The notes beneath the pieces were generated by a model. That model was not told where the DNA came from and did not search any database. It saw nothing but the letters and a program-made list of their open reading frames with translations. From NCBI RefSeq assembly GCF_000025545.1, contig NC_013930.1:124001-188000 (forward strand): a DNA stretch of 64,000 bases. The letters run 5' to 3'. Below are positions 1-64,000 of the stretch, piece by piece. The position numbers and the translations under genes were made by a program. The first letter of the stretch is position 1, and each line of letters starts with the position of its first letter. This DNA comes from Thioalkalivibrio sp. K90mix. Lineage in GTDB: Bacteria > Pseudomonadota > Gammaproteobacteria > Ectothiorhodospirales > Ectothiorhodospiraceae.

Positions 1-1796
1 CCGGGGGCATCCTGCACGACCTGGACGGATACATTCAGGCGCTCGATACCGGCCGCGGCGCCGTCAAGCTCCGCTCGCAATGGACGGTCGAAGACCGCCC
101 GCGCGGGGGATCACGTCTGGTGATCGACCAAATCCCGTATGCGGTGAACAAGGCGAAGCTGGTGGAACAAATCGCCGAGCTGGTGCGTGAGAAGAAGATC
201 GAAGGGGTTGCCGATCTGCGGGATGAATCCAACAAGAAAGGCATCCGCATCGTGCTCGAGATCAAGCGGGAGTTCGAGGCCGAGGCGATTGCGTTCCAAC
301 TGGTAACGATGACCCAGCTGGAAACCAGCGTACGCTACAACATCATGGCGCTGGTGGGGCAAACCCCTATGCAGCTTGGCGTACGCGACCTCTTTGAACA
401 CTTCCGAGCACATCGTATCGAGGTGATTCAGCGCCGCACCCAGTTCGACCTCGACCGGGCGCTGGATCGACTGCATATCCTCGAAGGCCTACTGATGGCG
501 CTGGACCGTCTGGACGAGACGATTGCGACAATTCGTGCCAGCGCCGATGCCGACGAAGCGCGAGGCGGACTGATCGATCTGCTGGGGATCGACGTGACGC
601 AGGCTCAGGCCATCCTCGATATGAAGCTCCAGAAGCTCACGGGCTTGCAGATCCAGGATATCCGGGACGAGCACGACCGACTGACCGCCGAGGTGGCAGA
701 TCTTCGGGACATTCTGGCCCGCAGTGAACGCCAGGTGGAGATCATGCGCACGGAGCTTCTGGATCTGTGCGACCAGCACGCGAATGAGCGCTGCACCGAG
801 ATCGACACCTCGCTCTCGAAGGTTTCCGCGGCCGATCTCATCCCCGAGGAAGACGTAATGTTGATCGGAACGCAGCAGGGATACCTCAAGCGCATCGCCG
901 CCAAGGACATGAATCGTCAGAACCGGGGCACGAAGGGTCGCTCTATCATGTCGGTGGGTGAGGATGACCTGGTTACGACGTTTCACGCAGGGCATAGTCA
1001 CGACACCCTGATTGCCCTGACCGATAGCGGTCAGGTCCATGCGATCAAGGCCTACGACATCCCTGATACCGGGCTGGGCAACAAGGGGCGGCACTACCGA
1101 AACGTGTTTGAAGGCGTCGAGGGGAACGTGGTCGCCATGCTGACGGTGGACGGCCTCGAGAGCGTGACCCATTCGCTCGTCATCTTCACCGCCCAGGGGC
1201 TCGTCAAGCGAACCCCATTGTCCGCGTACTCCAATGCGACGCGCCGAGGCGGGATTCAGGGAATATCACTTGTTGAGGGTGACTCAATTGTCTGCGCCCG
1301 TGTCTCGAAGGACGAGCCAAATGAGAGCGTGATCGTCGCGGCTGATAATGCAAAGGCAATCCGCTTCGGTATGGAAGAAGCCCGTGCGATTGGGCGTACC
1401 AGCCGGGGAGTTCGCGCAATGAACCTGTCAGAGGACGCCCGTGTCGTGGCCGGCGACATTATTCACGCCGATGATCTGGAGAAGGCGCACCTCATGGTGG
1501 TCTCCGAAAAAGGCCTCGGTAAAGCGACGCCGGCCAGCGAGTTCCGGTTACAATCCCGCGGCGGCAAGGGGGTCACCTCTTACACGCCGAACAAACGATC
1601 CGGTCCGGTGGTGGCCGCGACAGTGCTCTTCGAGGGCGCTGACGTGGTGCTGTTCAATGACCAGGGTGGTGCCAACCGGATTGCCGGCTCGGATGTGCCA
1701 CACAACGGCCGCGCCACCACCGGTTCCGCCATCATCCGCAACGGATCGGTTCGCAACGTATTGGCGGTCCCGCCGCCGGTCGAAGAAGATCAGTAA
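1..1796 (+). CDS. gyrA: GyrA-like type IIA topoisomerase A subunit (5' end outside window)
   Basis: Partial: the reading frame is open from base 3, and about 597 C-terminal residues are visible out of roughly 850-900 expected. The start resembles the GyrA tower region (IPYAVNKAKLVEQIAELV), followed by the coiled-coil gate region (QAILDMKLQKLTGLQ) and a six-bladed C-terminal DNA-wrapping domain. A good GyrA box, QSRGGKG, is encoded at 1551-1571 in a late blade, while the first-blade equivalent reads QNRGTKG and is degenerate. The protein ends VEEDQ without the long acidic tail of E. coli GyrA. The family passes one duplex through another; GyrA wraps DNA and introduces negative supercoils together with GyrB. 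Because the canonical box is altered, a ParC-like activity cannot be excluded. A 9-bp stem hairpin follows the stop. Plasmid carriage of such a gene is unusual. Confidence 0.9.
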   Translation, partial: GGILHDLDGYIQALDTGRGAVKLRSQWTVEDRPRGGSRLVIDQIPYAVNKAKLVEQIAELVREKKIEGVADLRDESNKKGIRIVLEIKREFEAEAIAFQLVTMTQLETSVRYNIMALVGQTPMQLGVRDLFEHFRAHRIEVIQRRTQFDLDRALDRLHILEGLLMALDRLDETIATIRASADADEARGGLIDLLGIDVTQAQAILDMKLQKLTGLQIQDIRDEHDRLTAEVADLRDILARSERQVEIMRTELLDLCDQHANERCTEIDTSLSKVSAADLIPEEDVMLIGTQQGYLKRIAAKDMNRQNRGTKGRSIMSVGEDDLVTTFHAGHSHDTLIALTDSGQVHAIKAYDIPDTGLGNKGRHYRNVFEGVEGNVVAMLTVDGLESVTHSLVIFTAQGLVKRTPLSAYSNATRRGGIQGISLVEGDSIVCARVSKDEPNESVIVAADNAKAIRFGMEEARAIGRTSRGVRAMNLSEDARVVAGDIIHADDLEKAHLMVVSEKGLGKATPASEFRLQSRGGKGVTSYTPNKRSGPVVAATVLFEGADVVLFNDQGGANRIAGSDVPHNGRATTGSAIIRNGSVRNVLAVPPPVEEDQ

Positions 1797-1802
1797 CCCG
1801 CA

Positions 1803-1829
1803 ACGGGCGAGGCATCAAGTCTCGCCCGT
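1803..1829 (+). terminator. Hairpin after the topoisomerase gene
   Basis: Inverted repeat ACGGGCGAG / CTCGCCCGT with a 9-nt loop, between the topoisomerase stop and the DsbC-like gene. There is no T-run, so it may attenuate or stabilise mRNA rather than terminate. Confidence 0.4.
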
Positions 1830-1859
1830 CCATTCAGCAGAGAAAGAAAGGATTCGAGC

Positions 1860-2624
1860 ATGACAACGAAGGAAAAATTCCGAGTAGGCGCATCGATTTC
1901 CGCAATTGGCGCCGGTGTGGTTGGCACCGTGATCGTGCTGAGCGCGGCCCAGGCGGAAAGCGAAACCACCCTCCCCGACTCCGTAGAACAAGCACTCGAA
2001 CAGGCCGTCCCGCAGGCGGAGCCGGATGCAGTTCAGCCGGCCCCGATCGATGGGTTTTACGAAGCGCGCTTTGGCAACAACGTCCTCTACATCGATGAGC
2101 TGGGTGAGCACCTAATTCAGGGGCAAATCATGGAGATTGCGACCGGGAAGAACCTCACCGACCAAGTGCTCCAGGGCGAACGCAAGAGGGCGCTCGAGCA
2201 GCTTGAACAGCACGAATTGGCAACCTACGCGCCCGAGGGTGAGCCCAAAGGCCGAATCACCGTATTCACCGATCCGAACTGCCCCTACTGCCGGGAATTT
2301 CACGAGGAGGTCCCTAAATACCAGGCCGCGGGGATCGAGGTGCGCTATGCCATGTTCCCTGTGATTGGCGCGGAATCGCCCGAGATCATGGACGCCATCT
2401 GGTGCTCTTCGGATCAGAACACCGCAATGGATCGAGCCAAGGCTGGAGACAGTGTTGAGCCGCAAAATGAGGGATGTAGCACGCCACGCGAACAGCACAT
2501 GGAACTGGGACAAGCAATGGGTGTCCGCGGGACACCGGCCATTCTCTTTGACAACGGAGAGAAGATCGATGGCTATCGCCCAGTGGGCGAAGTGATCGAA
2601 ATGAAAGGGGCCGGGGAATCGTGA
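1860..2624 (+). CDS. DsbC/DsbG-like periplasmic thiol:disulfide protein
   Basis: 254 residues with an N-terminal hydrophobic export signal ending near AQA. A thioredoxin-fold domain follows, with the redox motif CPYC at residues 141-144 and a cis-proline segment GTPAIL near the C-terminus. Family members isomerise or form disulfides in periplasmic proteins. An AAAGGA ribosome site lies just upstream of the ATG. The next gene overlaps the stop (GTGA). A second DsbC-like protein is encoded at 40039-40980 beside the transfer genes, so the plasmid carries two. The specific client is unknown; conjugative pilus or secretin subunits are an obvious but unproven candidate. Confidence 0.85.
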   Translation: MTTKEKFRVGASISAIGAGVVGTVIVLSAAQAESETTLPDSVEQALEQAVPQAEPDAVQPAPIDGFYEARFGNNVLYIDELGEHLIQGQIMEIATGKNLTDQVLQGERKRALEQLEQHELATYAPEGEPKGRITVFTDPNCPYCREFHEEVPKYQAAGIEVRYAMFPVIGAESPEIMDAIWCSSDQNTAMDRAKAGDSVEPQNEGCSTPREQHMELGQAMGVRGTPAILFDNGEKIDGYRPVGEVIEMKGAGES

Positions 2625-3520
2625 TGGGGAGCGCACAAGCAATCAGCATGGAGGCGACCGATATGGCCATCGACGAAATTGTGGGTACCCTATGCCAGGG
2701 CATTAACCGAGGCGACGTTGAAATCCCGGCGATGCCGGATGTCGCGCTCGAAGTGCTTTTCCTCGCGCAGGATGAAAAAACCGAGCTGTCGGAAATCGTG
2801 GCCGTGATTGCACGCGATCCAGCAATCGCGGCGCATGTTGTTCGTCAGGCCAACAGCGCGGCGTTTCGGGCATTCCCGAGGGTGACAACCATCGAGGAGG
2901 CCGTCTCACGCGTCGGCCTACAACGCACCCAGAACACAGTAATGACAATGTGTTTACAGCAGGTGTTCTCCTGCGATGGCATGTCGCCACATGCCTGCGA
3001 CCGGATTAGCAACATCTGGCACCACAGTCGGGAATGTGCGGTGGTCTCGTACCTACTGGCGCGTCAACACGCTCATCTGGACCCGAACACGGCGTTACTG
3101 GCGGGCCTGGTCCACGACATCGGGAAGATTCCGCTTCTGCGAGTGATGGGGCGGGAGTTCGACTGGGACTCGGATCCAGAAGCTGTGGATGAAGCCTTGA
3201 ACCGCTCTCACGCCGATGTGGGTGAGGCGGTTTTGAGGCGGTGGAACTTCCCCTCGTCCGTGATCCGGGCCGTCAAGGAGCATGGAGACCTTGATCGCAC
3301 GCCAGACCCTGCGGAGCCGGTCAATTACGTGGATGTGATCCAAGCCGCCAATGTTGAGTGCTTCCTTTCAACGCCGAGCGGGAAAAAATGGGCGGACCGT
3401 CGAAAGATCCCAGCCGTGCAGCGTGTGGATAGCGGGTTTGACTCGACTGGTCTGCGGTGGGATCTCGACAAGCGTGGGATCCGGATGGTCAACAGTATTT
3501 TCGGGGACGCCGAAACGTAA
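2621..3520 (+). CDS. HDOD-domain protein
   Basis: 299 residues. The core (about 30-240) matches the HDOD domain: the DPAIAAHVVRQANSAAF segment, then an intact-looking HD signature GLVHDIGKIPLL. HDOD proteins are signalling or regulatory modules, often tied to motility, cyclic di-GMP or stress responses, and most lack proven hydrolase activity. The GTG start overlaps the DsbC-like stop; an ATG at 2624 is an equally good start (AAAGGGG lies upstream of both). It is the last gene of the topoisomerase-side transcription unit and converges on the replication gene. Confidence 0.8.
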   Translation: MMGSAQAISMEATDMAIDEIVGTLCQGINRGDVEIPAMPDVALEVLFLAQDEKTELSEIVAVIARDPAIAAHVVRQANSAAFRAFPRVTTIEEAVSRVGLQRTQNTVMTMCLQQVFSCDGMSPHACDRISNIWHHSRECAVVSYLLARQHAHLDPNTALLAGLVHDIGKIPLLRVMGREFDWDSDPEAVDEALNRSHADVGEAVLRRWNFPSSVIRAVKEHGDLDRTPDPAEPVNYVDVIQAANVECFLSTPSGKKWADRRKIPAVQRVDSGFDSTGLRWDLDKRGIRMVNSIFGDAET

Positions 3521-3527
3521 GTGGGAG

Positions 3528-3559
3528 ACACCCAGGGGTCCCCAACGATCCCTGGGCGT
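3528..3559. terminator. Hairpin between convergent genes
   Basis: ACACCCAGGG / CCCTGGGCGT can pair with one mismatch around a 12-nt loop. It lies between the HDOD stop (3520) and the convergent replication gene stop (3574). No U-tract, so a bidirectional terminator role is tentative. Confidence 0.4.
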
Positions 3560-3573
3560 CCAACGTCTGGTCT

Positions 3574-4812
3574 CTAACGACGTGCCCAGGGCTGCTCGTG
3601 CTCCAAGTGAAGCAGGAGGACCTGGCGAAATGCATCCGAATTGGTGTCTAGCGCGCGGCCTCCCTGCCCCTCCATCAGGCTCTCACCATACGGCGAGGCT
3701 AGAAAGCCCTCTATTAGCTGTTTCCTCTGAGCAGGCGTAAGGGAATCCAGATAGCGAGCCGCAAAGATACGGGTTTCATCCATTTCTTCTACTCCGCTCT
3801 GTCGATCCTGCGTGACCAGCGGAGGTGTTGCGCCCACCTGTGTACGCGCATAATCCTTGCGGATCGCGGACACGTAAAAGCCCGGGCCATCCGTGCCGCC
3901 CTGGGCCGCTTGTTCGTCGGAATAACGCAGGTTGCCGATTACCTGCTTCGTTGGATGCTTGTCGACCAGATCCTGTGCCACCCGCTCATGGACACCCCGG
4001 TCGGTTAAAGCCGCCACAAGGTCTTCGGCCGAGGCATCTGGGCCGAGGACTTCCTGCGAAATCGAACCGAGTGGGACGCGATCACGGGCCTTGCGCGCGA
4101 TTCGGACCGTGATAGAAACCACCGCGTTACGGCGGCGGGTTTGGTCCACCTGTTCGACCTCGATGTCGCCATTCTCGGAGATGTCACGGTGCGCGGGTTC
4201 TAGCACCCGCGCCCGCAGGTGCTTGTACTGTCCGTACGAGGCGCTTGATAGACAGAGGAGCTCACAATAGGTATCGACCGCCACATCCAGACGGATCGAG
4301 TGGAGATGTGCCGGTAAGGCGGCGAGATAGAACTCATGGAGAGCGATTGCATGCTTATTGCTGAGTCGATTCTGACTCTCCAGCGACAGGCGAGTATAGA
4401 TTGCGGGGTCCGCCAGGAGCCGCGCCATGTTGGGGCCGAAGCTGTAGTAGCAGATGTCGGGGTCATCGCGCCCGATCCCGATCTCGGCCAGGAGATACCC
4501 CTGCATGGCGACCCACTGGTCCTGGTTCTTCTTGTCCTTCCCCAGGATGTTGAACTTAACCGGCTTTGTGTGAAGCGCCTCGATGGAACGGACCAGGTGG
4601 GCGCGGTTGCGCGAACGATATTCCAGACGCTGCGCAAGGTGCGAAAGGTTGATGGAATGCTGGTCATGGGATCGAAGGTGCGGTTGGGCATGGCGCAGCA
4701 GGACGTTGTAGATCCGCCGCTCGAGCCCAGTAAGCGGCGCACTGACGTGGATGACACCGGTGTGCTTGTACAGGATCGAAAGATCCTGCGTGTCACTTCG
4801 ATCCGGGCGCAT
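3574..4812 (-). CDS. repA: Rep_3-family plasmid replication initiator (replicon 1)
   Basis: 412 residues. The N-terminal two-thirds show the paired winged-helix layout of Rep_3 (RepE/Pi-like) initiators: an early segment SAPLTGLERRIYNVLLRH, then SLESQNRLSNKHAIALHEFYLA. The second winged helix ends around YGQYKHLRARVLEPAHRDISENGDIEVEQV, a typical Rep_3 signature. Such proteins bind iterons and open the origin, and dimers often repress their own gene. Seven iterons lie immediately upstream (4855-5106), which strongly supports the call. The C-terminal 170 residues are less conserved and include QRKQLIEGFLASPYG. A second, unrelated initiator is present at 14201-15313. Confidence 0.85.
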   Translation of the reverse strand: MRPDRSDTQDLSILYKHTGVIHVSAPLTGLERRIYNVLLRHAQPHLRSHDQHSINLSHLAQRLEYRSRNRAHLVRSIEALHTKPVKFNILGKDKKNQDQWVAMQGYLLAEIGIGRDDPDICYYSFGPNMARLLADPAIYTRLSLESQNRLSNKHAIALHEFYLAALPAHLHSIRLDVAVDTYCELLCLSSASYGQYKHLRARVLEPAHRDISENGDIEVEQVDQTRRRNAVVSITVRIARKARDRVPLGSISQEVLGPDASAEDLVAALTDRGVHERVAQDLVDKHPTKQVIGNLRYSDEQAAQGGTDGPGFYVSAIRKDYARTQVGATPPLVTQDRQSGVEEMDETRIFAARYLDSLTPAQRKQLIEGFLASPYGESLMEGQGGRALDTNSDAFRQVLLLHLEHEQPWARR

Positions 4813-4854
4813 TAGATAGCCCTCATGGGTAATCTAAGTTACTGAAAACAAATG

Positions 4855-5106
4855 CACAAAAACCGTGACCGGGCTGCTCAAAAACTGTGACCGGTCGCCG
4901 TCGAAGAGATCGAAAAGGAAGCGCAGAAGCCAGAAAAATCGCGGCCCAAACAATCACTTACCGTCCCCCTCAAAAGTAGCCCTGACGGCACTCCATCGCG
5001 CACAAAAACTGTGACCGGCCAACACAAAAACTGTGACCGATCTGCACAAGCATGGTGACCGGGTCGCACAAAAACCGTTACCCGCTGCACAAATCTGTTG
5101 ACCTGG
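4855..5106. repeat. Iterons of replicon 1 (candidate oriV)
   Basis: Seven direct copies of CACAAAAACTGTGACCGG or close variants start at 4855, 4877, 5001, 5023, 5045, 5067 and 5088. Spacing is 22 bp within each of two clusters (two copies, then five), that is two helical turns. The last copies are the most degenerate. Position upstream of a Rep_3 gene makes this the probable replication origin and copy-control region. The 106-bp gap between clusters holds no recognisable gene. Confidence 0.85.
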
Positions 5107-5136
5107 AACGGCATAAGTCATTGAAGATCCTGCCAT

Positions 5137-5180
5137 TGTTTGTCTTGCAAACAGATGTATCCTTGTTTGTGTATTAAACA
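5137..5180. promoter_or_regulatory. Paired palindromic operators upstream of parA
   Basis: Two 17-bp palindromes, TGTTTGTCTTGCAAACA (5137-5153) and TGTTTGTGTATTAAACA (5164-5180), are spaced 27 bp start to start. They lie in the only A+T-rich stretch between the iterons and parA. They look like operator sites for autoregulation of the partition operon by ParA or ParB, or for the initiator. The binding protein is not identified. Confidence 0.5.
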
Positions 5181-5399
5181 CTACCTACACAGTAAGCACA
5201 CGTCGAGACGGTGAAACACCGTAGGTGCATCTTCGGTGGCCCGCTAGGGCAAAAAAGACTTGCACGGGGAAACTGCCTCGGATAGTTTTTGCATCATGCA
5301 CGCTGTATAGCGGAAGACGGGCGCGCTCGCAACCCGTTGTACGAGCGGATCACGACCCGCCAAGGACCTGGCGGGCATGACGACAGAAGGAGGCACCAC

Positions 5400-6290
5400 A
5401 TGGTGCAGAAAGATAGCCAGACTCGAGTGCTGACCGTGGGCAATCAGAAAGGGGGCGTTGGAAAGACGTTCTTGAGCAAGCACATTGCCGAATACGCCGC
5501 CATCGAGCGAGGGATGAAGGTGCTGCTGATCGACCTCGATCCGCAAACCAACCTCAGTCATCGTTTTATCGATATGGCGCCGGACGCAGATGATCCCAAC
5601 GAGTATGCCCCGCCGGTACACCCGGACTATGACCCCAATGACGAGGACTGGTCAGCGATCGAGGGCAGATCAGATGCAAGCCATATTTGGAAATACGGGT
5701 TTGCCATGGCCTACCCCACAGAACACGAGAACCTGGAGATCATGCCTGGGCATAGCGCAAATCTTCAGGACATCGAGTTCGTGAAGAAGGAAGAGGTCTA
5801 TGACACGGTCATCCACTGGCTCCGAAAGTTTCTGATGCTGGACGAAATCCAGAGCACCTATGACCTGATTGTGTTGGACACACGTCCCTCCCGGGGGCCG
5901 CTCGTGCAAGCGGCCGCGAATGCGAGCACGCACATGCTGATGCCGACAGAGATGGAGTCACCTTCGATCGATGGGATCCGCGGCATGCTGACTGTGAGGA
6001 CCAATGCCAATCTTCAACGGCCTGAATCGGACCAGCTCGACCTCGTGGGCATCCTCGTGAACAAGTTCAAGAAGAACACGATCCTGCATCGATCCGTTTA
6101 CGAACAGCTACTGGAAGACCCTGACCTGGGACCATTGATGCTACCGGAACGCATCGACGACTGGGTCCGATACAAGGAGCTCATGTGGCCGAAAGCGCGC
6201 TCGGTTTTCCTGAGAAAGGACTACCCAAAAGAGCGCGACCAGATCGAGAAGGCCTGCGGAATGATCATCGACCGGATCTTTGAGGGGTAA
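5400..6290 (+). CDS. parA: ParA-family partition ATPase
   Basis: 296 residues from an ATG preceded by AGAAGGAGG. The deviant Walker A motif is near the N-terminus (GNQKGGVGKT), Walker A' follows as LLIDLDPQTNLS, and the Walker B region reads LIVLDTRPSRG. ParA ATPases bind nucleoid DNA and move ParB-parS complexes to segregate low-copy plasmids. Upstream in-frame codons are unlikely starts because the ribosome site fits 5400. parB follows after 5 bp. The usual DxPP after Walker B is DTRPS here, a modest departure. Confidence 0.92.
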   Translation: MVQKDSQTRVLTVGNQKGGVGKTFLSKHIAEYAAIERGMKVLLIDLDPQTNLSHRFIDMAPDADDPNEYAPPVHPDYDPNDEDWSAIEGRSDASHIWKYGFAMAYPTEHENLEIMPGHSANLQDIEFVKKEEVYDTVIHWLRKFLMLDEIQSTYDLIVLDTRPSRGPLVQAAANASTHMLMPTEMESPSIDGIRGMLTVRTNANLQRPESDQLDLVGILVNKFKKNTILHRSVYEQLLEDPDLGPLMLPERIDDWVRYKELMWPKARSVFLRKDYPKERDQIEKACGMIIDRIFEG

Positions 6291-6295
6291 CCGAG

Positions 6296-7363
6296 ATGGC
6301 AGAGTCACGATCAGCGAAGAATAAGCGCCGATTCTCCCTGTCTTCGACTTCGGCCGGCGAAACCCGCTCGGTAGGCGAAGGGGTTGCGCGCGAGTTGGCG
6401 CAATCAGAGCACATCGGCGAAGGAGACCTTCAATCGATTCGGATGGATCGGATTCGCCCGAGCGAGCTGAATCCTCGCAAGTTGCCTGTGGATGCCACTT
6501 GGATCCAGGAACTGGCCGACCGCGCTCGACGCGAGGCAGGGAAAGGACCCGGGGAGCCCGCGGACGACGAGGTGCTCGAGCAGCTGGATTCAGCGATAGC
6601 GGCGCAGAGTGATGTGCGCGTGCGCACATCACTGGAATCGCTAATGCTCCTCGCGCGATCAATCCACAACGACCGTCTGATTTCACCGGTAACGGTGCGA
6701 TTTGTCGAGGGCCGAGGTTATGAGCTCATCGCAGGGGAGCGGAGGTATCTCGCGCATCTTCTGTTGGGGCGAAAGAATATCCGCGCCCTACTCCGTCGCG
6801 TCGACACCGGGAACCCGGCCGATGCCCTAAAGAGCGAAATTACGTCGTTGATGGAGAACATCGCGCGGGAAGATCTATCGATTGCGGAGCAGATCAACGC
6901 AATTGATCGGATTGTGCAGGCGAAGCAGAAGATGGAGCCTGACTGGATTCTCAATGGCGTGAATCTCATGCGACTTCTGCATCTCCCCCGGCGCACGGCC
7001 TACCGTTATGTCGAAGCCCTGACCGCTCCCTCGGAGGTGCGCGCACGCATTGACGATGGGACCCTGGATTCGTTCCGTTCGATCGAGGAGGCAAACCGGG
7101 AGCACCAAACTGCGGAGAAAGCGGGGGCCACGGGCATCGAGTCGCAAAAAACAAGCGGAGGGGTAGCCAAGAAGACGGTGCAGCGTGTATCGATTCGGTT
7201 GGATGAAGGCGATCTGAGAAACCTGCAAGAGTTGGCGGTGCGAGCTCTGGGCAACGACGAGGTAGCCCGTTTGGGAGTCGATAATGTCGATTGGTCGGAT
7301 GCCAAGGCGGCACGGGAAGCAGTCAGTCGCCTTCTCGATGCGGTCCGAAGCGAGGGCGAATAA
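6296..7363 (+). CDS. parB: ParB-family centromere-binding protein
   Basis: 355 residues. The ParB/Sulfiredoxin fold shows LISPVTVRF then the CTP-binding type motif AGERRYLAH, and ENIAREDLS matches the ENIQR-type box. A helix-turn-helix region follows around NLMRLLHLPRRTAYRYVEAL. The C-terminal part is likely for dimerisation. ParB loads at parS and spreads. A perfect 20-bp inverted repeat containing GTGCGCGTGCGCAC lies inside the gene at 6611-6630 and recurs downstream, making it the prime parS candidate. The stop overlaps the next start (TAATG). Confidence 0.92.
   Translation: MAESRSAKNKRRFSLSSTSAGETRSVGEGVARELAQSEHIGEGDLQSIRMDRIRPSELNPRKLPVDATWIQELADRARREAGKGPGEPADDEVLEQLDSAIAAQSDVRVRTSLESLMLLARSIHNDRLISPVTVRFVEGRGYELIAGERRYLAHLLLGRKNIRALLRRVDTGNPADALKSEITSLMENIAREDLSIAEQINAIDRIVQAKQKMEPDWILNGVNLMRLLHLPRRTAYRYVEALTAPSEVRARIDDGTLDSFRSIEEANREHQTAEKAGATGIESQKTSGGVAKKTVQRVSIRLDEGDLRNLQELAVRALGNDEVARLGVDNVDWSDAKAAREAVSRLLDAVRSEGE
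6614..6627. promoter_or_regulatory. Candidate parS palindrome inside parB
   Basis: GTGCGCGTGCGCAC, perfectly palindromic arms with a 2-bp centre, extended to 20 bp by GAT/ATC flanks. Same motif as the intergenic cluster at 7870-9542. Confidence 0.55.
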
Positions 7364-7824
7364 TGAAGGCGAAGATGGATGTCCCGGCCAGTGAGGTGTT
7401 TGGCGGGCGCAAGGCTTCGCGAGAGGCAGTTCAGATCAGCGTCAACGTACCCAAGATGGCGCAGCAGGGAATGCGAATCGATATGACCACGCGCGGGTAC
7501 GGGCTGAAGGAAAAGAGCCGCTGGATGGAGAACACCTTTCGGGCGTTCACTGACCAAGAGTATTGGGGTGGTGTGCGGGGTGAGGCAGGCTGGCGCCGAG
7601 TCGTTGTGGATTCCGAGTGCATTCGTGTCATCGAGCCGGTCAAAGAATGGTTCAAGCTCGAGCCAATCGTGATCGAAGATGCCCTCGCCTGTGCGATCGA
7701 GTGCTCGTACTACGGCTTACAACAGGAACCGCGCTTGGTCCTCGATCTCAGCGCGTCATCGGTGTTGCGGACAGCGATACTGTGGCGAATCGGACAGGTG
7801 GGCCCTGGTAAAAAGGCTCGATAG
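7363..7824 (+). CDS. Third gene of the par operon, unknown function
   Basis: 153 residues from an ATG overlapping the parB stop. Not recognised. There are no membrane segments or signal peptide. Residues EVFGGRKASREAVQISVNVP near the start are reminiscent of the short linker seen in small plasmid maintenance proteins, but no family can be named. Translational coupling to parB and an intrinsic terminator right after it suggest a role in partition, stability or copy control. A similarly placed cognate factor exists in several plasmid par operons, so this is inference from position. Confidence 0.7.
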   Translation: MKAKMDVPASEVFGGRKASREAVQISVNVPKMAQQGMRIDMTTRGYGLKEKSRWMENTFRAFTDQEYWGGVRGEAGWRRVVVDSECIRVIEPVKEWFKLEPIVIEDALACAIECSYYGLQQEPRLVLDLSASSVLRTAILWRIGQVGPGKKAR

Positions 7825-7845
7825 TCGTGAGCACAAACCACTGAA

Positions 7846-7869
7846 GCCGCCCTCGATGGCGGCTTTTTT
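7846..7869 (+). terminator. Intrinsic terminator of the parAB operon
   Basis: GCCGCC-CTCGAT-GGCGGC stem-loop followed by six T. Ends the parA-parB-unknown operon. Confidence 0.9.
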
Positions 7870-7883
7870 GTGCGCGTGCGCCC

Positions 7884-9027
7884 GGGGGTATGGCGACGCG
7901 GTAACTCAGCACCCCCTACCCTTTTTCGTAGAACAATCAGACGGTCCCGCCTCGCCAGGGCGGAGAGGACGCCCGCCGTGCGGTGTCGTGCGAAGACTGT
8001 ACACAGGACAATGATCGAAACGAGACGCATTACGGGAACGTGAGAGGGCTTAGCCGAGACAGTCCACAGAGGCGCGGGCGGGCGCGTACGATCGCGACCC
8101 AGGGCGGAGTGGGAAGCCGGCCTCTGTAAAAAGGCGCCGGTCAATGCGCGTGCGCCCATCGCCACCGATAACCGCCAACGCCCGGACCGCCCTACTCTGT
8201 GTATTGGGGCCAGATCACACTTATCGCCGTTGAAGGGGTGTATGCCTTGTCAATGAGGTCGTAGGTGCCTAGATGGACCGTCGGCAAGCATCGCGGCTTC
8301 GTGCCTTCACGGTCCTGCGGCCACCCAAGGGGATCATGTGCGCATGCGCACATGCCTTCGCCGGGGATTGGAAAGAGCCTTGAGTCCTGAGTGGGGGAAA
8401 GGCAACGCCGGGTTCGGGGCGTGAATTGACGTGTGCAGTGCCAATATGGACGGTCGTAGATCTAAAAGTGCGCACGCGCACTTTGCTGAATGAGAACCAT
8501 TCCGGGTTGATGTAGGCCGCAAAAGCCCCTGTACTGGAACGCCGTCCGACCGAACTCTGCGCGCCAAGGGGTTCGCGTGCGCACATAAGGCTACGAGACC
8601 GACGAAAGCGGGCTCAAAAGGAAAGCTGCATGAAGGGAATACCAGGGCCAACACAGACCATTGCGCGCAACGTCGTGCAGAGCTCTGGACATATACCCGG
8701 TGAATTCGGGGTCCGGCTGGATTTAATTGGGGCAGGCCCGCCAGGCATGAGGTGCGAATGATTACCATTCCGAAAAGTGCGCGTGCGCACTTCTCTACCT
8801 CTAGCCGATTCGATGGGATATGGGGCGCCCGTTTGTTCGCTATCCCCCCATGTTGGGATCCGCCGCAATGCGCCTTAACGGGCAGTTCTCCCGGGTGTGC
8901 CTGCGCGCACTGTCCGGGGTACGAGAATGAATGAGGGGGGCGGCTCCGGGTGACAACAGAAAGGGGGCGGATGATAAGCCCACCCCCCCCTTATTTTTAC
9001 GCGAAGCCCGCCCGCTGGCCCAATTAA
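7884..9027. other. About 1.1 kb with no convincing gene
   Basis: Open frames here are short, overlap on both strands and lack ribosome sites or recognisable protein texture. Apart from the palindromes described separately, nothing coding is seen. It may be centromeric spacer or decayed sequence. Confidence 0.5.
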
Positions 9028-9439
9028 CTACTGATCGTAGTCCCTGATCTTTTTGATGAACTCCTGGTGCGATTCGTTTGCTTAGCGCGCTCTCTGACTG
9101 GTAGGCCAGTCTTTCGGTCTGCTTGTTGGCAATGCGAGCGCGCTCCGCCTTAACGAACCCGGGGCCGGCCGCCGGGACGGCGGTTGCTAGCGTCCCGTGC
9201 ACGATTTCAACGTCACCGGGCTAGTCGGTGAAATGGTACAGGGGGACCAGCTAATAGGCCGCCAGGTCTTCCTCGGGCTGGCCTTCATTTTTCAGTCATC
9301 CAATCGATTCTGCCTAGGCCTGCCAGAAAGCACCGCCTGATGTGGTGTCGAGCTCGGGGCCTACGCCCTAATCGGCGGACCCGGCAAGTCGACCCGCCAG
9401 GGTAGAGCCAGCGGTCATCGTTATCTTCCCCGTGGTCAT
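9028..9439 (-). pseudogene. Decayed gene with four in-frame TAG codons, one TGA and a frameshift
   Basis: An ATG at 9439 (reverse strand) has a GAGG ribosome site and opens MTTGKITMTAGSTLAGRLAGSAD before a TAG. The same frame then reads protein-like text interrupted by three more TAG and one TGA: GVGPELDTTSGGAFWQA, LKNEGQPEEDLAAY, LVPLYHFTD, PGDVEIVHGTLATAVPAAGP. Near the end a one-base frame change leads to SHQEFIKKIRDYDQ and a stop. The total length (412 nt) is not a multiple of three. Each TAG could have been CAG (Gln) and the TGA could have been TGG (Trp), so all stops fit single C:G to T:A transitions. The family is not recognised. Confidence 0.6.
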
Positions 9440-9816
9440 ACGTCCTCGCCTTGTGTGAGCCAGATTAGATTACTGAGACGTCGAGCGTTGTCGATATTCC
9501 GCCGGGACCGGGCCTTATAGGACGGCGTGTGCGCACGCGCACTATCGCTCGCCCGCTGGAGCCGTGCGCTCGCCCGGAGGGTGTGTGCGGCGATGGCGCG
9601 GCGGAACAAGAGAGTGGGGCGCGTAGGTCTGGCGTGGCGGGGCACTCGGGCAAGAGAGACAGCGCCGCTGAGAAGCCGAACCAAAAGGTCTCGCCCTATA
9701 GACGCGCTCTCAAGTCTCTCGCGGCGGGAACAACCAGAAGGAAGGTCGGCGCAAGGCCACCCAAGAGAAAAGCCGTCAGAGCGGCTCTCATGAGGGCAAA
9801 TTTTGACCAGATTGAC
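9440..9816. other. Spacer between pseudogene and recombinase
   Basis: Holds one perfect GTGCGCACGCGCAC palindrome at 9529-9542. A plus-strand open frame (9529-9870) runs antisense into the recombinase 3' end. It is Arg/Lys/Ala-rich with no ribosome site, and I do not call it a gene. Confidence 0.4.
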
Positions 9817-11079
9817 CTAATGATCGCGCCATTCGAGATCGCGCTGATCAAGTGCGTCCATGAGGCGTGAGAGTTCGGGTGTGGTGTAGCCTTGGGTCGT
9901 GCGAATGTCGGAATGCCGCATCAGGTCAGCCGCGACCCTCATATCGACACCGCTTTCGAGTATGTCGGTGGCGGCCGTGTGCCGAAGTGCGTGCGCGCTC
10001 GCTCGGCTGAGGCGCTCGGCAGCCTCCGGATCGCCGTCGTCGTATGCCTGCTGCGCGGCCGAGTCCAGCGTTTGCCGGACAATACGGTCGAGCCCTTGAC
10101 GGGTGAGCGGCCGATTGCGGTTGGTATCGGTGGAGCGGGGCACCAACGGCGTCGTCTCCCCGTCGACGGGAAACGCGGGAATCCCGATGGATTTTCGAAA
10201 CCGAACCATCTCATCGACGACAGGGGAGGGGAGGGGGAGCTGGGCGAACTTTCCGCCTTTGCCCGCGATGGACCAGATCCACAGGTCGCGATCGCCTACC
10301 GCTTCCCGGTGGATGTCCCCGAACGAGCCCCGCAGGTCGCTGATTCGTGGCCCCAGTGCGTACATCAGTGTCAGCATCCAGCGAGCCCGAGCCTTCTCAA
10401 ATTGAGCCTGCGGCGTCTTTTCCGGCCAGTTATTCACCGCAGACTGAAGACGGATCCACAACCTTCGACCCAGCGCGCGCCGTCGGGGTGCCCGGGCGCG
10501 CTGGACCGCAACCGACTCGTTGTGCGCGTGCGCACAGATGTTGATGAGTGCGAGAGGGTTTCCAATCAGGTACCCGGCCTGAGCAAGAAAGCTCAGCAGG
10601 TCCCGGATGACGCGCAAGGCGTACTCCTGGCTCTGGGCGGTCAGATCGCCATAGAACGGGCGCCACCCCGGAGCGCCCAGAGCCCACTTGCGCCCTCCGT
10701 CGGCTACCCAGCGGTCCCGCGGTTGCGGGTCGCCCAGGAAACGTTGGTAGGCCCGGTAGTCCTGAGTCCCCAGATCACTTAGAGCCTTCCCCCTTAGTTC
10801 GGCGGCCCACAGTAGCAGGCGAGAAACCTCGCGCCGATAGGCGGCAAGCGTGGAAGGGGAGGCCGATCCCTTGCGGTCCAACCATGCGGCCACGGCCTCA
10901 CGGTCCGTGTTGGCCTCGAGAAGGCATGCCTCAGTCGGCGCGCGGTACCGGCCCCGCACTCCATTGGGGATTGCGGGCCAACCCTCGGGGTGACCCCAAG
11001 GGAGGAGGTAGCCATCCGTCGCCCCTACCGGCGCTGCCGCTGGAGATGTTTCACGGATTTCTGGGTGTGAATCGTTCAC
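9817..11079 (-). CDS. Tyrosine recombinase (plasmid resolvase/integrase type)
   Basis: 420 residues from a GTG with AAGGA 9 nt upstream; an in-frame TTG at 11112 is a weaker start. The N-terminal SAM-like core-binding domain begins around DREAVAAWLDRKGSASPSTLAAYRREVSRLLLWA. The catalytic set is visible in order: Arg in YALGPRISDL, Lys in GKGGK, HALRH, His in LMRHSD and the nucleophile Tyr in TTQGYTTPEL. The enzyme cuts and rejoins DNA through a 3'-phosphotyrosine. Next to par and kfrA it most likely resolves plasmid multimers, though integrase activity is possible. A candidate parS palindrome lies inside the gene at 10522-10535. Confidence 0.88.
   Translation of the reverse strand: MNDSHPEIRETSPAAAPVGATDGYLLPWGHPEGWPAIPNGVRGRYRAPTEACLLEANTDREAVAAWLDRKGSASPSTLAAYRREVSRLLLWAAELRGKALSDLGTQDYRAYQRFLGDPQPRDRWVADGGRKWALGAPGWRPFYGDLTAQSQEYALRVIRDLLSFLAQAGYLIGNPLALINICAHAHNESVAVQRARAPRRRALGRRLWIRLQSAVNNWPEKTPQAQFEKARARWMLTLMYALGPRISDLRGSFGDIHREAVGDRDLWIWSIAGKGGKFAQLPLPSPVVDEMVRFRKSIGIPAFPVDGETTPLVPRSTDTNRNRPLTRQGLDRIVRQTLDSAAQQAYDDGDPEAAERLSRASAHALRHTAATDILESGVDMRVAADLMRHSDIRTTQGYTTPELSRLMDALDQRDLEWRDH
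10522..10535. promoter_or_regulatory. Candidate parS palindrome inside the recombinase gene
   Basis: GTGCGCGTGCGCAC, identical to the parB-internal copy, flanked by T and A to give a 16-bp palindrome. It is about 3.9 kb from the copy in parB. Confidence 0.45.
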
Positions 11080-11232
11080 GGATTGAAGTCCTTGTTTTAA
11101 CGCCAGAAACAACTGTCACAAGCGCCCTCTATGGTCGATGTTCCACGCACCAAAGTGCCTGAAAGCAGAACATTTCCCAATAGAGTAGACACAATACCGG
11201 TTAGGTCAAGTCCCGTAGCTAGCGTGTACGCC

Positions 11233-11260
11233 ACGGTGTAGGCTGTACACCGTACACCGT
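11233..11260. promoter_or_regulatory. Candidate KfrA operator
   Basis: ACGGTGTA-GGCTG-TACACCGT inverted repeat followed by a further ACACCGT copy, 25-50 bp upstream of the kfrA ATG. KfrA proteins are known autorepressors that bind repeats at their own promoter; assignment to this KfrA is inference. Confidence 0.5.
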
Positions 11261-11284
11261 ACATCCCCAGAAAGGATTTTCCGC

Positions 11285-12295
11285 ATGGAACCCCTGAGTT
11301 ACGAGGAAACGGTCGAGACCGCGATGCAGCTCCTCCGTGAGGGCCGAAACCCGACGGCCAGTGCGGTGGTGCGGCGAGTAGGGCGAGGATCTAAATCCAC
11401 GGCGCTCAAGCACATCCAGCGGTGGCGCGAATCTCTGGACGCCACGGGCTTCGTGATGCCTGCGGGCGTACCGGACGCGCTGGTCGACCCGATGGAGGCC
11501 ATCTGGAATGCCGCCCTCCAGGCGGCCAGTCAGGTCTTCGATCAGGAGCGCGAGCGCACTCAGCAACAGCAGGAGGCATCTGAAGGGCGGGCGGCCGTCG
11601 CAGAGGCACTCGCCCAAGACGCGCAGAGCGAAGCGCGGCGGCTCGAGAATGAACTGGAGCAACTCCAGCAACGAACTGAAGATCTGGATGAGGCGCGCAA
11701 GGCGGCCTCACACGCGCTAGAGAATGCCCGCAAGGAGATCCAGGACCTACGCGAGTCCCATGAGGCAGAACGCGAGAAGTGGGAAGCCCGGCTGCAAGAG
11801 AGCGTCGAACGAGAGCAGGATCGTGCGAAACAGGAAACGCAGGCCCTGCAAGAGCGCATCGACGAACTGAAGGGGCAGATTGAAGCTTGGGAATCGCGCT
11901 ACGACGACACCGAGCGTTATTGGCTCCAGGAAGTCGCGAACGCGCGTCATTCAACGGAGAAGGCCATCGAGGCCCGCTCGGCCGACCGCGCTGAGTTCGA
12001 CCGCGAGCGTCGGATGCTCAATGAGCAGATCACCCAGCGGGGTGTGCAGATCACGAAACTCGAAAACACCGTGACGCGACTCGAGGCAGAGGCCGAGCAG
12101 GCGAAAGACGCGCAGCGTCGGGTGAAATCATTGGAGGCAGAGCGCGATTCGCTTCAGGCGGAGGTGGAGAAAGGCCGTATCGCGCAGCAGCGCGCCGCCG
12201 AGCTCACCGACGATGTGAAGCGCTTGCAGGGCTGGGTTGACCGACTCACGGATCAGCGGACGAGAGTCGATGGCGAACAGGGAGAAGGCCGATGA
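11285..12295 (+). CDS. kfrA: KfrA-like DNA-binding coiled-coil protein
   Basis: 336 residues. The N-terminal KfrA DNA-binding domain is seen as SYEETVETAMQLLREGRNPTASAVVRRVGRGSKSTALKHIQRW. From about residue 80 to the end it is a nearly uninterrupted coiled coil rich in Gln, Glu, Arg and Ala. KfrA is a plasmid autoregulator thought to form fibrous structures that aid segregation. An AGAAAGGA ribosome site precedes the ATG, and an inverted repeat upstream is a likely operator. The stop overlaps the next gene (ATGA), so the cold-shock fusion is co-translated with it. Confidence 0.85.
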   Translation: MEPLSYEETVETAMQLLREGRNPTASAVVRRVGRGSKSTALKHIQRWRESLDATGFVMPAGVPDALVDPMEAIWNAALQAASQVFDQERERTQQQQEASEGRAAVAEALAQDAQSEARRLENELEQLQQRTEDLDEARKAASHALENARKEIQDLRESHEAEREKWEARLQESVEREQDRAKQETQALQERIDELKGQIEAWESRYDDTERYWLQEVANARHSTEKAIEARSADRAEFDRERRMLNEQITQRGVQITKLENTVTRLEAEAEQAKDAQRRVKSLEAERDSLQAEVEKGRIAQQRAAELTDDVKRLQGWVDRLTDQRTRVDGEQGEGR

Positions 12296-12858
12296 AGGGA
12301 ACCATCAAGTGGTATTCCGACGAGAAGGGGTACGGCTACGTCGTTGATCCGGCGGGGAAGGAGCGGTTCTTCGGGGCGAAGCATGTGCAGGGTACCTCAA
12401 CACCTTCCAGTGGAGATTCGGTTTCCTTTAAGCCGGGTCTCGACCGTAAGGGGGCTCCCATTGCGCGCAGCATCCAGATCCATGCCCGAGGCCCGGCCAA
12501 CGAGGATCCAAGGGAAATCTGCCGCCACTGCAACCGCAAGATGACGCCTCGCGTCGTGGTTGGAAAGCCAATCATCACGATGGGGACGTGGACCCCGGAG
12601 CCGAAGTATTCGTTGTGTCCGTATTGCGCCGGGCGCCATAAGGACTTCCAGCCAGCCGACGGCCCTCTGAAGGCCCTAACTGTGACCATCAGCGTCATCT
12701 TCGCGCTCGGTGTTGGTGGATTTGTGCTCCACACCCACCTGACCTGGGATGACCGATCGCAACCGGTGGAGCGGACCTCGCCGCCCCAGATGGACGAGCG
12801 ACGCCAGCAGTTCGAGGAACGCCATCAGCGGTTCATGGAGCAATTTCGCGAAGAGTGA
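12292..12858 (+). CDS. Cold-shock domain / zinc-ribbon / single-TM protein
   Basis: 188 residues in an unusual order. Residues 1-62 are a cold-shock domain: MKGTIKWYSDEKGYGYV carries the RNP-1-like K-G-Y-G-Y segment, and the RNP-2-like part reads ERFFGAKHV. Residues 77-112 contain CRHC and CPYC, a likely zinc ribbon. Residues 127-147 form one membrane helix (LTVTISVIFALGVGGFVLH). The tail is charged (ERRQQFEERHQRFMEQFREE). The layout suggests a membrane-tethered single-stranded nucleic-acid binder. It is translationally coupled to kfrA. Function unknown; CSD-TM fusions with DUF1294 exist in bacteria, and a separate DUF1294 gene occurs at 21199. Confidence 0.8.
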   Translation: MKGTIKWYSDEKGYGYVVDPAGKERFFGAKHVQGTSTPSSGDSVSFKPGLDRKGAPIARSIQIHARGPANEDPREICRHCNRKMTPRVVVGKPIITMGTWTPEPKYSLCPYCAGRHKDFQPADGPLKALTVTISVIFALGVGGFVLHTHLTWDDRSQPVERTSPPQMDERRQQFEERHQRFMEQFREE

Positions 12859-12908
12859 GGACCTTGAGCGCCGAGCTAATCCGGCGCACTTCAGAGCGCC
12901 CTACAAAA

Positions 12909-12933
12909 GGAAGGCCCGCAAAGCGGGCCTTCC
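12909..12933. terminator. Bidirectional hairpin between kfrA operon and ssb
   Basis: Perfect 11-bp stem GGAAGGCCCGC / GCGGGCCTTCC with AAA loop between convergent genes. T-runs are short, so strength is uncertain. Confidence 0.65.
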
Positions 12934-12957
12934 GAGGGCTGTGTTGACGGACGCCCG

Positions 12958-13425
12958 TCAGACGACCATCCCGTTCACGGCGGCAAACGGCACATCATCG
13001 TCAAACACCGGGCCTCCGGCCGCGCCGGCATAGGCCGGTTGCTGGTTCGCCGGTTGCGACTGACCGCTGCCACCGGAACTGGACCCACCAGAACGACCGC
13101 CCAGAAGATGAAGATCGCTTGCAACGATCTCGGTGGTATATCGGTCATGGCCGGACTGGTCCTGCCACTTTCGCGTCTGGAGCTTGCCCTCGATGTAGGC
13201 CTGAGAGCCCTTCGAGAGGTACTGCGCAGCAATATCCGCCACGCGCCCGAACAACACGATTCGATGCCATTCCGTGTTCTCGCGCTTCTCGCCGCTGTTC
13301 TTGTCGGTCCACTGTTCCGTGGTCGCCAGACGCAGGTTGGTAACACTGACCCCGTTCGGGGTTTCGCGCTTTTCGGGATCAGCGCCCAGATTGCCCAGCA
13401 GAATGACCTTGTTGACACCTTTCAT
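12958..13425 (-). CDS. ssb: Single-stranded DNA-binding protein
   Basis: 155 residues from an ATG with AAAAGGAG upstream; further upstream in-frame codons are unlikely starts. The OB fold is typical: [67 protein letters not shown] Gly/Ser/Gln linker follows. The acidic partner-binding tip is present as FDDDVPF but is not terminal: eight more residues (AAVNGMVV) follow it. Since the terminal Phe carboxylate is what SSB partners usually grip, this extension could weaken or redirect host interactions. Protects ssDNA during replication and conjugation. Confidence 0.93.
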
Positions 13426-13677
13426 AAAAACTCCTTTTCGACTTGAGTACGGGGTATCGACGTTTCCACTCGGAAACAACCGTAGGGTCCGGGTGGTGCA
13501 TTTCGGTAGTGATTCACCCCGTCCTGCAACGCCGATGGGTGCAGATTAGCAAAGGGTGTCGAGCTGTCGATTTCTTCAAAGGCAGAGACTGGCCCGTTGC
13601 GGATAACCCACACACCCGACGTCGGGAAGCGATTTTTCGATGTAACGGAAAACGACGCGAAGCGTCAGTTAGAAATC

Positions 13678-13705
13678 GTTAAAGACCGTTAAAACCCGTT
13701 AGGAG
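13678..13705. repeat. Short CGTTAAA direct repeats in the ssb/replicon 2 spacer
   Basis: Three near-copies (CGTTAAAGA, CGTTAAAAC, CGTTAGGAG) at about 10-bp period, upstream of the ssb coding strand and left of the replicon 2 iterons. Could be an operator or part of the origin; no proof. Confidence 0.3.
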
Positions 13706-13747
13706 ATCGCGGACAGATTGCTGTGGTGCGCCCTGTGGGCTTTTACC

Positions 13748-14093
13748 GTTCATCAGGTACGAATTGGCGTTCACCAGGTACGAGTCGTTGTTCATCAGGT
13801 ACGAATCCCTGTTCATCAAGTCCCGATCCCGTTCATCAAGTACGAATTAACACCCGTTCATCAGGTACGAATCGGATTTCGATCAAAATTGGACGCCCAG
13901 ACCGGGTGTTCATCAGGTCCTAGTTGGGATTTCGAGGCTTCAACGCGGGATATAGGGCTTCGACCGAGGGGGTGTTCATCAGGTACGAATCCGAAGACGC
14001 TCGGGTAGAAAAATCGACCGAGCGAACACGGGGAGCTCGGAAACCCGCATTGCAGAGCCAATCGTGGCAAGCGGCCGTTCATCAGGTACGAGA
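13748..14093. repeat. Iterons of replicon 2 (candidate second oriV)
   Basis: Nine copies of GTTCATCAGGTACGAAT, exact or with a few changes, start at 13748, 13769, 13790, 13811, 13831, 13856, 13908, 13974 and 14077. The first five are 20-21 bp apart, the rest are spread. They precede an RPA-family initiator gene and have no sequence in common with the 22-bp iterons of replicon 1. Confidence 0.88.
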
Positions 14094-14200
14094 TTTACAG
14101 GGGGTCAGGGGGATCGCTGGATTGCGGCGGGGCAGGGGACTCGCTACGGTTTTGCGCATTGAGACAACCCAGCTCAGGGTGGAGCGAAGCGAGATCACGG

Positions 14201-15313
14201 ATGACGGAATCACGTCTTGAACCCGAACGCTATCCGACCAGCGACTTCTTCGTCGCGGATATTCCGAAGGTCGTGCCGAAATCGGACATGCCTTCTATGC
14301 CACACCCCTTCTTCGCACTGAAGAAGGGGGATCACGAGCCCCGGTTCTATGAGAACAAGGGGACCAAGGTTACCGTGACGCCCTCGTACTACGGGATGGC
14401 GACGATCTTCGATAAGGATCTGTGGTTATACGCGATCTCACAGATTGTCGCCGGGGAGGACAGCGGCCACCCGAACGTCGGGCCACACATCCGCTTCTCG
14501 GCACACGAGTTCATGCGGGCCACCAATCGGCCAGCGGGCGGGAAGAGCTACTCGCTACTTCGACAGGCCATCCGCCGCATGGATGGCACCCGGGTCGAAA
14601 CGAACATCCAGACCGGAGGCGAGTCGGGCAATCCGATCGAGAAGACCGATTGGTTCGGACTAATCAAGGACGGGAACACGCTGTCCGGTAAGGTCGACGG
14701 CCGCGGAACAGAACGCCTGATTGAGTTCACCATCCCCCCGTGGCTCTACAAGTCGATCCAGAGCCGCGATGTGCTGACGATCTCGCGCGACTATTTCCGC
14801 CTGAAGAAAGCCCTTGACAGGCGCATCTATGAGATTGCCCGGAAGATGTGCGGCAACCAGAAGGAAATGACCATCGGCCTCGAGAACCTGGCAGCCCGTG
14901 TCGGCGGGAAATACCCGATGCGGCGTCTTCGATTTGAGCTGAAGCAGATCCAGGAACGGCAGGAAATGCCCGAGTACCACCTGATTCTTGATGCCACGAA
15001 GAATGTGGTTCGATTCAAAAACCGCGATCCGGGCGCACGCCGGGCGCCGGCCTATGCCCGGGCCCGGGGGAAACTGAGCGGCTACTCGGAAGACCACCTC
15101 CGCAAAATGGCGCTGCCCGGAGAGGCAACACTGGAGGATGTGGCACGGCGGCTGGCGCGAGCCGCGCAGTCCCAGCCCGCAGCCAACAACGCAGCGGCCG
15201 CAAGCGGGACACTGGATCTGGAGACTTGCTCCAAGAAGCCCACGGCGAAGGATGCTCTGCAACAGATGCAGGAGAGCCTCGGTGTGAGGAAGCGCAAAGA
15301 GCTACAGGTCTAA
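14201..15313 (+). CDS. repA2: RPA-family plasmid replication initiator (replicon 2)
   Basis: 370 residues from ATG 14201; an in-frame TTG at 14159 is less likely. The N-terminus reads FFVADIPKVVPKSDMPSMPHP, then VTVTPSYYGMATIFDKDLWLYAISQIV and FSAHEFMRATNRPAGGKSY. These are hallmarks of the replication initiator protein A (RPA) family found on broad-range plasmids. Nine iterons lie directly upstream. The C-terminal 70 residues are Ala/Arg-rich and probably flexible. Having this as well as a Rep_3 initiator suggests a cointegrate or a plasmid with a backup origin. Confidence 0.9.
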   Translation: MTESRLEPERYPTSDFFVADIPKVVPKSDMPSMPHPFFALKKGDHEPRFYENKGTKVTVTPSYYGMATIFDKDLWLYAISQIVAGEDSGHPNVGPHIRFSAHEFMRATNRPAGGKSYSLLRQAIRRMDGTRVETNIQTGGESGNPIEKTDWFGLIKDGNTLSGKVDGRGTERLIEFTIPPWLYKSIQSRDVLTISRDYFRLKKALDRRIYEIARKMCGNQKEMTIGLENLAARVGGKYPMRRLRFELKQIQERQEMPEYHLILDATKNVVRFKNRDPGARRAPAYARARGKLSGYSEDHLRKMALPGEATLEDVARRLARAAQSQPAANNAAAASGTLDLETCSKKPTAKDALQQMQESLGVRKRKELQV

Positions 15314-15383
15314 TCAGGGTACAACACGGGCCGTTCGCACGGATCAGCGACGGTATGTTTGGTCGGGCTCAGGGATAGAGACA

Positions 15384-15701
15384 ATGACAACTTGGAGTAA
15401 CCTGGCGCAATGGGTTCGAGGCAATGTATCGGACCACAGTGGAGGCGCCACCATCACGCACCAGATCCTGGAAACCTTGGAATCCGATGGCGGATGGCTG
15501 ACCTGCTCGCAGATATCGAATCGAACTGGGATCTACATCATCAAGGTTCGGGACGCGATGCGTCGACTGGAACAAAACGGATGGGTACGCAGGCATAGTG
15601 AACGTGTTCAGAGAGAACTCCAGTTTACATTGACCGAAACCGGGTACAACCGAGGAAAGTCCGAACGCAACCGGGACGAGAGTAGCGTTCCGTACCATTA
15701 G
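15384..15701 (+). CDS. Small winged-helix protein
   Basis: 105 residues. A MarR/ArsR-like wing-helix texture is visible: ITHQILETLESDGGWLTCSQISNRTGIYIIKVRDAMRRLEQNGWVRRH, then a strand pair ELQFTLTETGY. It is likely a DNA-binding regulator. Position 70 bp after the replicon 2 initiator suggests copy control or repression of repA2, but this is inference from context. Ends just before a weak GC-rich hairpin with a T-run. Confidence 0.65.
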   Translation: MTTWSNLAQWVRGNVSDHSGGATITHQILETLESDGGWLTCSQISNRTGIYIIKVRDAMRRLEQNGWVRRHSERVQRELQFTLTETGYNRGKSERNRDESSVPYH

Positions 15702-15706
15702 GCCCA

Positions 15707-15731
15707 AGAGGGGCCGCAACCCCCTTTTTCT
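15707..15731 (+). terminator. Weak intrinsic terminator between convergent genes
   Basis: AGAGGGG-CCGCAA-CCCCCTTTTT can pair over about seven base pairs including a G-U, followed by T-rich sequence. It separates the winged-helix gene from the convergent gene ending at 15746. Confidence 0.5.
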
Positions 15732-15745
15732 TTTAGGAGGTCCGT

Positions 15746-16471
15746 CTAGGAATGATGGACCTCGATTCCATCGCCTTCGGTCGAAAGGGTCTCGCACACT
15801 GTCTGCGGATGAGGCACCTGAGTTTTGTCTGTCGCCGGCGACCACCAAGGGTCATTCTGCTTCGGGTAGTACGCGTGATAGGGGTGCGTCACCGCCGGCG
15901 AGAAACCCTCCCCGTAGACCAGCAGGAACCCCCGGAGCGGATCGCGCACACAGCGCTTGCAGAGCAGGTCGGACAGGTCAGGGCCACACATCATCGACAT
16001 GGTGTAGTTCCGTCCGAAATGAGCCTTGCTCACCTCCATTAGGTGCTGAGGCGTAACGGCCAGATGGGGCGATACAAACAGCCCACTTAGGTTCCGGCCT
16101 TTGCACTCCATCGCCAGCGTGTCCAGTGAGCGGCTGAGGTGCATCGCGCGATCGCGATGGCTCGGGGAGCGGAAACCGCGTACCAGGAAGCGTCGGACGC
16201 CAAACTGCACAGCGCCCTGCGGAGCAAGGTCGTCGAACTGCACAAAGCGCTCAACAGCGTGGCCGGTTACCTCAAAGGCCGCCAACGCGAAATCGGCGAA
16301 CAGGGGCTCCGGAATGGACTCGACCTTAGAGAGAATCGCTGAGTGGTCGTCCTCCTCCGTGAGGAGGTGTTTCGCGAGGGCCCGCATTTCCCGTACGTCA
16401 CGCCGACGACCAGGACTCATCAGCAACGGGTTATTCCGAAGCGGTGGAAAGAGTCCTTTCTTTTGAGGCAT
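15746..16471 (-). CDS. Hypothetical protein
   Basis: 241 residues; AAAGGAA lies ahead of the ATG. No family recognised. It is soluble, without a signal peptide. A Cys pair LCKRCV and an aromatic-rich tail (THPYHAYYPKQNDPWW) are the only notable features. Amino-acid composition is protein-like, unlike the Arg-rich overlapping frames on the other strand. Diverges from the next genes across a 30-200 bp promoter region. Confidence 0.6.
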   Translation of the reverse strand: MPQKKGLFPPLRNNPLLMSPGRRRDVREMRALAKHLLTEEDDHSAILSKVESIPEPLFADFALAAFEVTGHAVERFVQFDDLAPQGAVQFGVRRFLVRGFRSPSHRDRAMHLSRSLDTLAMECKGRNLSGLFVSPHLAVTPQHLMEVSKAHFGRNYTMSMMCGPDLSDLLCKRCVRDPLRGFLLVYGEGFSPAVTHPYHAYYPKQNDPWWSPATDKTQVPHPQTVCETLSTEGDGIEVHHS

Positions 16472-16500
16472 AGCGCAATTCCTTTTGCGAATTCAGTGTT

Positions 16501-16659
16501 ATGGGCAACGCTACACGTCATAAAGCAGGTCGTTCAAACAGAGAATGGGTGCTCGAGGCAACCATCGAAAAAGCCGACTGGATCCAGAAAGTTCAGTCGA
16601 AACATGGAGATAGGGCTTGCTGGAGCAAGGCGAAAGCAGATAGGGTGAAAACTCGTTAA
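16501..16659 (+). CDS. Possible small protein, 52 residues
   Basis: ATG to TAA encoding a basic, Trp-containing peptide (MGNATRHKAGRSNREWVLEA...ADWIQKVQSKHGDRACWSKAKADRVK). Texture is protein-like and it fills the gap before the GNAT-like gene, but there is no clear ribosome site. Function unknown. Confidence 0.35.
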   Translation: MGNATRHKAGRSNREWVLEATIEKADWIQKVQSKHGDRACWSKAKADRVKTR

Positions 16660-16672
16660 CACAAGGAGCGTG

Positions 16673-17326
16673 ATGAACATGGAAAGAAAACCCGTCCTGG
16701 CAACGAGCTATGAGCTGTCTGCATGGAACCCGATCCTGGAGAAGAGTGAAGGAGATAGGGCGGCCCCATACCTGCTCGAGCTGGCCGGGTGCCTAATGGA
16801 CCCCTTGGAGCAGAACCGAATCGTGGGGCGCCTCCACGCGCACATCCTGTGCGACTGGATAATCAATCTCGAGGGCATGCTGGAAGTTGAGCCGAGTTGG
16901 GGATACCTGCGGAAGATCATGGACGCTGACGCGGGGGGCGGCGTGTGCCCCGATGTGGCGGCATGTCTGTACGTCCCGCAAGAGAGGGTGGAGCGAGGAG
17001 ATCTAATGGTCGTCGAGCGTGTTGAAGTTCTGCCTGAGTACGAGGGGTGGGGTTTCGGCGGCGAGCTCATAGAAGATGCGTTCAGGACGGCCGCGCGCAA
17101 CGTCAGCCTGGCTGTGCTACGACCATTCCCCCTTCAGTTCGAGGGAGGAGAGCGGCATAGTCCAGCCCCGTCGCCCTGGGGGCCGGAATGGCATCAGGCC
17201 ATGTGCCTGAACCAGCGAGAATGCAGCAAGGAGGACGCGATGAAGCGCATCATCGCAAGCTACCGCCGGGCAGGCTTCGTCGATCTGTCGGATGAGCCGG
17301 ACCCCCTGATGGGAAAGCCCGCCTGA
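16673..17326 (+). CDS. GNAT-like N-acetyltransferase
   Basis: 217 residues. AAGGAG at 16663-16668 could serve GTG 16670, ATG 16673 or ATG 16679. The central part resembles the GNAT acetyl-CoA fold: the strand LMVVERVEVLPEYEGWGFGGELIEDAFRTAAR carries the pyrophosphate-loop-like segment GWGFGG. A late YRRAGFVDL matches the typical terminal YxxxGF. The first 70 residues do not match the core. The substrate is unknown. It lies upstream of the secreted nuclease gene with a 66-bp gap. Confidence 0.6.
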   Translation: MNMERKPVLATSYELSAWNPILEKSEGDRAAPYLLELAGCLMDPLEQNRIVGRLHAHILCDWIINLEGMLEVEPSWGYLRKIMDADAGGGVCPDVAACLYVPQERVERGDLMVVERVEVLPEYEGWGFGGELIEDAFRTAARNVSLAVLRPFPLQFEGGERHSPAPSPWGPEWHQAMCLNQRECSKEDAMKRIIASYRRAGFVDLSDEPDPLMGKPA

Positions 17327-17392
17327 AGAAATCGACACTCACGCCGCAGCCGGTAGCCTCGGGGGCATGGATGCAGATACCCGGGAGGGGCA

Positions 17393-17947
17393 ATGAAACA
17401 CCAATGGATGATGATCGCGGCCATCGTGCTGACCGGTGCGCCGGTGATTGCAGGCGAGACGTTTGAAGCGCAAGGGCAGGCCGTCGTGGGGTGGATCGCG
17501 GATGGCGACACCATGCGCGTAGAACGAATCGACCCGGAGATCTATAACCGGATCCGGCAGGAGGCGGAAGCCGAACAGCGCCGGGTCGACCGCGATCTCC
17601 GCGTGGATGAACGCTTCCGAGATAGTGAACGGAGCATGCTGGTGCGGATCGGGAATATCGATACGCCCGAGTCGGTACATCCGGACCCGTCACGCAACAC
17701 CCCCGAAGGGAAGGCAGCCTCGGAGTATGTGAAGGATCTGATGGCAGATCGCACCGTGAATTTTGTCTGCTGGGACATCGGCCACTGGGGGCGCCCGATC
17801 TGCTCGTTATATGGGGGTGAGATGGGAGAAGGATTCGACCTCGGCGTGCATCTGGTCAACGAGGGGCATGCAGAGTACATCGACAACTTCGGGCCGCACC
17901 CGTATTGGCCCGAGGCCTACGAAGAGGCGGCCGGTAGCCAGCAGTGA
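17393..17947 (+). CDS. Exported staphylococcal-nuclease-like protein
   Basis: 184 residues with a signal peptide (cleavage probably after VIAG). The SNase/thermonuclease fold is seen as VVGWIADGDTMRVERI, LVRIGNIDTPES, GKAASEYVKDLM and HWGRPICSLYGG...LGVHLVNEGHAEY. Catalytic-type residues (DGDT, the Arg of VRIG, the acidic TPE and the Arg of GRP) appear present. A charged insert of about 35 residues sits between the first two motifs. Family members cut DNA and RNA with calcium; plasmid-borne exported versions (ParB of RK2 type) are known. The start follows GGGAGGGGC. The stop overlaps the helicase GTG. Confidence 0.85.
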   Translation: MKHQWMMIAAIVLTGAPVIAGETFEAQGQAVVGWIADGDTMRVERIDPEIYNRIRQEAEAEQRRVDRDLRVDERFRDSERSMLVRIGNIDTPESVHPDPSRNTPEGKAASEYVKDLMADRTVNFVCWDIGHWGRPICSLYGGEMGEGFDLGVHLVNEGHAEYIDNFGPHPYWPEAYEEAAGSQQ

Positions 17948-19503
17948 AGCCCACCGCCGAACAACGGAAGATTATTGAGAGCTCCCCGCATGAGTCGTTG
18001 GCGGTGGAGGCTTTCGCGGGGGCAGCCAAGACCACCACGCTTGAATGGCGGGCGAGAGCGCACCCATCGCGACGTTTCCTCAACCTGGCGTTCAATAAGT
18101 CGGTGAATGAGGACGCCAAGACGCGGTTCCCGGCCAGCAATACTACCTGCAAGACCACGCACGGATTGGCTTTCTATACCTGCGGACGGGCATATGCGAA
18201 CACGCCGAAAAAGCTCGGAACACCGAAGCCTTATCAGGCGGAGCGCGCTTTGCAAGCCGCTGGCCGCAGGAGCCGGGGAGCAGCCTACGCGGCGATCTGT
18301 CTGGACGTGGTGGCGGCGTACTGCGCCTCGCCAGATGAAGATCTGCACGAGGGATTTGTATCGCCCGAGCATGCTGCGCTGTTTGGAGTCGGAACTGGGG
18401 AGGTGGCCCGCGATGCCCGCTTCCTCTGGGAAGCAATGCGCTGGCTGAATAACCCGCTTCCCATGTCGCACGATGGGTATCTCAAGCTGTACCAATTATC
18501 GCAGCCGGATCTGACCGGCCGTTTTGACTGCATCATTCTGGATGAGGCCCAGGACACGAACGCGGCGGTATTCGATCTGCTCGTTTCCCAGGGGTTGCCA
18601 CTGGTGGTGGTCGGGGATACCTACCAGTCGATCTACGCCTTCCGGCGTTCGGTGGATGTGATGAACCGAGTCCCCGGCGGCTGCCGGTACAGCCTGACGC
18701 AGTCGTTCCGGTTTGGCCCTGAGATTGCAGAGGTTGCGAATACCCTGCTCGGGGTTTTCCTGGATCCGAAACACTTGCTTATCGGGGCGGGCCCCAGAGG
18801 GGCCGTACTGACACAGGGGCAATGGGAATATCAGGGTTCGAATGCGGGGGCGCCCCCTTGTCACCTGAGCCGAACGCGGGCTGGGGTGTTTCAGAGCGCA
18901 GTGGAGGCCCACGAGGCGGGATTGAGGGTCGCGTGGTGGGGCGGCGTCAAATCGTATGAGCTGTGGGTGCTGAGGGAAGTCCAGCTGCTGGCGGATGGCC
19001 GGCATCGAAAGATCCGTGATCCGTTGATGCAGCGCTTCGCGACGGTCGATGCTCTGGAGGAGTTTGCCCAGTCGGTGCAAGACCGCGAGCTGTTGGCCCG
19101 GATTCGCATCCAGCGCCGTTTCGGTAAGCGGCTCTACGACCTGGTCGAGCGGCTACAGGAGGCTGCCGTTCGGGATGTGTGGCGTGCCGACCGGATTGTC
19201 AGCACTGCACACCGGGCGAAAGGCGCTGAGTTCCCTGTCGTTGTGTTGGGGGATGACTTTCCGGCGCTGACAATTCAACAGCGTCTCGAACAGACAGGGA
19301 AGGGGGAACGGGTGCCGCGCACTGAGGGATGGATCGACCGACCAGGCTGCGCCATCCCCGAGGATCCGGAAATCTACCTCCTGTATGTGGCGCTGACCCG
19401 TGCGAAAAAGGTGCTCGTGATGTCGAAAGAGCTGGAGAAATTGACGGATTGGGCCGGAGTGGTACAACAGGGTCATCGATACAGAAACGCTGCGGGCTTC
19501 TAG
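17944..19503 (+). CDS. UvrD/Fbh1-like superfamily 1 helicase
   Basis: 519 residues from GTG overlapping the nuclease stop. Motif I reads VEAFAGAAKTTTLEW, a variant in which the usual GTGKT is GAAKT. Motif Ia is RFLNLAFNKSVNEDA, motif II IILDEAQDTN, motif III VVGDTYQSIYAFR, and the C-terminal motifs include STAHRAKGAEFPVVVLGDDF and LLYVALTRAKKVL. It is a 3'-5' ssDNA translocase type and lacks the extra domains of UvrD. Co-translation with an exported SNase is curious because the proteins should act in different compartments. Confidence 0.85.
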   Translation: MKPTAEQRKIIESSPHESLAVEAFAGAAKTTTLEWRARAHPSRRFLNLAFNKSVNEDAKTRFPASNTTCKTTHGLAFYTCGRAYANTPKKLGTPKPYQAERALQAAGRRSRGAAYAAICLDVVAAYCASPDEDLHEGFVSPEHAALFGVGTGEVARDARFLWEAMRWLNNPLPMSHDGYLKLYQLSQPDLTGRFDCIILDEAQDTNAAVFDLLVSQGLPLVVVGDTYQSIYAFRRSVDVMNRVPGGCRYSLTQSFRFGPEIAEVANTLLGVFLDPKHLLIGAGPRGAVLTQGQWEYQGSNAGAPPCHLSRTRAGVFQSAVEAHEAGLRVAWWGGVKSYELWVLREVQLLADGRHRKIRDPLMQRFATVDALEEFAQSVQDRELLARIRIQRRFGKRLYDLVERLQEAAVRDVWRADRIVSTAHRAKGAEFPVVVLGDDFPALTIQQRLEQTGKGERVPRTEGWIDRPGCAIPEDPEIYLLYVALTRAKKVLVMSKELEKLTDWAGVVQQGHRYRNAAGF

Positions 19504-19523
19504 CGCCCCCAAGGAATAACGAG

Positions 19524-19787
19524 ATGACGATCAGCGAACGAATACTGACCGGCCTGGAGCGATTCGCCGCCCGCCTGGAGCGTATGGCAAATGCGCTTTC
19601 CGGGTGGAGTGATCGGATCGGACCGACCGAGGAAGAGATGAAGCGTGTCGACCGCGAGCTGAAGATCCGCGCCGCGCAGTCTCGCCGTGAACACGAAGCG
19701 ATGCAGGACTACGTGATGTGGGGCGCATCCCCGAAGATGCACAACGGTCATCGCAAGGACGCAGAACGTGAGGTGGACGGGCGCTGA
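19524..19787 (+). CDS. Small charged hypothetical protein
   Basis: 87 residues from an ATG with AAGGAA 7 nt upstream, 20 bp after the helicase stop. It is mainly predicted helical (ERILTGLERFAARLERMANAL) with a Glu/Arg-rich middle. No family recognised. Probably in the helicase transcription unit and convergent with the next gene. Confidence 0.6.
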   Translation: MTISERILTGLERFAARLERMANALSGWSDRIGPTEEEMKRVDRELKIRAAQSRREHEAMQDYVMWGASPKMHNGHRKDAEREVDGR

Positions 19788-19814
19788 GTGCGCCCGTCGC
19801 ACCCGACGGCCCGG

Positions 19815-20303
19815 CTATATCAGCCGGTAAACGCCCCGCCGGACCCGCTCGACCTTTCCGCGCGAAGACAAGTATGAAACGACAGCGCTAGTCTGGGGCG
19901 GCGGCTCCATCCCCTGCTCCTTGAGCAGTGTTTCGATGTCGGCCGCGGAGTAGTCCCTTCCCGCAGCCATTACACCAAGAATTTCCGCGCTCCCTGCGGA
20001 CCCGGAACGGTTTTTCCGGTGGCTGCGAGGTGCTTTCGGCGCGCGCGCCGAAAGCACCGCTTCCAAATCGCTCAATCGCTTTTCGATGCTCTCAAGGTCG
20101 GATGCGTGAGAACGCTCCAGATCGCGGAGTTCGCGACGGTGACGTTTCTTGATGTCGCGCATCTCCGCGCGGTGAGCTTTCTTGGTAGAAGCGCGTTCGT
20201 TGCGAATGGCCTGAAGCGATGCCTGAGCCTGTTCTTGTTCACGTGCCCGGGCGAGTTCGTAGAGTTCGTCGGCCGTCATCGTGTCGAGCGATTGGTCGTG
20301 CAT
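19815..20303 (-). CDS. Coiled-coil protein with C-terminal winged-helix-like domain
   Basis: 162 residues; AAGG sits about 7 nt before the ATG. Residues 10-85 are a highly charged coiled coil (REQEQAQASLQAIRNERASTKKAHRAEMRD). A basic linker follows (PRSHRKNRSG). The last 60 residues look like a small winged helix: EILGVMAAGRDYSAADIETLLKEQG...VVSYLSSRGKVERVRRGVYRLI. It is likely a nucleoid-associated or regulatory DNA-binding protein, analogous in layout to H-NS-type oligomer plus DNA-binder, but not recognisably related to H-NS. Confidence 0.65.
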   Translation of the reverse strand: MHDQSLDTMTADELYELARAREQEQAQASLQAIRNERASTKKAHRAEMRDIKKRHRRELRDLERSHASDLESIEKRLSDLEAVLSARAPKAPRSHRKNRSGSAGSAEILGVMAAGRDYSAADIETLLKEQGMEPPPQTSAVVSYLSSRGKVERVRRGVYRLI

Positions 20304-20529
20304 TCAGAAACCTTCATGTGTGGTGGGTGTGCAAAGACAAATACGCTTCCGGAGATCTCGGCACTGAGAAGCGCGAGGCGCCACTTTCACGGATACAAAA
20401 TGATCGAGACAAACGGAAGAGGGCGCAGAGTGTAACAGAGCACCGCTCGCGCCCGACGGACGATAGAAATCGACGTGCAGAGGTAAGTCGATACCCTCGG
20501 CTTGGCTTCATGCACAACGGGGAGACACC

Positions 20530-20916
20530 ATGGAAAGTCGAATCGACCTGGCTTATGCCATCTACCGTGAGATCGAAAGCGATCCTGAGACGGCGGAGGC
20601 GGCGAGGTTCTATATCGCGGAGGAGGGGTCTATTCGAGCGGCTGCCGAATTGTTCTATGACTGGATGACCCATCCGGACATGATGAACCTGGATACAACA
20701 TCGGATGGCGTTCCATTGAGAAAGGAGTGGGTCGAATTCGCACTGGGGCAGATCCAGAAGGATGAGGGCCTGGTAACGCCCTACCAGCAGTCGGCCGTAA
20801 GAAAGAAAGCCACCCCTCGAGGGAAGGGGCCTGAGCACGACAGGGGGGCGGTGTCAGGGGTAAGGGGCACCACCGCGGCTCAGACCCCCTCGCTCGAAGG
20901 GTGGCCGGGAATATAA
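20530..20916 (+). CDS. Hypothetical acidic protein
   Basis: 128 residues; GGGGAGAC precedes the ATG. The first 85 residues are acidic and helical (RIDLAYAIYREIESDPETAEAARFYIAEEG). The tail is Gly/Arg-rich and overlaps a hairpin-rich stretch. Not recognised. Confidence 0.5.
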   Translation: MESRIDLAYAIYREIESDPETAEAARFYIAEEGSIRAAAELFYDWMTHPDMMNLDTTSDGVPLRKEWVEFALGQIQKDEGLVTPYQQSAVRKKATPRGKGPEHDRGAVSGVRGTTAAQTPSLEGWPGI

Positions 20917-21092
20917 GGTGCCAGGAACGACATACTCAGGGTGGATCCACCCGCGAAGTCGGGGACCCTGCCCAACTCAGCTTTTCAGTGGAGGAGACCA
21001 ACGGTGATGGAGGCTATAAACTGAAAGCTGACCGTGATGTGGAATCCATTCCTGAATCGCCGTTCCTTGGCAACGGCTTCAAGATGAAGTGA
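20901..21092 (+). CDS. Doubtful small protein
   Basis: A GTG-initiated frame of 63 residues overlapping the previous gene end. The second half (AQLSFSVEETNGDGGYKLKADRDVESIPESPF) is protein-like, but the start has no ribosome site. Listed only as a possibility. Confidence 0.2.
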   Translation: MAGNIRCQERHTQGGSTREVGDPAQLSFSVEETNGDGGYKLKADRDVESIPESPFLGNGFKMK

Positions 21093-21198
21093 ACGGGCTT
21101 TAACGTCAAGGGTCGTTTTTCAACCGCGGATGGTCGTGCGTCGCCTCTACAATGATCCCGTCACGGGTGTAAGTGGAATATCCAAGGGAGTGGATGCA

Positions 21199-21501
21199 AT
21201 GGATGGCAGTATCGAGTTGATCGCAATGTGGGTGCTGGCGGCAAATCTCGCCTCGATCGGGCTGTACGCCTGGGATAAAGGTTTGGCTCGAGAGCGGGCG
21301 CGGGGCAAGAGCCTCAGCCGAATCCCGGAGCAAATGCTACTGACGGTCGATTTCGCCGGCGGTTTCCCCGGCGGTTTTTGGGCGCAACGGCGCTTCCGGC
21401 ACAAGACACGAAAAGGCACTTTCCAAGCGAAGTGGATGATGGTGGCAACGGCATCGACCGTGGCCTGGGGGGTGCTGCTCTACGGGTTCGTGGCGGCGTA
21501 A
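21199..21501 (+). CDS. DUF1294 membrane protein
   Basis: 100 residues from an ATG with AAGGGA 9 nt upstream. An N-terminal helix (LIAMWVLAANLASIGLYAWDK) precedes the family signature LTVDFAGGFPGGFWAQRRFRHKTRKGTFQ, and a second membrane helix ends the protein. DUF1294 proteins are small inner-membrane proteins of unknown role, often fused to a cold-shock domain. A separate CSD protein with a membrane helix is encoded at 12292. The 3' end overlaps the convergent helicase gene by 22 bp. Confidence 0.8.
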   Translation: MDGSIELIAMWVLAANLASIGLYAWDKGLARERARGKSLSRIPEQMLLTVDFAGGFPGGFWAQRRFRHKTRKGTFQAKWMMVATASTVAWGVLLYGFVAA

Positions 21502-23516
21502 GCCGGATCCATCTGGAGCGTGGGTTCGTCGCGCAGCTGAAGCAGTTCGTAGAATACGGGTCCATCGGTCTTGCTTGGATCTGAAGGGGGCTTCGCGCGG
21601 AATACAACCTCCTCCGGCAGGATGAGTTCAATGCCGTCCCTGGTGAGATCTGAGGGAGTGCGGACGGGGCCGCCCAATACACAGTGCTCGATGAACGTGG
21701 ACCACTGACGCTGGGCGGACGGGTGTTTCCATTCGGGGCTCATCCAGACGTTGATGGTGCGCGGCGACGTTTCCTCGAGTTCAGGGTTGCCGTCTTCGCC
21801 TTCCTTAATCCTGGGCAGTTCATGGATGTCGAGGGTTAGTACCACGGCTTCTTGCTGCTTCTTCGTGGGTCGGATGCGCGCGGTCATATCGCGCACTCGA
21901 GCAATTCGGGCGTCGTAGGTCGTATCGCCGTGCTGTGCGCGGGTGCGCATGCGCGCCAGGGCGGCCCCCAGAATCGTTTCGCACTTCACGCACCATTGGT
22001 CGTAGGTGGTGTTGAGGGTTCCGCAGGCCGGGCACTCAACGCTCGACCAGCGATGTTCGCAGCGAACGAGACGCTGGTTGGGACCCTCAACGAAGTTCGT
22101 ACACTGCACGCCGATGTGACCCGCGAGCCGTTCGCCGAGGGCCGTGAGAACAGGCATTCCGTTTTCGATGGATCGTAGGTATCCCTGGGCGTCGATCTCG
22201 GTGCCTGGCAGGTCCACCGCCTGAAACCAGTTGGTTCCGGCACAGGCAGGACAGTCGACCTCAATGCGCATCGAGCCCTCTCGGTCGCTGGGCAGGGCCG
22301 CCCGAATCTCGGGTGAGAATGGATCGCCGCGGGGGCAGAAGCGGCCGAGATTGTTAGCGTAATCGAGGACTAGACAGTCTTCCTTTCCAGTCTCCGGGCT
22401 GAGCCTTAGCCCGCGGCCAAGAATCTGCTGGAACAGCGAGGCGGAGTGAGTGGCACGCAGGATTGCGATGACATCAACGGCAGCCACATCGAACCCAGTG
22501 GTGAGGGTGCTGACATTGACGAGATACTTGAATGCCTTCTTGCGGTGAAAGTCAGCGATTATTTGCCGCCTAACGCGGCGCGGTGTCTTGTGCGAGATCA
22601 TCCCCGACTGTGAGGGCGGTAGGAGGCTCAATACCATCTCGGCGTGCTTAATGTTCTGGCAGAACAGGATCGCGGAGTGCCGGCCGCCCCTAATTTTCTG
22701 CTTCACCTCTTTGACGATCTCCTGGGCCAGATCCCGCGCGTTCCCGTGAACGAAGACCTCGTCCGAGGATTCGTTGGTCCAGTTCGCGGTACGGTTGCGG
22801 ACGAGCTTGGTGGTGTCGTACTGCGCCGTTACATCGCCGAAGATCGGAGGCAGAATGTAACCCTGTTCGATGAGGTAGTGCGCCGAGACCTCGTAGATCA
22901 TGTAGGAGAAGTACGGATCGAGCGTGAGGTCATCGCTCATCGGGGGGAGGTCGAGGTGCTTGTCCTGCCGGTAGATGTACCCCTCAGTAAGCCGGTACGG
23001 GGTCGCCGTGAGCCCGGCGACCCGAACGTTGGGGTTGCGCGAGCGGATGGTGTCGATCGCCTCGATGATCTGGTTGGATGTCCTGTGTGCCTCGTCGATC
23101 AGGACACCGGCGAATTCGTACTCCATGAGTTCTTCGATGTTTACCCGCACGGTTTCGGGGGTGGCGTAGATGATGTCCTCGCTATGAGACTTGTCACCGG
23201 CACCTGCGCAAAAGATGCTCGCCTTGAAACCACTGGCCTCCATCTTCGCGTGATTCTGCCCGACCAGCTCGGCACTGGGGGCTAGTACCAAGACCTTCTT
23301 TCGTAACCCCGTTTTTTCATACGCGAGTTGCCTCAAGACGGCGGAAATTCCGGCAATCACCCAGCTCTTGCCAGCACCGGTGGGCATTACAATCAGCAGG
23401 GGTTCGCGCGTGGAGACCACCCATCGGGTGTAGCAATCGACGGCCTCGCGCTGGTAGGGGCGAAAGCCTTTGAAGGAACGATCGAGAAGGTCGGTGATGC
23501 TTGTTGTGGGTGGCAT
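21480..23516 (-). CDS. Superfamily 2 DEAH helicase with zinc-finger C-terminus
   Basis: 678 residues. The start chosen is the ATG reading MPPTTSITDLL; 43 upstream in-frame residues look non-native. Helicase motifs: Q-like FRPYQREAVD, Walker A MPTGAGKS, DEAH in VLIDEAHRTSN, SAT-like GLTATPYRL, then FCQNIKHAEMVL, TTGFDVAAVDVI and the arginine-finger motif FQQILGRGLRL. After about residue 430 come Cys pairs CPACAGTNW, CEHRW, CPACG and CVKCE, a likely zinc ribbon. It resembles the helicase subunit type of restriction and defence loci, but no partner nuclease or methylase adjoins it. Role in plasmid DNA repair or defence is inference. Confidence 0.85.
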   Translation of the reverse strand: MPPTTSITDLLDRSFKGFRPYQREAVDCYTRWVVSTREPLLIVMPTGAGKSWVIAGISAVLRQLAYEKTGLRKKVLVLAPSAELVGQNHAKMEASGFKASIFCAGAGDKSHSEDIIYATPETVRVNIEELMEYEFAGVLIDEAHRTSNQIIEAIDTIRSRNPNVRVAGLTATPYRLTEGYIYRQDKHLDLPPMSDDLTLDPYFSYMIYEVSAHYLIEQGYILPPIFGDVTAQYDTTKLVRNRTANWTNESSDEVFVHGNARDLAQEIVKEVKQKIRGGRHSAILFCQNIKHAEMVLSLLPPSQSGMISHKTPRRVRRQIIADFHRKKAFKYLVNVSTLTTGFDVAAVDVIAILRATHSASLFQQILGRGLRLSPETGKEDCLVLDYANNLGRFCPRGDPFSPEIRAALPSDREGSMRIEVDCPACAGTNWFQAVDLPGTEIDAQGYLRSIENGMPVLTALGERLAGHIGVQCTNFVEGPNQRLVRCEHRWSSVECPACGTLNTTYDQWCVKCETILGAALARMRTRAQHGDTTYDARIARVRDMTARIRPTKKQQEAVVLTLDIHELPRIKEGEDGNPELEETSPRTINVWMSPEWKHPSAQRQWSTFIEHCVLGGPVRTPSDLTRDGIELILPEEVVFRAKPPSDPSKTDGPVFYELLQLRDEPTLQMDPAYAATNP

Positions 23517-23565
23517 TGTCGGGTCCAATCCTGGATGCGCCCTCGCGGCCGGTAGCGATGGGTGG

Positions 23566-23880
23566 TCATTCCACAGAAGTGGGTGGATCCTCGGAAAGAA
23601 CGGATTCAATAGGAGCGTCTTCGACCAGGGCGATGCAGGCCGCAAAGACCAGGTCCTCGTTGTTGATCGCGCTTAGGTTGGCCTCCGCTTCAGGTTTAAG
23701 GTCCTGACGAGCCAGGGAGGATCGGATTTCGTCTCCATGGCCTTCCAGGTCGCTGACGCATCTGTGTAGCTCGCCACCGGCAGCAAGGGCTGCGGTGACA
23801 TCGCCCTCAACACCACCCCAGGTGATGTAGGCCGCGAGCCCGAACGATGCGATGACGGCCGCGAACGTAAACATCTTCAT
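23566..23880 (-). CDS. Small exported or membrane-anchored hypothetical protein
   Basis: 104 residues; GAGGAGG precedes the ATG. One N-terminal hydrophobic helix (MFTFAAVIASFGLAAYITWGG), then an acidic domain with two cysteines (LHRCVSDLEG, VFAACIALVED) that could pair in the periplasm. The start overlaps the stop of the upstream gene (ATGA). No family recognised. Confidence 0.6.
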   Translation of the reverse strand: MKMFTFAAVIASFGLAAYITWGGVEGDVTAALAAGGELHRCVSDLEGHGDEIRSSLARQDLKPEAEANLSAINNEDLVFAACIALVEDAPIESVLSEDPPTSVE

Positions 23881-24620
23881 CCCTCACCTCCTCGCTTCCA
23901 GCATGGCTGCAAGGAGGCACTGTGGAGATGTTGAGACGTCCGAAGGCTCCGGTAAGCAGCACGAAGATCGAGGCGGAGGTCGCGGGACAGGTGAGGCGTA
24001 GCTCTACGCAGAGGCGTCCTTGTCACCTGGCAGAAAAGCGCCAGTGCATACACGGCCTCCGTTGGGCCAAGACCGGGTGGCGAGGACTCGGAGTGCGGCC
24101 GCAACAAAGCGGCGCGGGTTACAAATAGGCCGAACCCCATCAGGACTGCAATCAACTCTTGGAGCCGACGCGACGTCGTCGCGTCAGGCGCGAGGGCGTC
24201 GGGGCCATATCTCTCGAGCCACCAACCCGCCATGTGGCTGGCGAATTGCGTGACCAGGTCATCAGCCCCCATGGATGCGTCGTACGTGAAGGTCCGTGGC
24301 GGCGGGTGAAGCCCAGGATAATGGGCCCGAGTGGGGAAATTCTCATGCCTCCCATCGACGGGAGTGACGCGAGCCGGCCAATGAGCCAAACCCGCATGAA
24401 AGCGGACCGCGTCAAACAGCTCCTGCACCCACTCGTTCGGGTTATCCATGCGACACGAGGGCAGATGGTATCCAGTGGGGAGTACCAGGTAGGGGTATTC
24501 AGTAACGGATGCTCCGCCGTCCCGTCGAGCAACAAAGAAGCACTTGGCCACATGCAGCATCCACTCGCGCGCTGCCGGCGCGATCGGCGACGGATACCAG
24601 GAACGAGGAAAAAGGAGCAC
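23877..24620 (-). CDS. Hypothetical protein
   Basis: 247 residues, co-translated with the small exported protein. It is rich in Pro, His and Trp (WYPSPIAP, PTGYHLPSCRMDNP, ARAHYPGLHPPPRTF). No recognisable domain; one hydrophobic stretch (LIAVLMGFGLFVTRAALL) near 165-185 might be membrane-associated. The start codon is uncertain. Confidence 0.5.
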   Translation of the reverse strand: MLLFPRSWYPSPIAPAAREWMLHVAKCFFVARRDGGASVTEYPYLVLPTGYHLPSCRMDNPNEWVQELFDAVRFHAGLAHWPARVTPVDGRHENFPTRAHYPGLHPPPRTFTYDASMGADDLVTQFASHMAGWWLERYGPDALAPDATTSRRLQELIAVLMGFGLFVTRAALLRPHSESSPPGLGPTEAVYALALFCQVTRTPLRRATPHLSRDLRLDLRAAYRSLRTSQHLHSASLQPCWKRGGEG

Positions 24621-24875
24621 AGCACTAAGCCTCGGTCCGGCCGCCCAGTGGGCAAGAACGGTGCGTTAAGGGCGCGGGATTCCCGGTTAGTTTGCGATAA
24701 GGGGTCACTCCATACATCCTTGTTTGGGCTCGATCATCCATGATCTATCCAAGAAGTCTGAAGGCGTAGTACCACCCCGTCAAACCCGTTTTTCGGCAAA
24801 GAACTGGAAGGAAGGAGGGGCGGCCCGGTACCCTTGTGGTGCTAAACAAGAGATCCCAAGGAAGGGGAAGCGCCA
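24621..24875. promoter_or_regulatory. Divergent promoter region
   Basis: 255 bp between the minus-strand hypothetical gene and the P4H-TTL gene. No intact gene is seen; it must hold the promoters of both units. No clear operator was picked out. Confidence 0.4.
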
Positions 24876-26744
24876 ATGGACTGGTTCATCCTGTCACGTC
24901 TCGACCACGCAACTGGTCACTTTACACCTCACAAGATTCTTGCTTCCGGACCACATGAGGCGCGTGCTGCGCTGCTAAGAGAGGATCCTGAAACCACCAT
25001 TGGCGGTGTTGGTTGGATGGTGAATGGCGAGGTAAGGATCATTGAGGGCGAGATTCCCGATTCAGTTCGGGAGGCCGTAACGAGCTCGCTCCCGGTGGTG
25101 GCCGAGGAAGCCGAGCCGGAGAGGGTCGAACGAAACCGGATGCCGGCGGAACGATACGACGGGATGGAGACGCTATCGCAGGACCCGCTGGTGGTCTATC
25201 TCGATGAGTTTCTGGAGCCGGGGGAGTGTGAAGCGCTCATTCATCTGGCGCAGGGCCGCATGAAGCGTGCGCTGGTGTCGCTCGATGGGAGTAGCGGCGT
25301 GAGTCAGGGCCGGACGGGCTCCAACTGCTGGCTGCGCTATCAGGAAGAGCCGCTGGCGCGCCGCATCGGAGAGCGGGTCGCAAAACGGGTCGGATTCCCC
25401 TTGGAATACGCCGAGCCGCTTCAGGTTATTCACTACGGTCACGAGCAGGAATACCGACCTCATTACGATGCATACGATCTGGATACGCCGCGGGGACTGA
25501 GGTGTACACGGCAGGGCGGACAGCGAATGGTTACCGCATTGCTGTACCTCAATGAGGTCGAGGAAGGGGGTGCTACGGCATTTCCAAACGCCGGAGTCGA
25601 AGTCGCGCCCCGCAAGGGGAGGATCGCTATATTCAATAATGTCGGTGCTGACCCGGGTCGCCCACATCCACGCAGTTTGCATGGCGGCATGCCGGTGAAG
25701 AGCGGCGAAAAGTGGGCGGCCAGCATCTGGTTCCGCGCCCGCCCGGCGCACGAACGGCAACCCTGGTTCGATGACGTGGAGGACGCCAGCGCCCAGGTCC
25801 CCGAGGGCGAGGGTGGTCACTGGCCGGTAGTGGCGAGCAATCGGGCGCAAAGCATCCTTCAGCCTGCGCTGGAGAGGGCGGCGCCGATGCTGCCCCCGGA
25901 AGCTGGCGACGTAATGGTCGAATACTGTGTCGGCCCGGACAATCAGCGCGAGGAAAGTTCTGAAGCGGAGGCCTTCGGGCTTGTGGTGCGGGCGATGCCT
26001 TCGAGCATCACCAATGAAGCCGAGAACAAGAAGAACGTCGTGCGCAAAATGAAGGAGGCCGGGCACGCGGAGCGCATCCCGCTCTCTTGTGATTCGATCA
26101 GCGACGCGATGGGGCTTCCGGGGGCTCGCGACGCCGTGTGGTTTGTCCGTCCATCGTTTGGGAGTGCGGGACGGGGTACGCATTGCGTGCGGGGGGCGAG
26201 CCTGCGGGGGGCGAGCCTGCATCCCCAGCAGTTCTTGCAGCTGGCGGAGGAAAGTCTACTTCTCATCAGAGGGCGAAAGTTTCTCACGCGTGCATTCGTT
26301 CTGGTCTGGGGCGGGGCGGCCTACCTGTTTGATGAGGGGTATGTGCTGATGCATGGGGCTCAGTACCAGGTCGGGAGCACCAATGCGGCCACGCAGATGG
26401 ATCACCGCAATGCGCATGACCCGTCAGGTCCGCTGGTCCAGGAAGTGTTCCATGAGGTAGCGCAGCTGAAGGACTCTCACTGGGAGGATCTGTCGGCTGC
26501 GGTTACGGCCGTAGTGGAGGCATTCCCGGGGCTGGCCGAAAATTCATCGGCGACCACGTTTGCGGTGCTCGGGGTGGATGCGCTGTTCCGCGAGAATGGG
26601 CACGCGCTGATCCTCGATATCAGCACAATGCCGAATTTCGTGCAGCAGCCAGCAATCAACGACCGGGTCACGATCCCGTTGTGGGTATCGATTTTCGAGA
26701 TGCTGGCGGGCACGGGAAGCCAGCGATTTAAACGCATCACTTGA
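24876..26744 (+). CDS. Prolyl-4-hydroxylase (2OG-Fe) fused to TTL-like ATP-grasp ligase
   Basis: 622 residues; GGAAGGGGAAG precedes the ATG. Residues 1-90 are an undescribed N-terminal module. Residues about 105-290 form a prolyl 4-hydroxylase type 2-oxoglutarate/Fe(II) dioxygenase. Iron ligands H196 and D198 lie in RPHYDAYD and H269 in SLHGGMPV. The 2OG-binding K279 lies in SGEKWAASIWFRAR. Residues about 330-620 resemble tubulin-tyrosine-ligase ATP-grasp enzymes: FVRPSFGSAGRGTH (423-436, phosphate-binding loop), KFLTRAFVLVWGGAAYLFDEGYV, then FAVLGVDALFRENGHALILDIS with D581 at the metal site. P4H domains hydroxylate prolyl residues; TTL-like enzymes ligate amino acids to a terminal or side-chain carboxylate. 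The pair in one chain predicts sequential peptide or protein modification. The substrate is unknown. Confidence 0.8.
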   Translation: MDWFILSRLDHATGHFTPHKILASGPHEARAALLREDPETTIGGVGWMVNGEVRIIEGEIPDSVREAVTSSLPVVAEEAEPERVERNRMPAERYDGMETLSQDPLVVYLDEFLEPGECEALIHLAQGRMKRALVSLDGSSGVSQGRTGSNCWLRYQEEPLARRIGERVAKRVGFPLEYAEPLQVIHYGHEQEYRPHYDAYDLDTPRGLRCTRQGGQRMVTALLYLNEVEEGGATAFPNAGVEVAPRKGRIAIFNNVGADPGRPHPRSLHGGMPVKSGEKWAASIWFRARPAHERQPWFDDVEDASAQVPEGEGGHWPVVASNRAQSILQPALERAAPMLPPEAGDVMVEYCVGPDNQREESSEAEAFGLVVRAMPSSITNEAENKKNVVRKMKEAGHAERIPLSCDSISDAMGLPGARDAVWFVRPSFGSAGRGTHCVRGASLRGASLHPQQFLQLAEESLLLIRGRKFLTRAFVLVWGGAAYLFDEGYVLMHGAQYQVGSTNAATQMDHRNAHDPSGPLVQEVFHEVAQLKDSHWEDLSAAVTAVVEAFPGLAENSSATTFAVLGVDALFRENGHALILDISTMPNFVQQPAINDRVTIPLWVSIFEMLAGTGSQRFKRIT

Positions 26745-26831
26745 ACGACCGGAGGGGGCGGCGATAGCCTCGATGAATAGAATTCCCCGGCCAAGGGTGA
26801 CTGGCTTCGGTCTTTAGTTCTGGACCGGAAA

Positions 26832-26854
26832 GTGCGCCGCCCCGGCGCACCTTT
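26832..26854. terminator. GC-rich hairpin after the P4H-TTL gene
   Basis: GTGCGCCG-CCC-CGGCGCAC 8-bp stem followed by CTTTACT. A plausible weak terminator 90 bp past the stop. The rest of the 287-bp gap to 27032 holds nothing recognisable. Confidence 0.5.
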
Positions 26855-27031
26855 ACTGCCAACGTCTTCGACGGGCGATGGCACTACGCAACGGCATTGC
26901 GTTCGCTTGATGCCGATGCGTCGCTTCCTGCTGGGCATGGCGCCCGGAGCAGGAAGAATTCTGCTTTTTCCAGCGGCACTTTCGGGCTGTTAGGAGACGG
27001 CCTATGTGGGCCGCTACCTGGAGAAAGCACC

Positions 27032-27349
27032 ATGTTGAACCTTACCCCTCATGCAATCGTTTTGCGCACCGAAGACGGTGCTGAACGAGTTATTCCTCCT
27101 TCGGGTGTGACAGTCCATGTAGAGCTCGAGGACAGGGTTGTCGGACGGAAGCACGGTGTACCCGTGATTGAGCGCCACCCCATTCGGGTGGAGGGCCTTC
27201 CAGACGATGAGCACCCTTGTCTTGTGCCGGCGCATGTGCTGTCCGCGGTCCCAGGCCGCGCGGGAGTTTATGCCCCGGATACAGGCCATACAGCCATTCG
27301 TGACGAGCAAGGGCGGCTGCGGGCGGTAACACGCCTGCTGCAAGCCTGA
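27032..27349 (+). CDS. Hypothetical protein, LTPHAIVL type
   Basis: 105 residues from an ATG with GGAGAAAG upstream. It begins MLNLTPHAIVLRTEDGAERVIPPSGVTVHV, a beginning I associate with small phage and plasmid proteins of unknown function. Mixed strands, no membrane segment. First of a set of small co-oriented genes. Confidence 0.55.
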   Translation: MLNLTPHAIVLRTEDGAERVIPPSGVTVHVELEDRVVGRKHGVPVIERHPIRVEGLPDDEHPCLVPAHVLSAVPGRAGVYAPDTGHTAIRDEQGRLRAVTRLLQA

Positions 27350-27377
27350 TCAGCCAATCAACGAGAGGAGAATGACC

Positions 27378-27644
27378 ATGTATCAGGTGACGATCACCCG
27401 AGATGGAGAACTGGATGTGAAGGTCGTGGAAGACACCACGACCGCAGCCGAAGCGTGGGACAAGGCATCGGAGTACCTGATGCAGCGTTACCGCGCCGCT
27501 TCGTCGCGTTGCCGGGCTGTTTGCAAGGGCCTTAGCTCGAACGGCGTCGGCATCATTCAGGATGTAGAAACCCACCGTGTACTGGAAACGGTAAAGATCC
27601 GGTTGAACCCGGAAACGCGTCTCACGGCGCCCCGCCTAGCGTGA
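27378..27644 (+). CDS. Small hypothetical protein
   Basis: 88 residues. GAGAGGAG at 27363-27370 favours ATG 27378 over ATG 27372. Alternating strand and helix texture (YQVTITRDGELDVKVVED); two cysteines in SRCRAVCKG. Not recognised. Confidence 0.5.
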   Translation: MYQVTITRDGELDVKVVEDTTTAAEAWDKASEYLMQRYRAASSRCRAVCKGLSSNGVGIIQDVETHRVLETVKIRLNPETRLTAPRLA

Positions 27645-27882
27645 CTGAGTGGGGCGACCTGGATCCATACCCGCCGAACGAAAGGGGTGTCGCTCACTCA
27701 CACCCCCCGGTCGGCAAGGGGTGTGCTTTCAGGAGATCGCCATGACGACCTTCGTGCATTGTGTGGTTCCGGCCGCCTAGCGGTTAGTAATTCCCAGCGA
27801 ACACACAGCCAGAAAAGCAAACGCCCCGGGGCACCCCCCCCAAAACGGGTGCCCTATAGGGGCCTATTGAGTGGAGTAGCTC

Positions 27883-28119
27883 ATGTTGAAAATGACCGTA
27901 CCCAAGGGGATTGCTGTGATCCTTTCCCGTGAAGCCGGAATGGCCTACCGATCCGGGCTCAAGGTTGCCCTCGAGTATTTCGAGACGGCCATGGGCAGCC
28001 GAGGGTTCCGTCTGATCGCCGCTAATCCGGCATGGTTGGAGAAGCAGCCGCCCGAAACGCAGTCCAGGTTTCAGGGGGAGAAACTTCGGCCGACGAAGAA
28101 ATCGACAGTGATCCGTTGA
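27883..28119 (+). CDS. Small hypothetical protein
   Basis: 78 residues, basic C-terminus. MLKMTVPKGIAVILSREAGMAYRSGLKVALEYFETAMGSRGFRL is protein-like; no family recognised. A G/C-rich stretch upstream (27645-27882) holds an AGGAG followed by a 12-codon open frame at 27742 that could be a leader, but this is unsupported. Confidence 0.45.
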   Translation: MLKMTVPKGIAVILSREAGMAYRSGLKVALEYFETAMGSRGFRLIAANPAWLEKQPPETQSRFQGEKLRPTKKSTVIR

Positions 28120-28276
28120 TCCGGAAGATAGGATTTCCGGGGTTAGCCGGGACCGAGCAATCTCTCCTCGAGAATAAGAGGGCAGTTCAGGGGTCTGCAA
28201 TAAAGCCTCATCCATACCCCCATCAGGCCCGAGGGCGGATGCGGGATGGTCCACCTTCCATAGAAGGAGCTATGCC

Positions 28277-28453
28277 ATGCGGAACTATGTGACCGGAATT
28301 TTTCACATCATCACGAAGGCAGTGAATTCCCTTGAGAATTACTGCGACCATCTCAGCGAGCAGATCGACGAGTCGGAGATGCAGAAAAAGAAGGCACCAG
28401 TTCAGAAAGAGGTTTTTGATCCACGTCGCGATTATTTCTACGACTCGGACTAA
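28277..28453 (+). CDS. Small protein, 58 residues
   Basis: ATG preceded by AGAAGGA 8 nt upstream; reads MRNYVTGIFHIITKAVNSLENYCDHLSEQ...VFDPRRDYFYDSD and stops just before a strong terminator. Amphipathic N-terminal helix and an acidic-aromatic tail. Ribosome site, protein-like text and terminator support a real gene; function unknown. Confidence 0.6.
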   Translation: MRNYVTGIFHIITKAVNSLENYCDHLSEQIDESEMQKKKAPVQKEVFDPRRDYFYDSD

Positions 28454-28465
28454 CCACTCCCAACG

Positions 28466-28496
28466 CCCGGAACCGAAAGGTTCCGGGTTTTTTTTT
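28466..28496 (+). terminator. Strong intrinsic terminator
   Basis: CCCGGAACC-GAAA-GGTTCCGGG with nine T. Ends the small-gene set. Confidence 0.93.
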
Positions 28497-28561
28497 GCGA
28501 AATTGACGTATGTCGGTCCGCCGGTAGCCTTGGCGGACATGAGAACAACCAAGGAAGGGGT

Positions 28562-29185
28562 ATGGCGAATACACAGGGCAATGCGACGCTGGATGAAACG
28601 CTGGACCGGCTCGAATCCCGGCTGGACCGAATGGCCCGTCAGACCCGATTTGCGGGAGCGGGTTGGCTTGAGCGTCTACTGGGGCGCCGCCACGCACGCT
28701 TCCGGCCACAGGAATCGGAAGCCGGCGCCCGCACGATAGCGGTGCAGACCGATACCAACCGGCCGCGCATTGAGCGATCGCAGCGAGTCCTGATCAAGAT
28801 ACGGGAGATCCTGAAGAAAACGGGACCTGGGCCCGCGATCAAGTATCTGCGCAAGGTGGATCCCTACGTCTTTGAGGAGCTGGTACTGACCATATTCGAG
28901 GAGAAGGGCTACAGGGTGGAGCGATCGGCGCGCTACAGCGGCGACGGCGGGGTGGATGGTCGTATCCAGATGCAAGGAGTCTGGTGGAACGTCCAGTCCA
29001 AGCGGTACTCCAGCGCCATCGATCCGGCGGACGTGCAGGCGTTTGCGGACCTGTGCGAGCAGCAGCAGGTGCCTGGGTTGTTCGTTCACTCGGGTAGAAC
29101 CGGGGGAAAGTCCGCCGGCATTGCGCGGAGATCCAGAATCCAGATCCTCTCGGGAGAGGATCTGATTCGGAAGATAGGCCTCTAG
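28562..29185 (+). CDS. Mrr-like restriction endonuclease-fold protein
   Basis: 207 residues; AAGGAAGGGG precedes the ATG. Residues 1-85 are a charged helical N-terminus. The C-terminal half is an Mrr_cat/PD-(D/E)xK nuclease: YVFEELVLTIFEEKGYRVERS, GDGGVDGRIQ with the catalytic Asp, and WNVQSKRY supplying the Q-x-K. Full-length Mrr has an N-terminal winged helix; here that part is not recognisable. It could cleave modified DNA or act in plasmid competition. The gene is transcribed alone and converges on the PFL_4669-family gene. Confidence 0.8.
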   Translation: MANTQGNATLDETLDRLESRLDRMARQTRFAGAGWLERLLGRRHARFRPQESEAGARTIAVQTDTNRPRIERSQRVLIKIREILKKTGPGPAIKYLRKVDPYVFEELVLTIFEEKGYRVERSARYSGDGGVDGRIQMQGVWWNVQSKRYSSAIDPADVQAFADLCEQQQVPGLFVHSGRTGGKSAGIARRSRIQILSGEDLIRKIGL

Positions 29186-29922
29186 GCGGCGGACTCGGTG
29201 GGCAGGGCTTTGCCGTCTTCGTCGACGATCACAGGGCCGAACCAGGCGCTCGATGGATCCAGCTCGAGGATCCGCGCTGGAACGTCACCCAAGCGCTGGA
29301 TGGCCTCTTTGGTCGTATCCGTTTGGGCATGGTAGTCATCGAGGTTCACCGGGAAGTGGTGGTAGCGCATACAGGAACGAAGCGCCTTTCGGGCCAGCTT
29401 GCGAAACCGCTTGTACTCGACCTGGAAGGTATCGTTCGAGATCTCGCCGGCGGAGCGCAGAAACAGCATCGCCGATTCCAGAAGGTCCACATCCCGGACC
29501 AGATCGGCCGCATCCCAGCCAATGCCGGTCTTGATCTTGAGCTCAAAGGTCTCGTGCGGGTCGGGGCGCGGGAAGTTTTCGAGGTCGAACCCCTGGTCCT
29601 TCAGCTGTTCCTCTGTCCGGTCCAGTGCGTCACCGACGGTGTTGTGGATTTCCTCCAGGCTGGCGCGGGCTTTCTGAAGCCAGTAGAAAGCAAAGGGGTT
29701 GGATCGACTGACGTCAGCCCAGACGTCGCGCATCTTGGACTCGAACATCGTCAGCCCGATGATCGCGTGGCGGACGATTCGGCCATCCTCATTGCGTTCG
29801 GCATTGCGTCCGTTGACCAGCATCCGGCCGGTGTGGGTGTAGGCCTCGAATTCGTACATGCGATGCAGACTGAGGCGGCCCATCGGGCTGTCGACGCTGG
29901 AGACATCGTAATCGTCGGGCAT
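29182..29922 (-). CDS. PFL_4669/AcaB-family protein
   Basis: 246 residues from an ATG with AAAGGAG upstream; the longer open frame beyond it is not coding. Signature text LSLHRMYEFEAYTHTGRMLVNGRN...RHAIIGLTMFESKMRDVWADVSRSNPFAFYWLQKARASLEEI matches the DUF1845 family of integrating conjugative elements, also named after the IncA/C regulator AcaB. Members occur with MobH-type transfer systems, and AcaB acts in transfer-gene activation in IncA/C plasmids. A role as transfer regulator here is inferred from family and context. The 3' end overlaps the Mrr-like gene by 4 bp. Confidence 0.75.
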   Translation of the reverse strand: MPDDYDVSSVDSPMGRLSLHRMYEFEAYTHTGRMLVNGRNAERNEDGRIVRHAIIGLTMFESKMRDVWADVSRSNPFAFYWLQKARASLEEIHNTVGDALDRTEEQLKDQGFDLENFPRPDPHETFELKIKTGIGWDAADLVRDVDLLESAMLFLRSAGEISNDTFQVEYKRFRKLARKALRSCMRYHHFPVNLDDYHAQTDTTKEAIQRLGDVPARILELDPSSAWFGPVIVDEDGKALPTESAA

Positions 29923-29986
29923 AATCAAGACTCCTTTCTTACAAGCTGGCGGTGAGCCAGCGTTGGGTGTATGCGCAGGAGGCGCA

Positions 29987-30580
29987 ATGGGCAAGGTAAC
30001 GCAGACCGGGGCACAGACTCCAAACTCGTTTGAGGGTGGCACCGCGGAGAGCGCGGCGACCCCGGGCCGTCCGTTGTGGTGCAGGGCACTCCTGAAGGCC
30101 GCTAGGGTGCAGGTCGAATATCGTCCGTCGACGCTGCGCGCTCTGTATGAACCTGGCCCGCTCATTGTTACCTGCAATCACCAGTCCTACGTTGATGGCC
30201 CGATAATCGCGCTGGCTTCCCCGGTGCCGATGGTATTCGGGGTCGACCCCGAGTTTGCCGAGACGGACCCCGCGAGCTCAACAGCGCTGCGATGGATGGA
30301 AGCGGCGGGGCTCGGGCGCGTGGTCCCGGTCTCCAGCACCAAGCCGATCGGCCTGCGCGAGCTGGTGAAAGTCCTGGAGAAGGGGGGGCGGGTGATGATC
30401 TTCCCGGAGGGCGGGATCGCGCCCGACGGACAGACAAGCGCCGAATATCCCGGAGTTCAGTGGATGCAGCGGCGCACGGGGGCCCGCCATATCCGTCTGG
30501 CGATTGAAGGTGCGTATCAAAGCCGGGTAGCGGGGAAGGCAGGGACACGATGGCGGCCGCCGATCAGGCTACGCTTCTGA
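29987..30580 (+). CDS. PlsC/Aas-like lysophospholipid acyltransferase
   Basis: 197 residues from an ATG with AGGAGG upstream. The acyltransferase motifs are clear: NHQSYVDGP (the NHxxxxD box at about 77-83) and FPEGGIAPDG. The wider pattern (VPMVFGVDPEFAE, RWMEAAGLGRVVPVSSTKPIGLRELVKVLEKGGRVMIFPEGG, IRLAIEGAYQSR) resembles the N-terminal acyltransferase half of Aas more than PlsC. There is no acyl-ACP synthetase half and no obvious membrane helix. Expected to reacylate lysophospholipids. Why a conjugative plasmid carries it is unclear; membrane repair after pilus passage is a guess. Confidence 0.8.
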   Translation: MGKVTQTGAQTPNSFEGGTAESAATPGRPLWCRALLKAARVQVEYRPSTLRALYEPGPLIVTCNHQSYVDGPIIALASPVPMVFGVDPEFAETDPASSTALRWMEAAGLGRVVPVSSTKPIGLRELVKVLEKGGRVMIFPEGGIAPDGQTSAEYPGVQWMQRRTGARHIRLAIEGAYQSRVAGKAGTRWRPPIRLRF

Positions 30581-30810
30581 GCGAAAAACGACCTTTGCAC
30601 GCAGGCGCGGGGATGTGGTGGACTGAAGGTGATGACACCCCCCTCTGGGTATATTGAGGCAAGGAAGCGACTTGTAAAAATCGTTCAACAACCCACGAGA
30701 CCCTGCGCGGTTTTGTCGGTTGTTCGCTGTCGAAGTCTTCGCGACCTCGACCATTCCTCACCGGGGCATTCGATTCCCGTGAGGATCGCATGCCCCTCTT
30801 TGACAGGAGT

Positions 30811-30924
30811 ATGCGCATGCCTCTCTCAAGCGATGTACGAAACCTCACCGTTCGTGAATTCATCAAACGGCACGGATTTCGTCAGCTACGCTTTGATCAG
30901 TCCCTGGGTCTGATCTGGGCCTGA
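30811..30924 (+). CDS. Possible small basic peptide, 37 residues
   Basis: ATG 30811 (or 30817) after AGGAG; reads MRMPLSSDVRNLTVREFIKRHGFRQLRFDQSLGLIWA. Protein-like with a ribosome site, followed by a stem-loop. Could be a leader peptide for the downstream gene. Confidence 0.4.
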   Translation: MRMPLSSDVRNLTVREFIKRHGFRQLRFDQSLGLIWA

Positions 30925-30942
30925 GTTCTTTCCATCATTTTT

Positions 30943-30970
30943 CCCATCCGGGACACCACTCCCGGATGGG
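30943..30970 (+). terminator. Stem-loop ahead of a small gene
   Basis: Perfect 11-bp stem CCCATCCGGGA / TCCCGGATGGG, 6-nt loop, no T-run immediately after. Lies 20 bp before the ribosome site of the next gene, so attenuation or RNA-based control is as likely as termination. Confidence 0.5.
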
Positions 30971-31002
30971 GCTGGTGTCTCTCTTTATTAAGGAGATTCA
31001 CC

Positions 31003-31191
31003 ATGCAGATCGAAATGCTGAAAGACAATCTGGAAACCTTCAACGAGCTGGATGAGTCCGCCTGGCTGCTTCAGGGTGAGATCTTGGGGATCATCACCGT
31101 TGACCACCTGAACGACGAAGAGCTCGAAATCACCGAGGGTTCATTCAAGGCCCGCGTCGGCCAGATGCTGAAAAACCACGGATACCGATAA
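31003..31191 (+). CDS. Small acidic hypothetical protein
   Basis: 62 residues; AAGGAGA lies 7 nt before the ATG. Acidic (MQIEMLKDNLETFNELDESAWLLQGEILGIITVDHLNDEELEITEG) with a short basic end. Not CsrA-like and not otherwise recognised. Confidence 0.55.
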   Translation: MQIEMLKDNLETFNELDESAWLLQGEILGIITVDHLNDEELEITEGSFKARVGQMLKNHGYR

Positions 31192-31459
31192 TATCCATGC
31201 CCGCAGTTCAGTGGGGTTGAAGTCACCTTTGGTGGCTTCTCCCGGGGGGCCGTCGTCGGCCCTCCGGGAGAGGTCATCCCCATCAGCACCACCTCTCCCT
31301 TCTCTCCCCTGGGTATTCGCCCAATCCCCTCCAAACTTCGAGCGCGAAACGCCAGTTTCGCGGGCGCGAAAAGAATTCGCGCAATCGGGGTGCATCCTGT
31401 AGGTTCAAACTGGCAGCAAGTGTAATTCGAGGCCGCAGAACCGAGACCAAGGAGGGTTT
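31192..31459. promoter_or_regulatory. Hairpin-rich intergenic region before the traB-kinase operon
   Basis: Contains a strong stem-loop at 31238-31271 (TCTCCCGG / CCGGGAGA with inner GC pairing) and two adjacent inverted repeats, CGCGAAAC-GCCA-GTTTCGCG (31343-31362) and GCGCGAA-AAGAA-TTCGCGC (31364-31382). No gene seen. It must hold the promoter for the operon starting at 31460; the paired repeats could be an operator or part of an oriT. Confidence 0.45.
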
Positions 31460-32437
31460 ATGCCCGAGATCCTGAAGCCGTTACAAGCAATTCGACGCCG
31501 ACTACAGAAAGCGGCGCGCTCCGCCGACCGACTGGTCCGAGATCCGCGTTTCAAGGATCTCTACCATGCGCCGGAGAAGAACGAAGACCTCCATCTCGAC
31601 CTGGTCCTGATGGGGACGCGAGCGATGGTGGTATCGCCCGCCAAGGTTATCAACAAGGGTCGCTGGGTGGTACCGGCCTGGACGCCCAGCCTCCAGAGTG
31701 ATTTCGCGACACTGGATGGAGTCCAGGAGGTGTGGCTGGTGTTGCATCGGTCTGATACCGAGTCTGAATCCGAGTGGTTCGCGTTGCGCCCGGACAAGGA
31801 CATCTATTTCGTGTTCGAGGAAGACCGGGACAGTGCATACATCTACCAGATGGTTGGAGATCCGGAGCCGGCCGACCAGAGCCGTAGTGAGGCGACGGGG
31901 GAAACCTTCCAGTTGAACATGCGCCACTTTCTCGAGAATGCGGAGGTGGAGCACCTGGTGGCGTTTGCCCAGAGTCAATGGGGTCGCCGCGGGCTGTACC
32001 CGGAGACGCGCGAGATCCTCCGTGAGATGTACGGGGAGCAGGCACGCTCAATTTGGGACATCGATGACGCGCAGGGCGAGTCCGTGACGTTGGAGTCCAA
32101 CCCGGAGCAAATCCTGCTCTGGCTTGGTCGTCACCGGCCGTTTGCGTTCGCAGTGACGATCCTGGTGCCCTACGTCAACGAGCACCATCCGTTGGGGATC
32201 AACGTAGAAATGGACCAGTGGCTGCGAATGGCGATCGAAATCGTGGATCCGGAGCTCGATGTGCAGAAACGCCAGAACGACCGGGTCGATGCGGTGGTTC
32301 GAGAGCTGCTGAAGAAGATCCCGGATGAGAAGATCGACCCGAAAGGTATCGAGGGCGAGGGCTCTGATGTCATATCGCTGGCGGAGCGCCGTCAGCGTGA
32401 CGCCCAAGCGAAAAAGGATTCTGTGTCCGGCGAATAG
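31460..32437 (+). CDS. Hypothetical protein of the traB-kinase operon
   Basis: 325 residues; AAGGAGGG precedes the ATG. Soluble, acidic, no signal. N-terminal basic helix (LQAIRRRLQKAARSADRLVRD) then mixed alpha/beta. The C-terminal Lys-rich end contains SLAERRQRDAQAKKD. No known family. First gene of a unit leading to the two-component system, so a regulatory or transfer-related role is possible. Confidence 0.65.
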   Translation: MPEILKPLQAIRRRLQKAARSADRLVRDPRFKDLYHAPEKNEDLHLDLVLMGTRAMVVSPAKVINKGRWVVPAWTPSLQSDFATLDGVQEVWLVLHRSDTESESEWFALRPDKDIYFVFEEDRDSAYIYQMVGDPEPADQSRSEATGETFQLNMRHFLENAEVEHLVAFAQSQWGRRGLYPETREILREMYGEQARSIWDIDDAQGESVTLESNPEQILLWLGRHRPFAFAVTILVPYVNEHHPLGINVEMDQWLRMAIEIVDPELDVQKRQNDRVDAVVRELLKKIPDEKIDPKGIEGEGSDVISLAERRQRDAQAKKDSVSGE

Positions 32438-32496
32438 TCACAGCGAGGGTGTGGGGCCGCTGAGGCACAGAGGTAATCGACAGGGAGGTCAATACG

Positions 32497-33714
32497 ATGT
32501 TCATCATGGAGAAAATTGGGGTACATCGAGCGTCACTGGAGGTGGCATGGCCGCCGGCCGTTCTGCTGGCCGCTGCGGCGTTCGGAGCGATCTCGCTGAA
32601 TACGACCGCGGGGGCCGTCCTTCTTCTCCTGGCGCAACCACTGTTGTGGGGCCTTGCGCCGAACCGGTGGCTGGGCGGTTTGGCCTCCGGGCTGTTTGTT
32701 GCGGGCGCTGCCTGGACTGTCGCACCTGCGGTGCCGGCCTACTTCGGTAATGACCAGTTGTTGTTCGGGGTGCTGTCCGTCGCGATCGTCGCCTTCATCC
32801 ATGCGCTGGTATGGGCTATTGCCTGGACGGACCGACCTCATCTGCGGGTGATCAATGCACTGCTCGTTATCGCACTGTTTATGCTGCCGCCCCTGGCTTG
32901 GATCGGTTGGGCCTCGCCTGTAAACGCCGCGGGGATTTTGTTTCCGGGTACCGGATGGTTCGGGTTTGTGCTACTGGCGGCGGTGTTGGCGTTGGGGCTG
33001 AGCGGACGCGCGGCCATGGTGGCGGGTCTGCTGACGATTTCGCTGGTGGCTCTGATGCCGCAGAGCACAGTCTGGATCGATTCCGATCCAGAATTCGACC
33101 AATGGCAGGGGGTAGATACGGCTTTAGGGGATCTCGAGCTGACGCATGGCCCGTCGGTGGTCGATCGTCAGGTAGTCCTGCAACAGAAGATCGAGGGTCG
33201 GTACCAGGGGCAATTCGTTCTGCTACCGGAAACAGTAGCAGGTGTATGGGAATTCGCGGAACCCATGTGGGAGCATTGGGATGGCGCCCCTCGAGGAGCT
33301 TTGATCGGGGCAGCATTGCAGGGGGATGCGCCGGGATACCACAACAGTCTGGTAGGGATCGGCGCGCTTCGGGGAATGCGGTACGACCAGCGCATGCCGA
33401 TTCCTTGGGCGATGTGGAATCCGCTTGATCCCGAGTCCGCGCATGCAGACATATTTGGCCCGGGCACTGTACAGGCTCCAACGGGCGAAGAGATAGGTGT
33501 ATTGCTTTGTTACGAGCAACTTATTGGGTTCCCGATGATTCAGACCTTCTGGGTCGGGCCCGACGTGGTGCTTGCGCCGACCAATGCATGGTGGGCGTAC
33601 AACAACGCAATTCCACGCATGCAGGAGTACATCGTAAGCGCGTGGGGCCGCCTCTTCGGCGTCCCGGTCGTGACATCGGTGAACTACAGCCACGATATCC
33701 CAGGACGGGATTAA
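32497..33714 (+). CDS. traB: TraB-like membrane protein with nitrilase fold
   Basis: 405 residues; AGGGAGG precedes the ATG. Six or so membrane helices occupy residues 20-195. The rest is a carbon-nitrogen hydrolase-like domain, giving the architecture of apolipoprotein N-acyltransferase and of Ti-plasmid TraB. The catalytic Glu is E245 in LLPETVAG and the Cys is C338 in VLLCYEQL. The expected Lys is not obvious: the region reads YDQRMPIPWAMWNP, so activity may differ from Lnt. TraB helps conjugal transfer in agrobacterial plasmids, perhaps by acylating or processing envelope components. 9 bp separate it from the next gene. Confidence 0.75.
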   Translation: MFIMEKIGVHRASLEVAWPPAVLLAAAAFGAISLNTTAGAVLLLLAQPLLWGLAPNRWLGGLASGLFVAGAAWTVAPAVPAYFGNDQLLFGVLSVAIVAFIHALVWAIAWTDRPHLRVINALLVIALFMLPPLAWIGWASPVNAAGILFPGTGWFGFVLLAAVLALGLSGRAAMVAGLLTISLVALMPQSTVWIDSDPEFDQWQGVDTALGDLELTHGPSVVDRQVVLQQKIEGRYQGQFVLLPETVAGVWEFAEPMWEHWDGAPRGALIGAALQGDAPGYHNSLVGIGALRGMRYDQRMPIPWAMWNPLDPESAHADIFGPGTVQAPTGEEIGVLLCYEQLIGFPMIQTFWVGPDVVLAPTNAWWAYNNAIPRMQEYIVSAWGRLFGVPVVTSVNYSHDIPGRD

Positions 33715-33723
33715 GGAGGACGT

Positions 33724-34266
33724 ATGGAATGCGCAAAGAACAAACGAGACGGCAATAACGCATCTCTGGACCGCGAGGGCCTGGGGCGCGCGGAATGGAT
33801 GCTGCTGGCAGCGGCTGCCAGCTCGAGCCTGGCGACCTGGTTGATGGGGTCGGTTTTGATGCTGTGCGTGACGGCGGTCGTGCTGTGGGTGTACTGGCTG
33901 GTCTCCTGGGAAGGGTATCGGCACGGGGTTCGTGTATCCCGAGATAAGCAGCTGCGTGAAGCATTCGAGCAGACGGCCGAGTCGGCAATCCAGCGTGCGC
34001 TGGTTGAGGAGGGCTTCCCGGAAGAGGATCTCGACCTACAGTTCGAAGTCGTGTCTCTGCTGTACCGGAAACGTGGTGAAGCCCTGGAGGCGCGCGCGCT
34101 TGTGCGCACCGCCGATGAGCGGTGGTTTCGCGCTGACATGGCGCTCTTGGCCGGTTCGGAGAGCGGTCAGGTGGAGCTCGTGCGCCTGGTGGAGAGCGAG
34201 GTGGATCTGGGCCGCTGGGGCGTGAAGAGCGCGAGCTACCGGGGATCCGAGGAGTGTGCTGAATGA
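33724..34266 (+). CDS. Membrane protein coupled to the histidine kinase
   Basis: 180 residues; TAAGGAGG precedes the ATG. Two adjacent membrane helices (about 24-60) then a 115-residue cytoplasmic domain with acidic helices (REAFEQTAESAIQRALVEEGFPEEDLDLQFEVVSLLYRKRGEALEAR). The stop overlaps the kinase start (ATGA). Its placement suggests an accessory sensor or kinase partner; no family recognised. Confidence 0.65.
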   Translation: MECAKNKRDGNNASLDREGLGRAEWMLLAAAASSSLATWLMGSVLMLCVTAVVLWVYWLVSWEGYRHGVRVSRDKQLREAFEQTAESAIQRALVEEGFPEEDLDLQFEVVSLLYRKRGEALEARALVRTADERWFRADMALLAGSESGQVELVRLVESEVDLGRWGVKSASYRGSEECAE

Positions 34267-36701
34267 GCTTGCTTCGCACCCGGTCGGGCCGCTCCATTCT
34301 AATGCGATATGGAGTGATGGCGGCTTTTCTGGCGAGCTTCTTGGGCATGCTCTTCCTGGTTCATCTGTACGTGCAGGACCGGGATCGAGAGTTGGCCCAG
34401 ACCGCCGCATCGACCGTGTCACAGGCGCTGGCGAACGCCGACCCTAATAGCTCAACTGAGATCCGGGAAGCGGTGGAAGAATGGATGCCTGAGAGGGCGG
34501 AGAATGTATTGGTCGAGACCCCCGCCCTCACATGGAGCAGCGAGAGTGGTGTTCATCGAACAGGCGATGTGATTCCGGATTCATCTGGCACGAGCGGCAT
34601 CGCGGCGGCGAGCACGATCCGTTATTACGGGCAGGACGGGGGAAAGGCTAGAGGTGAAGTCACCGTCGCCGTAAAGCCGCATGTTGCGAGCTGGACGATC
34701 ATCTGGGTGGGCTCAGTGCTGTTCGCGTTTGCTGCGGTTCTTGTGTTCATGCTCCACATGCATGTGACGTCCGAGCAGGGCTGGCTCGATACGCTGAAGA
34801 AACTTTCTGCCGCCGCGAGCGGGAAAAACGGACACGGGAGGATGGCAGGACCGGGCAACAACGTTCGGTCACGCTCGTCCCTCGATCGCGTCATCGGACA
34901 CTTGGAAGAAAAAATCGGGCATCTACAGAGACAGAGAGAAGAGGCTGTGGTCTCTCAGCGCTTCCTCGAGATGCAGGCGCATTGGCATGCCCAGATGACC
35001 CACGATGTCCGCTCGGCCGTAGGCAACATGAGCCTGTCGGCCCAACTTGCCCTGACCAAGATCCGTGATGGGGATATGGCTTCTGCCGCGGAAGCGATTG
35101 ACCGGGTTATTCGGCATGGGGAGAAGATCTCAGAGGACCTGAAGACTGAATTTGTCGTCAGCCGGCAGAATCAGCCCGAGGTCAGCCTGCACAACGTTGC
35201 CCGGATGATTGAAGATCAGGTGATGATGACGCGGGATGGACGCTCCGGGAACACCAAGCGGTTTTCGATTTGGATCAGTCCCGATATCCCCCAGTACGTG
35301 CTCACCAATGAAGCCATCGTTGCAAGCATGTTGAGGAACACGATCGAGAATGCCGAAAAAATGACACCAAAGGGGGGCGAGATTGAGATCCTGTTTCATC
35401 GGGAGGATGCGGCACGGGAATACGTGATCGATATTCGCGATAGCGGCCCGGGGGTTCCGGAAGCGCAACAGGAGTCCTTGTTCGAAGAGGGTGACTATAA
35501 GGTCAACGGGACGATCCGCAAGATTGGCCCGAGCGAAGGAATGGGGCGTGGACTTGCAATGGTTGCGGATCACATGGGGAAGATTCATGGCGAGCTCCGC
35601 CTGGTGTGTGATTCGCACCCACTGGGGGGTGCCTGGTTCCAAGCAGTGTGGCCCGCCATGGAGAGCCATAGTGTGGAGCATGGAACGCGGAAAACACTGG
35701 ATCAGTGCTGCAACGTCCAGGTAGATCTTGCCGATCCGGATGAGGCTCGAGCCGTGGCTGCCCACATCAATCGGTCGTCGAACTGCGTGGGGTTCGTTCA
35801 GAGGGGGGTTGCCGCCGGCGCCGACATTCTCGTTGTGGAGGGGTACAGGCGCCGTACAGCGGAGGCGATTCCAACGATCGTTCTGGAAGCGCCTTCGGAC
35901 CCCGTCACGGCCCACCTGGAGGGCTGGGTCACCATTTCCGAGGTGGAAATCCTAGCCTCGGAGGTTATAGGCGGTGAAGACACGATTGGCGAATGCGATA
36001 TGGGAGGCTCGGCAGAAACGTATCGGGGCGGCAGCTTGTTGCTAGTGGATGACTCGGAAGCAAATCTCGAGGCATTGAGCCAGCTACTTATCAGCCGGTT
36101 CCCTGAATTGAACGGAGCGATCATAGAGGCCAGCAGCGCCGAGGAAGCGATGCAGAAGATTCGGGTGGCGAAGGGGGTAATCGAGAGCGCAATCATCGAT
36201 TACCAGCTGCCCGGCCAAGATGGCGTTGATCTGTCCGAGCGGATCCGAAGTATGAGCGATTCCATCAAGATCGCATTGGTGAGCGGGAATCCGTCTTTGG
36301 TCCCGATGGAGCGCGTTGAACGTATCGGTGTTGAATCTGTGATGGGGCGCCCTCTGGATATGGAAACCCTGGAGCGATTCCTAATGGAAACGCTGGCGGT
36401 TGGGAGAGGCAACAGCCAAGAGGCGCCCGTTGAGGTCGAGATCAGCCAGGAAATGCGGGATGCCTGCATGGAGAAGGCGAATAGCTGGGCCCGGGAAGCA
36501 CGCACGAGGGCATCGCAGAAAGACTGGAAGGGAGTCGCGAGCGTGATGCACAAAGCAGCCGGGACCTGCCAAATGCTGGGGGTCGATGAAGTTGGCGCGG
36601 CGTTTTATAGGGTGGAGCGAAGCGCCCTTGACGGCGAAGAAAAGGAAATTCTGGCGAGCCTAGAGGAGGCAGAGCGTGAAGTACGACGTCAATATCATTG
36701 A
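34263..36701 (+). CDS. Unorthodox hybrid sensor histidine kinase (GacS/BarA-like layout)
   Basis: 812 residues. Two membrane helices (about 14-38 and 143-166) flank a periplasmic sensor of about 100 residues. The H-box MTHDVRSAVGNM holds phospho-acceptor H247. The HATPase follows with N-box NTIENAEKM, G1 DSGPGVP and G2 GMGRGLAM. Residues about 470-580 look like a degenerate receiver. A full receiver has D646 in IIDYQLPGQDG, and a C-terminal Hpt domain has H763 in VMHKAAGTCQMLG. This four-step phosphorelay order (HK-REC-Hpt) is that of GacS/BarA, BvgS and ArcB. The response-regulator gene overlaps its 3' end by 26 bp. The signal is unknown. Confidence 0.88.
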   Translation: MSLLRTRSGRSILMRYGVMAAFLASFLGMLFLVHLYVQDRDRELAQTAASTVSQALANADPNSSTEIREAVEEWMPERAENVLVETPALTWSSESGVHRTGDVIPDSSGTSGIAAASTIRYYGQDGGKARGEVTVAVKPHVASWTIIWVGSVLFAFAAVLVFMLHMHVTSEQGWLDTLKKLSAAASGKNGHGRMAGPGNNVRSRSSLDRVIGHLEEKIGHLQRQREEAVVSQRFLEMQAHWHAQMTHDVRSAVGNMSLSAQLALTKIRDGDMASAAEAIDRVIRHGEKISEDLKTEFVVSRQNQPEVSLHNVARMIEDQVMMTRDGRSGNTKRFSIWISPDIPQYVLTNEAIVASMLRNTIENAEKMTPKGGEIEILFHREDAAREYVIDIRDSGPGVPEAQQESLFEEGDYKVNGTIRKIGPSEGMGRGLAMVADHMGKIHGELRLVCDSHPLGGAWFQAVWPAMESHSVEHGTRKTLDQCCNVQVDLADPDEARAVAAHINRSSNCVGFVQRGVAAGADILVVEGYRRRTAEAIPTIVLEAPSDPVTAHLEGWVTISEVEILASEVIGGEDTIGECDMGGSAETYRGGSLLLVDDSEANLEALSQLLISRFPELNGAIIEASSAEEAMQKIRVAKGVIESAIIDYQLPGQDGVDLSERIRSMSDSIKIALVSGNPSLVPMERVERIGVESVMGRPLDMETLERFLMETLAVGRGNSQEAPVEVEISQEMRDACMEKANSWAREARTRASQKDWKGVASVMHKAAGTCQMLGVDEVGAAFYRVERSALDGEEKEILASLEEAEREVRRQYH

Positions 36702-37356
36702 GGATGAGGGTCTGTTTTCCTCGTTGTTGGTCGATGCCATTCAACGGGATGGGGAGAAATCGGGGGGCGCTGAGATTGGGGAGGTCCGAGAGTTTGAAAC
36801 GCCGGCGGACTACCTTCTGTGGCGCCAGGCCAATGACCCGCCGCGACCTCAAATCCTGTTTGTCGACTTGTATATCGACACGACGGATTGTGGTGCCGGT
36901 TTTGCGGCCGCCCGAAATCCGAAGATCAAGCGGCCAGGGGATGTGGTATGGGCGATGAGTCGACTCGACGAACTCGGGACGATACGTGGTCTTCTGGATG
37001 AAGGTGTGGATGGCTATATCCTAAAAAACCGCCGGGAATCACTAGAAGAAATCATACGCGCCCTGCGAGCGGCTTGCCGAAACGAACACTACTCCACCGA
37101 GATTATGGATCGCGCTCGAATGAGTGAGGTAGAGGATTCCGTACGACTGCTGACGGATCGCGAGAAAGAAGTCATCGGAAAGCTGCTCATTGGGGGTAAG
37201 ACGCCACAGGTGGTCGCTTGGGAGTGTGCTGTGGGCGAGAAATATGTCAGCAAGGTGCGCAAGTCGGTGAGGACAAAGCTGGGGGTTCGTGAGGACTGGG
37301 AGATCCGCGACGTGCTGATTCGGAGCGGCATGGGCGTCACGGAGTCAGCTGGATAA
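36676..37356 (+). CDS. NarL/FixJ-family response regulator (GacA/UvrY-like role)
   Basis: 226 residues from GTG with GAGGAGG upstream, inside the kinase 3' end. The receiver has acidic residues IIEDEG (9-11), the phospho-acceptor D64 in LFVDLYID and K117 in YILKNRR. The C-terminal LuxR-type helix-turn-helix reads LLTDREKEVIGKLLIGGKTPQVVAWECAVGEKYVSKVRKSVRTKLGV. It is the obvious partner of the kinase. Regulators of this family (GacA, UvrY) activate CsrB/RsmZ-type RNAs, and such an RNA appears to be encoded 75 bp downstream. Confidence 0.9.
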   Translation: MKYDVNIIEDEGLFSSLLVDAIQRDGEKSGGAEIGEVREFETPADYLLWRQANDPPRPQILFVDLYIDTTDCGAGFAAARNPKIKRPGDVVWAMSRLDELGTIRGLLDEGVDGYILKNRRESLEEIIRALRAACRNEHYSTEIMDRARMSEVEDSVRLLTDREKEVIGKLLIGGKTPQVVAWECAVGEKYVSKVRKSVRTKLGVREDWEIRDVLIRSGMGVTESAG

Positions 37357-37360
37357 ACGT

Positions 37361-37430
37361 GGGTGAGGGGGTAGACTTTTCACCCAGCAACCCCCCTTCC
37401 ACGATCCGGGATCGATGGGCAGAATACAAA
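37361..37430 (+). promoter_or_regulatory. Candidate promoter and regulator site for the GGA-loop RNA
   Basis: An inverted repeat GGGTGA (37361-37366) / TCACCC (37380-37385) with 13-bp spacing sits about 45-70 bp before the first GGA hairpin. A -10-like AGAATACAAAT lies at 37421-37431. The layout suits activation by the adjacent response regulator, but it is not the classical TGTAAG-N6-CTTACA GacA box. Confidence 0.45.
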
Positions 37431-37789
37431 TCGTCCAAGGACGGAAGCGAAGCGCAAGGATGGCGCAGAAGCAAGGAAGAAAAAGCCCTCAAGGATTGAG
37501 GGCAGGCAGGGAAGCCAAACGCCCAAGGATGGGCGGATAGCGAACCAAAGGATTGGTCGCTTCAAGGATGATCCCCATTTGTGGGGAGCCCCGGAAAGGA
37601 GTTCAAGGATTGAGAGGGGCAAGGCTTACGAGGCGCAAAAGTAAGCTGAAAGAGGGTGTCAGGGAAGACCATTACAGAGCGCTGCAAGGTGGCAGCGCTG
37701 GCAGGGACGCCGCCCGAAGGAGTCGGGGATGGGGCTTATGGATAAGCCCGAAGGAAAGGCCAGCTCAACCGTGAGCTGGCCTTTTTTTT
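37430..37789 (+). ncRNA. CsrB/RsmZ-like CsrA-sequestering small RNA (predicted)
   Basis: About 360 nt without coding potential, made of successive hairpins that display GGA. Perfect stems are at 37452-37466 (loop AAGGATG), 37485-37503 (7 bp, AGGAT), 37520-37535 (6 bp, AGGA), 37544-37557 (5 bp, AGGA), 37713-37727 (5 bp, AGGAG) and 37732-37749 (7 bp, TGGA). Shorter ones are at 37432-37443, 37562-37571 and 37603-37613. An 8-bp stem at 37678-37699 shows AAGGTG. Single-stranded AAGGA occurs between them (for example 37472, 37596, 37751). It ends in a strong terminator. Size, repeated GGA loops and place beside a GacS/GacA-type pair match CsrB, CsrC, RsmX/Y/Z. These RNAs titrate CsrA/RsmA. No csrA gene is seen in the window, so the target would be host-encoded or elsewhere on the plasmid. 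Confidence 0.8.
37755..37789 (+). terminator. Intrinsic terminator of the GGA-loop RNA
   Basis: AAAGGCCAGCTCA / TGAGCTGGCCTTT 13-bp stem with ACCG loop, overlapping eight T. Orientation defines the RNA strand as plus. Confidence 0.95.
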
Positions 37790-37871
37790 GGCCGAGAAGA
37801 AATAGACGGAACGACTCCATTCGGTAGGGTATATACCAGACCCGTACAAATAGACGAATCAGGAGACCGCA

Positions 37872-38177
37872 ATGAAATGGATGTGTCAGTGGGCGTTGGC
37901 GGGGGCGTGCGCAACCGCTCTGAGTGCCTGTGCTGCACAGAAGTCGGGCGAAGCCGCGGGGTATCAGTACAACGATGCCGGCACGGTCCAGGCCGCGTAC
38001 GTCTTCGCCGGATGGGATGATCGGAACTGCGCACAGTATCGCCTGGAGCCGCGCCAGGAAGACGTGATGGTGCCGACGGTGATGTACGTCTGGGATGGTG
38101 CGGCATTCACGCAGGATCAAGATGCCTGCAAGCATGGCGAGAAGGCACACGAAAGCGACCATGACGAAGACCGGTAG
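37872..38177 (+). CDS. Small lipoprotein
   Basis: 101 residues; CAGGAG precedes the ATG. Signal peptide with lipobox ALSAC, predicted acylated Cys at about residue 20. The mature part is short with two Cys and an acidic His-rich end (KHGEKAHESDHDEDR) that could bind metal. Head of the RecJ-relaxase unit. No family recognised. Confidence 0.65.
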   Translation: MKWMCQWALAGACATALSACAAQKSGEAAGYQYNDAGTVQAAYVFAGWDDRNCAQYRLEPRQEDVMVPTVMYVWDGAAFTQDQDACKHGEKAHESDHDEDR

Positions 38178-39996
38178 TGGCGCAGTTGCGATGAAGCGCT
38201 GGCAAGAGATCGAAGGTCATCCGGACTCGGTGGCGCGCGCGGTCGAGGCGGGGCTGACGCCGTTTCAGGCGGAGATCGTGGCAAAACGAATGCCCGAGGC
38301 CGACACGGATACGATCCGTAAGGGATTCGTCGATGTGCGGCTGGCGAATCTGGATAGCCCGGATACCCTCCCCGGCATCGAGGCGGCCACGGAACGACTG
38401 GTGAGCGCAGTCCTTCTGGAGCAGGTCATCGCGATCGAGACGGATCACGATGTCGATGGGGTCACCAGCCACGCCATCCTGTATCGCACGCTGGTCCATG
38501 TGATGGGGCATGCGCCCGAAAAGGTGCAGTCCTACATCGGGCACCGACTAAAGGAAGGGTATGGCCTCTCGGATGCCGTTGTGGACCGCATCTTGGCGGC
38601 TGACGAAAAACCGCAGCTGGTGGTGACGGCCGATAACGGTACCGCGGACGAAGACCGCATCGCCCGCCTCGCCGGCGAGGGGGTGGATACGATCGTGACG
38701 GACCACCATGCCGTACCGGAAGCCGGGCCGCCGCGCTCGGCCGTGGCCTGTGTCAGCCCCGCGCGTGACGACAGTGCATACCCCGACACCACGATCGCCG
38801 GCTGCATGGTGGCGTGGCTCTTGGCAATGCGGGTCTATCGCCAGTGGTGCGAGGTGCAGGGCCTGGATGACCCAGGCCCCGGGCGCGCGGCCCTGATCGA
38901 TATGCTCCCCGAGGTGGCCCTGGGGACGATCGCGGATTGTGTGTCGCTGGGAGAGAGTGTCAACAACCGTACGATCGTGAGGAAGGGTCTGGATCGCATC
39001 AACGCCGACGATCCTCGCCCGTGCTGGCGGGTGGCAAAACGCCACACCTGCCAGCACGGGGCGCCCTTCACGGAGGAGCGTCTCGCCTTTGACGTAGGCC
39101 CCCGAATCAATGCGCGCGGGCGACTGGACGAGGCGATGGCCGGCGTAAAGTTTCTGCTGTCTAAGGACGAGGGCGAGGCCGAGCAGTGGTGGTCGGTCCT
39201 GGATGCGGAGAATACCCAGCGCCGAGCGGTCGAGAAGGCGATGAAGGATGTCGCCATCGGGAAGGCTGAAGCGCAGGTGAGTAAGGGTGTATCTGGCATC
39301 ATGGTCTGGATGGAAAACGGGCACTCCGGGGTCCATGGAATCGTGGCCTCGCGGGTACTGGAGCGTTATGGCCGACCAACGCTTTGTGTGTCGCCCGTGC
39401 ATGAGTCGGGAGACCGGGTCACCGGCTCGGCACGGGGTGTCGAGGGTGTTCATGTCGAGCGTGCGCTGCGCCAGGTGAAGGCCGATCTCGGAAACCGGGT
39501 AATGAAATTTGGCGGCCATGCCGGCGCGGGCGGAATCACCCTTGAACGCAGCGCCCTGGACGCACTCGAGGAATCCTGGAACGCGGCGTGCAATGAGCAG
39601 GCGCAGGCGCACGGGTTGGTGCTCGAGCCCCTGTTGCAGGTCGAGGCCTGGCCGGAGGGCGGATTTGATGACCGGCGGGTGCGGGAGCTTGAGGCCCTGG
39701 CGCCTTTTGGTGAGCGCTTCCGCCGTCCGGTATATGCCTTGAAGGCGTTGATCCAGACGGTCAAGGCCATGGGGCAGGAGAAAACACACCTGCGCCTAGC
39801 TCTCAAGACAGACGGCGGAACCTATGGAGCGGTCTACTTCAATGCGGCAGAGCCGGGTGGCGAGACGCAATGGAGATCCGGCCAATCCGTTTGGGTGGCG
39901 GCCAGCGTCGGCCTGAATCATTACATGGGGCATTGCCGATTACAGCTGGTCGTTCGGGAGATGCGCCCTGCCAATCAGGAACAGGCTGCGGTATAG
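38161..39996 (+). CDS. recJ: RecJ-like single-strand exonuclease
   Basis: 611 residues if started at ATG 38161 (overlapping the lipoprotein end); ATG 38191 is an alternative, and neither has a strong ribosome site. DHH phosphoesterase motifs: IETDHDVDGVTSHAIL (canonical DYDADG altered to DHDVDG but with both aspartates), VVTADNGT, VTDHHAVP. The DHHA1 motif KFGGHAGAGGI follows, then a C-terminal OB-like domain with LAPFGERFRRPVY. RecJ degrades ssDNA 5' to 3' in recombination and repair. Placement ahead of a RecG-like helicase and the relaxase suggests processing of transferred or broken plasmid DNA. Confidence 0.85.
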   Translation: MTKTGSGAVAMKRWQEIEGHPDSVARAVEAGLTPFQAEIVAKRMPEADTDTIRKGFVDVRLANLDSPDTLPGIEAATERLVSAVLLEQVIAIETDHDVDGVTSHAILYRTLVHVMGHAPEKVQSYIGHRLKEGYGLSDAVVDRILAADEKPQLVVTADNGTADEDRIARLAGEGVDTIVTDHHAVPEAGPPRSAVACVSPARDDSAYPDTTIAGCMVAWLLAMRVYRQWCEVQGLDDPGPGRAALIDMLPEVALGTIADCVSLGESVNNRTIVRKGLDRINADDPRPCWRVAKRHTCQHGAPFTEERLAFDVGPRINARGRLDEAMAGVKFLLSKDEGEAEQWWSVLDAENTQRRAVEKAMKDVAIGKAEAQVSKGVSGIMVWMENGHSGVHGIVASRVLERYGRPTLCVSPVHESGDRVTGSARGVEGVHVERALRQVKADLGNRVMKFGGHAGAGGITLERSALDALEESWNAACNEQAQAHGLVLEPLLQVEAWPEGGFDDRRVRELEALAPFGERFRRPVYALKALIQTVKAMGQEKTHLRLALKTDGGTYGAVYFNAAEPGGETQWRSGQSVWVAASVGLNHYMGHCRLQLVVREMRPANQEQAAV

Positions 39997-40038
39997 TGCC
40001 CACTGGCACGGATGCCGCCCCGCAGCGAGGGAACGCAA

Positions 40039-40980
40039 ATGGAACAAGACCAGACCCCTGATCGCAAAGGCTCGAACGCGAAGCCGTCAGACGACCCGGA
40101 AGCGCTGGACGATGCCGTCGAGAGCGACACCGGTGAGGACGCCCAGAACGAGCGACCACGAAGCCGACGCAAGCGGGCGCGCGACTATGTCGACGCCGCC
40201 GAAGGCACGTTGATCCCCAACCAGATCTCGCCCGGGAAAATGATTCTGGTGGGGATTGTATTTGCGCTGCTGTACCTCCTGAGCTCCGACTTTATGACCC
40301 CGTACATAACTGGGGAGCGTTCCTATGAGCAGATCGTGTCCTCGGGGACCGTTGAGGAGGGCGACATGGTGTATCGCCGCGCGGTGGAGCGTGAGTTCGA
40401 AGACTGGACACGCATCCGCTATGAAGCGTCAGCGTCCGCCTCGGAGCACCGCGGGCGCATCACGATGCTGGTGGATCCGGTATGCCCGTACTGCCGCCGC
40501 GCGTTCGACCAAACGCAGGAGATGGTCGAGGCCGGGATTTCGGTGGACTACGTCGTGGTCCCGACGCGCTTGTCGAGCGAACTCAGTATGGAGTCGGCCG
40601 AGAGCGTTTATTGCGCCGCCATCGATGAGCGCCGGGATGCGTTCGAATCGGAAATGAATGAAGAGCCGTATCTGGCCCGAGAGTGCGAGATTGCGAACAT
40701 CCTCGAGGTGCAGATGGAGCGCGCGCGTGAGCTGGGAGCGAATGGCACCCGACCCTGGACGGTGCTCGAAGATGGACGGGTTGTAGTGGGGCACCGCCCA
40801 ATGGACGAATGGCGAACGATCCTGGATGCCGAGCCGTCGCCGGGGGCAGAGTTGAGCGCCCGGCCTGAACGGCAACCGCAAGAACCGACCCCCGAGCTTG
40901 AAAGCGACGAAGCGGAAGAAAGCGTCGAGCCGTTGATGGGTGAAGGAGAGTTGGCTGAGGACGCACTGGAGGATGAATGA
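40039..40980 (+). CDS. Membrane-anchored DsbC-like thioredoxin-fold protein
   Basis: 313 residues from ATG 40039 after AGGGAA. A charged cytoplasmic N-terminus of about 70 residues precedes one membrane helix (MILVGIVFALLYLLSSDF). The periplasmic domain has CPYC at residues 149-152 and a cis-Pro-like segment GTRPWTVL, and the tail is acidic. Unlike the protein at 1860 it is anchored rather than exported. DsbC-like genes sit in the tra regions of SXT and IncA/C elements, where they support pilus or envelope protein folding. The stop overlaps the RecG-like start (ATGA). Confidence 0.82.
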   Translation: MEQDQTPDRKGSNAKPSDDPEALDDAVESDTGEDAQNERPRSRRKRARDYVDAAEGTLIPNQISPGKMILVGIVFALLYLLSSDFMTPYITGERSYEQIVSSGTVEEGDMVYRRAVEREFEDWTRIRYEASASASEHRGRITMLVDPVCPYCRRAFDQTQEMVEAGISVDYVVVPTRLSSELSMESAESVYCAAIDERRDAFESEMNEEPYLARECEIANILEVQMERARELGANGTRPWTVLEDGRVVVGHRPMDEWRTILDAEPSPGAELSARPERQPQEPTPELESDEAEESVEPLMGEGELAEDALEDE

Positions 40981-42938
40981 CGAATGCCTCCATCAGTGAA
41001 GAATTCGAGCTCGGGAGGCTCTCCACGATGGGCCTCAAGGAGTGGTGGCACGTTTCCCTCCTGCTGCCCGAAGCATGGGAGGACTACCGCAGTACACTCC
41101 GGTACGCCTATGAGCTTTCTGCGCTGGAAGATGGTTCGGATGTAGTGGTCCAGGGGGTCGTCGGCCAGGAGCCTTCCGTTTCGTTCTCGGGCGGCCGACC
41201 GCGGACTCAGGTGCAGATCCGCCTATCGGACGACACGCCGATCGCATTTTCCCTGTTCGGCGACACCCGCGGGATCAGCGATACCATCGCCACCGGCAGT
41301 ACGGTGTTGTGTCGCGGACGACTAGCGCGTATGGACACGCGAATGTTCATCAACAACGCCGCGCTGGTTGAGCCGCGCTGGGCGGGAAAGATTCGCCCAG
41401 TGTATCCGGCCCCGAGAGGTGTAATGAAGGCAAGCACGGTGCGAGAACGGGTCAGCGAAGTGATCGAGGCGGCAATCCCAGAGGGGGCCGCGTGGGTGAC
41501 CCAGGAGGTCCAGCGGGCGGCCGGTTCCATAGGGATCGAGGTAAAGACCAGCGAAACGGATGTACGGGAGTGGCTTCAAAAAGCACATGCCCCGGATACG
41601 CCGGAAGACGGTATGCGTGCAAGCCGCAAGCTCGAGGAGTTGGCGGCGCTGGCGGCGCTGGCAAAGGCCTACAGCGCCAAACAGTGTGGGTCGCGGGCGC
41701 ATGCGCTGGATCTCAGAGGCTGGAGGAGTCGAGCGGGGGATGTTCCGTTCACGATGACCGAGGAGCAGGAAGCAGCCGTCGAAGCGATCACCCAGCAAAT
41801 GAATACGATGGAGCCCCAACGTCACCTCTTGAGCGGGGATGTGGGGACCGGCAAGACCGTCGTGTTCGGGCTTGTGGCCGCCGCGACCTACGATGCCGGG
41901 TATTCGGCCGCGGTTATGCTGCCGAATGAGCCGCTGGCCCAGCAGGTCGCACGGGAGTTGGGGGAAATGTGGCCGGACATCTCGTTCGTGACGGTGGCTG
42001 GCGATTCAGTCCCGCACCCGCAGGCCGGGGTCGATGACCCGGTCATCTTTGTTGGCACGACGGCCTTGCTCTCGCGGATCAACGAAGACGCCCGGCCGCG
42101 GATAGGTCTGGTCGTAGTCGATGAGCAGCAGAAATACAGCGTCGCGCAGCGTGAGCAGCTCGCGCAGGACGGGGCGCACCTCCTGGAGGCCACCGCGACC
42201 TGCATCCCGAGGACGATGGCTCTCATCCGCTATGGGGCCATGCAGCTATCACAGCTGCGCACGCCCCATACGCCGAAAGAGATCACGACGCAGGTGGTGC
42301 CGGGTGCGGAATCCAAGCGTGTGTTCAGCCAGATCCAGAAGACCCTCGAGAAAGGGCATCAGGTCCTGGTGGTGTACCCACTGAAGGAAGGTGACCCGAA
42401 CGACCGGATGGCGCTGAGCAACGCCATTGAGTTTTGGAAGAAACGTTACGGAGATCGTGTCGCGGCGATCTCGGGAAGCATGGAGGACACCGAGAAGGAG
42501 CAGGCGTTGGCCCGCCTTCGATCGGGGGCGGCGGACATCCTGATTGGGACCACGGTCGTTGAGGTGGGATTAAATGCACCAGGGCTGCGGCACATCGTTA
42601 TTGCCGATGCATCCCGGTACGGACTGATGCAGCTGCACCAGTTGCGCGGCCGGGTTGCCCGCCAGGGCGGGAAAGGGCTTTGCAGCCTGATCGTCCCAGA
42701 TAACGCGAAGGAACGTACGCTGGAGCGCTTCCGCGTACTGGAATCCACACAAGACGGGTTCGAAGTTGCCGAACATGACATGCGGCTACGCGGCTTCGGC
42801 GATCTCGGAGCGGATGGCGGCACGCAGCACGGGGGCGATGAGACCTTCCTGTTCGGGAAGAAGATCGACGTGGAGGTCGCCGACAAGGTGGCAGGCGCGA
42901 TCCGCAGCCGCATCGAGGAACGATACGCCGGCGGGTGA
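40977..42938 (+). CDS. RecG-like helicase
   Basis: 653 residues. The N-terminal third has an OB-like wedge region (VVVQGVVGQEPSVSFSGGRPRTQVQIRL). Helicase motifs: Walker A SGDVGTGKT, motif II VVVDEQQKYSVAQREQL (RecG has DEQH; here DEQQ), then LVVYPLKEGD, GTTVVEVGLNAPGLRHIVI and HQLRGRVARQGGKGLC. The TRG-like region near the end reads AEHDMRLRGFGDL. RecG remodels forks and D-loops. It is co-translated with the DsbC-like gene and precedes the relaxase, giving a conjugation-linked DNA-processing set. Shorter N-terminal wedge than chromosomal RecG. Confidence 0.85.
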   Translation: MTNASISEEFELGRLSTMGLKEWWHVSLLLPEAWEDYRSTLRYAYELSALEDGSDVVVQGVVGQEPSVSFSGGRPRTQVQIRLSDDTPIAFSLFGDTRGISDTIATGSTVLCRGRLARMDTRMFINNAALVEPRWAGKIRPVYPAPRGVMKASTVRERVSEVIEAAIPEGAAWVTQEVQRAAGSIGIEVKTSETDVREWLQKAHAPDTPEDGMRASRKLEELAALAALAKAYSAKQCGSRAHALDLRGWRSRAGDVPFTMTEEQEAAVEAITQQMNTMEPQRHLLSGDVGTGKTVVFGLVAAATYDAGYSAAVMLPNEPLAQQVARELGEMWPDISFVTVAGDSVPHPQAGVDDPVIFVGTTALLSRINEDARPRIGLVVVDEQQKYSVAQREQLAQDGAHLLEATATCIPRTMALIRYGAMQLSQLRTPHTPKEITTQVVPGAESKRVFSQIQKTLEKGHQVLVVYPLKEGDPNDRMALSNAIEFWKKRYGDRVAAISGSMEDTEKEQALARLRSGAADILIGTTVVEVGLNAPGLRHIVIADASRYGLMQLHQLRGRVARQGGKGLCSLIVPDNAKERTLERFRVLESTQDGFEVAEHDMRLRGFGDLGADGGTQHGGDETFLFGKKIDVEVADKVAGAIRSRIEERYAGG

Positions 42939-42977
42939 TCGGTAGATTTCCCCCGGCATACGCAGCAAGGAGGCCGC

Positions 42978-45900
42978 GTGCAAGTAGTGCAGGAAGCAAT
43001 TCGACGTTTTCGGGACGCATGGAACGCATTGGTATCCGGTGCGTCCGAAGGAGCCGCGGCGGAAGGCCCTACAGAGCAGGCCCGGAGCCGGAACCTTAAC
43101 CGCGCCCGTCAGGCGGATGTGCGTCCCCTGAACCTCGAAGATGACATTCCGCGCTATCCATCGTACATGGACGGGCTCCCGGCGGTTCCGGTCAAAACGG
43201 TACTCCAGACGCAGATGGAACTCCTGGCGAAGATTCGTGGCGAGTTCGAGGTGAACACGGACGAGGAGCGCATGATCTTCGAGCGTTCGCTGCGCCGGTT
43301 TGCCGCGATCGTTCATCTGCTTCCCGCCTCCGAGAATGACCATCACGCCCGCGCCGGCGGTCTGTTCCGGCACGGTCTCGAGGTTGCGCACCATGCCCTG
43401 AAGATCAGTCACGTTCACGCACCCTTTGCGCGATCCGAGTATGCGGAACGCCGAAAGGAGCTGAACATCCGCTTCCGTTATGCGGTCCTGGTTGCGGCGC
43501 TTTGCCACGACATCGGCAAGCCAATCACGGATATTAACGTCACGGACGACTCGGGCTCTCGCCGCTGGAATCCCTTTGGCGCCAGCATCCCCCAGTGGGC
43601 GCAGGATCTGGGGGTTGAGCGCTACTTCATTCACTGGAATCGGGGGCGCAGCAAGCGCCACGAGCCCGCGTCACTCACTCTGTTGAGCGAGATCCTTGGG
43701 ACAGGGGGCAAGGCGTTCCTGAGTGACTACCCCTCCAGCCTGTTCTCCGACACGCTCGAAGCAGTAGGCGGCGATGCGAGCCCGCTGAATGTGATCGCCA
43801 AGGTGGTGAAAACGGCGGATTCGAGTTCGACGGCCGCGGACAAGCGCCAGACCGTTTCGGACTACGGCGGCACCGGGATCCCGGTCGAGCGGTACTACCT
43901 CTCGGCGATGCGGCGCCTGCTGAGTGAGCGCGGGTGGAAGCCCAATAAACCCGGGAGTGCCCTCTGGGTCCTGGACGGAATCGCCTTTCTGGTATGGCCG
44001 GCCGCCGGTCAGGATGTCCGCAAGCTGCTCCAGAAAGATCAGGTGCGGGGGATTCCGCTGGACAAGGACACGATTGCCCGCGAAATGCTCGACCGGAATC
44101 TCGCGACTCCCTTTGTGGATGACGAGAACAACACGCAGACGCTTTGGCCGATCCGTCCGGAACCGCTAGCCCACGGCAAAGGCGCCAAATTGACCCTGTG
44201 GGCATTGCGACTGGCTTCGGTCGACATGTTGACGGATGAGCCGATCGCCTCGGTGGGAGGCGTTTACGGTGGGGATGCGTTGGCCGTGGCAGGCGAGAGC
44301 GACACCCGCGGCACGCGTGAGGATCACGCAGAAGAAGTGATACCCGACGCAGGAAATGCGGCGGAGCCGGAGATTCCGCAAAGCGGCGCAGCAGAGATGC
44401 AAGTCTCGCCTCCTGCGAAGCCCGCGCCCACCCCAGAGCAGGCAAAGCGCAAGAAGAAAGTGCCGGGCACCGACACGCGCTCGGAAAGCCTGTCGCTGGA
44501 CGACCCGGACGCAGTCCAGCCCAGCGACCTCCCTGAGCATGAACCCCCTCGGAAGATCCCGCAGGATCGTATCGTCGAGATGGACGACGAAGCGCGCCGG
44601 GAGTTCTTTGAGAACAATGCCCTGATGGGGCATATCCTCCAGGCCTTCGCGGAGGACCTGAATCGCGCCACGGTGGCATCGCCGGATATCGCCACGGTGG
44701 CCTACGAGGTGGAGGGGAACGAAGGGCGCAAGGTCAAAATTGTCGCCCTGCGCGCGCCGGACTTCTTCGCGGATTGTATGCCGGATATGGAGATCGTCCG
44801 AGAGGAAGCCAAGAGCTCGGGTCTGTTCCTGCTCAATGCCAATGCGGAACTGCCTTTCAGTGTGGATGAGGACGCCGCGGAATGGTGGCGCCTGGACTAT
44901 GCCGCGAGCCATGCGGTGTTGCGGCACGCTTCGAAGTACGTCGAGAAGATTCGTCGAAAAAGGGAAAAGGGCGAGCCGGGCGGTCAGGCAGCAAAACGCC
45001 CCAGTCGCGCGCAGGACTTGGGGGGGCGCAAGGCGCGCATGCAAGAGCGCAAGGACAAAGACCAGGGAGTCAAGGCCGAGACGCCAACAATGCCGGAAGA
45101 CGCACCCATGGATACGGATGCGCCGCCGGTTGTGGATGCCGATGAAGCGGCTCCGATGGTTCCGGAACCGGAAGGCGGCAGCGGGCCCGCGTCACAGTCG
45201 CATTCGGCACAGCCGGATGAGAAAACGGACCAAGGCGGCCAGCGGCCGGATGAACCGGGCCTCGAGAAGCCGGCGAAGCCGGAAAAGTCGGGCGAGCCGC
45301 GCAAGCCAGTGGCAGTGGCGGCCGGGAAAATCACGCCGCTTGCGAGCCGCTCTGGGAGCAAGAGCACGGGAACCAGGGCCAAGCCGCGTCCTGAGCGTCT
45401 GGTGTTCAGTGGAGGCAAGAAGTCGGCGCCGGATACGGATTTGAAACCGGCGGAAAAAGGCCAGGCGAAGACTCGTGCAGAAAATCACGACGAGAAGATC
45501 GAGTTCGGCGAGCAAATCACCGAAGTGGATGGCGTGAAGGCGCGGATCAAGTGGGCCAAGCGGTCGGGGCAGTCGGAATCCGAGCCTGAGAGCGTACCGC
45601 TCGGCGGCAGCGGGAAAGGAGCCTCGGGACCCGAGAAAGAAGCATCCGAAGACCAAGCCGTGGCGCAATCCCCGGAAAAGGAAGATCCGCTAGAGGGGCA
45701 ATCGGTCTCGGGGTCTGGTGGCACCCCAGACGCGGATTCCGAAGCGCCGGCGCCGAAGAAGAAGAGCCGGTCACGCAAGCGGCGCAAGTCGAAGAAGGTG
45801 CCAGCGCCCCCACCGTCCGAACGTCCGCTACGCGACGACGGTGGCCCGGTCATTCGCGCCAAGCGGAAGGATGAAGTCAGAAAGGCCGATAACGACACAG

Positions 45901-46268
45901 CGCCATCCCCGGAACAAGGCCCTGGGACCGAGACGGCCCATCAGCAAGAAGCGGCGGAGACCCCGAAGAGCTCGGAGCCCCAACCGATGGATGCGCGGGA
46001 GCGCAAGAAGAAGATCCAGGCCGAGGTGATGAGGGTTCTCAAGGACCGCTGGGAAAGTGGATTGCCGGAAATATCCAACCAAGAGCTCAGGGAAGTCGTG
46101 GGGGCTGCTGTGAATATCGAAATTCGCGACCATCATTTGCGGGTTGCACTGGCAAAAGTGAAGGCCGAGCGAATTGAGATGGAAGTGAACGGTGAGAAGA
46201 AGGAGGGCTACCGAATAAACGAGGCGGTCGCTGACCGACTAAGAACACTGACCAGGGAAGGTGAGTAA
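42978..46268 (+). CDS. traI: MobH-family conjugative relaxase (TraI_2 domain)
   Basis: 1096 residues from GTG with CAAGGAGG upstream. Residues 50-460 are the TraI_2 domain of MobH relaxases, with HD-type metal motifs: HHARAGGLFRHGLEVAHHAL and ALCHDIGKPITD, then KRHEPASLTLL. A long low-complexity linker rich in Glu, Lys, Pro and Ala covers about residues 640-980. The C-terminal domain (AEVMRVLKDRWESGLPEISNQELREVVGAAVNIEIRDHHLRVALAKVKAERIEM) fits the TraI_2 C-terminal winged-helix module. The enzyme nicks oriT and leads DNA into the recipient. The start of the coupling protein overlaps its stop by one base. Confidence 0.88.
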   Translation: MQVVQEAIRRFRDAWNALVSGASEGAAAEGPTEQARSRNLNRARQADVRPLNLEDDIPRYPSYMDGLPAVPVKTVLQTQMELLAKIRGEFEVNTDEERMIFERSLRRFAAIVHLLPASENDHHARAGGLFRHGLEVAHHALKISHVHAPFARSEYAERRKELNIRFRYAVLVAALCHDIGKPITDINVTDDSGSRRWNPFGASIPQWAQDLGVERYFIHWNRGRSKRHEPASLTLLSEILGTGGKAFLSDYPSSLFSDTLEAVGGDASPLNVIAKVVKTADSSSTAADKRQTVSDYGGTGIPVERYYLSAMRRLLSERGWKPNKPGSALWVLDGIAFLVWPAAGQDVRKLLQKDQVRGIPLDKDTIAREMLDRNLATPFVDDENNTQTLWPIRPEPLAHGKGAKLTLWALRLASVDMLTDEPIASVGGVYGGDALAVAGESDTRGTREDHAEEVIPDAGNAAEPEIPQSGAAEMQVSPPAKPAPTPEQAKRKKKVPGTDTRSESLSLDDPDAVQPSDLPEHEPPRKIPQDRIVEMDDEARREFFENNALMGHILQAFAEDLNRATVASPDIATVAYEVEGNEGRKVKIVALRAPDFFADCMPDMEIVREEAKSSGLFLLNANAELPFSVDEDAAEWWRLDYAASHAVLRHASKYVEKIRRKREKGEPGGQAAKRPSRAQDLGGRKARMQERKDKDQGVKAETPTMPEDAPMDTDAPPVVDADEAAPMVPEPEGGSGPASQSHSAQPDEKTDQGGQRPDEPGLEKPAKPEKSGEPRKPVAVAAGKITPLASRSGSKSTGTRAKPRPERLVFSGGKKSAPDTDLKPAEKGQAKTRAENHDEKIEFGEQITEVDGVKARIKWAKRSGQSESEPESVPLGGSGKGASGPEKEASEDQAVAQSPEKEDPLEGQSVSGSGGTPDADSEAPAPKKKSRSRKRRKSKKVPAPPPSERPLRDDGGPVIRAKRKDEVRKADNDTAPSPEQGPGTETAHQQEAAETPKSSEPQPMDARERKKKIQAEVMRVLKDRWESGLPEISNQELREVVGAAVNIEIRDHHLRVALAKVKAERIEMEVNGEKKEGYRINEAVADRLRTLTREGE

Positions 46269-48115
46269 TGCTGACGTCGCATGACGAGTACGAAGTCCCG
46301 TTTCGTCCGAACTTCGAGCTGAGGAGCGCGGCCGCGTGGGCCGTGGCGGCCGGTGGCTGCGTGTTGGCCGGGTGGATGATCGCTGCGCCAGCCGGACTCA
46401 TGGTGGTCTCGGCGGGAGTCTGCCTGATGGGGGCGGCTTACCGAGGCGCACAGGGTTTCCCCCGTTTGCGGGAATACCAGCGGGTCCGTAGCGGCAAGCT
46501 GGAATTTACGGACATGAAGGAGCTGCTGAGCAAGCAGAAACCCGACGCCTTGTGGATCGGCCGGGGATACGAGTGGGACAAGACGGCCGCGAATCGGGCG
46601 TATTCGATCTGGCGCCGCGGGGTCGAGAATGTCCTGGGAAAGGTCGATACGGCCACTGGTGGGGCCTTCTGGATGCAGGGGCTCAAGCGGGTGGAGGACC
46701 TGTACGTCAAGACGAAGTTTCTCGAAGGGCATACGTTGATTGTAGGCACGACCGGTGCTGGCAAAACACGCCTGTACGACATCCTGCTCACGCAGCTGGT
46801 GGCCCGGAACGAGGGTCCGGTGATCGTCATAGACCCGAAGGGTGACCACGAGATGCGTGAGAACATGCGGCGTGCATGCGAGGCCACAGGCAACCCGGAA
46901 CGCTTCCAGATGTTCCATCCGGCCTACGCGGACCGATCGGTGCGCATCGACCCGCTCAAGAACTGGAACCGGGCAACAGAGGTGGCGAGTCGAATCGCGG
47001 ACCTGATGCCCACGGAGTCGGGCGGCGACCCCTTCCAGGCGATTGCCTGGAACGCACTCAACTCTGGAATTCAGGGGATGGTCGAGATCGGCGAGATGCC
47101 GAGCATCGTCAAAATCCGGTCGTACATTGAGGGTGGTCCGGGGCCGCTCCTTCGCCGCGTACTGCCCGTTCACTTTGAACGCTGGAACAGCGATTGGAAC
47201 AACGCCTATCGGACCTACATGTCCGGAAATCCGGATATTGGCGGCGGCAAGCGCGGGCAGCAGTCGGCCGAGGACGAAGAAATCAACAAGATGGTGGCGT
47301 TCTACACCGATCTAGTGGCAAAAGAGGAGCGCAGCTCGGTTCTGGATGGTCTCATTACCGCCTACAAGCACGACAGGGAGCATTTCCAGAAGCTCATCGC
47401 CAGTCTCATCCCGATCCTGTCCATGCTGACCTCCGATGTTATGGGTGAGCTGTTGAGTCCCGATTACGAAGACATGGACGATGACCGCCCGATCATCGAT
47501 ATGCAGAAGGTCATCCGTGACAACACGGTCCTGTACATCGGGCTGGATTCCCTGTCGGACAAGACCGTCGGGTCGGCGATCGGTGCGATACTGCTGGCGG
47601 ACCTCGCGGCGGTCGCGGGTGATCTGTACAACTACGGGACGCCCGAGACCCGGAAGGCCATGTGGATCTGTGTGGACGAAGCCAGTGAAGTGCTGAATGA
47701 GCCGGCCGTTCGCATCCTGAACAAGGGACGTGGGGCCGGTATGCGCGCCATGATGGCGACGCAGACAATGGCCGACGTGGAGGTCAGGATGGGCGGTGAG
47801 GCCGATGCGCTGCAAAGCCTAGGGAACTTCAACAACGGGATCTATCTGCGCGTCCGTGATGGCAAAACACAGGAGTACGTTACGAAATCGCTACCCACCG
47901 TGCGGATCGAGGATATGGAAACCGGGTACCGTGAAATGGCCGGTGAGCTGGGTGAAATGGAGGCCAGCAAGGCGGGGTACTCCGAAGCGCTCAAGAAGGA
48001 GGATCTCGAGCTGATCCCACCGGCTCTTCTGGGGGAGATCCCGGATCTCCAGTTCTTTGCGCACCTGAAGGATGGAAGGCTGCTGAAAGTGCAGACCCCG
48101 ATCCTGACAGGGTAG
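46268..48115 (+). CDS. traD: TraD-type coupling protein (T4CP)
   Basis: 615 residues. Two membrane helices at about 17-55, then the hexameric ATPase: Walker A VGTTGAGKTRLYD, VIVIDPKGDHEMR, the Walker B region WICVDEASEVLN, and MMATQTMADVEVRMG. It matches TraD of SXT/R391 and IncA/C, which accompanies MobH relaxases. It pumps the relaxase-DNA complex into the secretion channel. Directly coupled to the relaxase gene. Confidence 0.9.
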   Translation: MLTSHDEYEVPFRPNFELRSAAAWAVAAGGCVLAGWMIAAPAGLMVVSAGVCLMGAAYRGAQGFPRLREYQRVRSGKLEFTDMKELLSKQKPDALWIGRGYEWDKTAANRAYSIWRRGVENVLGKVDTATGGAFWMQGLKRVEDLYVKTKFLEGHTLIVGTTGAGKTRLYDILLTQLVARNEGPVIVIDPKGDHEMRENMRRACEATGNPERFQMFHPAYADRSVRIDPLKNWNRATEVASRIADLMPTESGGDPFQAIAWNALNSGIQGMVEIGEMPSIVKIRSYIEGGPGPLLRRVLPVHFERWNSDWNNAYRTYMSGNPDIGGGKRGQQSAEDEEINKMVAFYTDLVAKEERSSVLDGLITAYKHDREHFQKLIASLIPILSMLTSDVMGELLSPDYEDMDDDRPIIDMQKVIRDNTVLYIGLDSLSDKTVGSAIGAILLADLAAVAGDLYNYGTPETRKAMWICVDEASEVLNEPAVRILNKGRGAGMRAMMATQTMADVEVRMGGEADALQSLGNFNNGIYLRVRDGKTQEYVTKSLPTVRIEDMETGYREMAGELGEMEASKAGYSEALKKEDLELIPPALLGEIPDLQFFAHLKDGRLLKVQTPILTG

Positions 48116-48157
48116 TACCCCACTCACATTGATTTGATGCGCTCAAGGGACTGAGCT

Positions 48158-48811
48158 ATGCCGACAACACCACAATCCCCCCGGCAGCCGTTGAGTAAGG
48201 CCCGAATTGCCTTCGCGATTGTGCTGCTCCAGACCGTTTTCCTGTTCCTGTTCGACGCGCAGGATTATCTATCGCGCGTGATCGAGATTGAGCGTGACTG
48301 GAATGCGGCGGTCATGGGGCCGTCCGCCGAGGCCGAGTTTAAGGACCGTGCGGACCGGGCGTTCTACACCTGGGTGGTGGATTCAGGGCTCTATTCATCG
48401 GTTCGGTCGTGGACGCAGAGTGCCGCATCGGCCATGACCTTTGGCGATGCCGCACGAGCCAGCGTCAGTGAGGGCTCACTGTGGAGTCAGATTGAAGTGT
48501 TCTGGTTGGCGCTGTGGGCCATGTTCTATCGCCTCATGGCGTCGTTCTCGTGGCTGATCGTGTCGGCGCCTTTGTTCGCCGCACTAATGTTCGATGCCAT
48601 CAATGGACGAGAGATCCGAAAATGGCGGTTTGAGCTGTCGTCACCGATGAAGCTCGATACCTACAAGAAGGGGGCCGTGCTGACTGGGGCGTTGCTGGTG
48701 TATGCGCCCTTCGCCTTGGTGCCGACCCCGGCGTGGGTGGTGCCAATTCTCGTGGGCGTGACCCTGCTCCTGGTGGGTGGCCAGATCCGCTCAACCCAGA
48801 AGCGTGTCTGA
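48158..48811 (+). CDS. DUF4400 membrane protein (TraJ-like)
   Basis: 217 residues. One N-terminal membrane helix (AFAIVLLQTVFLFLFDAQ), a periplasmic stretch, then three helices. The text (YLSRVIEIERDWNAAVMG, APLFAALMFDAINGREIRKWRFE) fits the DUF4400 family found after traD in SXT, IncA/C and related elements. Likely an accessory inner-membrane component for coupling or mating-pair formation; exact role unknown. Confidence 0.75.
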   Translation: MPTTPQSPRQPLSKARIAFAIVLLQTVFLFLFDAQDYLSRVIEIERDWNAAVMGPSAEAEFKDRADRAFYTWVVDSGLYSSVRSWTQSAASAMTFGDAARASVSEGSLWSQIEVFWLALWAMFYRLMASFSWLIVSAPLFAALMFDAINGREIRKWRFELSSPMKLDTYKKGAVLTGALLVYAPFALVPTPAWVVPILVGVTLLLVGGQIRSTQKRV

Positions 48812-48884
48812 CGGTGGCACGAGAATTACGCAGCCGTTATAGTGGAACGAATGCGGCTCAAGGAAGGGCCTGAAGGAGAGTGTC

Positions 48885-49934
48885 ATGGAAGACAGTCAAG
48901 AACGCCTCGCGCAGCAGATGCTGCGCAAACACCTGAAACCGATCGCCGAGCACCTCGATGACCCCGAAGTGCAAGAGGTGATGGTGAATTCACCGTCCTC
49001 GGTTTGGGTGGAAAAGGCGGGCCAGGTTCAGCAGGTCGAATCCAAGCTGTCGGACGACGCCGTTCGCGCTGCGATCGTGCTGATGGGTCGTCTGGACCGA
49101 AAGGACGTCAACGAGAACTCCGCCGACGCCATCATCGACACCCAGATCGAGGGCATGCGCGTTGCCGCGGCCCTCGCCCCCATCGCCCAGGACGGGCATT
49201 CCATCTGTATCCGAAAGCACCGGAAGGTCCGGTTCTCCACCGAAGACTACGCCGAGCAGCTGGCGGCCTTTCACAACGGTGAGGCGGCTGAGGTCAAGCT
49301 GGACGAGCGCGAACCGGAGCCTCCCAGGGTATCCGGGGAAGGGCTTTCGGACTGGGTTCAGTGGCTCATTCGAGCCAGCAAGAATTTCCTCGTCTCCGGC
49401 GGAACCTCGTCGGGGAAAACAGCACTGCTGAATGCGCTTCTCCAGCACATCCCCGAGCAGGACCGAGTCATGGTTCTGGAGGATGTGCCGGAGTTGGATA
49501 TCGGTGTGCCGAACTGCGTGCGGGTGCAGACCAATCATCAGATCGGTATCGGGATGCAGAACCTGCTCAAGCTGGCGCTGCGGTATCGCCCGGACCGTAT
49601 TGTAATTGGCGAGATACGTGGGGCCGAAGCATTCGATCTGTTGCAGGCCATGAACACCGGGCACGACGGCTGTTGCTGTTCGCTACACGCCAACAGCGCG
49701 AGCCAGGCGCTGGCTCGCCTCGAGACGTTGGTGCTCACCGCCGACGTGGGTTGGCCGATGGAGGCGATCCGGGCGCAGATCGGCAACACCATTGACTACG
49801 TCATCCAGATGAGCCGGACCCAGGGTCGACGCCATCTTGCGGAGATCGCGCGTGTGGACGGTTATCACGATGGCGAGTATCGGCTGACACCGGTGTTCTA
49901 CTTCAACCCCGCCGAAAGCGAAGGCCCGGGGTAG
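48885..49934 (+). CDS. virB11: VirB11/TrbB-family secretion ATPase
   Basis: 349 residues; TGAAGGAGAG precedes the ATG. N-terminal domain AEHLDDPEVQEVMVNSPSSVWVEK, then Walker A GGTSSGKT (172-179), Asp box VMVLEDVPELDI, Walker B DRIVIGEIRGAEAFDLLQAMNTGHDG and His box SLHANSASQALARLE. Forms a hexamer at the cytoplasmic base, switching the machine between pilus assembly and DNA transfer. First gene of the virB block; the 73-bp gap before it may hold a promoter. Confidence 0.93.
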   Translation: MEDSQERLAQQMLRKHLKPIAEHLDDPEVQEVMVNSPSSVWVEKAGQVQQVESKLSDDAVRAAIVLMGRLDRKDVNENSADAIIDTQIEGMRVAAALAPIAQDGHSICIRKHRKVRFSTEDYAEQLAAFHNGEAAEVKLDEREPEPPRVSGEGLSDWVQWLIRASKNFLVSGGTSSGKTALLNALLQHIPEQDRVMVLEDVPELDIGVPNCVRVQTNHQIGIGMQNLLKLALRYRPDRIVIGEIRGAEAFDLLQAMNTGHDGCCCSLHANSASQALARLETLVLTADVGWPMEAIRAQIGNTIDYVIQMSRTQGRRHLAEIARVDGYHDGEYRLTPVFYFNPAESEGPG

Positions 49935-50077
49935 AAGCGAAGATCTCAGCCAGGTGCGTTGTTGTGACGTGCGTGGCGGGAGAAGGCGGGCTCGATGTGG
50001 GCCTGAAATGGGAAAGCCCCGATTCGCGGGAAGCGGTGTCGGGGGGGGAAACAGAAACGACGCGAGGGAATGCGGAA

Positions 50078-50476
50078 ATGATCGAACAAATGAAGGAGCA
50101 GGCGCTGGAGCGCGCCGAACGAGCGAGCAGTTTTGTCGCGCGCCATCGATCCGAGCTGATGAAGTGGAATATCGTGAGCCTGTTGGCGTTGATTGTCATC
50201 TTCACGATCGAGCCTGCGATGGCGCAGTCAGTGGATACGACCCAAGCCATGCCGTGGGAAGGCCCCTTGGAAACCATTATGAACTCGCTGTGCGGGCCTG
50301 TGGCCTCGATGGCGGCGGTCATCGCGTTTGTCGTGACCGGTCTGCTAGTGGCCTTCGGTGAAGCGAATGGCCTGTTCGGCGTGATGATGCGGATTGCTTT
50401 CGGGCTGAGTATTGCCCTGTTCTCTGTGAACTTCCTGGAGTTCGTCGGGGTGTCGGGATTCGTCTGCGGACGGTAG
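50078..50476 (+). CDS. virB2: VirB2/TrbC-like pilin 1
   Basis: 132 residues from ATG 50078 with GAGGGAA 7 nt upstream; longer in-frame starts are unlikely. A long n-region is followed by the signal WNIVSLLALIVIFTIEPAMAQ. The mature part is about 80 residues with two membrane helices around a short polar loop, as in VirB2/TrbC major pilins. Contains LCGPVASMAAVIAFVVTGLLVAFGE. A second related gene follows after 5 bp. Confidence 0.8.
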   Translation: MIEQMKEQALERAERASSFVARHRSELMKWNIVSLLALIVIFTIEPAMAQSVDTTQAMPWEGPLETIMNSLCGPVASMAAVIAFVVTGLLVAFGEANGLFGVMMRIAFGLSIALFSVNFLEFVGVSGFVCGR

Positions 50477-50481
50477 CCGTC

Positions 50482-50850
50482 ATGGTCACACAGGAGGCGC
50501 TTGAACGGGCGGGCCGGGTCTTCGTGGCCTGCCTGCCCGCAATACTGGTTTTGGTCGGTCTGTGGCCTGAGAGCCTCATGGCGCAGGACGGCGGGCGTGG
50601 GATTTCGGACGACCGGGTCCCCTGGATCGAAACGCTCACCCAGATCCGGGACTCATTCTGTGGCCCGGTCGCGCACTACACCGTGGTAATCGCGATCGTG
50701 GTGACTGGCCTGACGATGGCGTTCGGGGAGATTCAGGGTATGGCGCTCACGCTGATGCGCGTGGTGATGGGGTCATCGATCGCTTTGATGGCGGTGAAGT
50801 TTATTGGCGCCTTCGGGTTCGGCGACGCCGAATGCACCGCTCGGATGTGA
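50482..50850 (+). CDS. VirB2/TrbC-like pilin 2
   Basis: 122 residues. Signal-like start with LMAQDG cleavage, then two membrane helices. SFCGPVAHYTVVIAIVVTGLTMAFGEIQGMALTLMRVVMGSSIALMAVKFIGAFG aligns with the preceding pilin (CGPVA, VVTGL, AFGE, SIAL). A tandem duplicate that has diverged. It may be a minor pilin or alternative pilus subunit. No clear ribosome site beyond coupling to the first pilin. Confidence 0.75.
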   Translation: MVTQEALERAGRVFVACLPAILVLVGLWPESLMAQDGGRGISDDRVPWIETLTQIRDSFCGPVAHYTVVIAIVVTGLTMAFGEIQGMALTLMRVVMGSSIALMAVKFIGAFGFGDAECTARM

Positions 50851-50876
50851 TGTAGGGCGATTCAAGGAGGAATTGC

Positions 50877-51215
50877 GTGGAAGAGAACGAGCAAGTTGAT
50901 GCGAATGGTCTGCGGAAAACCCCGGTGCGACCGTCTCTGATCGAAGGGAAGAGGATCGCGGGTGTGGAGGCGAACATGGTGATCGCCAACGTCACGATTA
51001 CGCTGGCGGCGGTACTGGGGCTTTACTGGTACTGGTGGATCGGGCTGTCGTGGGTCACGCACAAGCTGCTCAAGCACATCTACAAGAAGGACCGGGACGT
51101 GCGGAAGGTCTACATCGCGTACGCGCGGCAAGCGGATCGGTACGAAGCCTGGCCCCGCATCAACCAGAAGCATTCCCACCGGCCGAAGGGCTGGGGCAGG
51201 GGGATGCTGTGCTGA
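50877..51215 (+). CDS. virB3: VirB3/TrbD-like protein
   Basis: 112 residues from GTG with CAAGGAGG upstream. N-terminal PVRPSLIEGKRIAGVEANMVIANV is typical of VirB3/TrbD, followed by one or two membrane helices (ITLAAVLGLYWYWWIGLSW) and a basic tail. Inner-membrane partner of VirB4. The virB4 GTG lies inside its 3' end. Confidence 0.85.
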   Translation: MEENEQVDANGLRKTPVRPSLIEGKRIAGVEANMVIANVTITLAAVLGLYWYWWIGLSWVTHKLLKHIYKKDRDVRKVYIAYARQADRYEAWPRINQKHSHRPKGWGRGMLC

Positions 51216-53692
51216 ACGTCAGCAAGACCCGCCCGGACCAGGATTACCAGCAGACACATCGGCCGCTGGCTGAATTGCTACCGTGGATGGCACTCATCAC
51301 CGACGGTTGTGTGATGAACAAGGATGGTTCCGTGCTCGTAATGTTCGAACACGAGGGGTTTGATCGCGAGGGGGTAGATGCACTGGAGATCAATACGCTG
51401 GTGGAGCGCATTGAATCCGCGATGGTGGTGCTGGATGAAACCTGCACGCTCTGGTGGACCACTCAGCGTCGCGAAATCGACCCGGACCCCGGTGTTCGGT
51501 CTTTCGATAACCCCATTGCCGACTACGTTGACCGGGCCTGGGTGAAAAACCTCCACAGTCGCCGCGCCTACAAGCACCGAAACTACCTGGCGATCAGCTT
51601 CGCGAACGTCAAAGGCTCTTCGCGTTTCTTTGACCTGTATGCGAAAGCGACCGCGGATGGCATGCCGGCTCTGAAAGCCCTGATGCAGGCCGCCACGATT
51701 GCCTTGCAGTCGAAGGATCGCCTGCTGTTTGAGGCGGAGGAGGTCACGCACTGGATTGACAAAATCGAGAATACCGTCGATCAGTTTACCGCATCCCTGA
51801 AGACGCTCCAGCTGAGGCGCCTGAAGGGGAAGGAGCTGCTGGCTGTGCTGCACCGAACAGTATCGCCGTCGTCCAAGCAAAAGCTGGTCGCCCCGGACCC
51901 CGATCAGGCCTATCTCGATAGCTACCTGGGCGAGGACGCGGTGACGGTCCACCCGCGGTACCTGAAATTCTCAGGCCACAAAAATCGCTACGCCGCAACG
52001 GCGAGTGTGAAATCCTGGCCCCACTACAGCACACCGGGGATCTTCGACTCGATCCAGAAGGCGGACGCGGAGCTGGATTTTACGGTGGCGTTCCGCGTGC
52101 AGAGCAAGGAAAGCGCTCGCGGGTACATAGAGGATGTGCGCCGCCACAACGCGAATTTCGCCAAGTCCCTTTTCGGGTACGCCAAGGAGGCGTTTACCCA
52201 ATCGGACACGGCGACGATCGACAACACCCGTCTGATTCAGTCAGAGGAGGCGGATGACGCGCTAACCGATCTAGGGGCGGGCGGGTCGGCCGGCTACCTG
52301 CTCGCAACACTCACGGTCTACGCCCAGTCGCCGAAGCATTTGGAGCGCGACTACAACGAGACGATGAAGCTCCTGCACGAAGCGGAGTTCGTGTTGATGA
52401 GGGAGACGATCCACTTGCTGTCGGCTTGGTGTGGGCACATCCCCGGGCAGATGAAAGAACCGGTCCGATGGATGTTCGTGTCGGGGCGCAACTATGCAGA
52501 CTCCATACCGCTGAGAGCGATCCGAACAGGTTCTCGGACCAATCACTATCTCACTCAGCAGCGCGGAGAGGAGACCGGTGCTTTGACGGCGTTAGAGACT
52601 GAGCATCGGATTCCGTACTTCTTCAACTTCCACGAGACGGATCTTCCGCATGGGTTCGTGATCGGCCCTAGCCGCGCGGGTAAGTCGGTTTTTATGATGT
52701 TTCTGGCATCCCAGTGGAACCGCTACGCACCGAGTCAGGTGTTCATTTTCGACAAGGATTTGACCTGCCGAATCCCGACCTACCTGCACGACGGCAAGTA
52801 TCTCTGGCTCGGGAAAGAAAACACGGCGATGAACCCGTTGTCGCAGCTCGACAGTGAAGAAGACTTGACCTGGTTTGCGAGCTGGGTGGAAACGCTGATC
52901 GAGTCCCGCGGGTACCAGATTAAGGCGGAGGACGAAAAACTGATCTGGCAGGCCGGCAAGGAAGTGATGGCACTCAAGGAGGCAGGGGAAACGGTCACAC
53001 TGTCGAGCTTCGCCTTGCATCTTCCGGTGCATCTGGCCGAGGAATTGGAACCATGGGTCGGGGATGGTGGAAAGGCCTCGATGTTCGATAACGAGGAAGA
53101 TGCGCTGTCGCTGGCAGACTGGACAGCAATGGAGATGGGACAGCTATTCAATGACGAGCGTGCTGCCCGGGCATTTATGGACTATGCCTTCTATAGGATT
53201 TACCAGCGTCTCGATGGGCGTCCCACGCTGATCTACATCGAAGAGGCGTGGTTCATGCTGGCCGATGAGCGGTTTGCGGCGAAGGTGAATGACTGGCTTC
53301 GGACCCTCGCCAAGAAAAATGCAACGCTCATTATGGCAACACAATCCCTCGAGGAGCTTGCGCAGAGCTCGGCATTCGTCTCGATGGTCGACAACATCCC
53401 CAATCGGATCTTTCTCTCGAACGCCAACGCCCGCGCCTCCAAGGAGCTCTACACCAAGCGTTTCGGGCTCACCGATGCCCAGGTCGAGCGTATCCGTACC
53501 ATGACACCCAAGATGCAGTATTACATCTGCACGCCGAAGGCTTCCCGGATGGTGGAAGCACAATTCCCGCCGCATGTGCTGGCGTACCTTCGATCCGACG
53601 CGAAGGCGCAAAAAGTGTTCAACATGGCCCGTGAGAGCCATCCGGAAAAATGGAAGGAGGTCTACCATGACCGCATGCAGGAAGAGATCTGA
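51209..53692 (+). CDS. virB4: VirB4/TrbE-family secretion ATPase
   Basis: 827 residues from GTG overlapping virB3; AGGGGGA is upstream. N-terminal domain with LPWMALITDGCVMNKDGSVLVMFEHEG; ATPase with Walker A IGPSRAGKSVFMMF (the usual GxxGxGK has SRAGK) and Walker B LIYIEEAWFMLADERF followed by MATQSLEELAQSS. Powers pilus assembly and substrate transfer. The end overlaps virB5 by 26 bp. Confidence 0.93.
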   Translation: MLNVSKTRPDQDYQQTHRPLAELLPWMALITDGCVMNKDGSVLVMFEHEGFDREGVDALEINTLVERIESAMVVLDETCTLWWTTQRREIDPDPGVRSFDNPIADYVDRAWVKNLHSRRAYKHRNYLAISFANVKGSSRFFDLYAKATADGMPALKALMQAATIALQSKDRLLFEAEEVTHWIDKIENTVDQFTASLKTLQLRRLKGKELLAVLHRTVSPSSKQKLVAPDPDQAYLDSYLGEDAVTVHPRYLKFSGHKNRYAATASVKSWPHYSTPGIFDSIQKADAELDFTVAFRVQSKESARGYIEDVRRHNANFAKSLFGYAKEAFTQSDTATIDNTRLIQSEEADDALTDLGAGGSAGYLLATLTVYAQSPKHLERDYNETMKLLHEAEFVLMRETIHLLSAWCGHIPGQMKEPVRWMFVSGRNYADSIPLRAIRTGSRTNHYLTQQRGEETGALTALETEHRIPYFFNFHETDLPHGFVIGPSRAGKSVFMMFLASQWNRYAPSQVFIFDKDLTCRIPTYLHDGKYLWLGKENTAMNPLSQLDSEEDLTWFASWVETLIESRGYQIKAEDEKLIWQAGKEVMALKEAGETVTLSSFALHLPVHLAEELEPWVGDGGKASMFDNEEDALSLADWTAMEMGQLFNDERAARAFMDYAFYRIYQRLDGRPTLIYIEEAWFMLADERFAAKVNDWLRTLAKKNATLIMATQSLEELAQSSAFVSMVDNIPNRIFLSNANARASKELYTKRFGLTDAQVERIRTMTPKMQYYICTPKASRMVEAQFPPHVLAYLRSDAKAQKVFNMARESHPEKWKEVYHDRMQEEI

Positions 53693-54437
53693 TGGCGTGA
53701 CGGCACTGCTGGCGGCGCCGGTAGCGGTTGCGTTGATGGCCTGGTCAGAAGTAGCCACGGGGGCGGCGTCAGGGAGTACGGTGTACGACCCGGTGCATCA
53801 CTCGGAAACGATCGCTTCTGTGCTTCAGGATGCGCAGCATTACCAGCAGGAGTTGGAGCGATTCTATCGCCAGTTTGAGAATCTGGCGAACCCGGAGGCG
53901 ATGGTGGGCGACACGGGCGTTCAGCTTGGGCAACTTGAGAGTTACGTCCAGGAGGTGGAACGGTTCGCGGGGTCGCTCGGGAATGCGCGGGAGTTTATGG
54001 ATGATGTACATCGCGATTTCTCGGTGAGCCCATACGAGGATTGGGAAACCTACAATGAAGCCCGTACCGACCAGGCGGACCGCAATGTAGGGCGTGCTCG
54101 GCAGCAGTACGGACGCGCAGCGGAGATCACTCAGGACCTCGAAAGCCAGTATCAGCAGATCCAGCAGCACGAAGCGAACGTCCCCGCGATTCAGGGTGAG
54201 GTGCAGGGGTTTCAGTCCCTGTCGTCCCAGATGGCTCTGATGACGCGACAGAACGCCCAGCTGATCGAAATATCGAATCAGGCGATGGAGGCTGAAGGCG
54301 AACAGAGGACGATAGAGGAAGCCGAGCTGGAAGCGGAACGCACCGAAGCGCGCGCCCAAAGCGAAGCGGCGCGTCAGCACAATCAAGAAACGCGGGATCG
54401 CGCGCAGTCGCACTTTGAAGCGATGGGTATTCGCTGA
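53667..54437 (+). CDS. virB5: VirB5/TrbJ-like protein
   Basis: 256 residues from ATG with GGAAGGAGG upstream, starting within the virB4 3' end. Signal peptide (VTALLAAPVAVALMAWSEVATG), then a helical bundle rich in Gln/Glu: VYDPVHHSETIASVLQDAQHYQQELERFYRQFENLANPEA is characteristic of TrbJ. Minor pilus-tip component. C-terminal 60 residues form a charged coiled coil. Confidence 0.85.
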   Translation: MTACRKRSDGVTALLAAPVAVALMAWSEVATGAASGSTVYDPVHHSETIASVLQDAQHYQQELERFYRQFENLANPEAMVGDTGVQLGQLESYVQEVERFAGSLGNAREFMDDVHRDFSVSPYEDWETYNEARTDQADRNVGRARQQYGRAAEITQDLESQYQQIQQHEANVPAIQGEVQGFQSLSSQMALMTRQNAQLIEISNQAMEAEGEQRTIEEAELEAERTEARAQSEAARQHNQETRDRAQSHFEAMGIR

Positions 54438-54481
54438 GCGGGATGCCGCGGTAGCGGGGCCACGGAGGGCCAGTTAAAGCC

Positions 54482-55588
54482 ATGGGTGACAGGCTGAGTA
54501 TCGGAGACGCCATCGAATTGATCATGGAGTACGCATTGGCTCCATTGGTCATGGCGAATGAATTGGCCGTAACCCTGGCCGACCGGATGACCATGGTGTC
54601 CTTGACGCTCATGGACATCTTTCTGGTCATCATGGTGGTTTACGCCGGGTTGAAGATGGCGGTATCGAACACCATGGATTCGAGCGATTTCATCTTCGGC
54701 ATGATCAAAATGGTCGTCTTCTGGGCGATCATCTACTGGATGGTGAACAACTATTCGGACCTCATCGATCGATTTTTCGATGGGTTCGATCGCCTCAATC
54801 AAACGATCGCGGAAGAAACGCTGGCGGCTGGTCAAAGCGCGGGTCTTGGTGAAGCGGCTGAAGGTGTAGATGCGGGTAGCGTGCTCAGTGACGACGCGAT
54901 CGCGGGGCAGGCAACGCTTGAGGCGCTTGGGGTGTATATAGACGAGTTTTCGGCCGGTCTCGCCGAGGCCCGTTCCGAAGCATGGGCGCGTGTGGCTGAC
55001 GCGAGCTGGCGGGCGAAAGTTCCTCAATCGTTCCGCGCCTTTGTGTTTTGGCTTTATGCCGGTCTCTTGCAGCTCGTCGCGATCGCCTTCGTGATGCTAT
55101 TCCTGGTTCTGTACACCATCGTTCTGGTAACGGTGATGTTTATGAAGGCAGTTGTGGTGGCCGTGGGACCGCTGATGTTGATGTTCTTCCTGGTGCCTTA
55201 TCTGTCATTCCTCTCCGATGGCTGGGTGAGATCCGCCATAACCGTTGGATTGACCATGATGATGATCACCATTGTCATGTCCATCTTCGGAGGCGTGATG
55301 TGGATGGTCATGGGGGGTGTGCCGCTCGGACGAGAGGGGTTCGAGGGGATGACGATCTCGCAACTGTATGGCTATTACGACTTCCAGATCATTCTCCCGT
55401 TGATCTTCGTGACATTGATCGGGGGGTACATGATGTTGCAAGCGCCCCAGTTGGCCGAAATGATGATGAATGGTCGCCAGATGGGGATGGCGATGGGCCG
55501 AGGCGCCAGTCAGGGTGCCCAGAAAGGTGGGGCGGCGGCCAACGCTGGGGCTCGGAGTGCCCTGAACAAAATGCGCGGCCGTAAATAG
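54482..55588 (+). CDS. virB6: VirB6/TrbL-like inner-membrane channel protein
   Basis: 368 residues with about six membrane helices: one pair before residue 100, and a cluster at 185-320 (FWLYAGLLQLVAIAFVMLFLVLYTIVLVTVMFMKAVVVAVGPLMLMFFLVPYL). The loop at 100-180 is acidic and likely periplasmic. The C-terminus is Gly/Ala/Met-rich and ends in basic residues. Channel component through which DNA crosses the inner membrane. A small stem-loop (ATCGCC / GGCGAT) lies in the 45-bp gap after it. Confidence 0.88.
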   Translation: MGDRLSIGDAIELIMEYALAPLVMANELAVTLADRMTMVSLTLMDIFLVIMVVYAGLKMAVSNTMDSSDFIFGMIKMVVFWAIIYWMVNNYSDLIDRFFDGFDRLNQTIAEETLAAGQSAGLGEAAEGVDAGSVLSDDAIAGQATLEALGVYIDEFSAGLAEARSEAWARVADASWRAKVPQSFRAFVFWLYAGLLQLVAIAFVMLFLVLYTIVLVTVMFMKAVVVAVGPLMLMFFLVPYLSFLSDGWVRSAITVGLTMMMITIVMSIFGGVMWMVMGGVPLGREGFEGMTISQLYGYYDFQIILPLIFVTLIGGYMMLQAPQLAEMMMNGRQMGMAMGRGASQGAQKGGAAANAGARSALNKMRGRK

Positions 55589-55633
55589 CAAATCGCCGCG
55601 AGTAGGCGATCTACAGAAAAAGGTGAGCAAGGA

Positions 55634-56416
55634 ATGCTGAAGAAACTGCTTGGAGCAATTCGCCAGGAGGCGTCGGCGGGGAACGCTGAGGCGTCGGTGG
55701 AGGCTAAAAAGAAGAGTCAGCCGAGTAATAAAAAGAGAAAGACTGGGACGCCGCCTGAGAATGCGCCACCGTCAGCCTTGGATGCGCGCACTCTGAAGCA
55801 GCGGTTTCTCCATGAGGGAGCGCTGGAGGTTGAGCGAAACCGGTACTTTGTCGCGCTCATGGCGATGGCAGGTGTAGTGGCAATGCTTGGTGCGGCCATT
55901 ATGGCGCTGACGCCGCTCAAAGAAGTGACACCCTATGTGATCGAGACCGATAACGTCGGGCGAACGGCCGTGTCGGATGCGCAAGTGCGCGAATTCGAGC
56001 CCACAGAGATTCAGCTTCGGTACTTCCTGGCCGAATGGACGGATCACATGATGACGGTGCGTCCTGGGGTGACCACTCAAAACCTCCCGCAGGCCTTCAA
56101 CAAGACCGAGGGGACGGCTTCGCGCCAGTTCCGAGAGCACATCGATGAATATGATCCAATCGGGCGGGCGACGAGCAACCCCGAGCGCACGGTCGATACG
56201 CGAATTCGGTCGATCAACTTTCTCCCGAACCAGGCCGTTATGATACAGTTTCACACGCTTGAGCGAGGTCCAGATCAGGCGGATCAGCGAACGGATTACT
56301 CGCTGGCGATCAACTACGAGACGTATCGGCCGCAGACCGAAGAGCAGATCCTGGAGAACCCGGTCGGTCTCGTGATCACCAACTTCAACCTCACAAGGGA
56401 TATGGGGGGTCAGTAA
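55634..56416 (+). CDS. virB8: VirB8/TrbF-like protein
   Basis: 260 residues; AGGTGAGCAAGGA precedes the ATG. Basic cytoplasmic N-terminus of about 70 residues, one membrane helix (ALMAMAGVVAMLGAAIMALTPL), and a periplasmic NTF2-like domain beginning KEVTPYVIETDNVGRTAVSDA, as in TrbF/VirB8. Assembly platform linking channel and core complex. The ATG of virB9 overlaps its last base. Confidence 0.88.
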   Translation: MLKKLLGAIRQEASAGNAEASVEAKKKSQPSNKKRKTGTPPENAPPSALDARTLKQRFLHEGALEVERNRYFVALMAMAGVVAMLGAAIMALTPLKEVTPYVIETDNVGRTAVSDAQVREFEPTEIQLRYFLAEWTDHMMTVRPGVTTQNLPQAFNKTEGTASRQFREHIDEYDPIGRATSNPERTVDTRIRSINFLPNQAVMIQFHTLERGPDQADQRTDYSLAINYETYRPQTEEQILENPVGLVITNFNLTRDMGGQ

Positions 56417-57270
56417 TGAAAGGATTCATGCACTCGCGGGTGCTAAATCGAGCGCTCGCGCTATCTGTGCTTGCGCTGGTGCCAGCTCTGGCTCTGAGCG
56501 TTCAATCGGCCACCGCGTCGGATATGTCGGCGTCCGCGGAGCCGTACACATTCCCGCAAGAAACCCGTCTGGTGAAATTTCGCTACGACGAGAACCGCAC
56601 GTACGAAATCCTCGCTCGCCCGGATGCGCCAACCAACATCGCTCTGGGGGAAAACGAAGAGCTTGTTGCGTTGGCGATCGGCGATACGGTTCAGTGGATC
56701 ACGGAAGATGTGCCAGGGAACATCTTCATCAAGCCCGTCCGTTCCGGTATCTATACCGCCGGCACGATCGTTACCAACAAGCGTTCCTACCAGATCAGCC
56801 TCCGTGCGGTACCGTCCAATGGGCAGTGGTATCAGCGTGTTTCATGGGAGCACGGATCGGATGGAATGGTCCGTGAAGCGCGCGGTGGTGGCGAGTCATT
56901 TCAGACTTCGGTCGGTGCTGCCCCTCAAGAGCAGGCGGGCGGGCAACAGGTAGGCCCTGTTCCAGGACTGGATGATCGGGTCTCTCAAGCATCGACGTCT
57001 TCGAGCCCCCGGCCGTCGGATCTAAATTTTGGCTATGAAGTCCGGGGTGCCTCCGGGATTGTTCAGAGCGCATTCGATGATGGTCGATCCCTCTGGATCC
57101 GGATGGAGGACGGACTCGAGGAGCTTCCGGCGGTGTTCGTGCAGGGCCGGTCGACAAGCAAGGCACTGGCGAACTACCACGTTGATGGCGATTACATCGT
57201 GGTTCATCAAGTGAGCAGCCGGACAACGCTGCGTATTGGGCAGGACGAAGTGGTGATCGAGAAGGGGTAG
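56416..57270 (+). CDS. virB9: VirB9/TrbG-like protein
   Basis: 284 residues. Signal peptide ending SATAS. N-terminal domain YTFPQETRLVKFRYDENRTYEILARPDAPTNIALGENEELVALAIGDTVQWI is typical of VirB9/CagX, with a second domain at FGYEVRGASGIVQSAFDDGRSLWIRMEDG. Forms the outer-membrane core complex with VirB10 (and a VirB7 lipoprotein not identified here). Confidence 0.92.
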   Translation: MKGFMHSRVLNRALALSVLALVPALALSVQSATASDMSASAEPYTFPQETRLVKFRYDENRTYEILARPDAPTNIALGENEELVALAIGDTVQWITEDVPGNIFIKPVRSGIYTAGTIVTNKRSYQISLRAVPSNGQWYQRVSWEHGSDGMVREARGGGESFQTSVGAAPQEQAGGQQVGPVPGLDDRVSQASTSSSPRPSDLNFGYEVRGASGIVQSAFDDGRSLWIRMEDGLEELPAVFVQGRSTSKALANYHVDGDYIVVHQVSSRTTLRIGQDEVVIEKG

Positions 57271-57323
57271 AGGCGATCAGGGCCTCTTTCCGGAAGGGAA
57301 TCCAAACGAGATCAAGGTAGATC

Positions 57324-58664
57324 ATGGCGAGCAAAAATGACCGCGAACGCCCCATGGACGACGATCCAGACGTTCTGGAGGGGGAGTTCGAAGAGTACGA
57401 GGAGTCAGTGTCCGGTGAGGATGATCGGGACAAGCCTCGAGGCAAAACCTCCAAGAAGCTAGCGATCATCATCGTCAGCGCGATCGGTTCCGTGATGGCG
57501 CTAGGGATGATGATGTCGAATACAGCGGACCGTGCGGGCGGTGATGCGGAAGAGGGCGATCCGCTTCCGGGTTCGTCCGGATCGGGCCGCGACTTTCAAC
57601 AGGAGATTGAGGAGCGCGAGCGCGAGGCGCTTGAGCGGCGTCGGGCGCGCGAGGAGCAGATGCGGCTCGACCGCGAAATGGCGGAGCAGGAGGCCCCCCA
57701 GGAAAATGAGCGTGAGGGGCCTGCTATCCGCCCCGATGCGCCAGTACCGGGCGGCCAAGCGCAAGACGATGGGTTGACCGAGCGTGAACGAGTGATGCGT
57801 GAACAGGCCGCTCAATCCCAAATTGTCGCAATCGCCGGCCAGGGTAGCCGGGCCAGCCAGGGAGAGCCGGCTGAGGTCAGTGAGCGCGAACGGGCCCAGC
57901 AGGGGGCAGAGCAGATGATGGCCGGGATGCAAGAGCGTCAGGAGATGGCGCATGAGGCGATGCGGCAGGCTCAGCAACAACCGCCGGGTGCGACTGGTGG
58001 GCGAGAGTCTCGCCGCAACCCCAACGAAGAATGGCTGGAGCGGTCGCGCGAACGCGATGCCAATGAAATGACGCCCGTCCGTGATCGCGCCCTTGATCGT
58101 CCGGTGGTGCATGAAGGGTCGGTAATTCCAGTGGTACTCCAGACGAGCGTGAACAGCGATCTCCCAGGCATGATTACAGCGCTAACGACGCGTGATGTGC
58201 GGGATTCGATCACGGGTGAAACCGTGGTGATCCCGCGCGGGAGCCGGCTGGTGGGCGAGTACAACGCCGATGTGGCAGAAGGTCAGGACCGGCTTATTTT
58301 TGCCTTCAATCGCGCCATCTTTCCGGACGGCCGTGATATTCAGCTGGGCGCCATGCAGGGAGCGGATGGCGAAGGCCGATCGGGGATGGACGGCGACGTC
58401 AACACGCACTTTTGGTCGCGTCTCGGACGTGCGGGCCTGATTGGTGCCATTACGATGGGTGCAGAGCGCCAGGCGCAGCCGGCGAATGTAACCGTTATTG
58501 GTGGTTCTGGCGGTGGCAGTACCGACGGAGGAACCAAGGCCGCCGAGATCTTTGCAGGGGTCGCGGAGGATTCGATTGACCGTCACCGAGATCGAGCCCC
58601 GACGATTACAATCGACGCGGGAACGACCATGAACGTGATGGTGAATTCCGACATCGTTTTGTAG
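57324..58664 (+). CDS. virB10: VirB10/TrbI-like core-complex protein
   Basis: 446 residues. Acidic cytoplasmic N-terminus, one membrane helix (LAIIIVSAIGSVMALGMMM), and a long charged proline-poor spacer rich in Arg, Glu and Gln where many plasmids have proline. The C-terminal beta-barrel domain reads VHEGSVIPVVLQTSVNSDLPGMITALTTRDVRDSITGETVVIPRGSRLVGEYNADV...TTMNVMVNSDIVL. Spans both membranes. Confidence 0.93.
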   Translation: MASKNDRERPMDDDPDVLEGEFEEYEESVSGEDDRDKPRGKTSKKLAIIIVSAIGSVMALGMMMSNTADRAGGDAEEGDPLPGSSGSGRDFQQEIEEREREALERRRAREEQMRLDREMAEQEAPQENEREGPAIRPDAPVPGGQAQDDGLTERERVMREQAAQSQIVAIAGQGSRASQGEPAEVSERERAQQGAEQMMAGMQERQEMAHEAMRQAQQQPPGATGGRESRRNPNEEWLERSRERDANEMTPVRDRALDRPVVHEGSVIPVVLQTSVNSDLPGMITALTTRDVRDSITGETVVIPRGSRLVGEYNADVAEGQDRLIFAFNRAIFPDGRDIQLGAMQGADGEGRSGMDGDVNTHFWSRLGRAGLIGAITMGAERQAQPANVTVIGGSGGGSTDGGTKAAEIFAGVAEDSIDRHRDRAPTITIDAGTTMNVMVNSDIVL

Positions 58665-58710
58665 TACAGTTCGTGGCAGCAACGGAAAGGAATCCGTGAG
58701 AGGAACAAGG

Positions 58711-59502
58711 ATGTTGTTCAAGACGATCCCCATCGCAGGGGCAGCACTGGCCTTTCTGGCTGGGCCCTTGCTGGCAGAAACCAATCCTGACGAAGACGCG
58801 GCCGAGCGTGCCCCGGTTACGCTCGAAGACGCGGCCGAGCGTGCCCCGGTTACGCTCGAGGACCTTGGTGTTCGCCGCAACAACAATCGCCCACTGGTCC
58901 TGATCTCCCGCGACGAAGATGGTGCGCGAATTGCGCATTTCTTTCGCAGGGGTGAATCGTCCGCCTACCGCTCCGTGCCGGTAGAGGAAGATCAACCGAG
59001 GGCGCAATCAGCCGCCTATCGTTCATCCGCTCAGAAGAACGGCGCGCTTGCCCGTTCTCATCTTGCCCCGCAGGCGACGATTCGCCCCTATGAGGGGGCG
59101 ATCAACACCACCAGCTTTCAGCGTGAGGTGATCGCCGTTTCGCAACGATACGGCGTGGACCCAGCCCTCGTGCGCGCAGTGGTGCATACCGAAAGTTCAT
59201 TCAACCCGTCCGCCGCCTCACACGCCAACGCGGTGGGGTTGATGCAGCTGATTCCTGAAACCGCGGAACGTTTTGGTGTCGTGGATCGCACGGACCCGAT
59301 GCAGAGCCTCGAGGGGGGCGTCCGGTATCTGCGCTTCCTTCTTGATCACTTTGACGACGTGGAGCACGCCATCGCCGCCTACAACGCGGGTGAGGGGGCG
59401 GTTACGCGGCATAACGGTATTCCGCCGTTCGAGGAAACGCAGAAGTTCGTTCCAAAAGTCCTGTCGCGGTATCAGCGATACAAGGAGGTAATGGGGTCGT
59501 GA
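58711..59502 (+). CDS. virB1: VirB1-like lytic transglycosylase
   Basis: 263 residues from ATG 58711 (a GTG at 58696 is possible). Signal peptide ending LLAET. The SLT domain at 140-255 has the catalytic Glu in VRAVVHTESSFNPSAASHANAVGLMQLIPETAERFGV and the AIAAYNAGEGAV motif. Opens peptidoglycan for the secretion machine. An exact 33-bp tandem duplication at 58792-58857 gives EDAAERAPVTL twice near the N-terminus. GTGA overlap with the next gene. Confidence 0.9.
   Translation: MLFKTIPIAGAALAFLAGPLLAETNPDEDAAERAPVTLEDAAERAPVTLEDLGVRRNNNRPLVLISRDEDGARIAHFFRRGESSAYRSVPVEEDQPRAQSAAYRSSAQKNGALARSHLAPQATIRPYEGAINTTSFQREVIAVSQRYGVDPALVRAVVHTESSFNPSAASHANAVGLMQLIPETAERFGVVDRTDPMQSLEGGVRYLRFLLDHFDDVEHAIAAYNAGEGAVTRHNGIPPFEETQKFVPKVLSRYQRYKEVMGS
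58792..58857 (+). repeat. Exact 33-bp tandem duplication in virB1
   Basis: Two identical in-frame 33-bp units (58792-58824 and 58825-58857). Lies between the signal peptide and the catalytic domain, so it lengthens a linker. Confidence 0.95.
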
Positions 59503-60041
59503 AAGCAGTACACGGGGTAAGGGGTGCGGCAGTGATGATGGTTGTCACGCTGAGCGCGTGCAGTGCGCTTGAAACGAAGGACGGCGACTCATCTGATCGC
59601 TGGGGAAAGCTGGACGGCCACAACCCGCAGGAAGTGATCGTATCGGAGTCGGATCAGTACAACTTTGATTACATCGTGACTGATATGAACGGCGGGCGCG
59701 CTCGGGGCCAGGTGTTCGATGATGGCGAAACGACGTATTTCGTCTGGCCGGATGGCGGGGACATTGCATCGCTTCAGGACGCGTCCGGTGCGGCACGGGA
59801 GAGCCGCCGGGAGGGACGCTATCGCGCGACCACGGCGGTGGAATCGATGTGGTTCGCTAAAACCGAATCCGGTCAGTCGATATGTATTCGGGCCGGCTGG
59901 ATGGGTGAGTCGGCCTGCGGTGATGCGGTGGAAGCCTCCCGTGATCAACGACCCAGCGAAGAAGCGCTGTTGCAGCGCAGGGAAGAGCTTTTGCAGCGCC
60001 TGAACGAGATTGAGAACAGCAATGACGGACACAAGGAGTAG
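59499..60041 (+). CDS. Lipoprotein of the pil-virB junction
   Basis: 180 residues from GTG overlapping the virB1 stop. Lipobox TLSAC with acylated Cys near residue 21. FDYIVTDMNGGRARGQVFDDGETTYFVWPDGGD resembles the CagX/VirB9-type VFDDGxxTYF strand pair. A second part with two Cys and a C-terminal coiled coil follows. It may work with the pilus secretin or supply a VirB7-like function; neither is shown. Confidence 0.65.
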   Translation: MKAVHGVRGAAVMMVVTLSACSALETKDGDSSDRWGKLDGHNPQEVIVSESDQYNFDYIVTDMNGGRARGQVFDDGETTYFVWPDGGDIASLQDASGAARESRREGRYRATTAVESMWFAKTESGQSICIRAGWMGESACGDAVEASRDQRPSEEALLQRREELLQRLNEIENSNDGHKE

Positions 60042-60045
60042 TGCA

Positions 60046-60753
60046 GTGAAGAATGCCAAGGGAATGCTAGTGGTGGCGGTGCTGGCGGCGGCAGCGGCGG
60101 CCCCAGCCGCCGCCGACAACTGGGTGACCTACATGGATAACCAGTCAGTGAACTCACCCTACAGTTTCGACTTCCAGACGCGTGGGGCGCCCAACGCGCA
60201 GCCCCTCCAGGTCTTTACCGACGAGTACGAGACGTACATCGAGATGCCGGAAGGGGTGGACACCCATTACGCGCTGGTCGATAGCAGTCGCGTGCAGCTC
60301 CAGGAAAGCCCGCCGTACCTGATGCTTGAGGATGCTCCTCGGGAATTCTTTATTCGCACCTCGCATGGTGAGGTGGAGGTCATTCGCCGTGGGGATCAGA
60401 CGCTCGCGGCAAACCTGTCGGCGCACCAGGCGAATGACGGCTGCGACCCGGTTTGCGAAAGCCCGACGTATGTGTTGCGTGCAGGAACCATGCTGAGCGA
60501 GTCGTTGCGACGCTATGTGCAGGCGCAGGGCTGGAATTCGATGCGCTGGAATGTCCAGCACGACTACTACATTGAGGATGACATCCCCATGCATGGGGAT
60601 ATGCAGTCCGCAATCGTTGGGCTCGTGCGTAGCTATCAGGCTCAAGGCGGCCTGATGGGGGTATCGCCGCGCTTTGCCGAGTCAAATCGCGTGGTGGTGT
60701 TCGAGCAAACCGACATGTCCGGGGACTCGCCGGCTGTGCTTAATGCCCGGTAA
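60046..60753 (+). CDS. pilL: TcpQ-domain protein, PilL-like
   Basis: 235 residues from GTG with AAGGAG 7 nt upstream. Signal peptide of alanine-rich type ending APAAAD. The C-terminal domain matches TcpQ (PilL C-terminal): YVLRAGTMLSESLRRYVQAQGWNSMRWNVQHDYYIEDDIPMHGDMQSAIVGLVRSYQAQGGLMGVSPRFAESNRVVVFEQ. TcpQ-type proteins help locate the type IVB pilus secretin. Followed at once by pilN. Confidence 0.8.
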   Translation: MKNAKGMLVVAVLAAAAAAPAAADNWVTYMDNQSVNSPYSFDFQTRGAPNAQPLQVFTDEYETYIEMPEGVDTHYALVDSSRVQLQESPPYLMLEDAPREFFIRTSHGEVEVIRRGDQTLAANLSAHQANDGCDPVCESPTYVLRAGTMLSESLRRYVQAQGWNSMRWNVQHDYYIEDDIPMHGDMQSAIVGLVRSYQAQGGLMGVSPRFAESNRVVVFEQTDMSGDSPAVLNAR

Positions 60754-60781
60754 CGGGACAAAGAGAAAAGGAGTTCTACGC

Positions 60782-62437
60782 ATGATCCCATGGAAGAAGG
60801 CAGTCCTCGCGGCAGCGGTGGCAGTGGCGACTACTGGGTGCGCAGGTTTCGGTGAGACCACCGAGACGGTGCAAAACAGTGAGCGCCAGACCAGCGAAAC
60901 GCGTCAGCAGATTGATCAGTTGGAAGCAGAGCGTGTGCGAGCGAATGAAGGTACGCATGAGAGGGCCCGGACGCCTGGCGCTGGCGATGACCTGTACCTG
61001 AATACCTCGGCGGTGCCGATTCGCAAGACGTTGCCGCCGGCATTCGAGCGTCAGGTGACATTCCATGAGCCGTACCCCACCCCGATTGGCAGTGTGATGT
61101 CCAAGCTGTCGGAAGTGACGGGGCTCCAGGTGGGGTTCGAGTACGACCTGGTAGATCCTGGTGCGAATCAGGGTAACCAGGGTGGGGATCGGGTCGACTC
61201 GGCGGGCGATGACGTCGGCGTAGTCGATCTGGATGAGCTGGTCGGCGGCCGCGTACATCAAGCGGATCTGCTGCATGACGTGGAGATTTCGCTGTCCCAT
61301 CAGGGGCGAGTGCGCGACGTGCTGGATGCAGCAGCGAACACGCTCCAGGCGAACTGGCGCTACGACGAGAATTCCAACCGAGTTGTCTTCTACCGATATG
61401 TCACCAAGACCATGCGGGTTGCGATGACCCCGGGGAAGATGATTAACGACGTGCTCATTGAGACGCAGAGCGACGGTTCTCGCAGCGGTGGCGCGGAAAG
61501 CAACCTGCGCCTGGAAGGCGAAAGCTCGGTGTGGGAGAGCCTCGAAGACGCGCTGGGCACGATGGTTTCAAGCCGGGGGGCGTTCTCGGTGTCCGATACC
61601 ACCGGAACGATCACGGTGCGAGACGTGCCGGACGTGGTGGACCGCGTGAGCGACTACGTCGACAACATGAATGACACGTTCTCGCGCCAAGTCTCTGTGG
61701 ATGTGCAGATCTATCGAGTCGAGGCGACCGAGAATGAGCTTCGGGGCGTCAACTGGAATGCCCTGTTCAACAACAACAACATGGAGTTTGAGGTCAGCTC
61801 GCCGGGTGGCAATGCCTCTGGCGATGTTTCCCCCGGGGGGGTACGGCTATCTGTTCCGGACGGAGCGGGGACGCTGAGTAATCTCGTGGGCAGTGAAGGA
61901 TTCATTGCGAGTCTCGAGGAGATCGGCGATGTATCGGAGGTGACATCGACGACGCTTCAGACGGTCAATAACCAGCCCGCACCGGTACGGATTGGTCAGA
62001 CTGTTTCCTACCTGGAAGAGGTTTCGCAGACCGATACCGCGAACGTGGGCTCGCAGGCATCGCTCACGCCGGGCGAGGTCGACGTTGGTTTCAGTATGCA
62101 GCTGCTTCCGCATGTTCAGGACAACGGCCGCGACATGCTCATGCAAGTGATGATCACGCTGTCGACATTGGACCGCCTTGAGGAATTCAGTTCCGGTGAC
62201 CAGACGATCCAGCTCCCCGAGGTTTCCAGCCGCGACTTCGTGCAGCGGACTTGGCTGCAAAGCGGTGAGGCACTGGTGCTGGCTGGCTTTGAATCCATTC
62301 AGGCCAACCTTGCTCGAAGCGGCATCATTGACGCGGATAAGTGGGCGCTGGGTGGGAACCGCAGGGCGGAAAACACCCGCGAAAGCCTGATCATCGTGAT
62401 GACGCCGACCGTGACCTCTATTCAGGACCGGTTCTAA
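60782..62437 (+). CDS. pilN: PilN-like type IVB pilus secretin lipoprotein
   Basis: 551 residues; AAAAGGAG precedes the ATG. Lipobox VATTGC near residue 20. N-domain with FERQVTFHEPYPTPIGSVMSKLSEVTG; N1-type domain near FSVSDTTGTITVRDVPDVVDRVSDYVDNM. The secretin core contains RQVSVDVQIYRVEATENELRGVNWN, TTLQTVNNQPAPVRIGQTVSYLEE and LPEVSSRDFVQRTWLQSGEALVLAGFE. Makes the outer-membrane pore of an R64/TCP-type pilus. A 50-residue acidic insertion (QGNQGGDRVDSAGDDVGVVD) is unusual. Confidence 0.9.
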   Translation: MIPWKKAVLAAAVAVATTGCAGFGETTETVQNSERQTSETRQQIDQLEAERVRANEGTHERARTPGAGDDLYLNTSAVPIRKTLPPAFERQVTFHEPYPTPIGSVMSKLSEVTGLQVGFEYDLVDPGANQGNQGGDRVDSAGDDVGVVDLDELVGGRVHQADLLHDVEISLSHQGRVRDVLDAAANTLQANWRYDENSNRVVFYRYVTKTMRVAMTPGKMINDVLIETQSDGSRSGGAESNLRLEGESSVWESLEDALGTMVSSRGAFSVSDTTGTITVRDVPDVVDRVSDYVDNMNDTFSRQVSVDVQIYRVEATENELRGVNWNALFNNNNMEFEVSSPGGNASGDVSPGGVRLSVPDGAGTLSNLVGSEGFIASLEEIGDVSEVTSTTLQTVNNQPAPVRIGQTVSYLEEVSQTDTANVGSQASLTPGEVDVGFSMQLLPHVQDNGRDMLMQVMITLSTLDRLEEFSSGDQTIQLPEVSSRDFVQRTWLQSGEALVLAGFESIQANLARSGIIDADKWALGGNRRAENTRESLIIVMTPTVTSIQDRF

Positions 62438-62455
62438 GCGCACGGAGGCGCGTCC

Positions 62456-63826
62456 ATGAAGACGATCAAGATCGACAAGAGGATCTACCTCGTCGGGCTT
62501 TCCTGGTATGGCGTCCCGCGGGACGCCAACCTGAATGCGCGATATATCGACCAGCTCGACCCCGAGCAGGTGACCGGCCGTGGGCTTGTTCGCGAGGATT
62601 CAGGCGAACGGTTCGATGAAGCGTTTATCGGGGTATATCGCGGCGATACGGCTCCTCCAAAGAGATCGGTTTCGCTGGCGCAGGCGGTCGCGAAACAGTA
62701 CCCCGACCACGTCGTTCTGGCAGACCTGGGGGGCGACGACTATTGGGTCGTCATCACTCATCAAGGTGCGGTTGTGCCGGGCACCGATGTTGTGGGTACG
62801 CAGGAAATCGTCCACCGCACCCTTCAGGGCTACATCGGGCTGTTCCTGGAAAACCGCCTCGCCACGAATGGCGAACGGTTGCTGCGCACGGATCTCCTGG
62901 ATGGCGACGCCGCGGAGTGGCTGGGTCAGATGAACGAGCCCGCCCAGGCGCTGGACCTTGAAGGGGTAGCGCAGAGCGAAGATCAGCCTCCGCCAGTCGA
63001 AATCATTGCGCGGGGCATGTCGCCGGTACAAAAAGCTGGTCTGTCCGCGATCGGCATCGCCGTCCTGGGTATCTCCTCGTTTTTTATCTACGACGGGACG
63101 CAGGATGACTTCGAGCCAGCGCCGCCACCCGAGCCGCCACCCGAGCCGGCCGTGGACGAGGGCGATCGGGAGCAGCGTGAGTACATGGAGCAACTGGTAG
63201 CAACGTTGGATGGCCGCCTACCCGTGTCGAACGACTGGGTCCGGCCGACGCTCGATCGCGTCCTGATGGAGCATGCGAACTCGGGTATGGGTTGGGCGTT
63301 CGAGGGCGTGAATTGCACCCCGAGTGCATGTGACCTCTCGTGGGTCCCGTACTCTGTGTTCCGGCCCGTCAGGGGGTTCCATCAAGAGGTGGGTTTGCCT
63401 GATGGCGCCGTTCGTATGGAAGACGGTGGGGACGCACTGAGCGCAAGCGTCGACGCGAATGAAGTGTCGATGCAGTCAATGGATGCTCTTGGTGTGCATG
63501 AGCTGCCTCCCGGGCACGAAGTGCGAAGTGACTGGTGGGACGTGATCCAGATGGAGCAGATGCGGATTCCCGGAGTGGAATTCGAGCAGGACCGGCGTGG
63601 CGCCAGCAGGATCGGGCCCGCCGAGCTTCCAGAGGCCGAGGTGATTCGTGTGGAAGAGGGGAGGATCTATGCGAACGGTGCCAACCTAGCGCAGCTCTCT
63701 CGTCTGATGGACACGCTGAATGAACTGCCGATGCGGGTAACGAACGTAACCTATGCCCCAGGGACCGCGGGCGAAACGGAAACCTCCCAATGGAGGGTGG
63801 AGATGACCTATGTGGCACGACAGTAA
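62456..63826 (+). CDS. pilO: PilO-like type IVB pilus assembly protein
   Basis: 456 residues. Cytoplasmic actin-like N-terminal part (VSLAQAVAKQYPDHVVLADLGGDDYWVVITHQGAVVPGTDVV), one membrane helix at about 187-205 (GLSAIGIAVLGISSFFIYDG) and a periplasmic C-terminal domain after a PPPEPPPEP linker. Fits R64 PilO2-type proteins of the assembly platform. 18 bp after pilN; no strong ribosome site beyond ACGGAGG. Confidence 0.82.
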   Translation: MKTIKIDKRIYLVGLSWYGVPRDANLNARYIDQLDPEQVTGRGLVREDSGERFDEAFIGVYRGDTAPPKRSVSLAQAVAKQYPDHVVLADLGGDDYWVVITHQGAVVPGTDVVGTQEIVHRTLQGYIGLFLENRLATNGERLLRTDLLDGDAAEWLGQMNEPAQALDLEGVAQSEDQPPPVEIIARGMSPVQKAGLSAIGIAVLGISSFFIYDGTQDDFEPAPPPEPPPEPAVDEGDREQREYMEQLVATLDGRLPVSNDWVRPTLDRVLMEHANSGMGWAFEGVNCTPSACDLSWVPYSVFRPVRGFHQEVGLPDGAVRMEDGGDALSASVDANEVSMQSMDALGVHELPPGHEVRSDWWDVIQMEQMRIPGVEFEQDRRGASRIGPAELPEAEVIRVEEGRIYANGANLAQLSRLMDTLNELPMRVTNVTYAPGTAGETETSQWRVEMTYVARQ

Positions 63827-63836
63827 AGGAACAAGG

Positions 63837-64000
63837 ATGCGCCGAAATGTGATTGCCGCGGCAGTGGCAGCTTTTTGTCTTGGGACCGCTTCGGTCGCCG
63901 TAGTGAACGCGGACAACGAGGATATGCCAGCCTTCATGCAGGAAATGGAGGATCCGTCCGACGATAGTGGTTCGGCGACCACCGGCAGTGAAGCGTCATC
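63837..64000 (+). CDS. pilP: PilP-like type IVB pilus protein (3' end outside window)
   Basis: Partial: 54 residues visible. AAAGGAACAAGG precedes the ATG, then a signal peptide (MRRNVIAAAVAAFCLGTASVAVVNAD) and an acidic Ser/Thr start. The name rests mainly on order after pilO; the domain itself lies beyond the window. Confidence 0.55.
   Translation, partial: MRRNVIAAAVAAFCLGTASVAVVNADNEDMPAFMQEMEDPSDDSGSATTGSEAS

What the first reader, a model, noticed from the sequence alone, without database searches (positions are those of the whole stretch)
34263..37789. Plasmid-borne Gac/Csr-type cascade: unorthodox kinase, LuxR-type regulator and GGA-loop RNA in a row
Seen: a HisKA-HATPase-REC-Hpt kinase (H247, D646, H763), an overlapping NarL/FixJ regulator (D64), then a terminator-ended non-coding RNA made of GGA hairpins. 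Known: GacS/GacA (BarA/UvrY) activates CsrB/RsmZ RNAs that titrate CsrA/RsmA; chromosomally these genes are usually scattered. Inference: a compact, mobile version of the whole cascade sits between traB and the relaxase operon. It could let the plasmid reprogramme host CsrA to time conjugation or host lifestyle. I know of plasmid or ICE-encoded CsrA paralogues, but not of a self-contained kinase-regulator-sponge set like this.
Basis: partly seen in the sequence, partly recalled or inferred. Interest (0 to 1): 0.93.

Follow-up and report, generated by a model that had tools for sequence, protein, structure and literature searches.

The report
Plasmid kinase-regulator pair beside CsrB-like RNA
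A conjugative plasmid of a soda-lake sulfur bacterium carries, side by side, a sensor kinase, its likely DNA-binding partner and an RNA built like a sponge for the global regulator CsrA, plus elsewhere its own CsrA, which suggests a plasmid with its own switch over a host-wide regulator.

Summary
Window 34263-36701 encodes an unorthodox kinase (H247, D646, H763) and 36676-37356 a NarL-type regulator (D64). 37430-37789 looks non-coding: 20 GGA and 16 ANGGA motifs, 11 GGA in predicted hairpin loops (shuffle mean 2.3, 0 of 300 reach 11). It tops 4000 windows of the plasmid; E. coli CsrB scores 9 loops by the same script. Rfam's CsrB model has the lowest E-value there but only 21.7 bits (cut-off 71). 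New: the same plasmid carries its own csrA about 38 kb away and a weaker second GGA-loop RNA candidate. The chromosome has csrA; I found no GacA-type regulator on it. Most likely a plasmid-borne Gac/Csr-like module: kinase and regulator switch on an RNA that titrates CsrA. The sponge is well supported by sequence; control of the RNA by the neighbouring pair rests on adjacency and similarity only. No relative of the trio was found, so no covariation; transcription and binding are untested. The regulator is too divergent to be placed in a tree.

The parts
33724..34266 (+). 180-aa protein of unknown function, membrane-type by eye; overlaps the kinase start by 4 bases, so probably co-transcribed
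   Evidence: no Pfam hit over cut-off; two weak PHROG hits of unknown function
34263..36701 (+). Unorthodox (tripartite) sensor histidine kinase: two hydrophobic stretches around an extracytoplasmic part (by eye), H-box H247, ATPase domain, receiver D646, Hpt H763
   Evidence: best NCBIfam names TorS 67.9 bits, BarA 60.6, ArcB 55.5, all far below cut-offs
36676..37356 (+). NarL/FixJ-type response regulator with receiver D64 and LuxR-type HTH; its best matches in its order are GacA/UvrY-type regulators
   Evidence: tree inconclusive
37360..37386 (.). Inverted repeat TGGGTGA-N13-TCACCCA between regulator and RNA; possible operator or transcript-end hairpin (inference)
   Evidence: GGGTGA-N13-TCACCC occurs nowhere else on the plasmid
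37402..37414 (.). Palindrome CGATCC-G-GGATCG just upstream of the RNA; candidate regulator site (inference)
   Evidence: CGATC-N3-GATCG occurs at two further plasmid places
37430..37789 (+). CsrB-like non-coding RNA of about 360 nt with GGA hairpin loops, many CAAGGAU; ends as given by the finding, 5' end not determined
37758..37789 (+). Terminator-like stem (GGCCAGCTCA-accg-TGAGCTGGCC) followed by T8
   Evidence: sequence; fold; not listed by the consensus scan

Best explanation
It is a plasmid-encoded Gac/Csr-like switch. The kinase senses a signal in the envelope and passes phosphate H247-D646-H763 to D64 of the regulator. The regulator then activates the downstream RNA gene. The RNA presents about ten GGA hairpin loops and titrates CsrA dimers, the plasmid's own CsrA and probably the host's, and so frees mRNAs that CsrA holds. 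Shown here by sequence: the domains and residues, the GGA-loop RNA with terminator-like end, the plasmid csrA and the host csrA; no GacA-type regulator was found elsewhere in the genome. Inferred: the phosphorelay, activation of this RNA by this regulator, binding of CsrA, and the targets (conjugation or pilus genes are the natural guess; no target was identified).
For: GGA-loop enrichment, 0 of 300 shuffles; top of 4000 plasmid windows, with E. coli CsrB as positive control at 9 loops. Rfam CsrB has the lowest E-value, 5e-4 in a 601-base search, over 37377-37630, and PrrB/RsmZ 0.009 over 37659-37789. Phosphorelay residues intact. Kinase and regulator genes overlap. In 16 of the 17 other genomes of the order that the regulator hits at E<=1e-6, the place is that genome's best match to the UvrY/GacA model. 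Among 39 regulators fetched from the order and the own chromosome, the seven best matches all belong to the supported GacA clade. CsrA on chromosome and plasmid; the plasmid copy keeps LILxRR and the Arg of the VxR stretch. Own genome: no UvrY-model match at E<=1e-30; best 61.6 bits, model positions 2-105 only.
Against: No relative of kinase or regulator close enough to test linkage or covariation. Exact GacA box TGTAAG-N6-CTTACA absent from the plasmid. Regulator unplaced in the corrected tree, outside the 10-row GacA clade, branch length 10. Its best NCBIfam hit is MctR (40 bits), UvrY only 18. Hpt and both regulator domains lie below Pfam cut-offs. CsrB score far below gathering, and by bits alone another family (sbrA, 23.6 bits, E 0.017, terminator part) ranks higher. 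No promoter consensus before the RNA. CARGGA at ribosome-binding positions is not enriched over other first bases, so no CsrA regulon on the plasmid is evident. The kinase receiver reads RP where KP is usual (by eye).
Confidence: 0.6

Rival explanations
1. The RNA is a CsrA sponge, but the kinase/regulator pair next to it controls something else (for example the tra genes), and the RNA is constitutive or controlled by another factor.
For: No GacA box. The upstream regions of the two plasmid RNA candidates share no word of 9 or more bases. The pair follows traB with little space, as if in one operon with it.
Against: The RNA follows the regulator gene directly, with about 80 bases between that hold two inverted repeats. 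Best matches of the regulator in its order are GacA-type.
Confidence: 0.25
2. The GGA-rich stretch is another kind of structured RNA (for example an antisense or leader RNA), not a CsrA sponge.
For: Rfam CsrB score 21.7 against 71. No homologue to test covariation. Many candidate ribosome-binding sites on this plasmid read CAAGGA, so the motif also resembles a Shine-Dalgarno word.
Against: GGA sits in hairpin loops 11 times against 2.3 in shuffles; E. coli CsrB gives 9 by the same count. A csrA gene lies on the same plasmid.
Confidence: 0.1
3. It is a decaying import: a once chromosomal Gac/Csr cascade that drifted on the plasmid and no longer works.
For: Very long branch of the regulator, weak domain scores, KP to RP in the kinase receiver (by eye).
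Against: Phosphorelay residues, both reading frames and the RNA hairpins are intact.
Confidence: 0.05

Closest known systems
GacS/GacA (BarA/UvrY) - CsrB/RsmZ - CsrA/RsmA cascade of gammaproteobacteria
   Same: Kinase architecture, NarL-type regulator, GGA-hairpin RNA with terminator-like end, CsrA present
   Different: On a plasmid, genes in a row; kinase, regulator and RNA below family cut-offs; no exact GacA box; 18 of 30 genus genomes, host included, have no UvrY-model match at E<=1e-30
RsmQ of plasmid pQBR103 (PMC9928087; passages seen)
   Same: Plasmid-borne CsrA/RsmA homologue that acts on host regulation; RsmQ binds probes of host RsmY/RsmZ
   Different: In the passages seen the RNAs and the two-component system are the host's; here kinase, regulator and RNA are on the plasmid as well
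csrA alleles on plasmids (PMC7366521, passages seen: 161 of 20,668 PLSDB plasmids) and on Legionella ICEs (recalled)
   Same: csrA on mobile DNA; 11 PLSDB records match this plasmid's CsrA
   Different: No plasmid-borne sponge RNA or Gac-like pair is mentioned in the passages seen
MtvT/MtvA of pPAD8 (PMC11826091; passages seen)
   Same: A plasmid factor that acts on the Rsm pathway through rsmY/rsmZ and on plasmid transfer
   Different: Acts on host RNA genes; no sponge RNA of its own in the passages seen

Membership tests
CsrB/RsmB RNA (Rfam RF00018) | Score at or above the gathering score | tested here: not met
   21.7 bits against 71; no gathering hit in the window
CsrB/RsmB RNA (Rfam RF00018) | Many GGA/ANGGA motifs in hairpin loops, intrinsic terminator, non-coding | tested here: met
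   20 GGA, 16 ANGGA, 11 in loops; stem and T-run, though the scanner does not list it; stops in all three frames
CsrB/RsmB RNA (Rfam RF00018) | Binds and titrates CsrA | not testable with these tools
   needs a binding assay
GacA/UvrY response regulator | NarL-type REC + LuxR HTH with phospho-Asp | tested here: inconclusive
   Pfam GerE 3e-4 and REC 0.011, both below cut-offs; D64 present; full-length NarL-type models match, MctR 2.7e-10
GacA/UvrY response regulator | NCBIfam NF007018 cut-off (280 bits) | tested here: not met
   18.2 bits; note that 0 of 47 genomes of the order pass it either
GacA/UvrY response regulator | Groups with GacA orthologues in a tree | tested here: inconclusive
   ranking favours GacA rows; corrected tree leaves it unplaced, outside the clade
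GacA/UvrY response regulator | Acts through TGTAAG-N6-CTTACA (consensus as in PMC4682653, passages seen) | tested here: not met
   no exact match on the plasmid; degenerate sites not tested
GacS/BarA kinase | Transmembrane sensor, H-box, ATPase, REC, Hpt in one chain | tested here: met
   Hpt below cut-off, no HisKA or HAMP hit in Pfam, membrane parts by eye
GacS/BarA kinase | NCBIfam NF008318 cut-off (890 bits) | tested here: not met
   60.6 bits; TorS scores higher
CsrA (PF02599), plasmid copy | Pfam cut-off | tested here: met
   51.3 bits against 27; NCBIfam equivalog cut-off not met, 49 against 73
CsrA (PF02599), plasmid copy | RNA-binding residues (L4 and R44 of E. coli numbering; roles recalled) | tested here: met
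   Leu of LILxRR and the Arg aligned with VHREE are kept in the alignment to the chromosomal CsrA

The most novel reading that the evidence does not exclude
A conjugative plasmid carries a complete, private Gac-Csr circuit (kinase, regulator, two sponge RNAs, CsrA) and installs it in a host lineage that kept CsrA but has no Gac branch, so that the plasmid alone decides when CsrA in the cell is released.
Probability: 0.27. Interest if true: 0.9.

Novelty: new variant of a known kind. Interest (0 to 1): 0.73.

Why it matters
Plasmids with a CsrA homologue are known and can rewire host behaviour (PMC9928087). In the listings of my searches (titles and starts of abstracts) I saw no report of a plasmid that brings the antagonist RNA and a dedicated two-component system too. 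If it works, plasmids can own the input of the Csr pathway and not only an output protein, and a host without a found Gac regulator becomes a clean test bed for what the cascade does.

Tried and rejected
Tree of the regulator with 41 relatives seemed to put it inside the GacA clade, but three rows (L098, L105, L110) were read in a wrong frame. The corrected tree holds 39 of the 41 (L125 left out as an OmpR-type protein, L124 without a match to the reference) and leaves the regulator unplaced; I use the corrected one.

CsrA-site enrichment at ribosome-binding positions: 73 of 325 CARGGA against 41 of 158 AARGGA, 41 of 273 GARGGA and 10 of 52 TARGGA; no signal.

Chromosomal sponge RNA in the host: CARGGA x3 gave 1 chromosomal place (of 7 on the genome, the other 6 being the finding's RNA). 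CAGGA x3 gave 58 places (55 chromosomal) against 13 for the reversed control, with at most two overlapping matches at one place, so no dense array; short RsmY-type RNAs would be missed. The CARGGA pattern alone is not specific: 24 of 30 genus genomes have a match. One such match shared by four genus-mates lies in a coding start in the three that I read.

Sponge RNAs near other csrA matches of the order: 20 stretches from 14 genomes (19 around csrA matches, one neighbouring stretch), not all csrA matches; 12,308 windows, of which 999 with 12 or more GGA were folded; maximum 6 loops. GGA-rich leaders before divergent csrA-like genes in G005 and G001 were seen and not followed further.

Kinase against plasmids: 175 records match, none over 80% of the query and all under 60% identity. 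Kinase in the order: four genomes beside the own at E<=1e-12; in many genomes only 21 candidates were scored. AlphaFold model of the kinase without alignment: mean pLDDT 45.6, not used. Rfam on the second RNA candidate: no hit up to E 5; Rfam gathering search of 140,000 further plasmid bases: none.
Full report
Where it is. The window is G000:C2:124001-188000; C2 has 240,256 bp, C1 2,744,800 bp. The total, 2,985,056 bp, equals the genome size given for Thioalkalivibrio sp. K90mix (PMC3368412, passages seen), which has one plasmid of 240 kb; the main text of that paper holds the words GacA, CsrA and two-component 0 times. C2 carries ParA- and ParB-type proteins, a RepA-type initiator, a MobH relaxase (317 bits, cut-off 200), a TraD of the SXT type (620 bits, cut-off 366), VirB4/6/8/9/10-type Pfam domains and pilus secretin and PilO-type proteins: a conjugative plasmid by gene content.

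The proteins. A TraB-like protein (32497-33714; NCBIfam subfamily match 1.4e-51, below cut-off), a 180-aa protein, the 812-aa kinase and the 226-aa regulator follow each other with gaps or overlaps of at most 26 bases. The kinase has H247, an ATPase domain, a receiver with D646 and an Hpt-like end with H763. Its best models include the tripartite kinases TorS, BarA, ArcB and LetS, without a family assignment. In 47 genomes of its order the best other hit is 2.4e-15, over residues 198-463.

The regulator. It has no match in PLSDB, none confirmed in the genome-contig scan or in viral contigs, and none at E<=1e-13 in the other 368 gammaproteobacterial genomes sampled. In its order 17 of the 46 other genomes are hit at E<=1e-6. 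In 16 of these 17 the place is the genome's best match to the UvrY/GacA model; in G040 the hits are its second-best match and a place not on that list. In L018 (G038) a gene with GIY-YIG and UVR motifs, uvrC-like, lies shortly downstream with one other frame between (that uvrY sits by uvrC in E. coli is recalled). With corrected frames the seven best matches among the 39 relatives, and 10 of the best 13 rows, belong to the supported 10-row GacA clade (that clade was named by me after seeing the tree, from the uvrC-linked row). The corrected tree does not place the plasmid regulator. So it resembles GacA, but orthology is not shown.

The RNA. 37430-37789 has stops in all frames, folds strongly (z -7.87) and is packed with loops such as GCCCUCAAGGAUUGAGGGC, CGCCCAAGGAUGGGCG and GCGAACCAAAGGAUUGGUCGC. 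Counts against 300 dinucleotide shuffles: GGA 20 (mean 14.1, 6 reach it), ANGGA 16 (4.4, none), CARGGA 10 (0.9, none), GGA in hairpin loops 11 (2.3, none). In 4000 windows of 371 bases (step 120) over both strands of C2 the three best lie on this RNA (9, 8, 8 loops). E. coli CsrB gives 9 loops, 22 GGA and 7 ANGGA. Rfam: CsrB 21.7 bits, E 5e-4 in 601 bases, over 37377-37630; PrrB/RsmZ 21.3 bits, E 0.009, over 37659-37789; both below gathering. The whole window has no Rfam hit at gathering.

The rest of the circuit. csrA is on the chromosome, after an aspartokinase-type gene, and on the plasmid (C2:200117-200275 minus, E 2.3e-13), near an EAL protein gene and a secretin/OmpA gene. A second GGA-loop stretch, C2:56540-57045 minus, came out of the scan behind the finding's RNA (8 loops in one window; all places off these two stretches have 5 or fewer). 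It was found by looking for the maximum, so its shuffle test is not independent: 14 GGA in 186 nt, 6 in loops, 0 of 200 shuffles each. Its folding energy is unremarkable (-58.6 against -53.5, sd 3.6; for the 506-nt stretch -216 against -202, sd 7.1). It ends in a stem and T6. Rfam has nothing for it, and a 154-aa frame overlaps it. I hold it as a candidate only.

Host background. At E<=1e-30 the UvrY model matches 29 of 47 genomes of the order, but 12 of 30 in the genus; the host is among the 18 without. Of those 18, 16 have CsrA; the two without are drafts of 80 and 96% completeness. Of the 12 genus genomes with a match, rows of 10 were fetched (not G017 and G021) and all fall outside the supported GacA clade. 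So CsrA without a standard GacA seems common in the genus, and the plasmid pair may be the only Gac-like input in this cell. Absence of other inputs is not proven.

Reading. The best reading is a plasmid-borne Gac/Csr-like switch. The sponge nature is the strongest part, the link from regulator to RNA the weakest. The papers seen in passages (PMC9928087, PMC7366521, PMC11826091) describe plasmid CsrA homologues and plasmid factors acting on host sponge RNAs. In the listings (20 of 43 shown; 20 of 185; 5 of 5; 4 of 4; 12 of 54; 12 of 49) no title or abstract start names a plasmid-borne sponge RNA with its own two-component pair.

Noticed in passing
C2:56540-57045 minus strand (outside the window; locus L005 about 16540-17045): Second stretch of GGA-loop hairpins with a terminator-like end on the same plasmid, a further CsrB-like RNA candidate; imperfect repeats (TTCAARAARTCGAC) lie upstream.
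   Followed up: partly
C2:1-2093 and C2:236911-240256: The two ends of the plasmid contig repeat each other exactly (pieces of 1450 and 646 bases), the end copy with about 1250 extra bases. This suggests a circular molecule, though PMC3368412 calls the plasmid linear.
   Followed up: partly
C2:200075-200380 minus (L010:12075-12380): Plasmid csrA with an N-terminal extension, near EAL and secretin genes; the next gene on its strand has CAAGGATG at its ribosome-binding position.
   Followed up: partly
L166:6541-6969, L178:9983-10353: In two genus-mates a divergent csrA-like gene is preceded by a GGA-rich leader (21 GGA in 371 nt), perhaps autoregulation.
   Followed up: no
window 38095-42938: RecJ-like, DsbC-like and RecG-like genes follow the RNA before the relaxase gene: repair-type enzymes in the transfer region.
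   Followed up: no
window 24876-26744: One ORF joins a 2OG-Fe(II) oxygenase domain and a TTL-type ligase domain.
   Followed up: no
window 120-1796: A DNA gyrase A-like protein (later half of the topoisomerase domain plus C-terminal propeller in the ORF as listed) is encoded on the plasmid.
   Followed up: no
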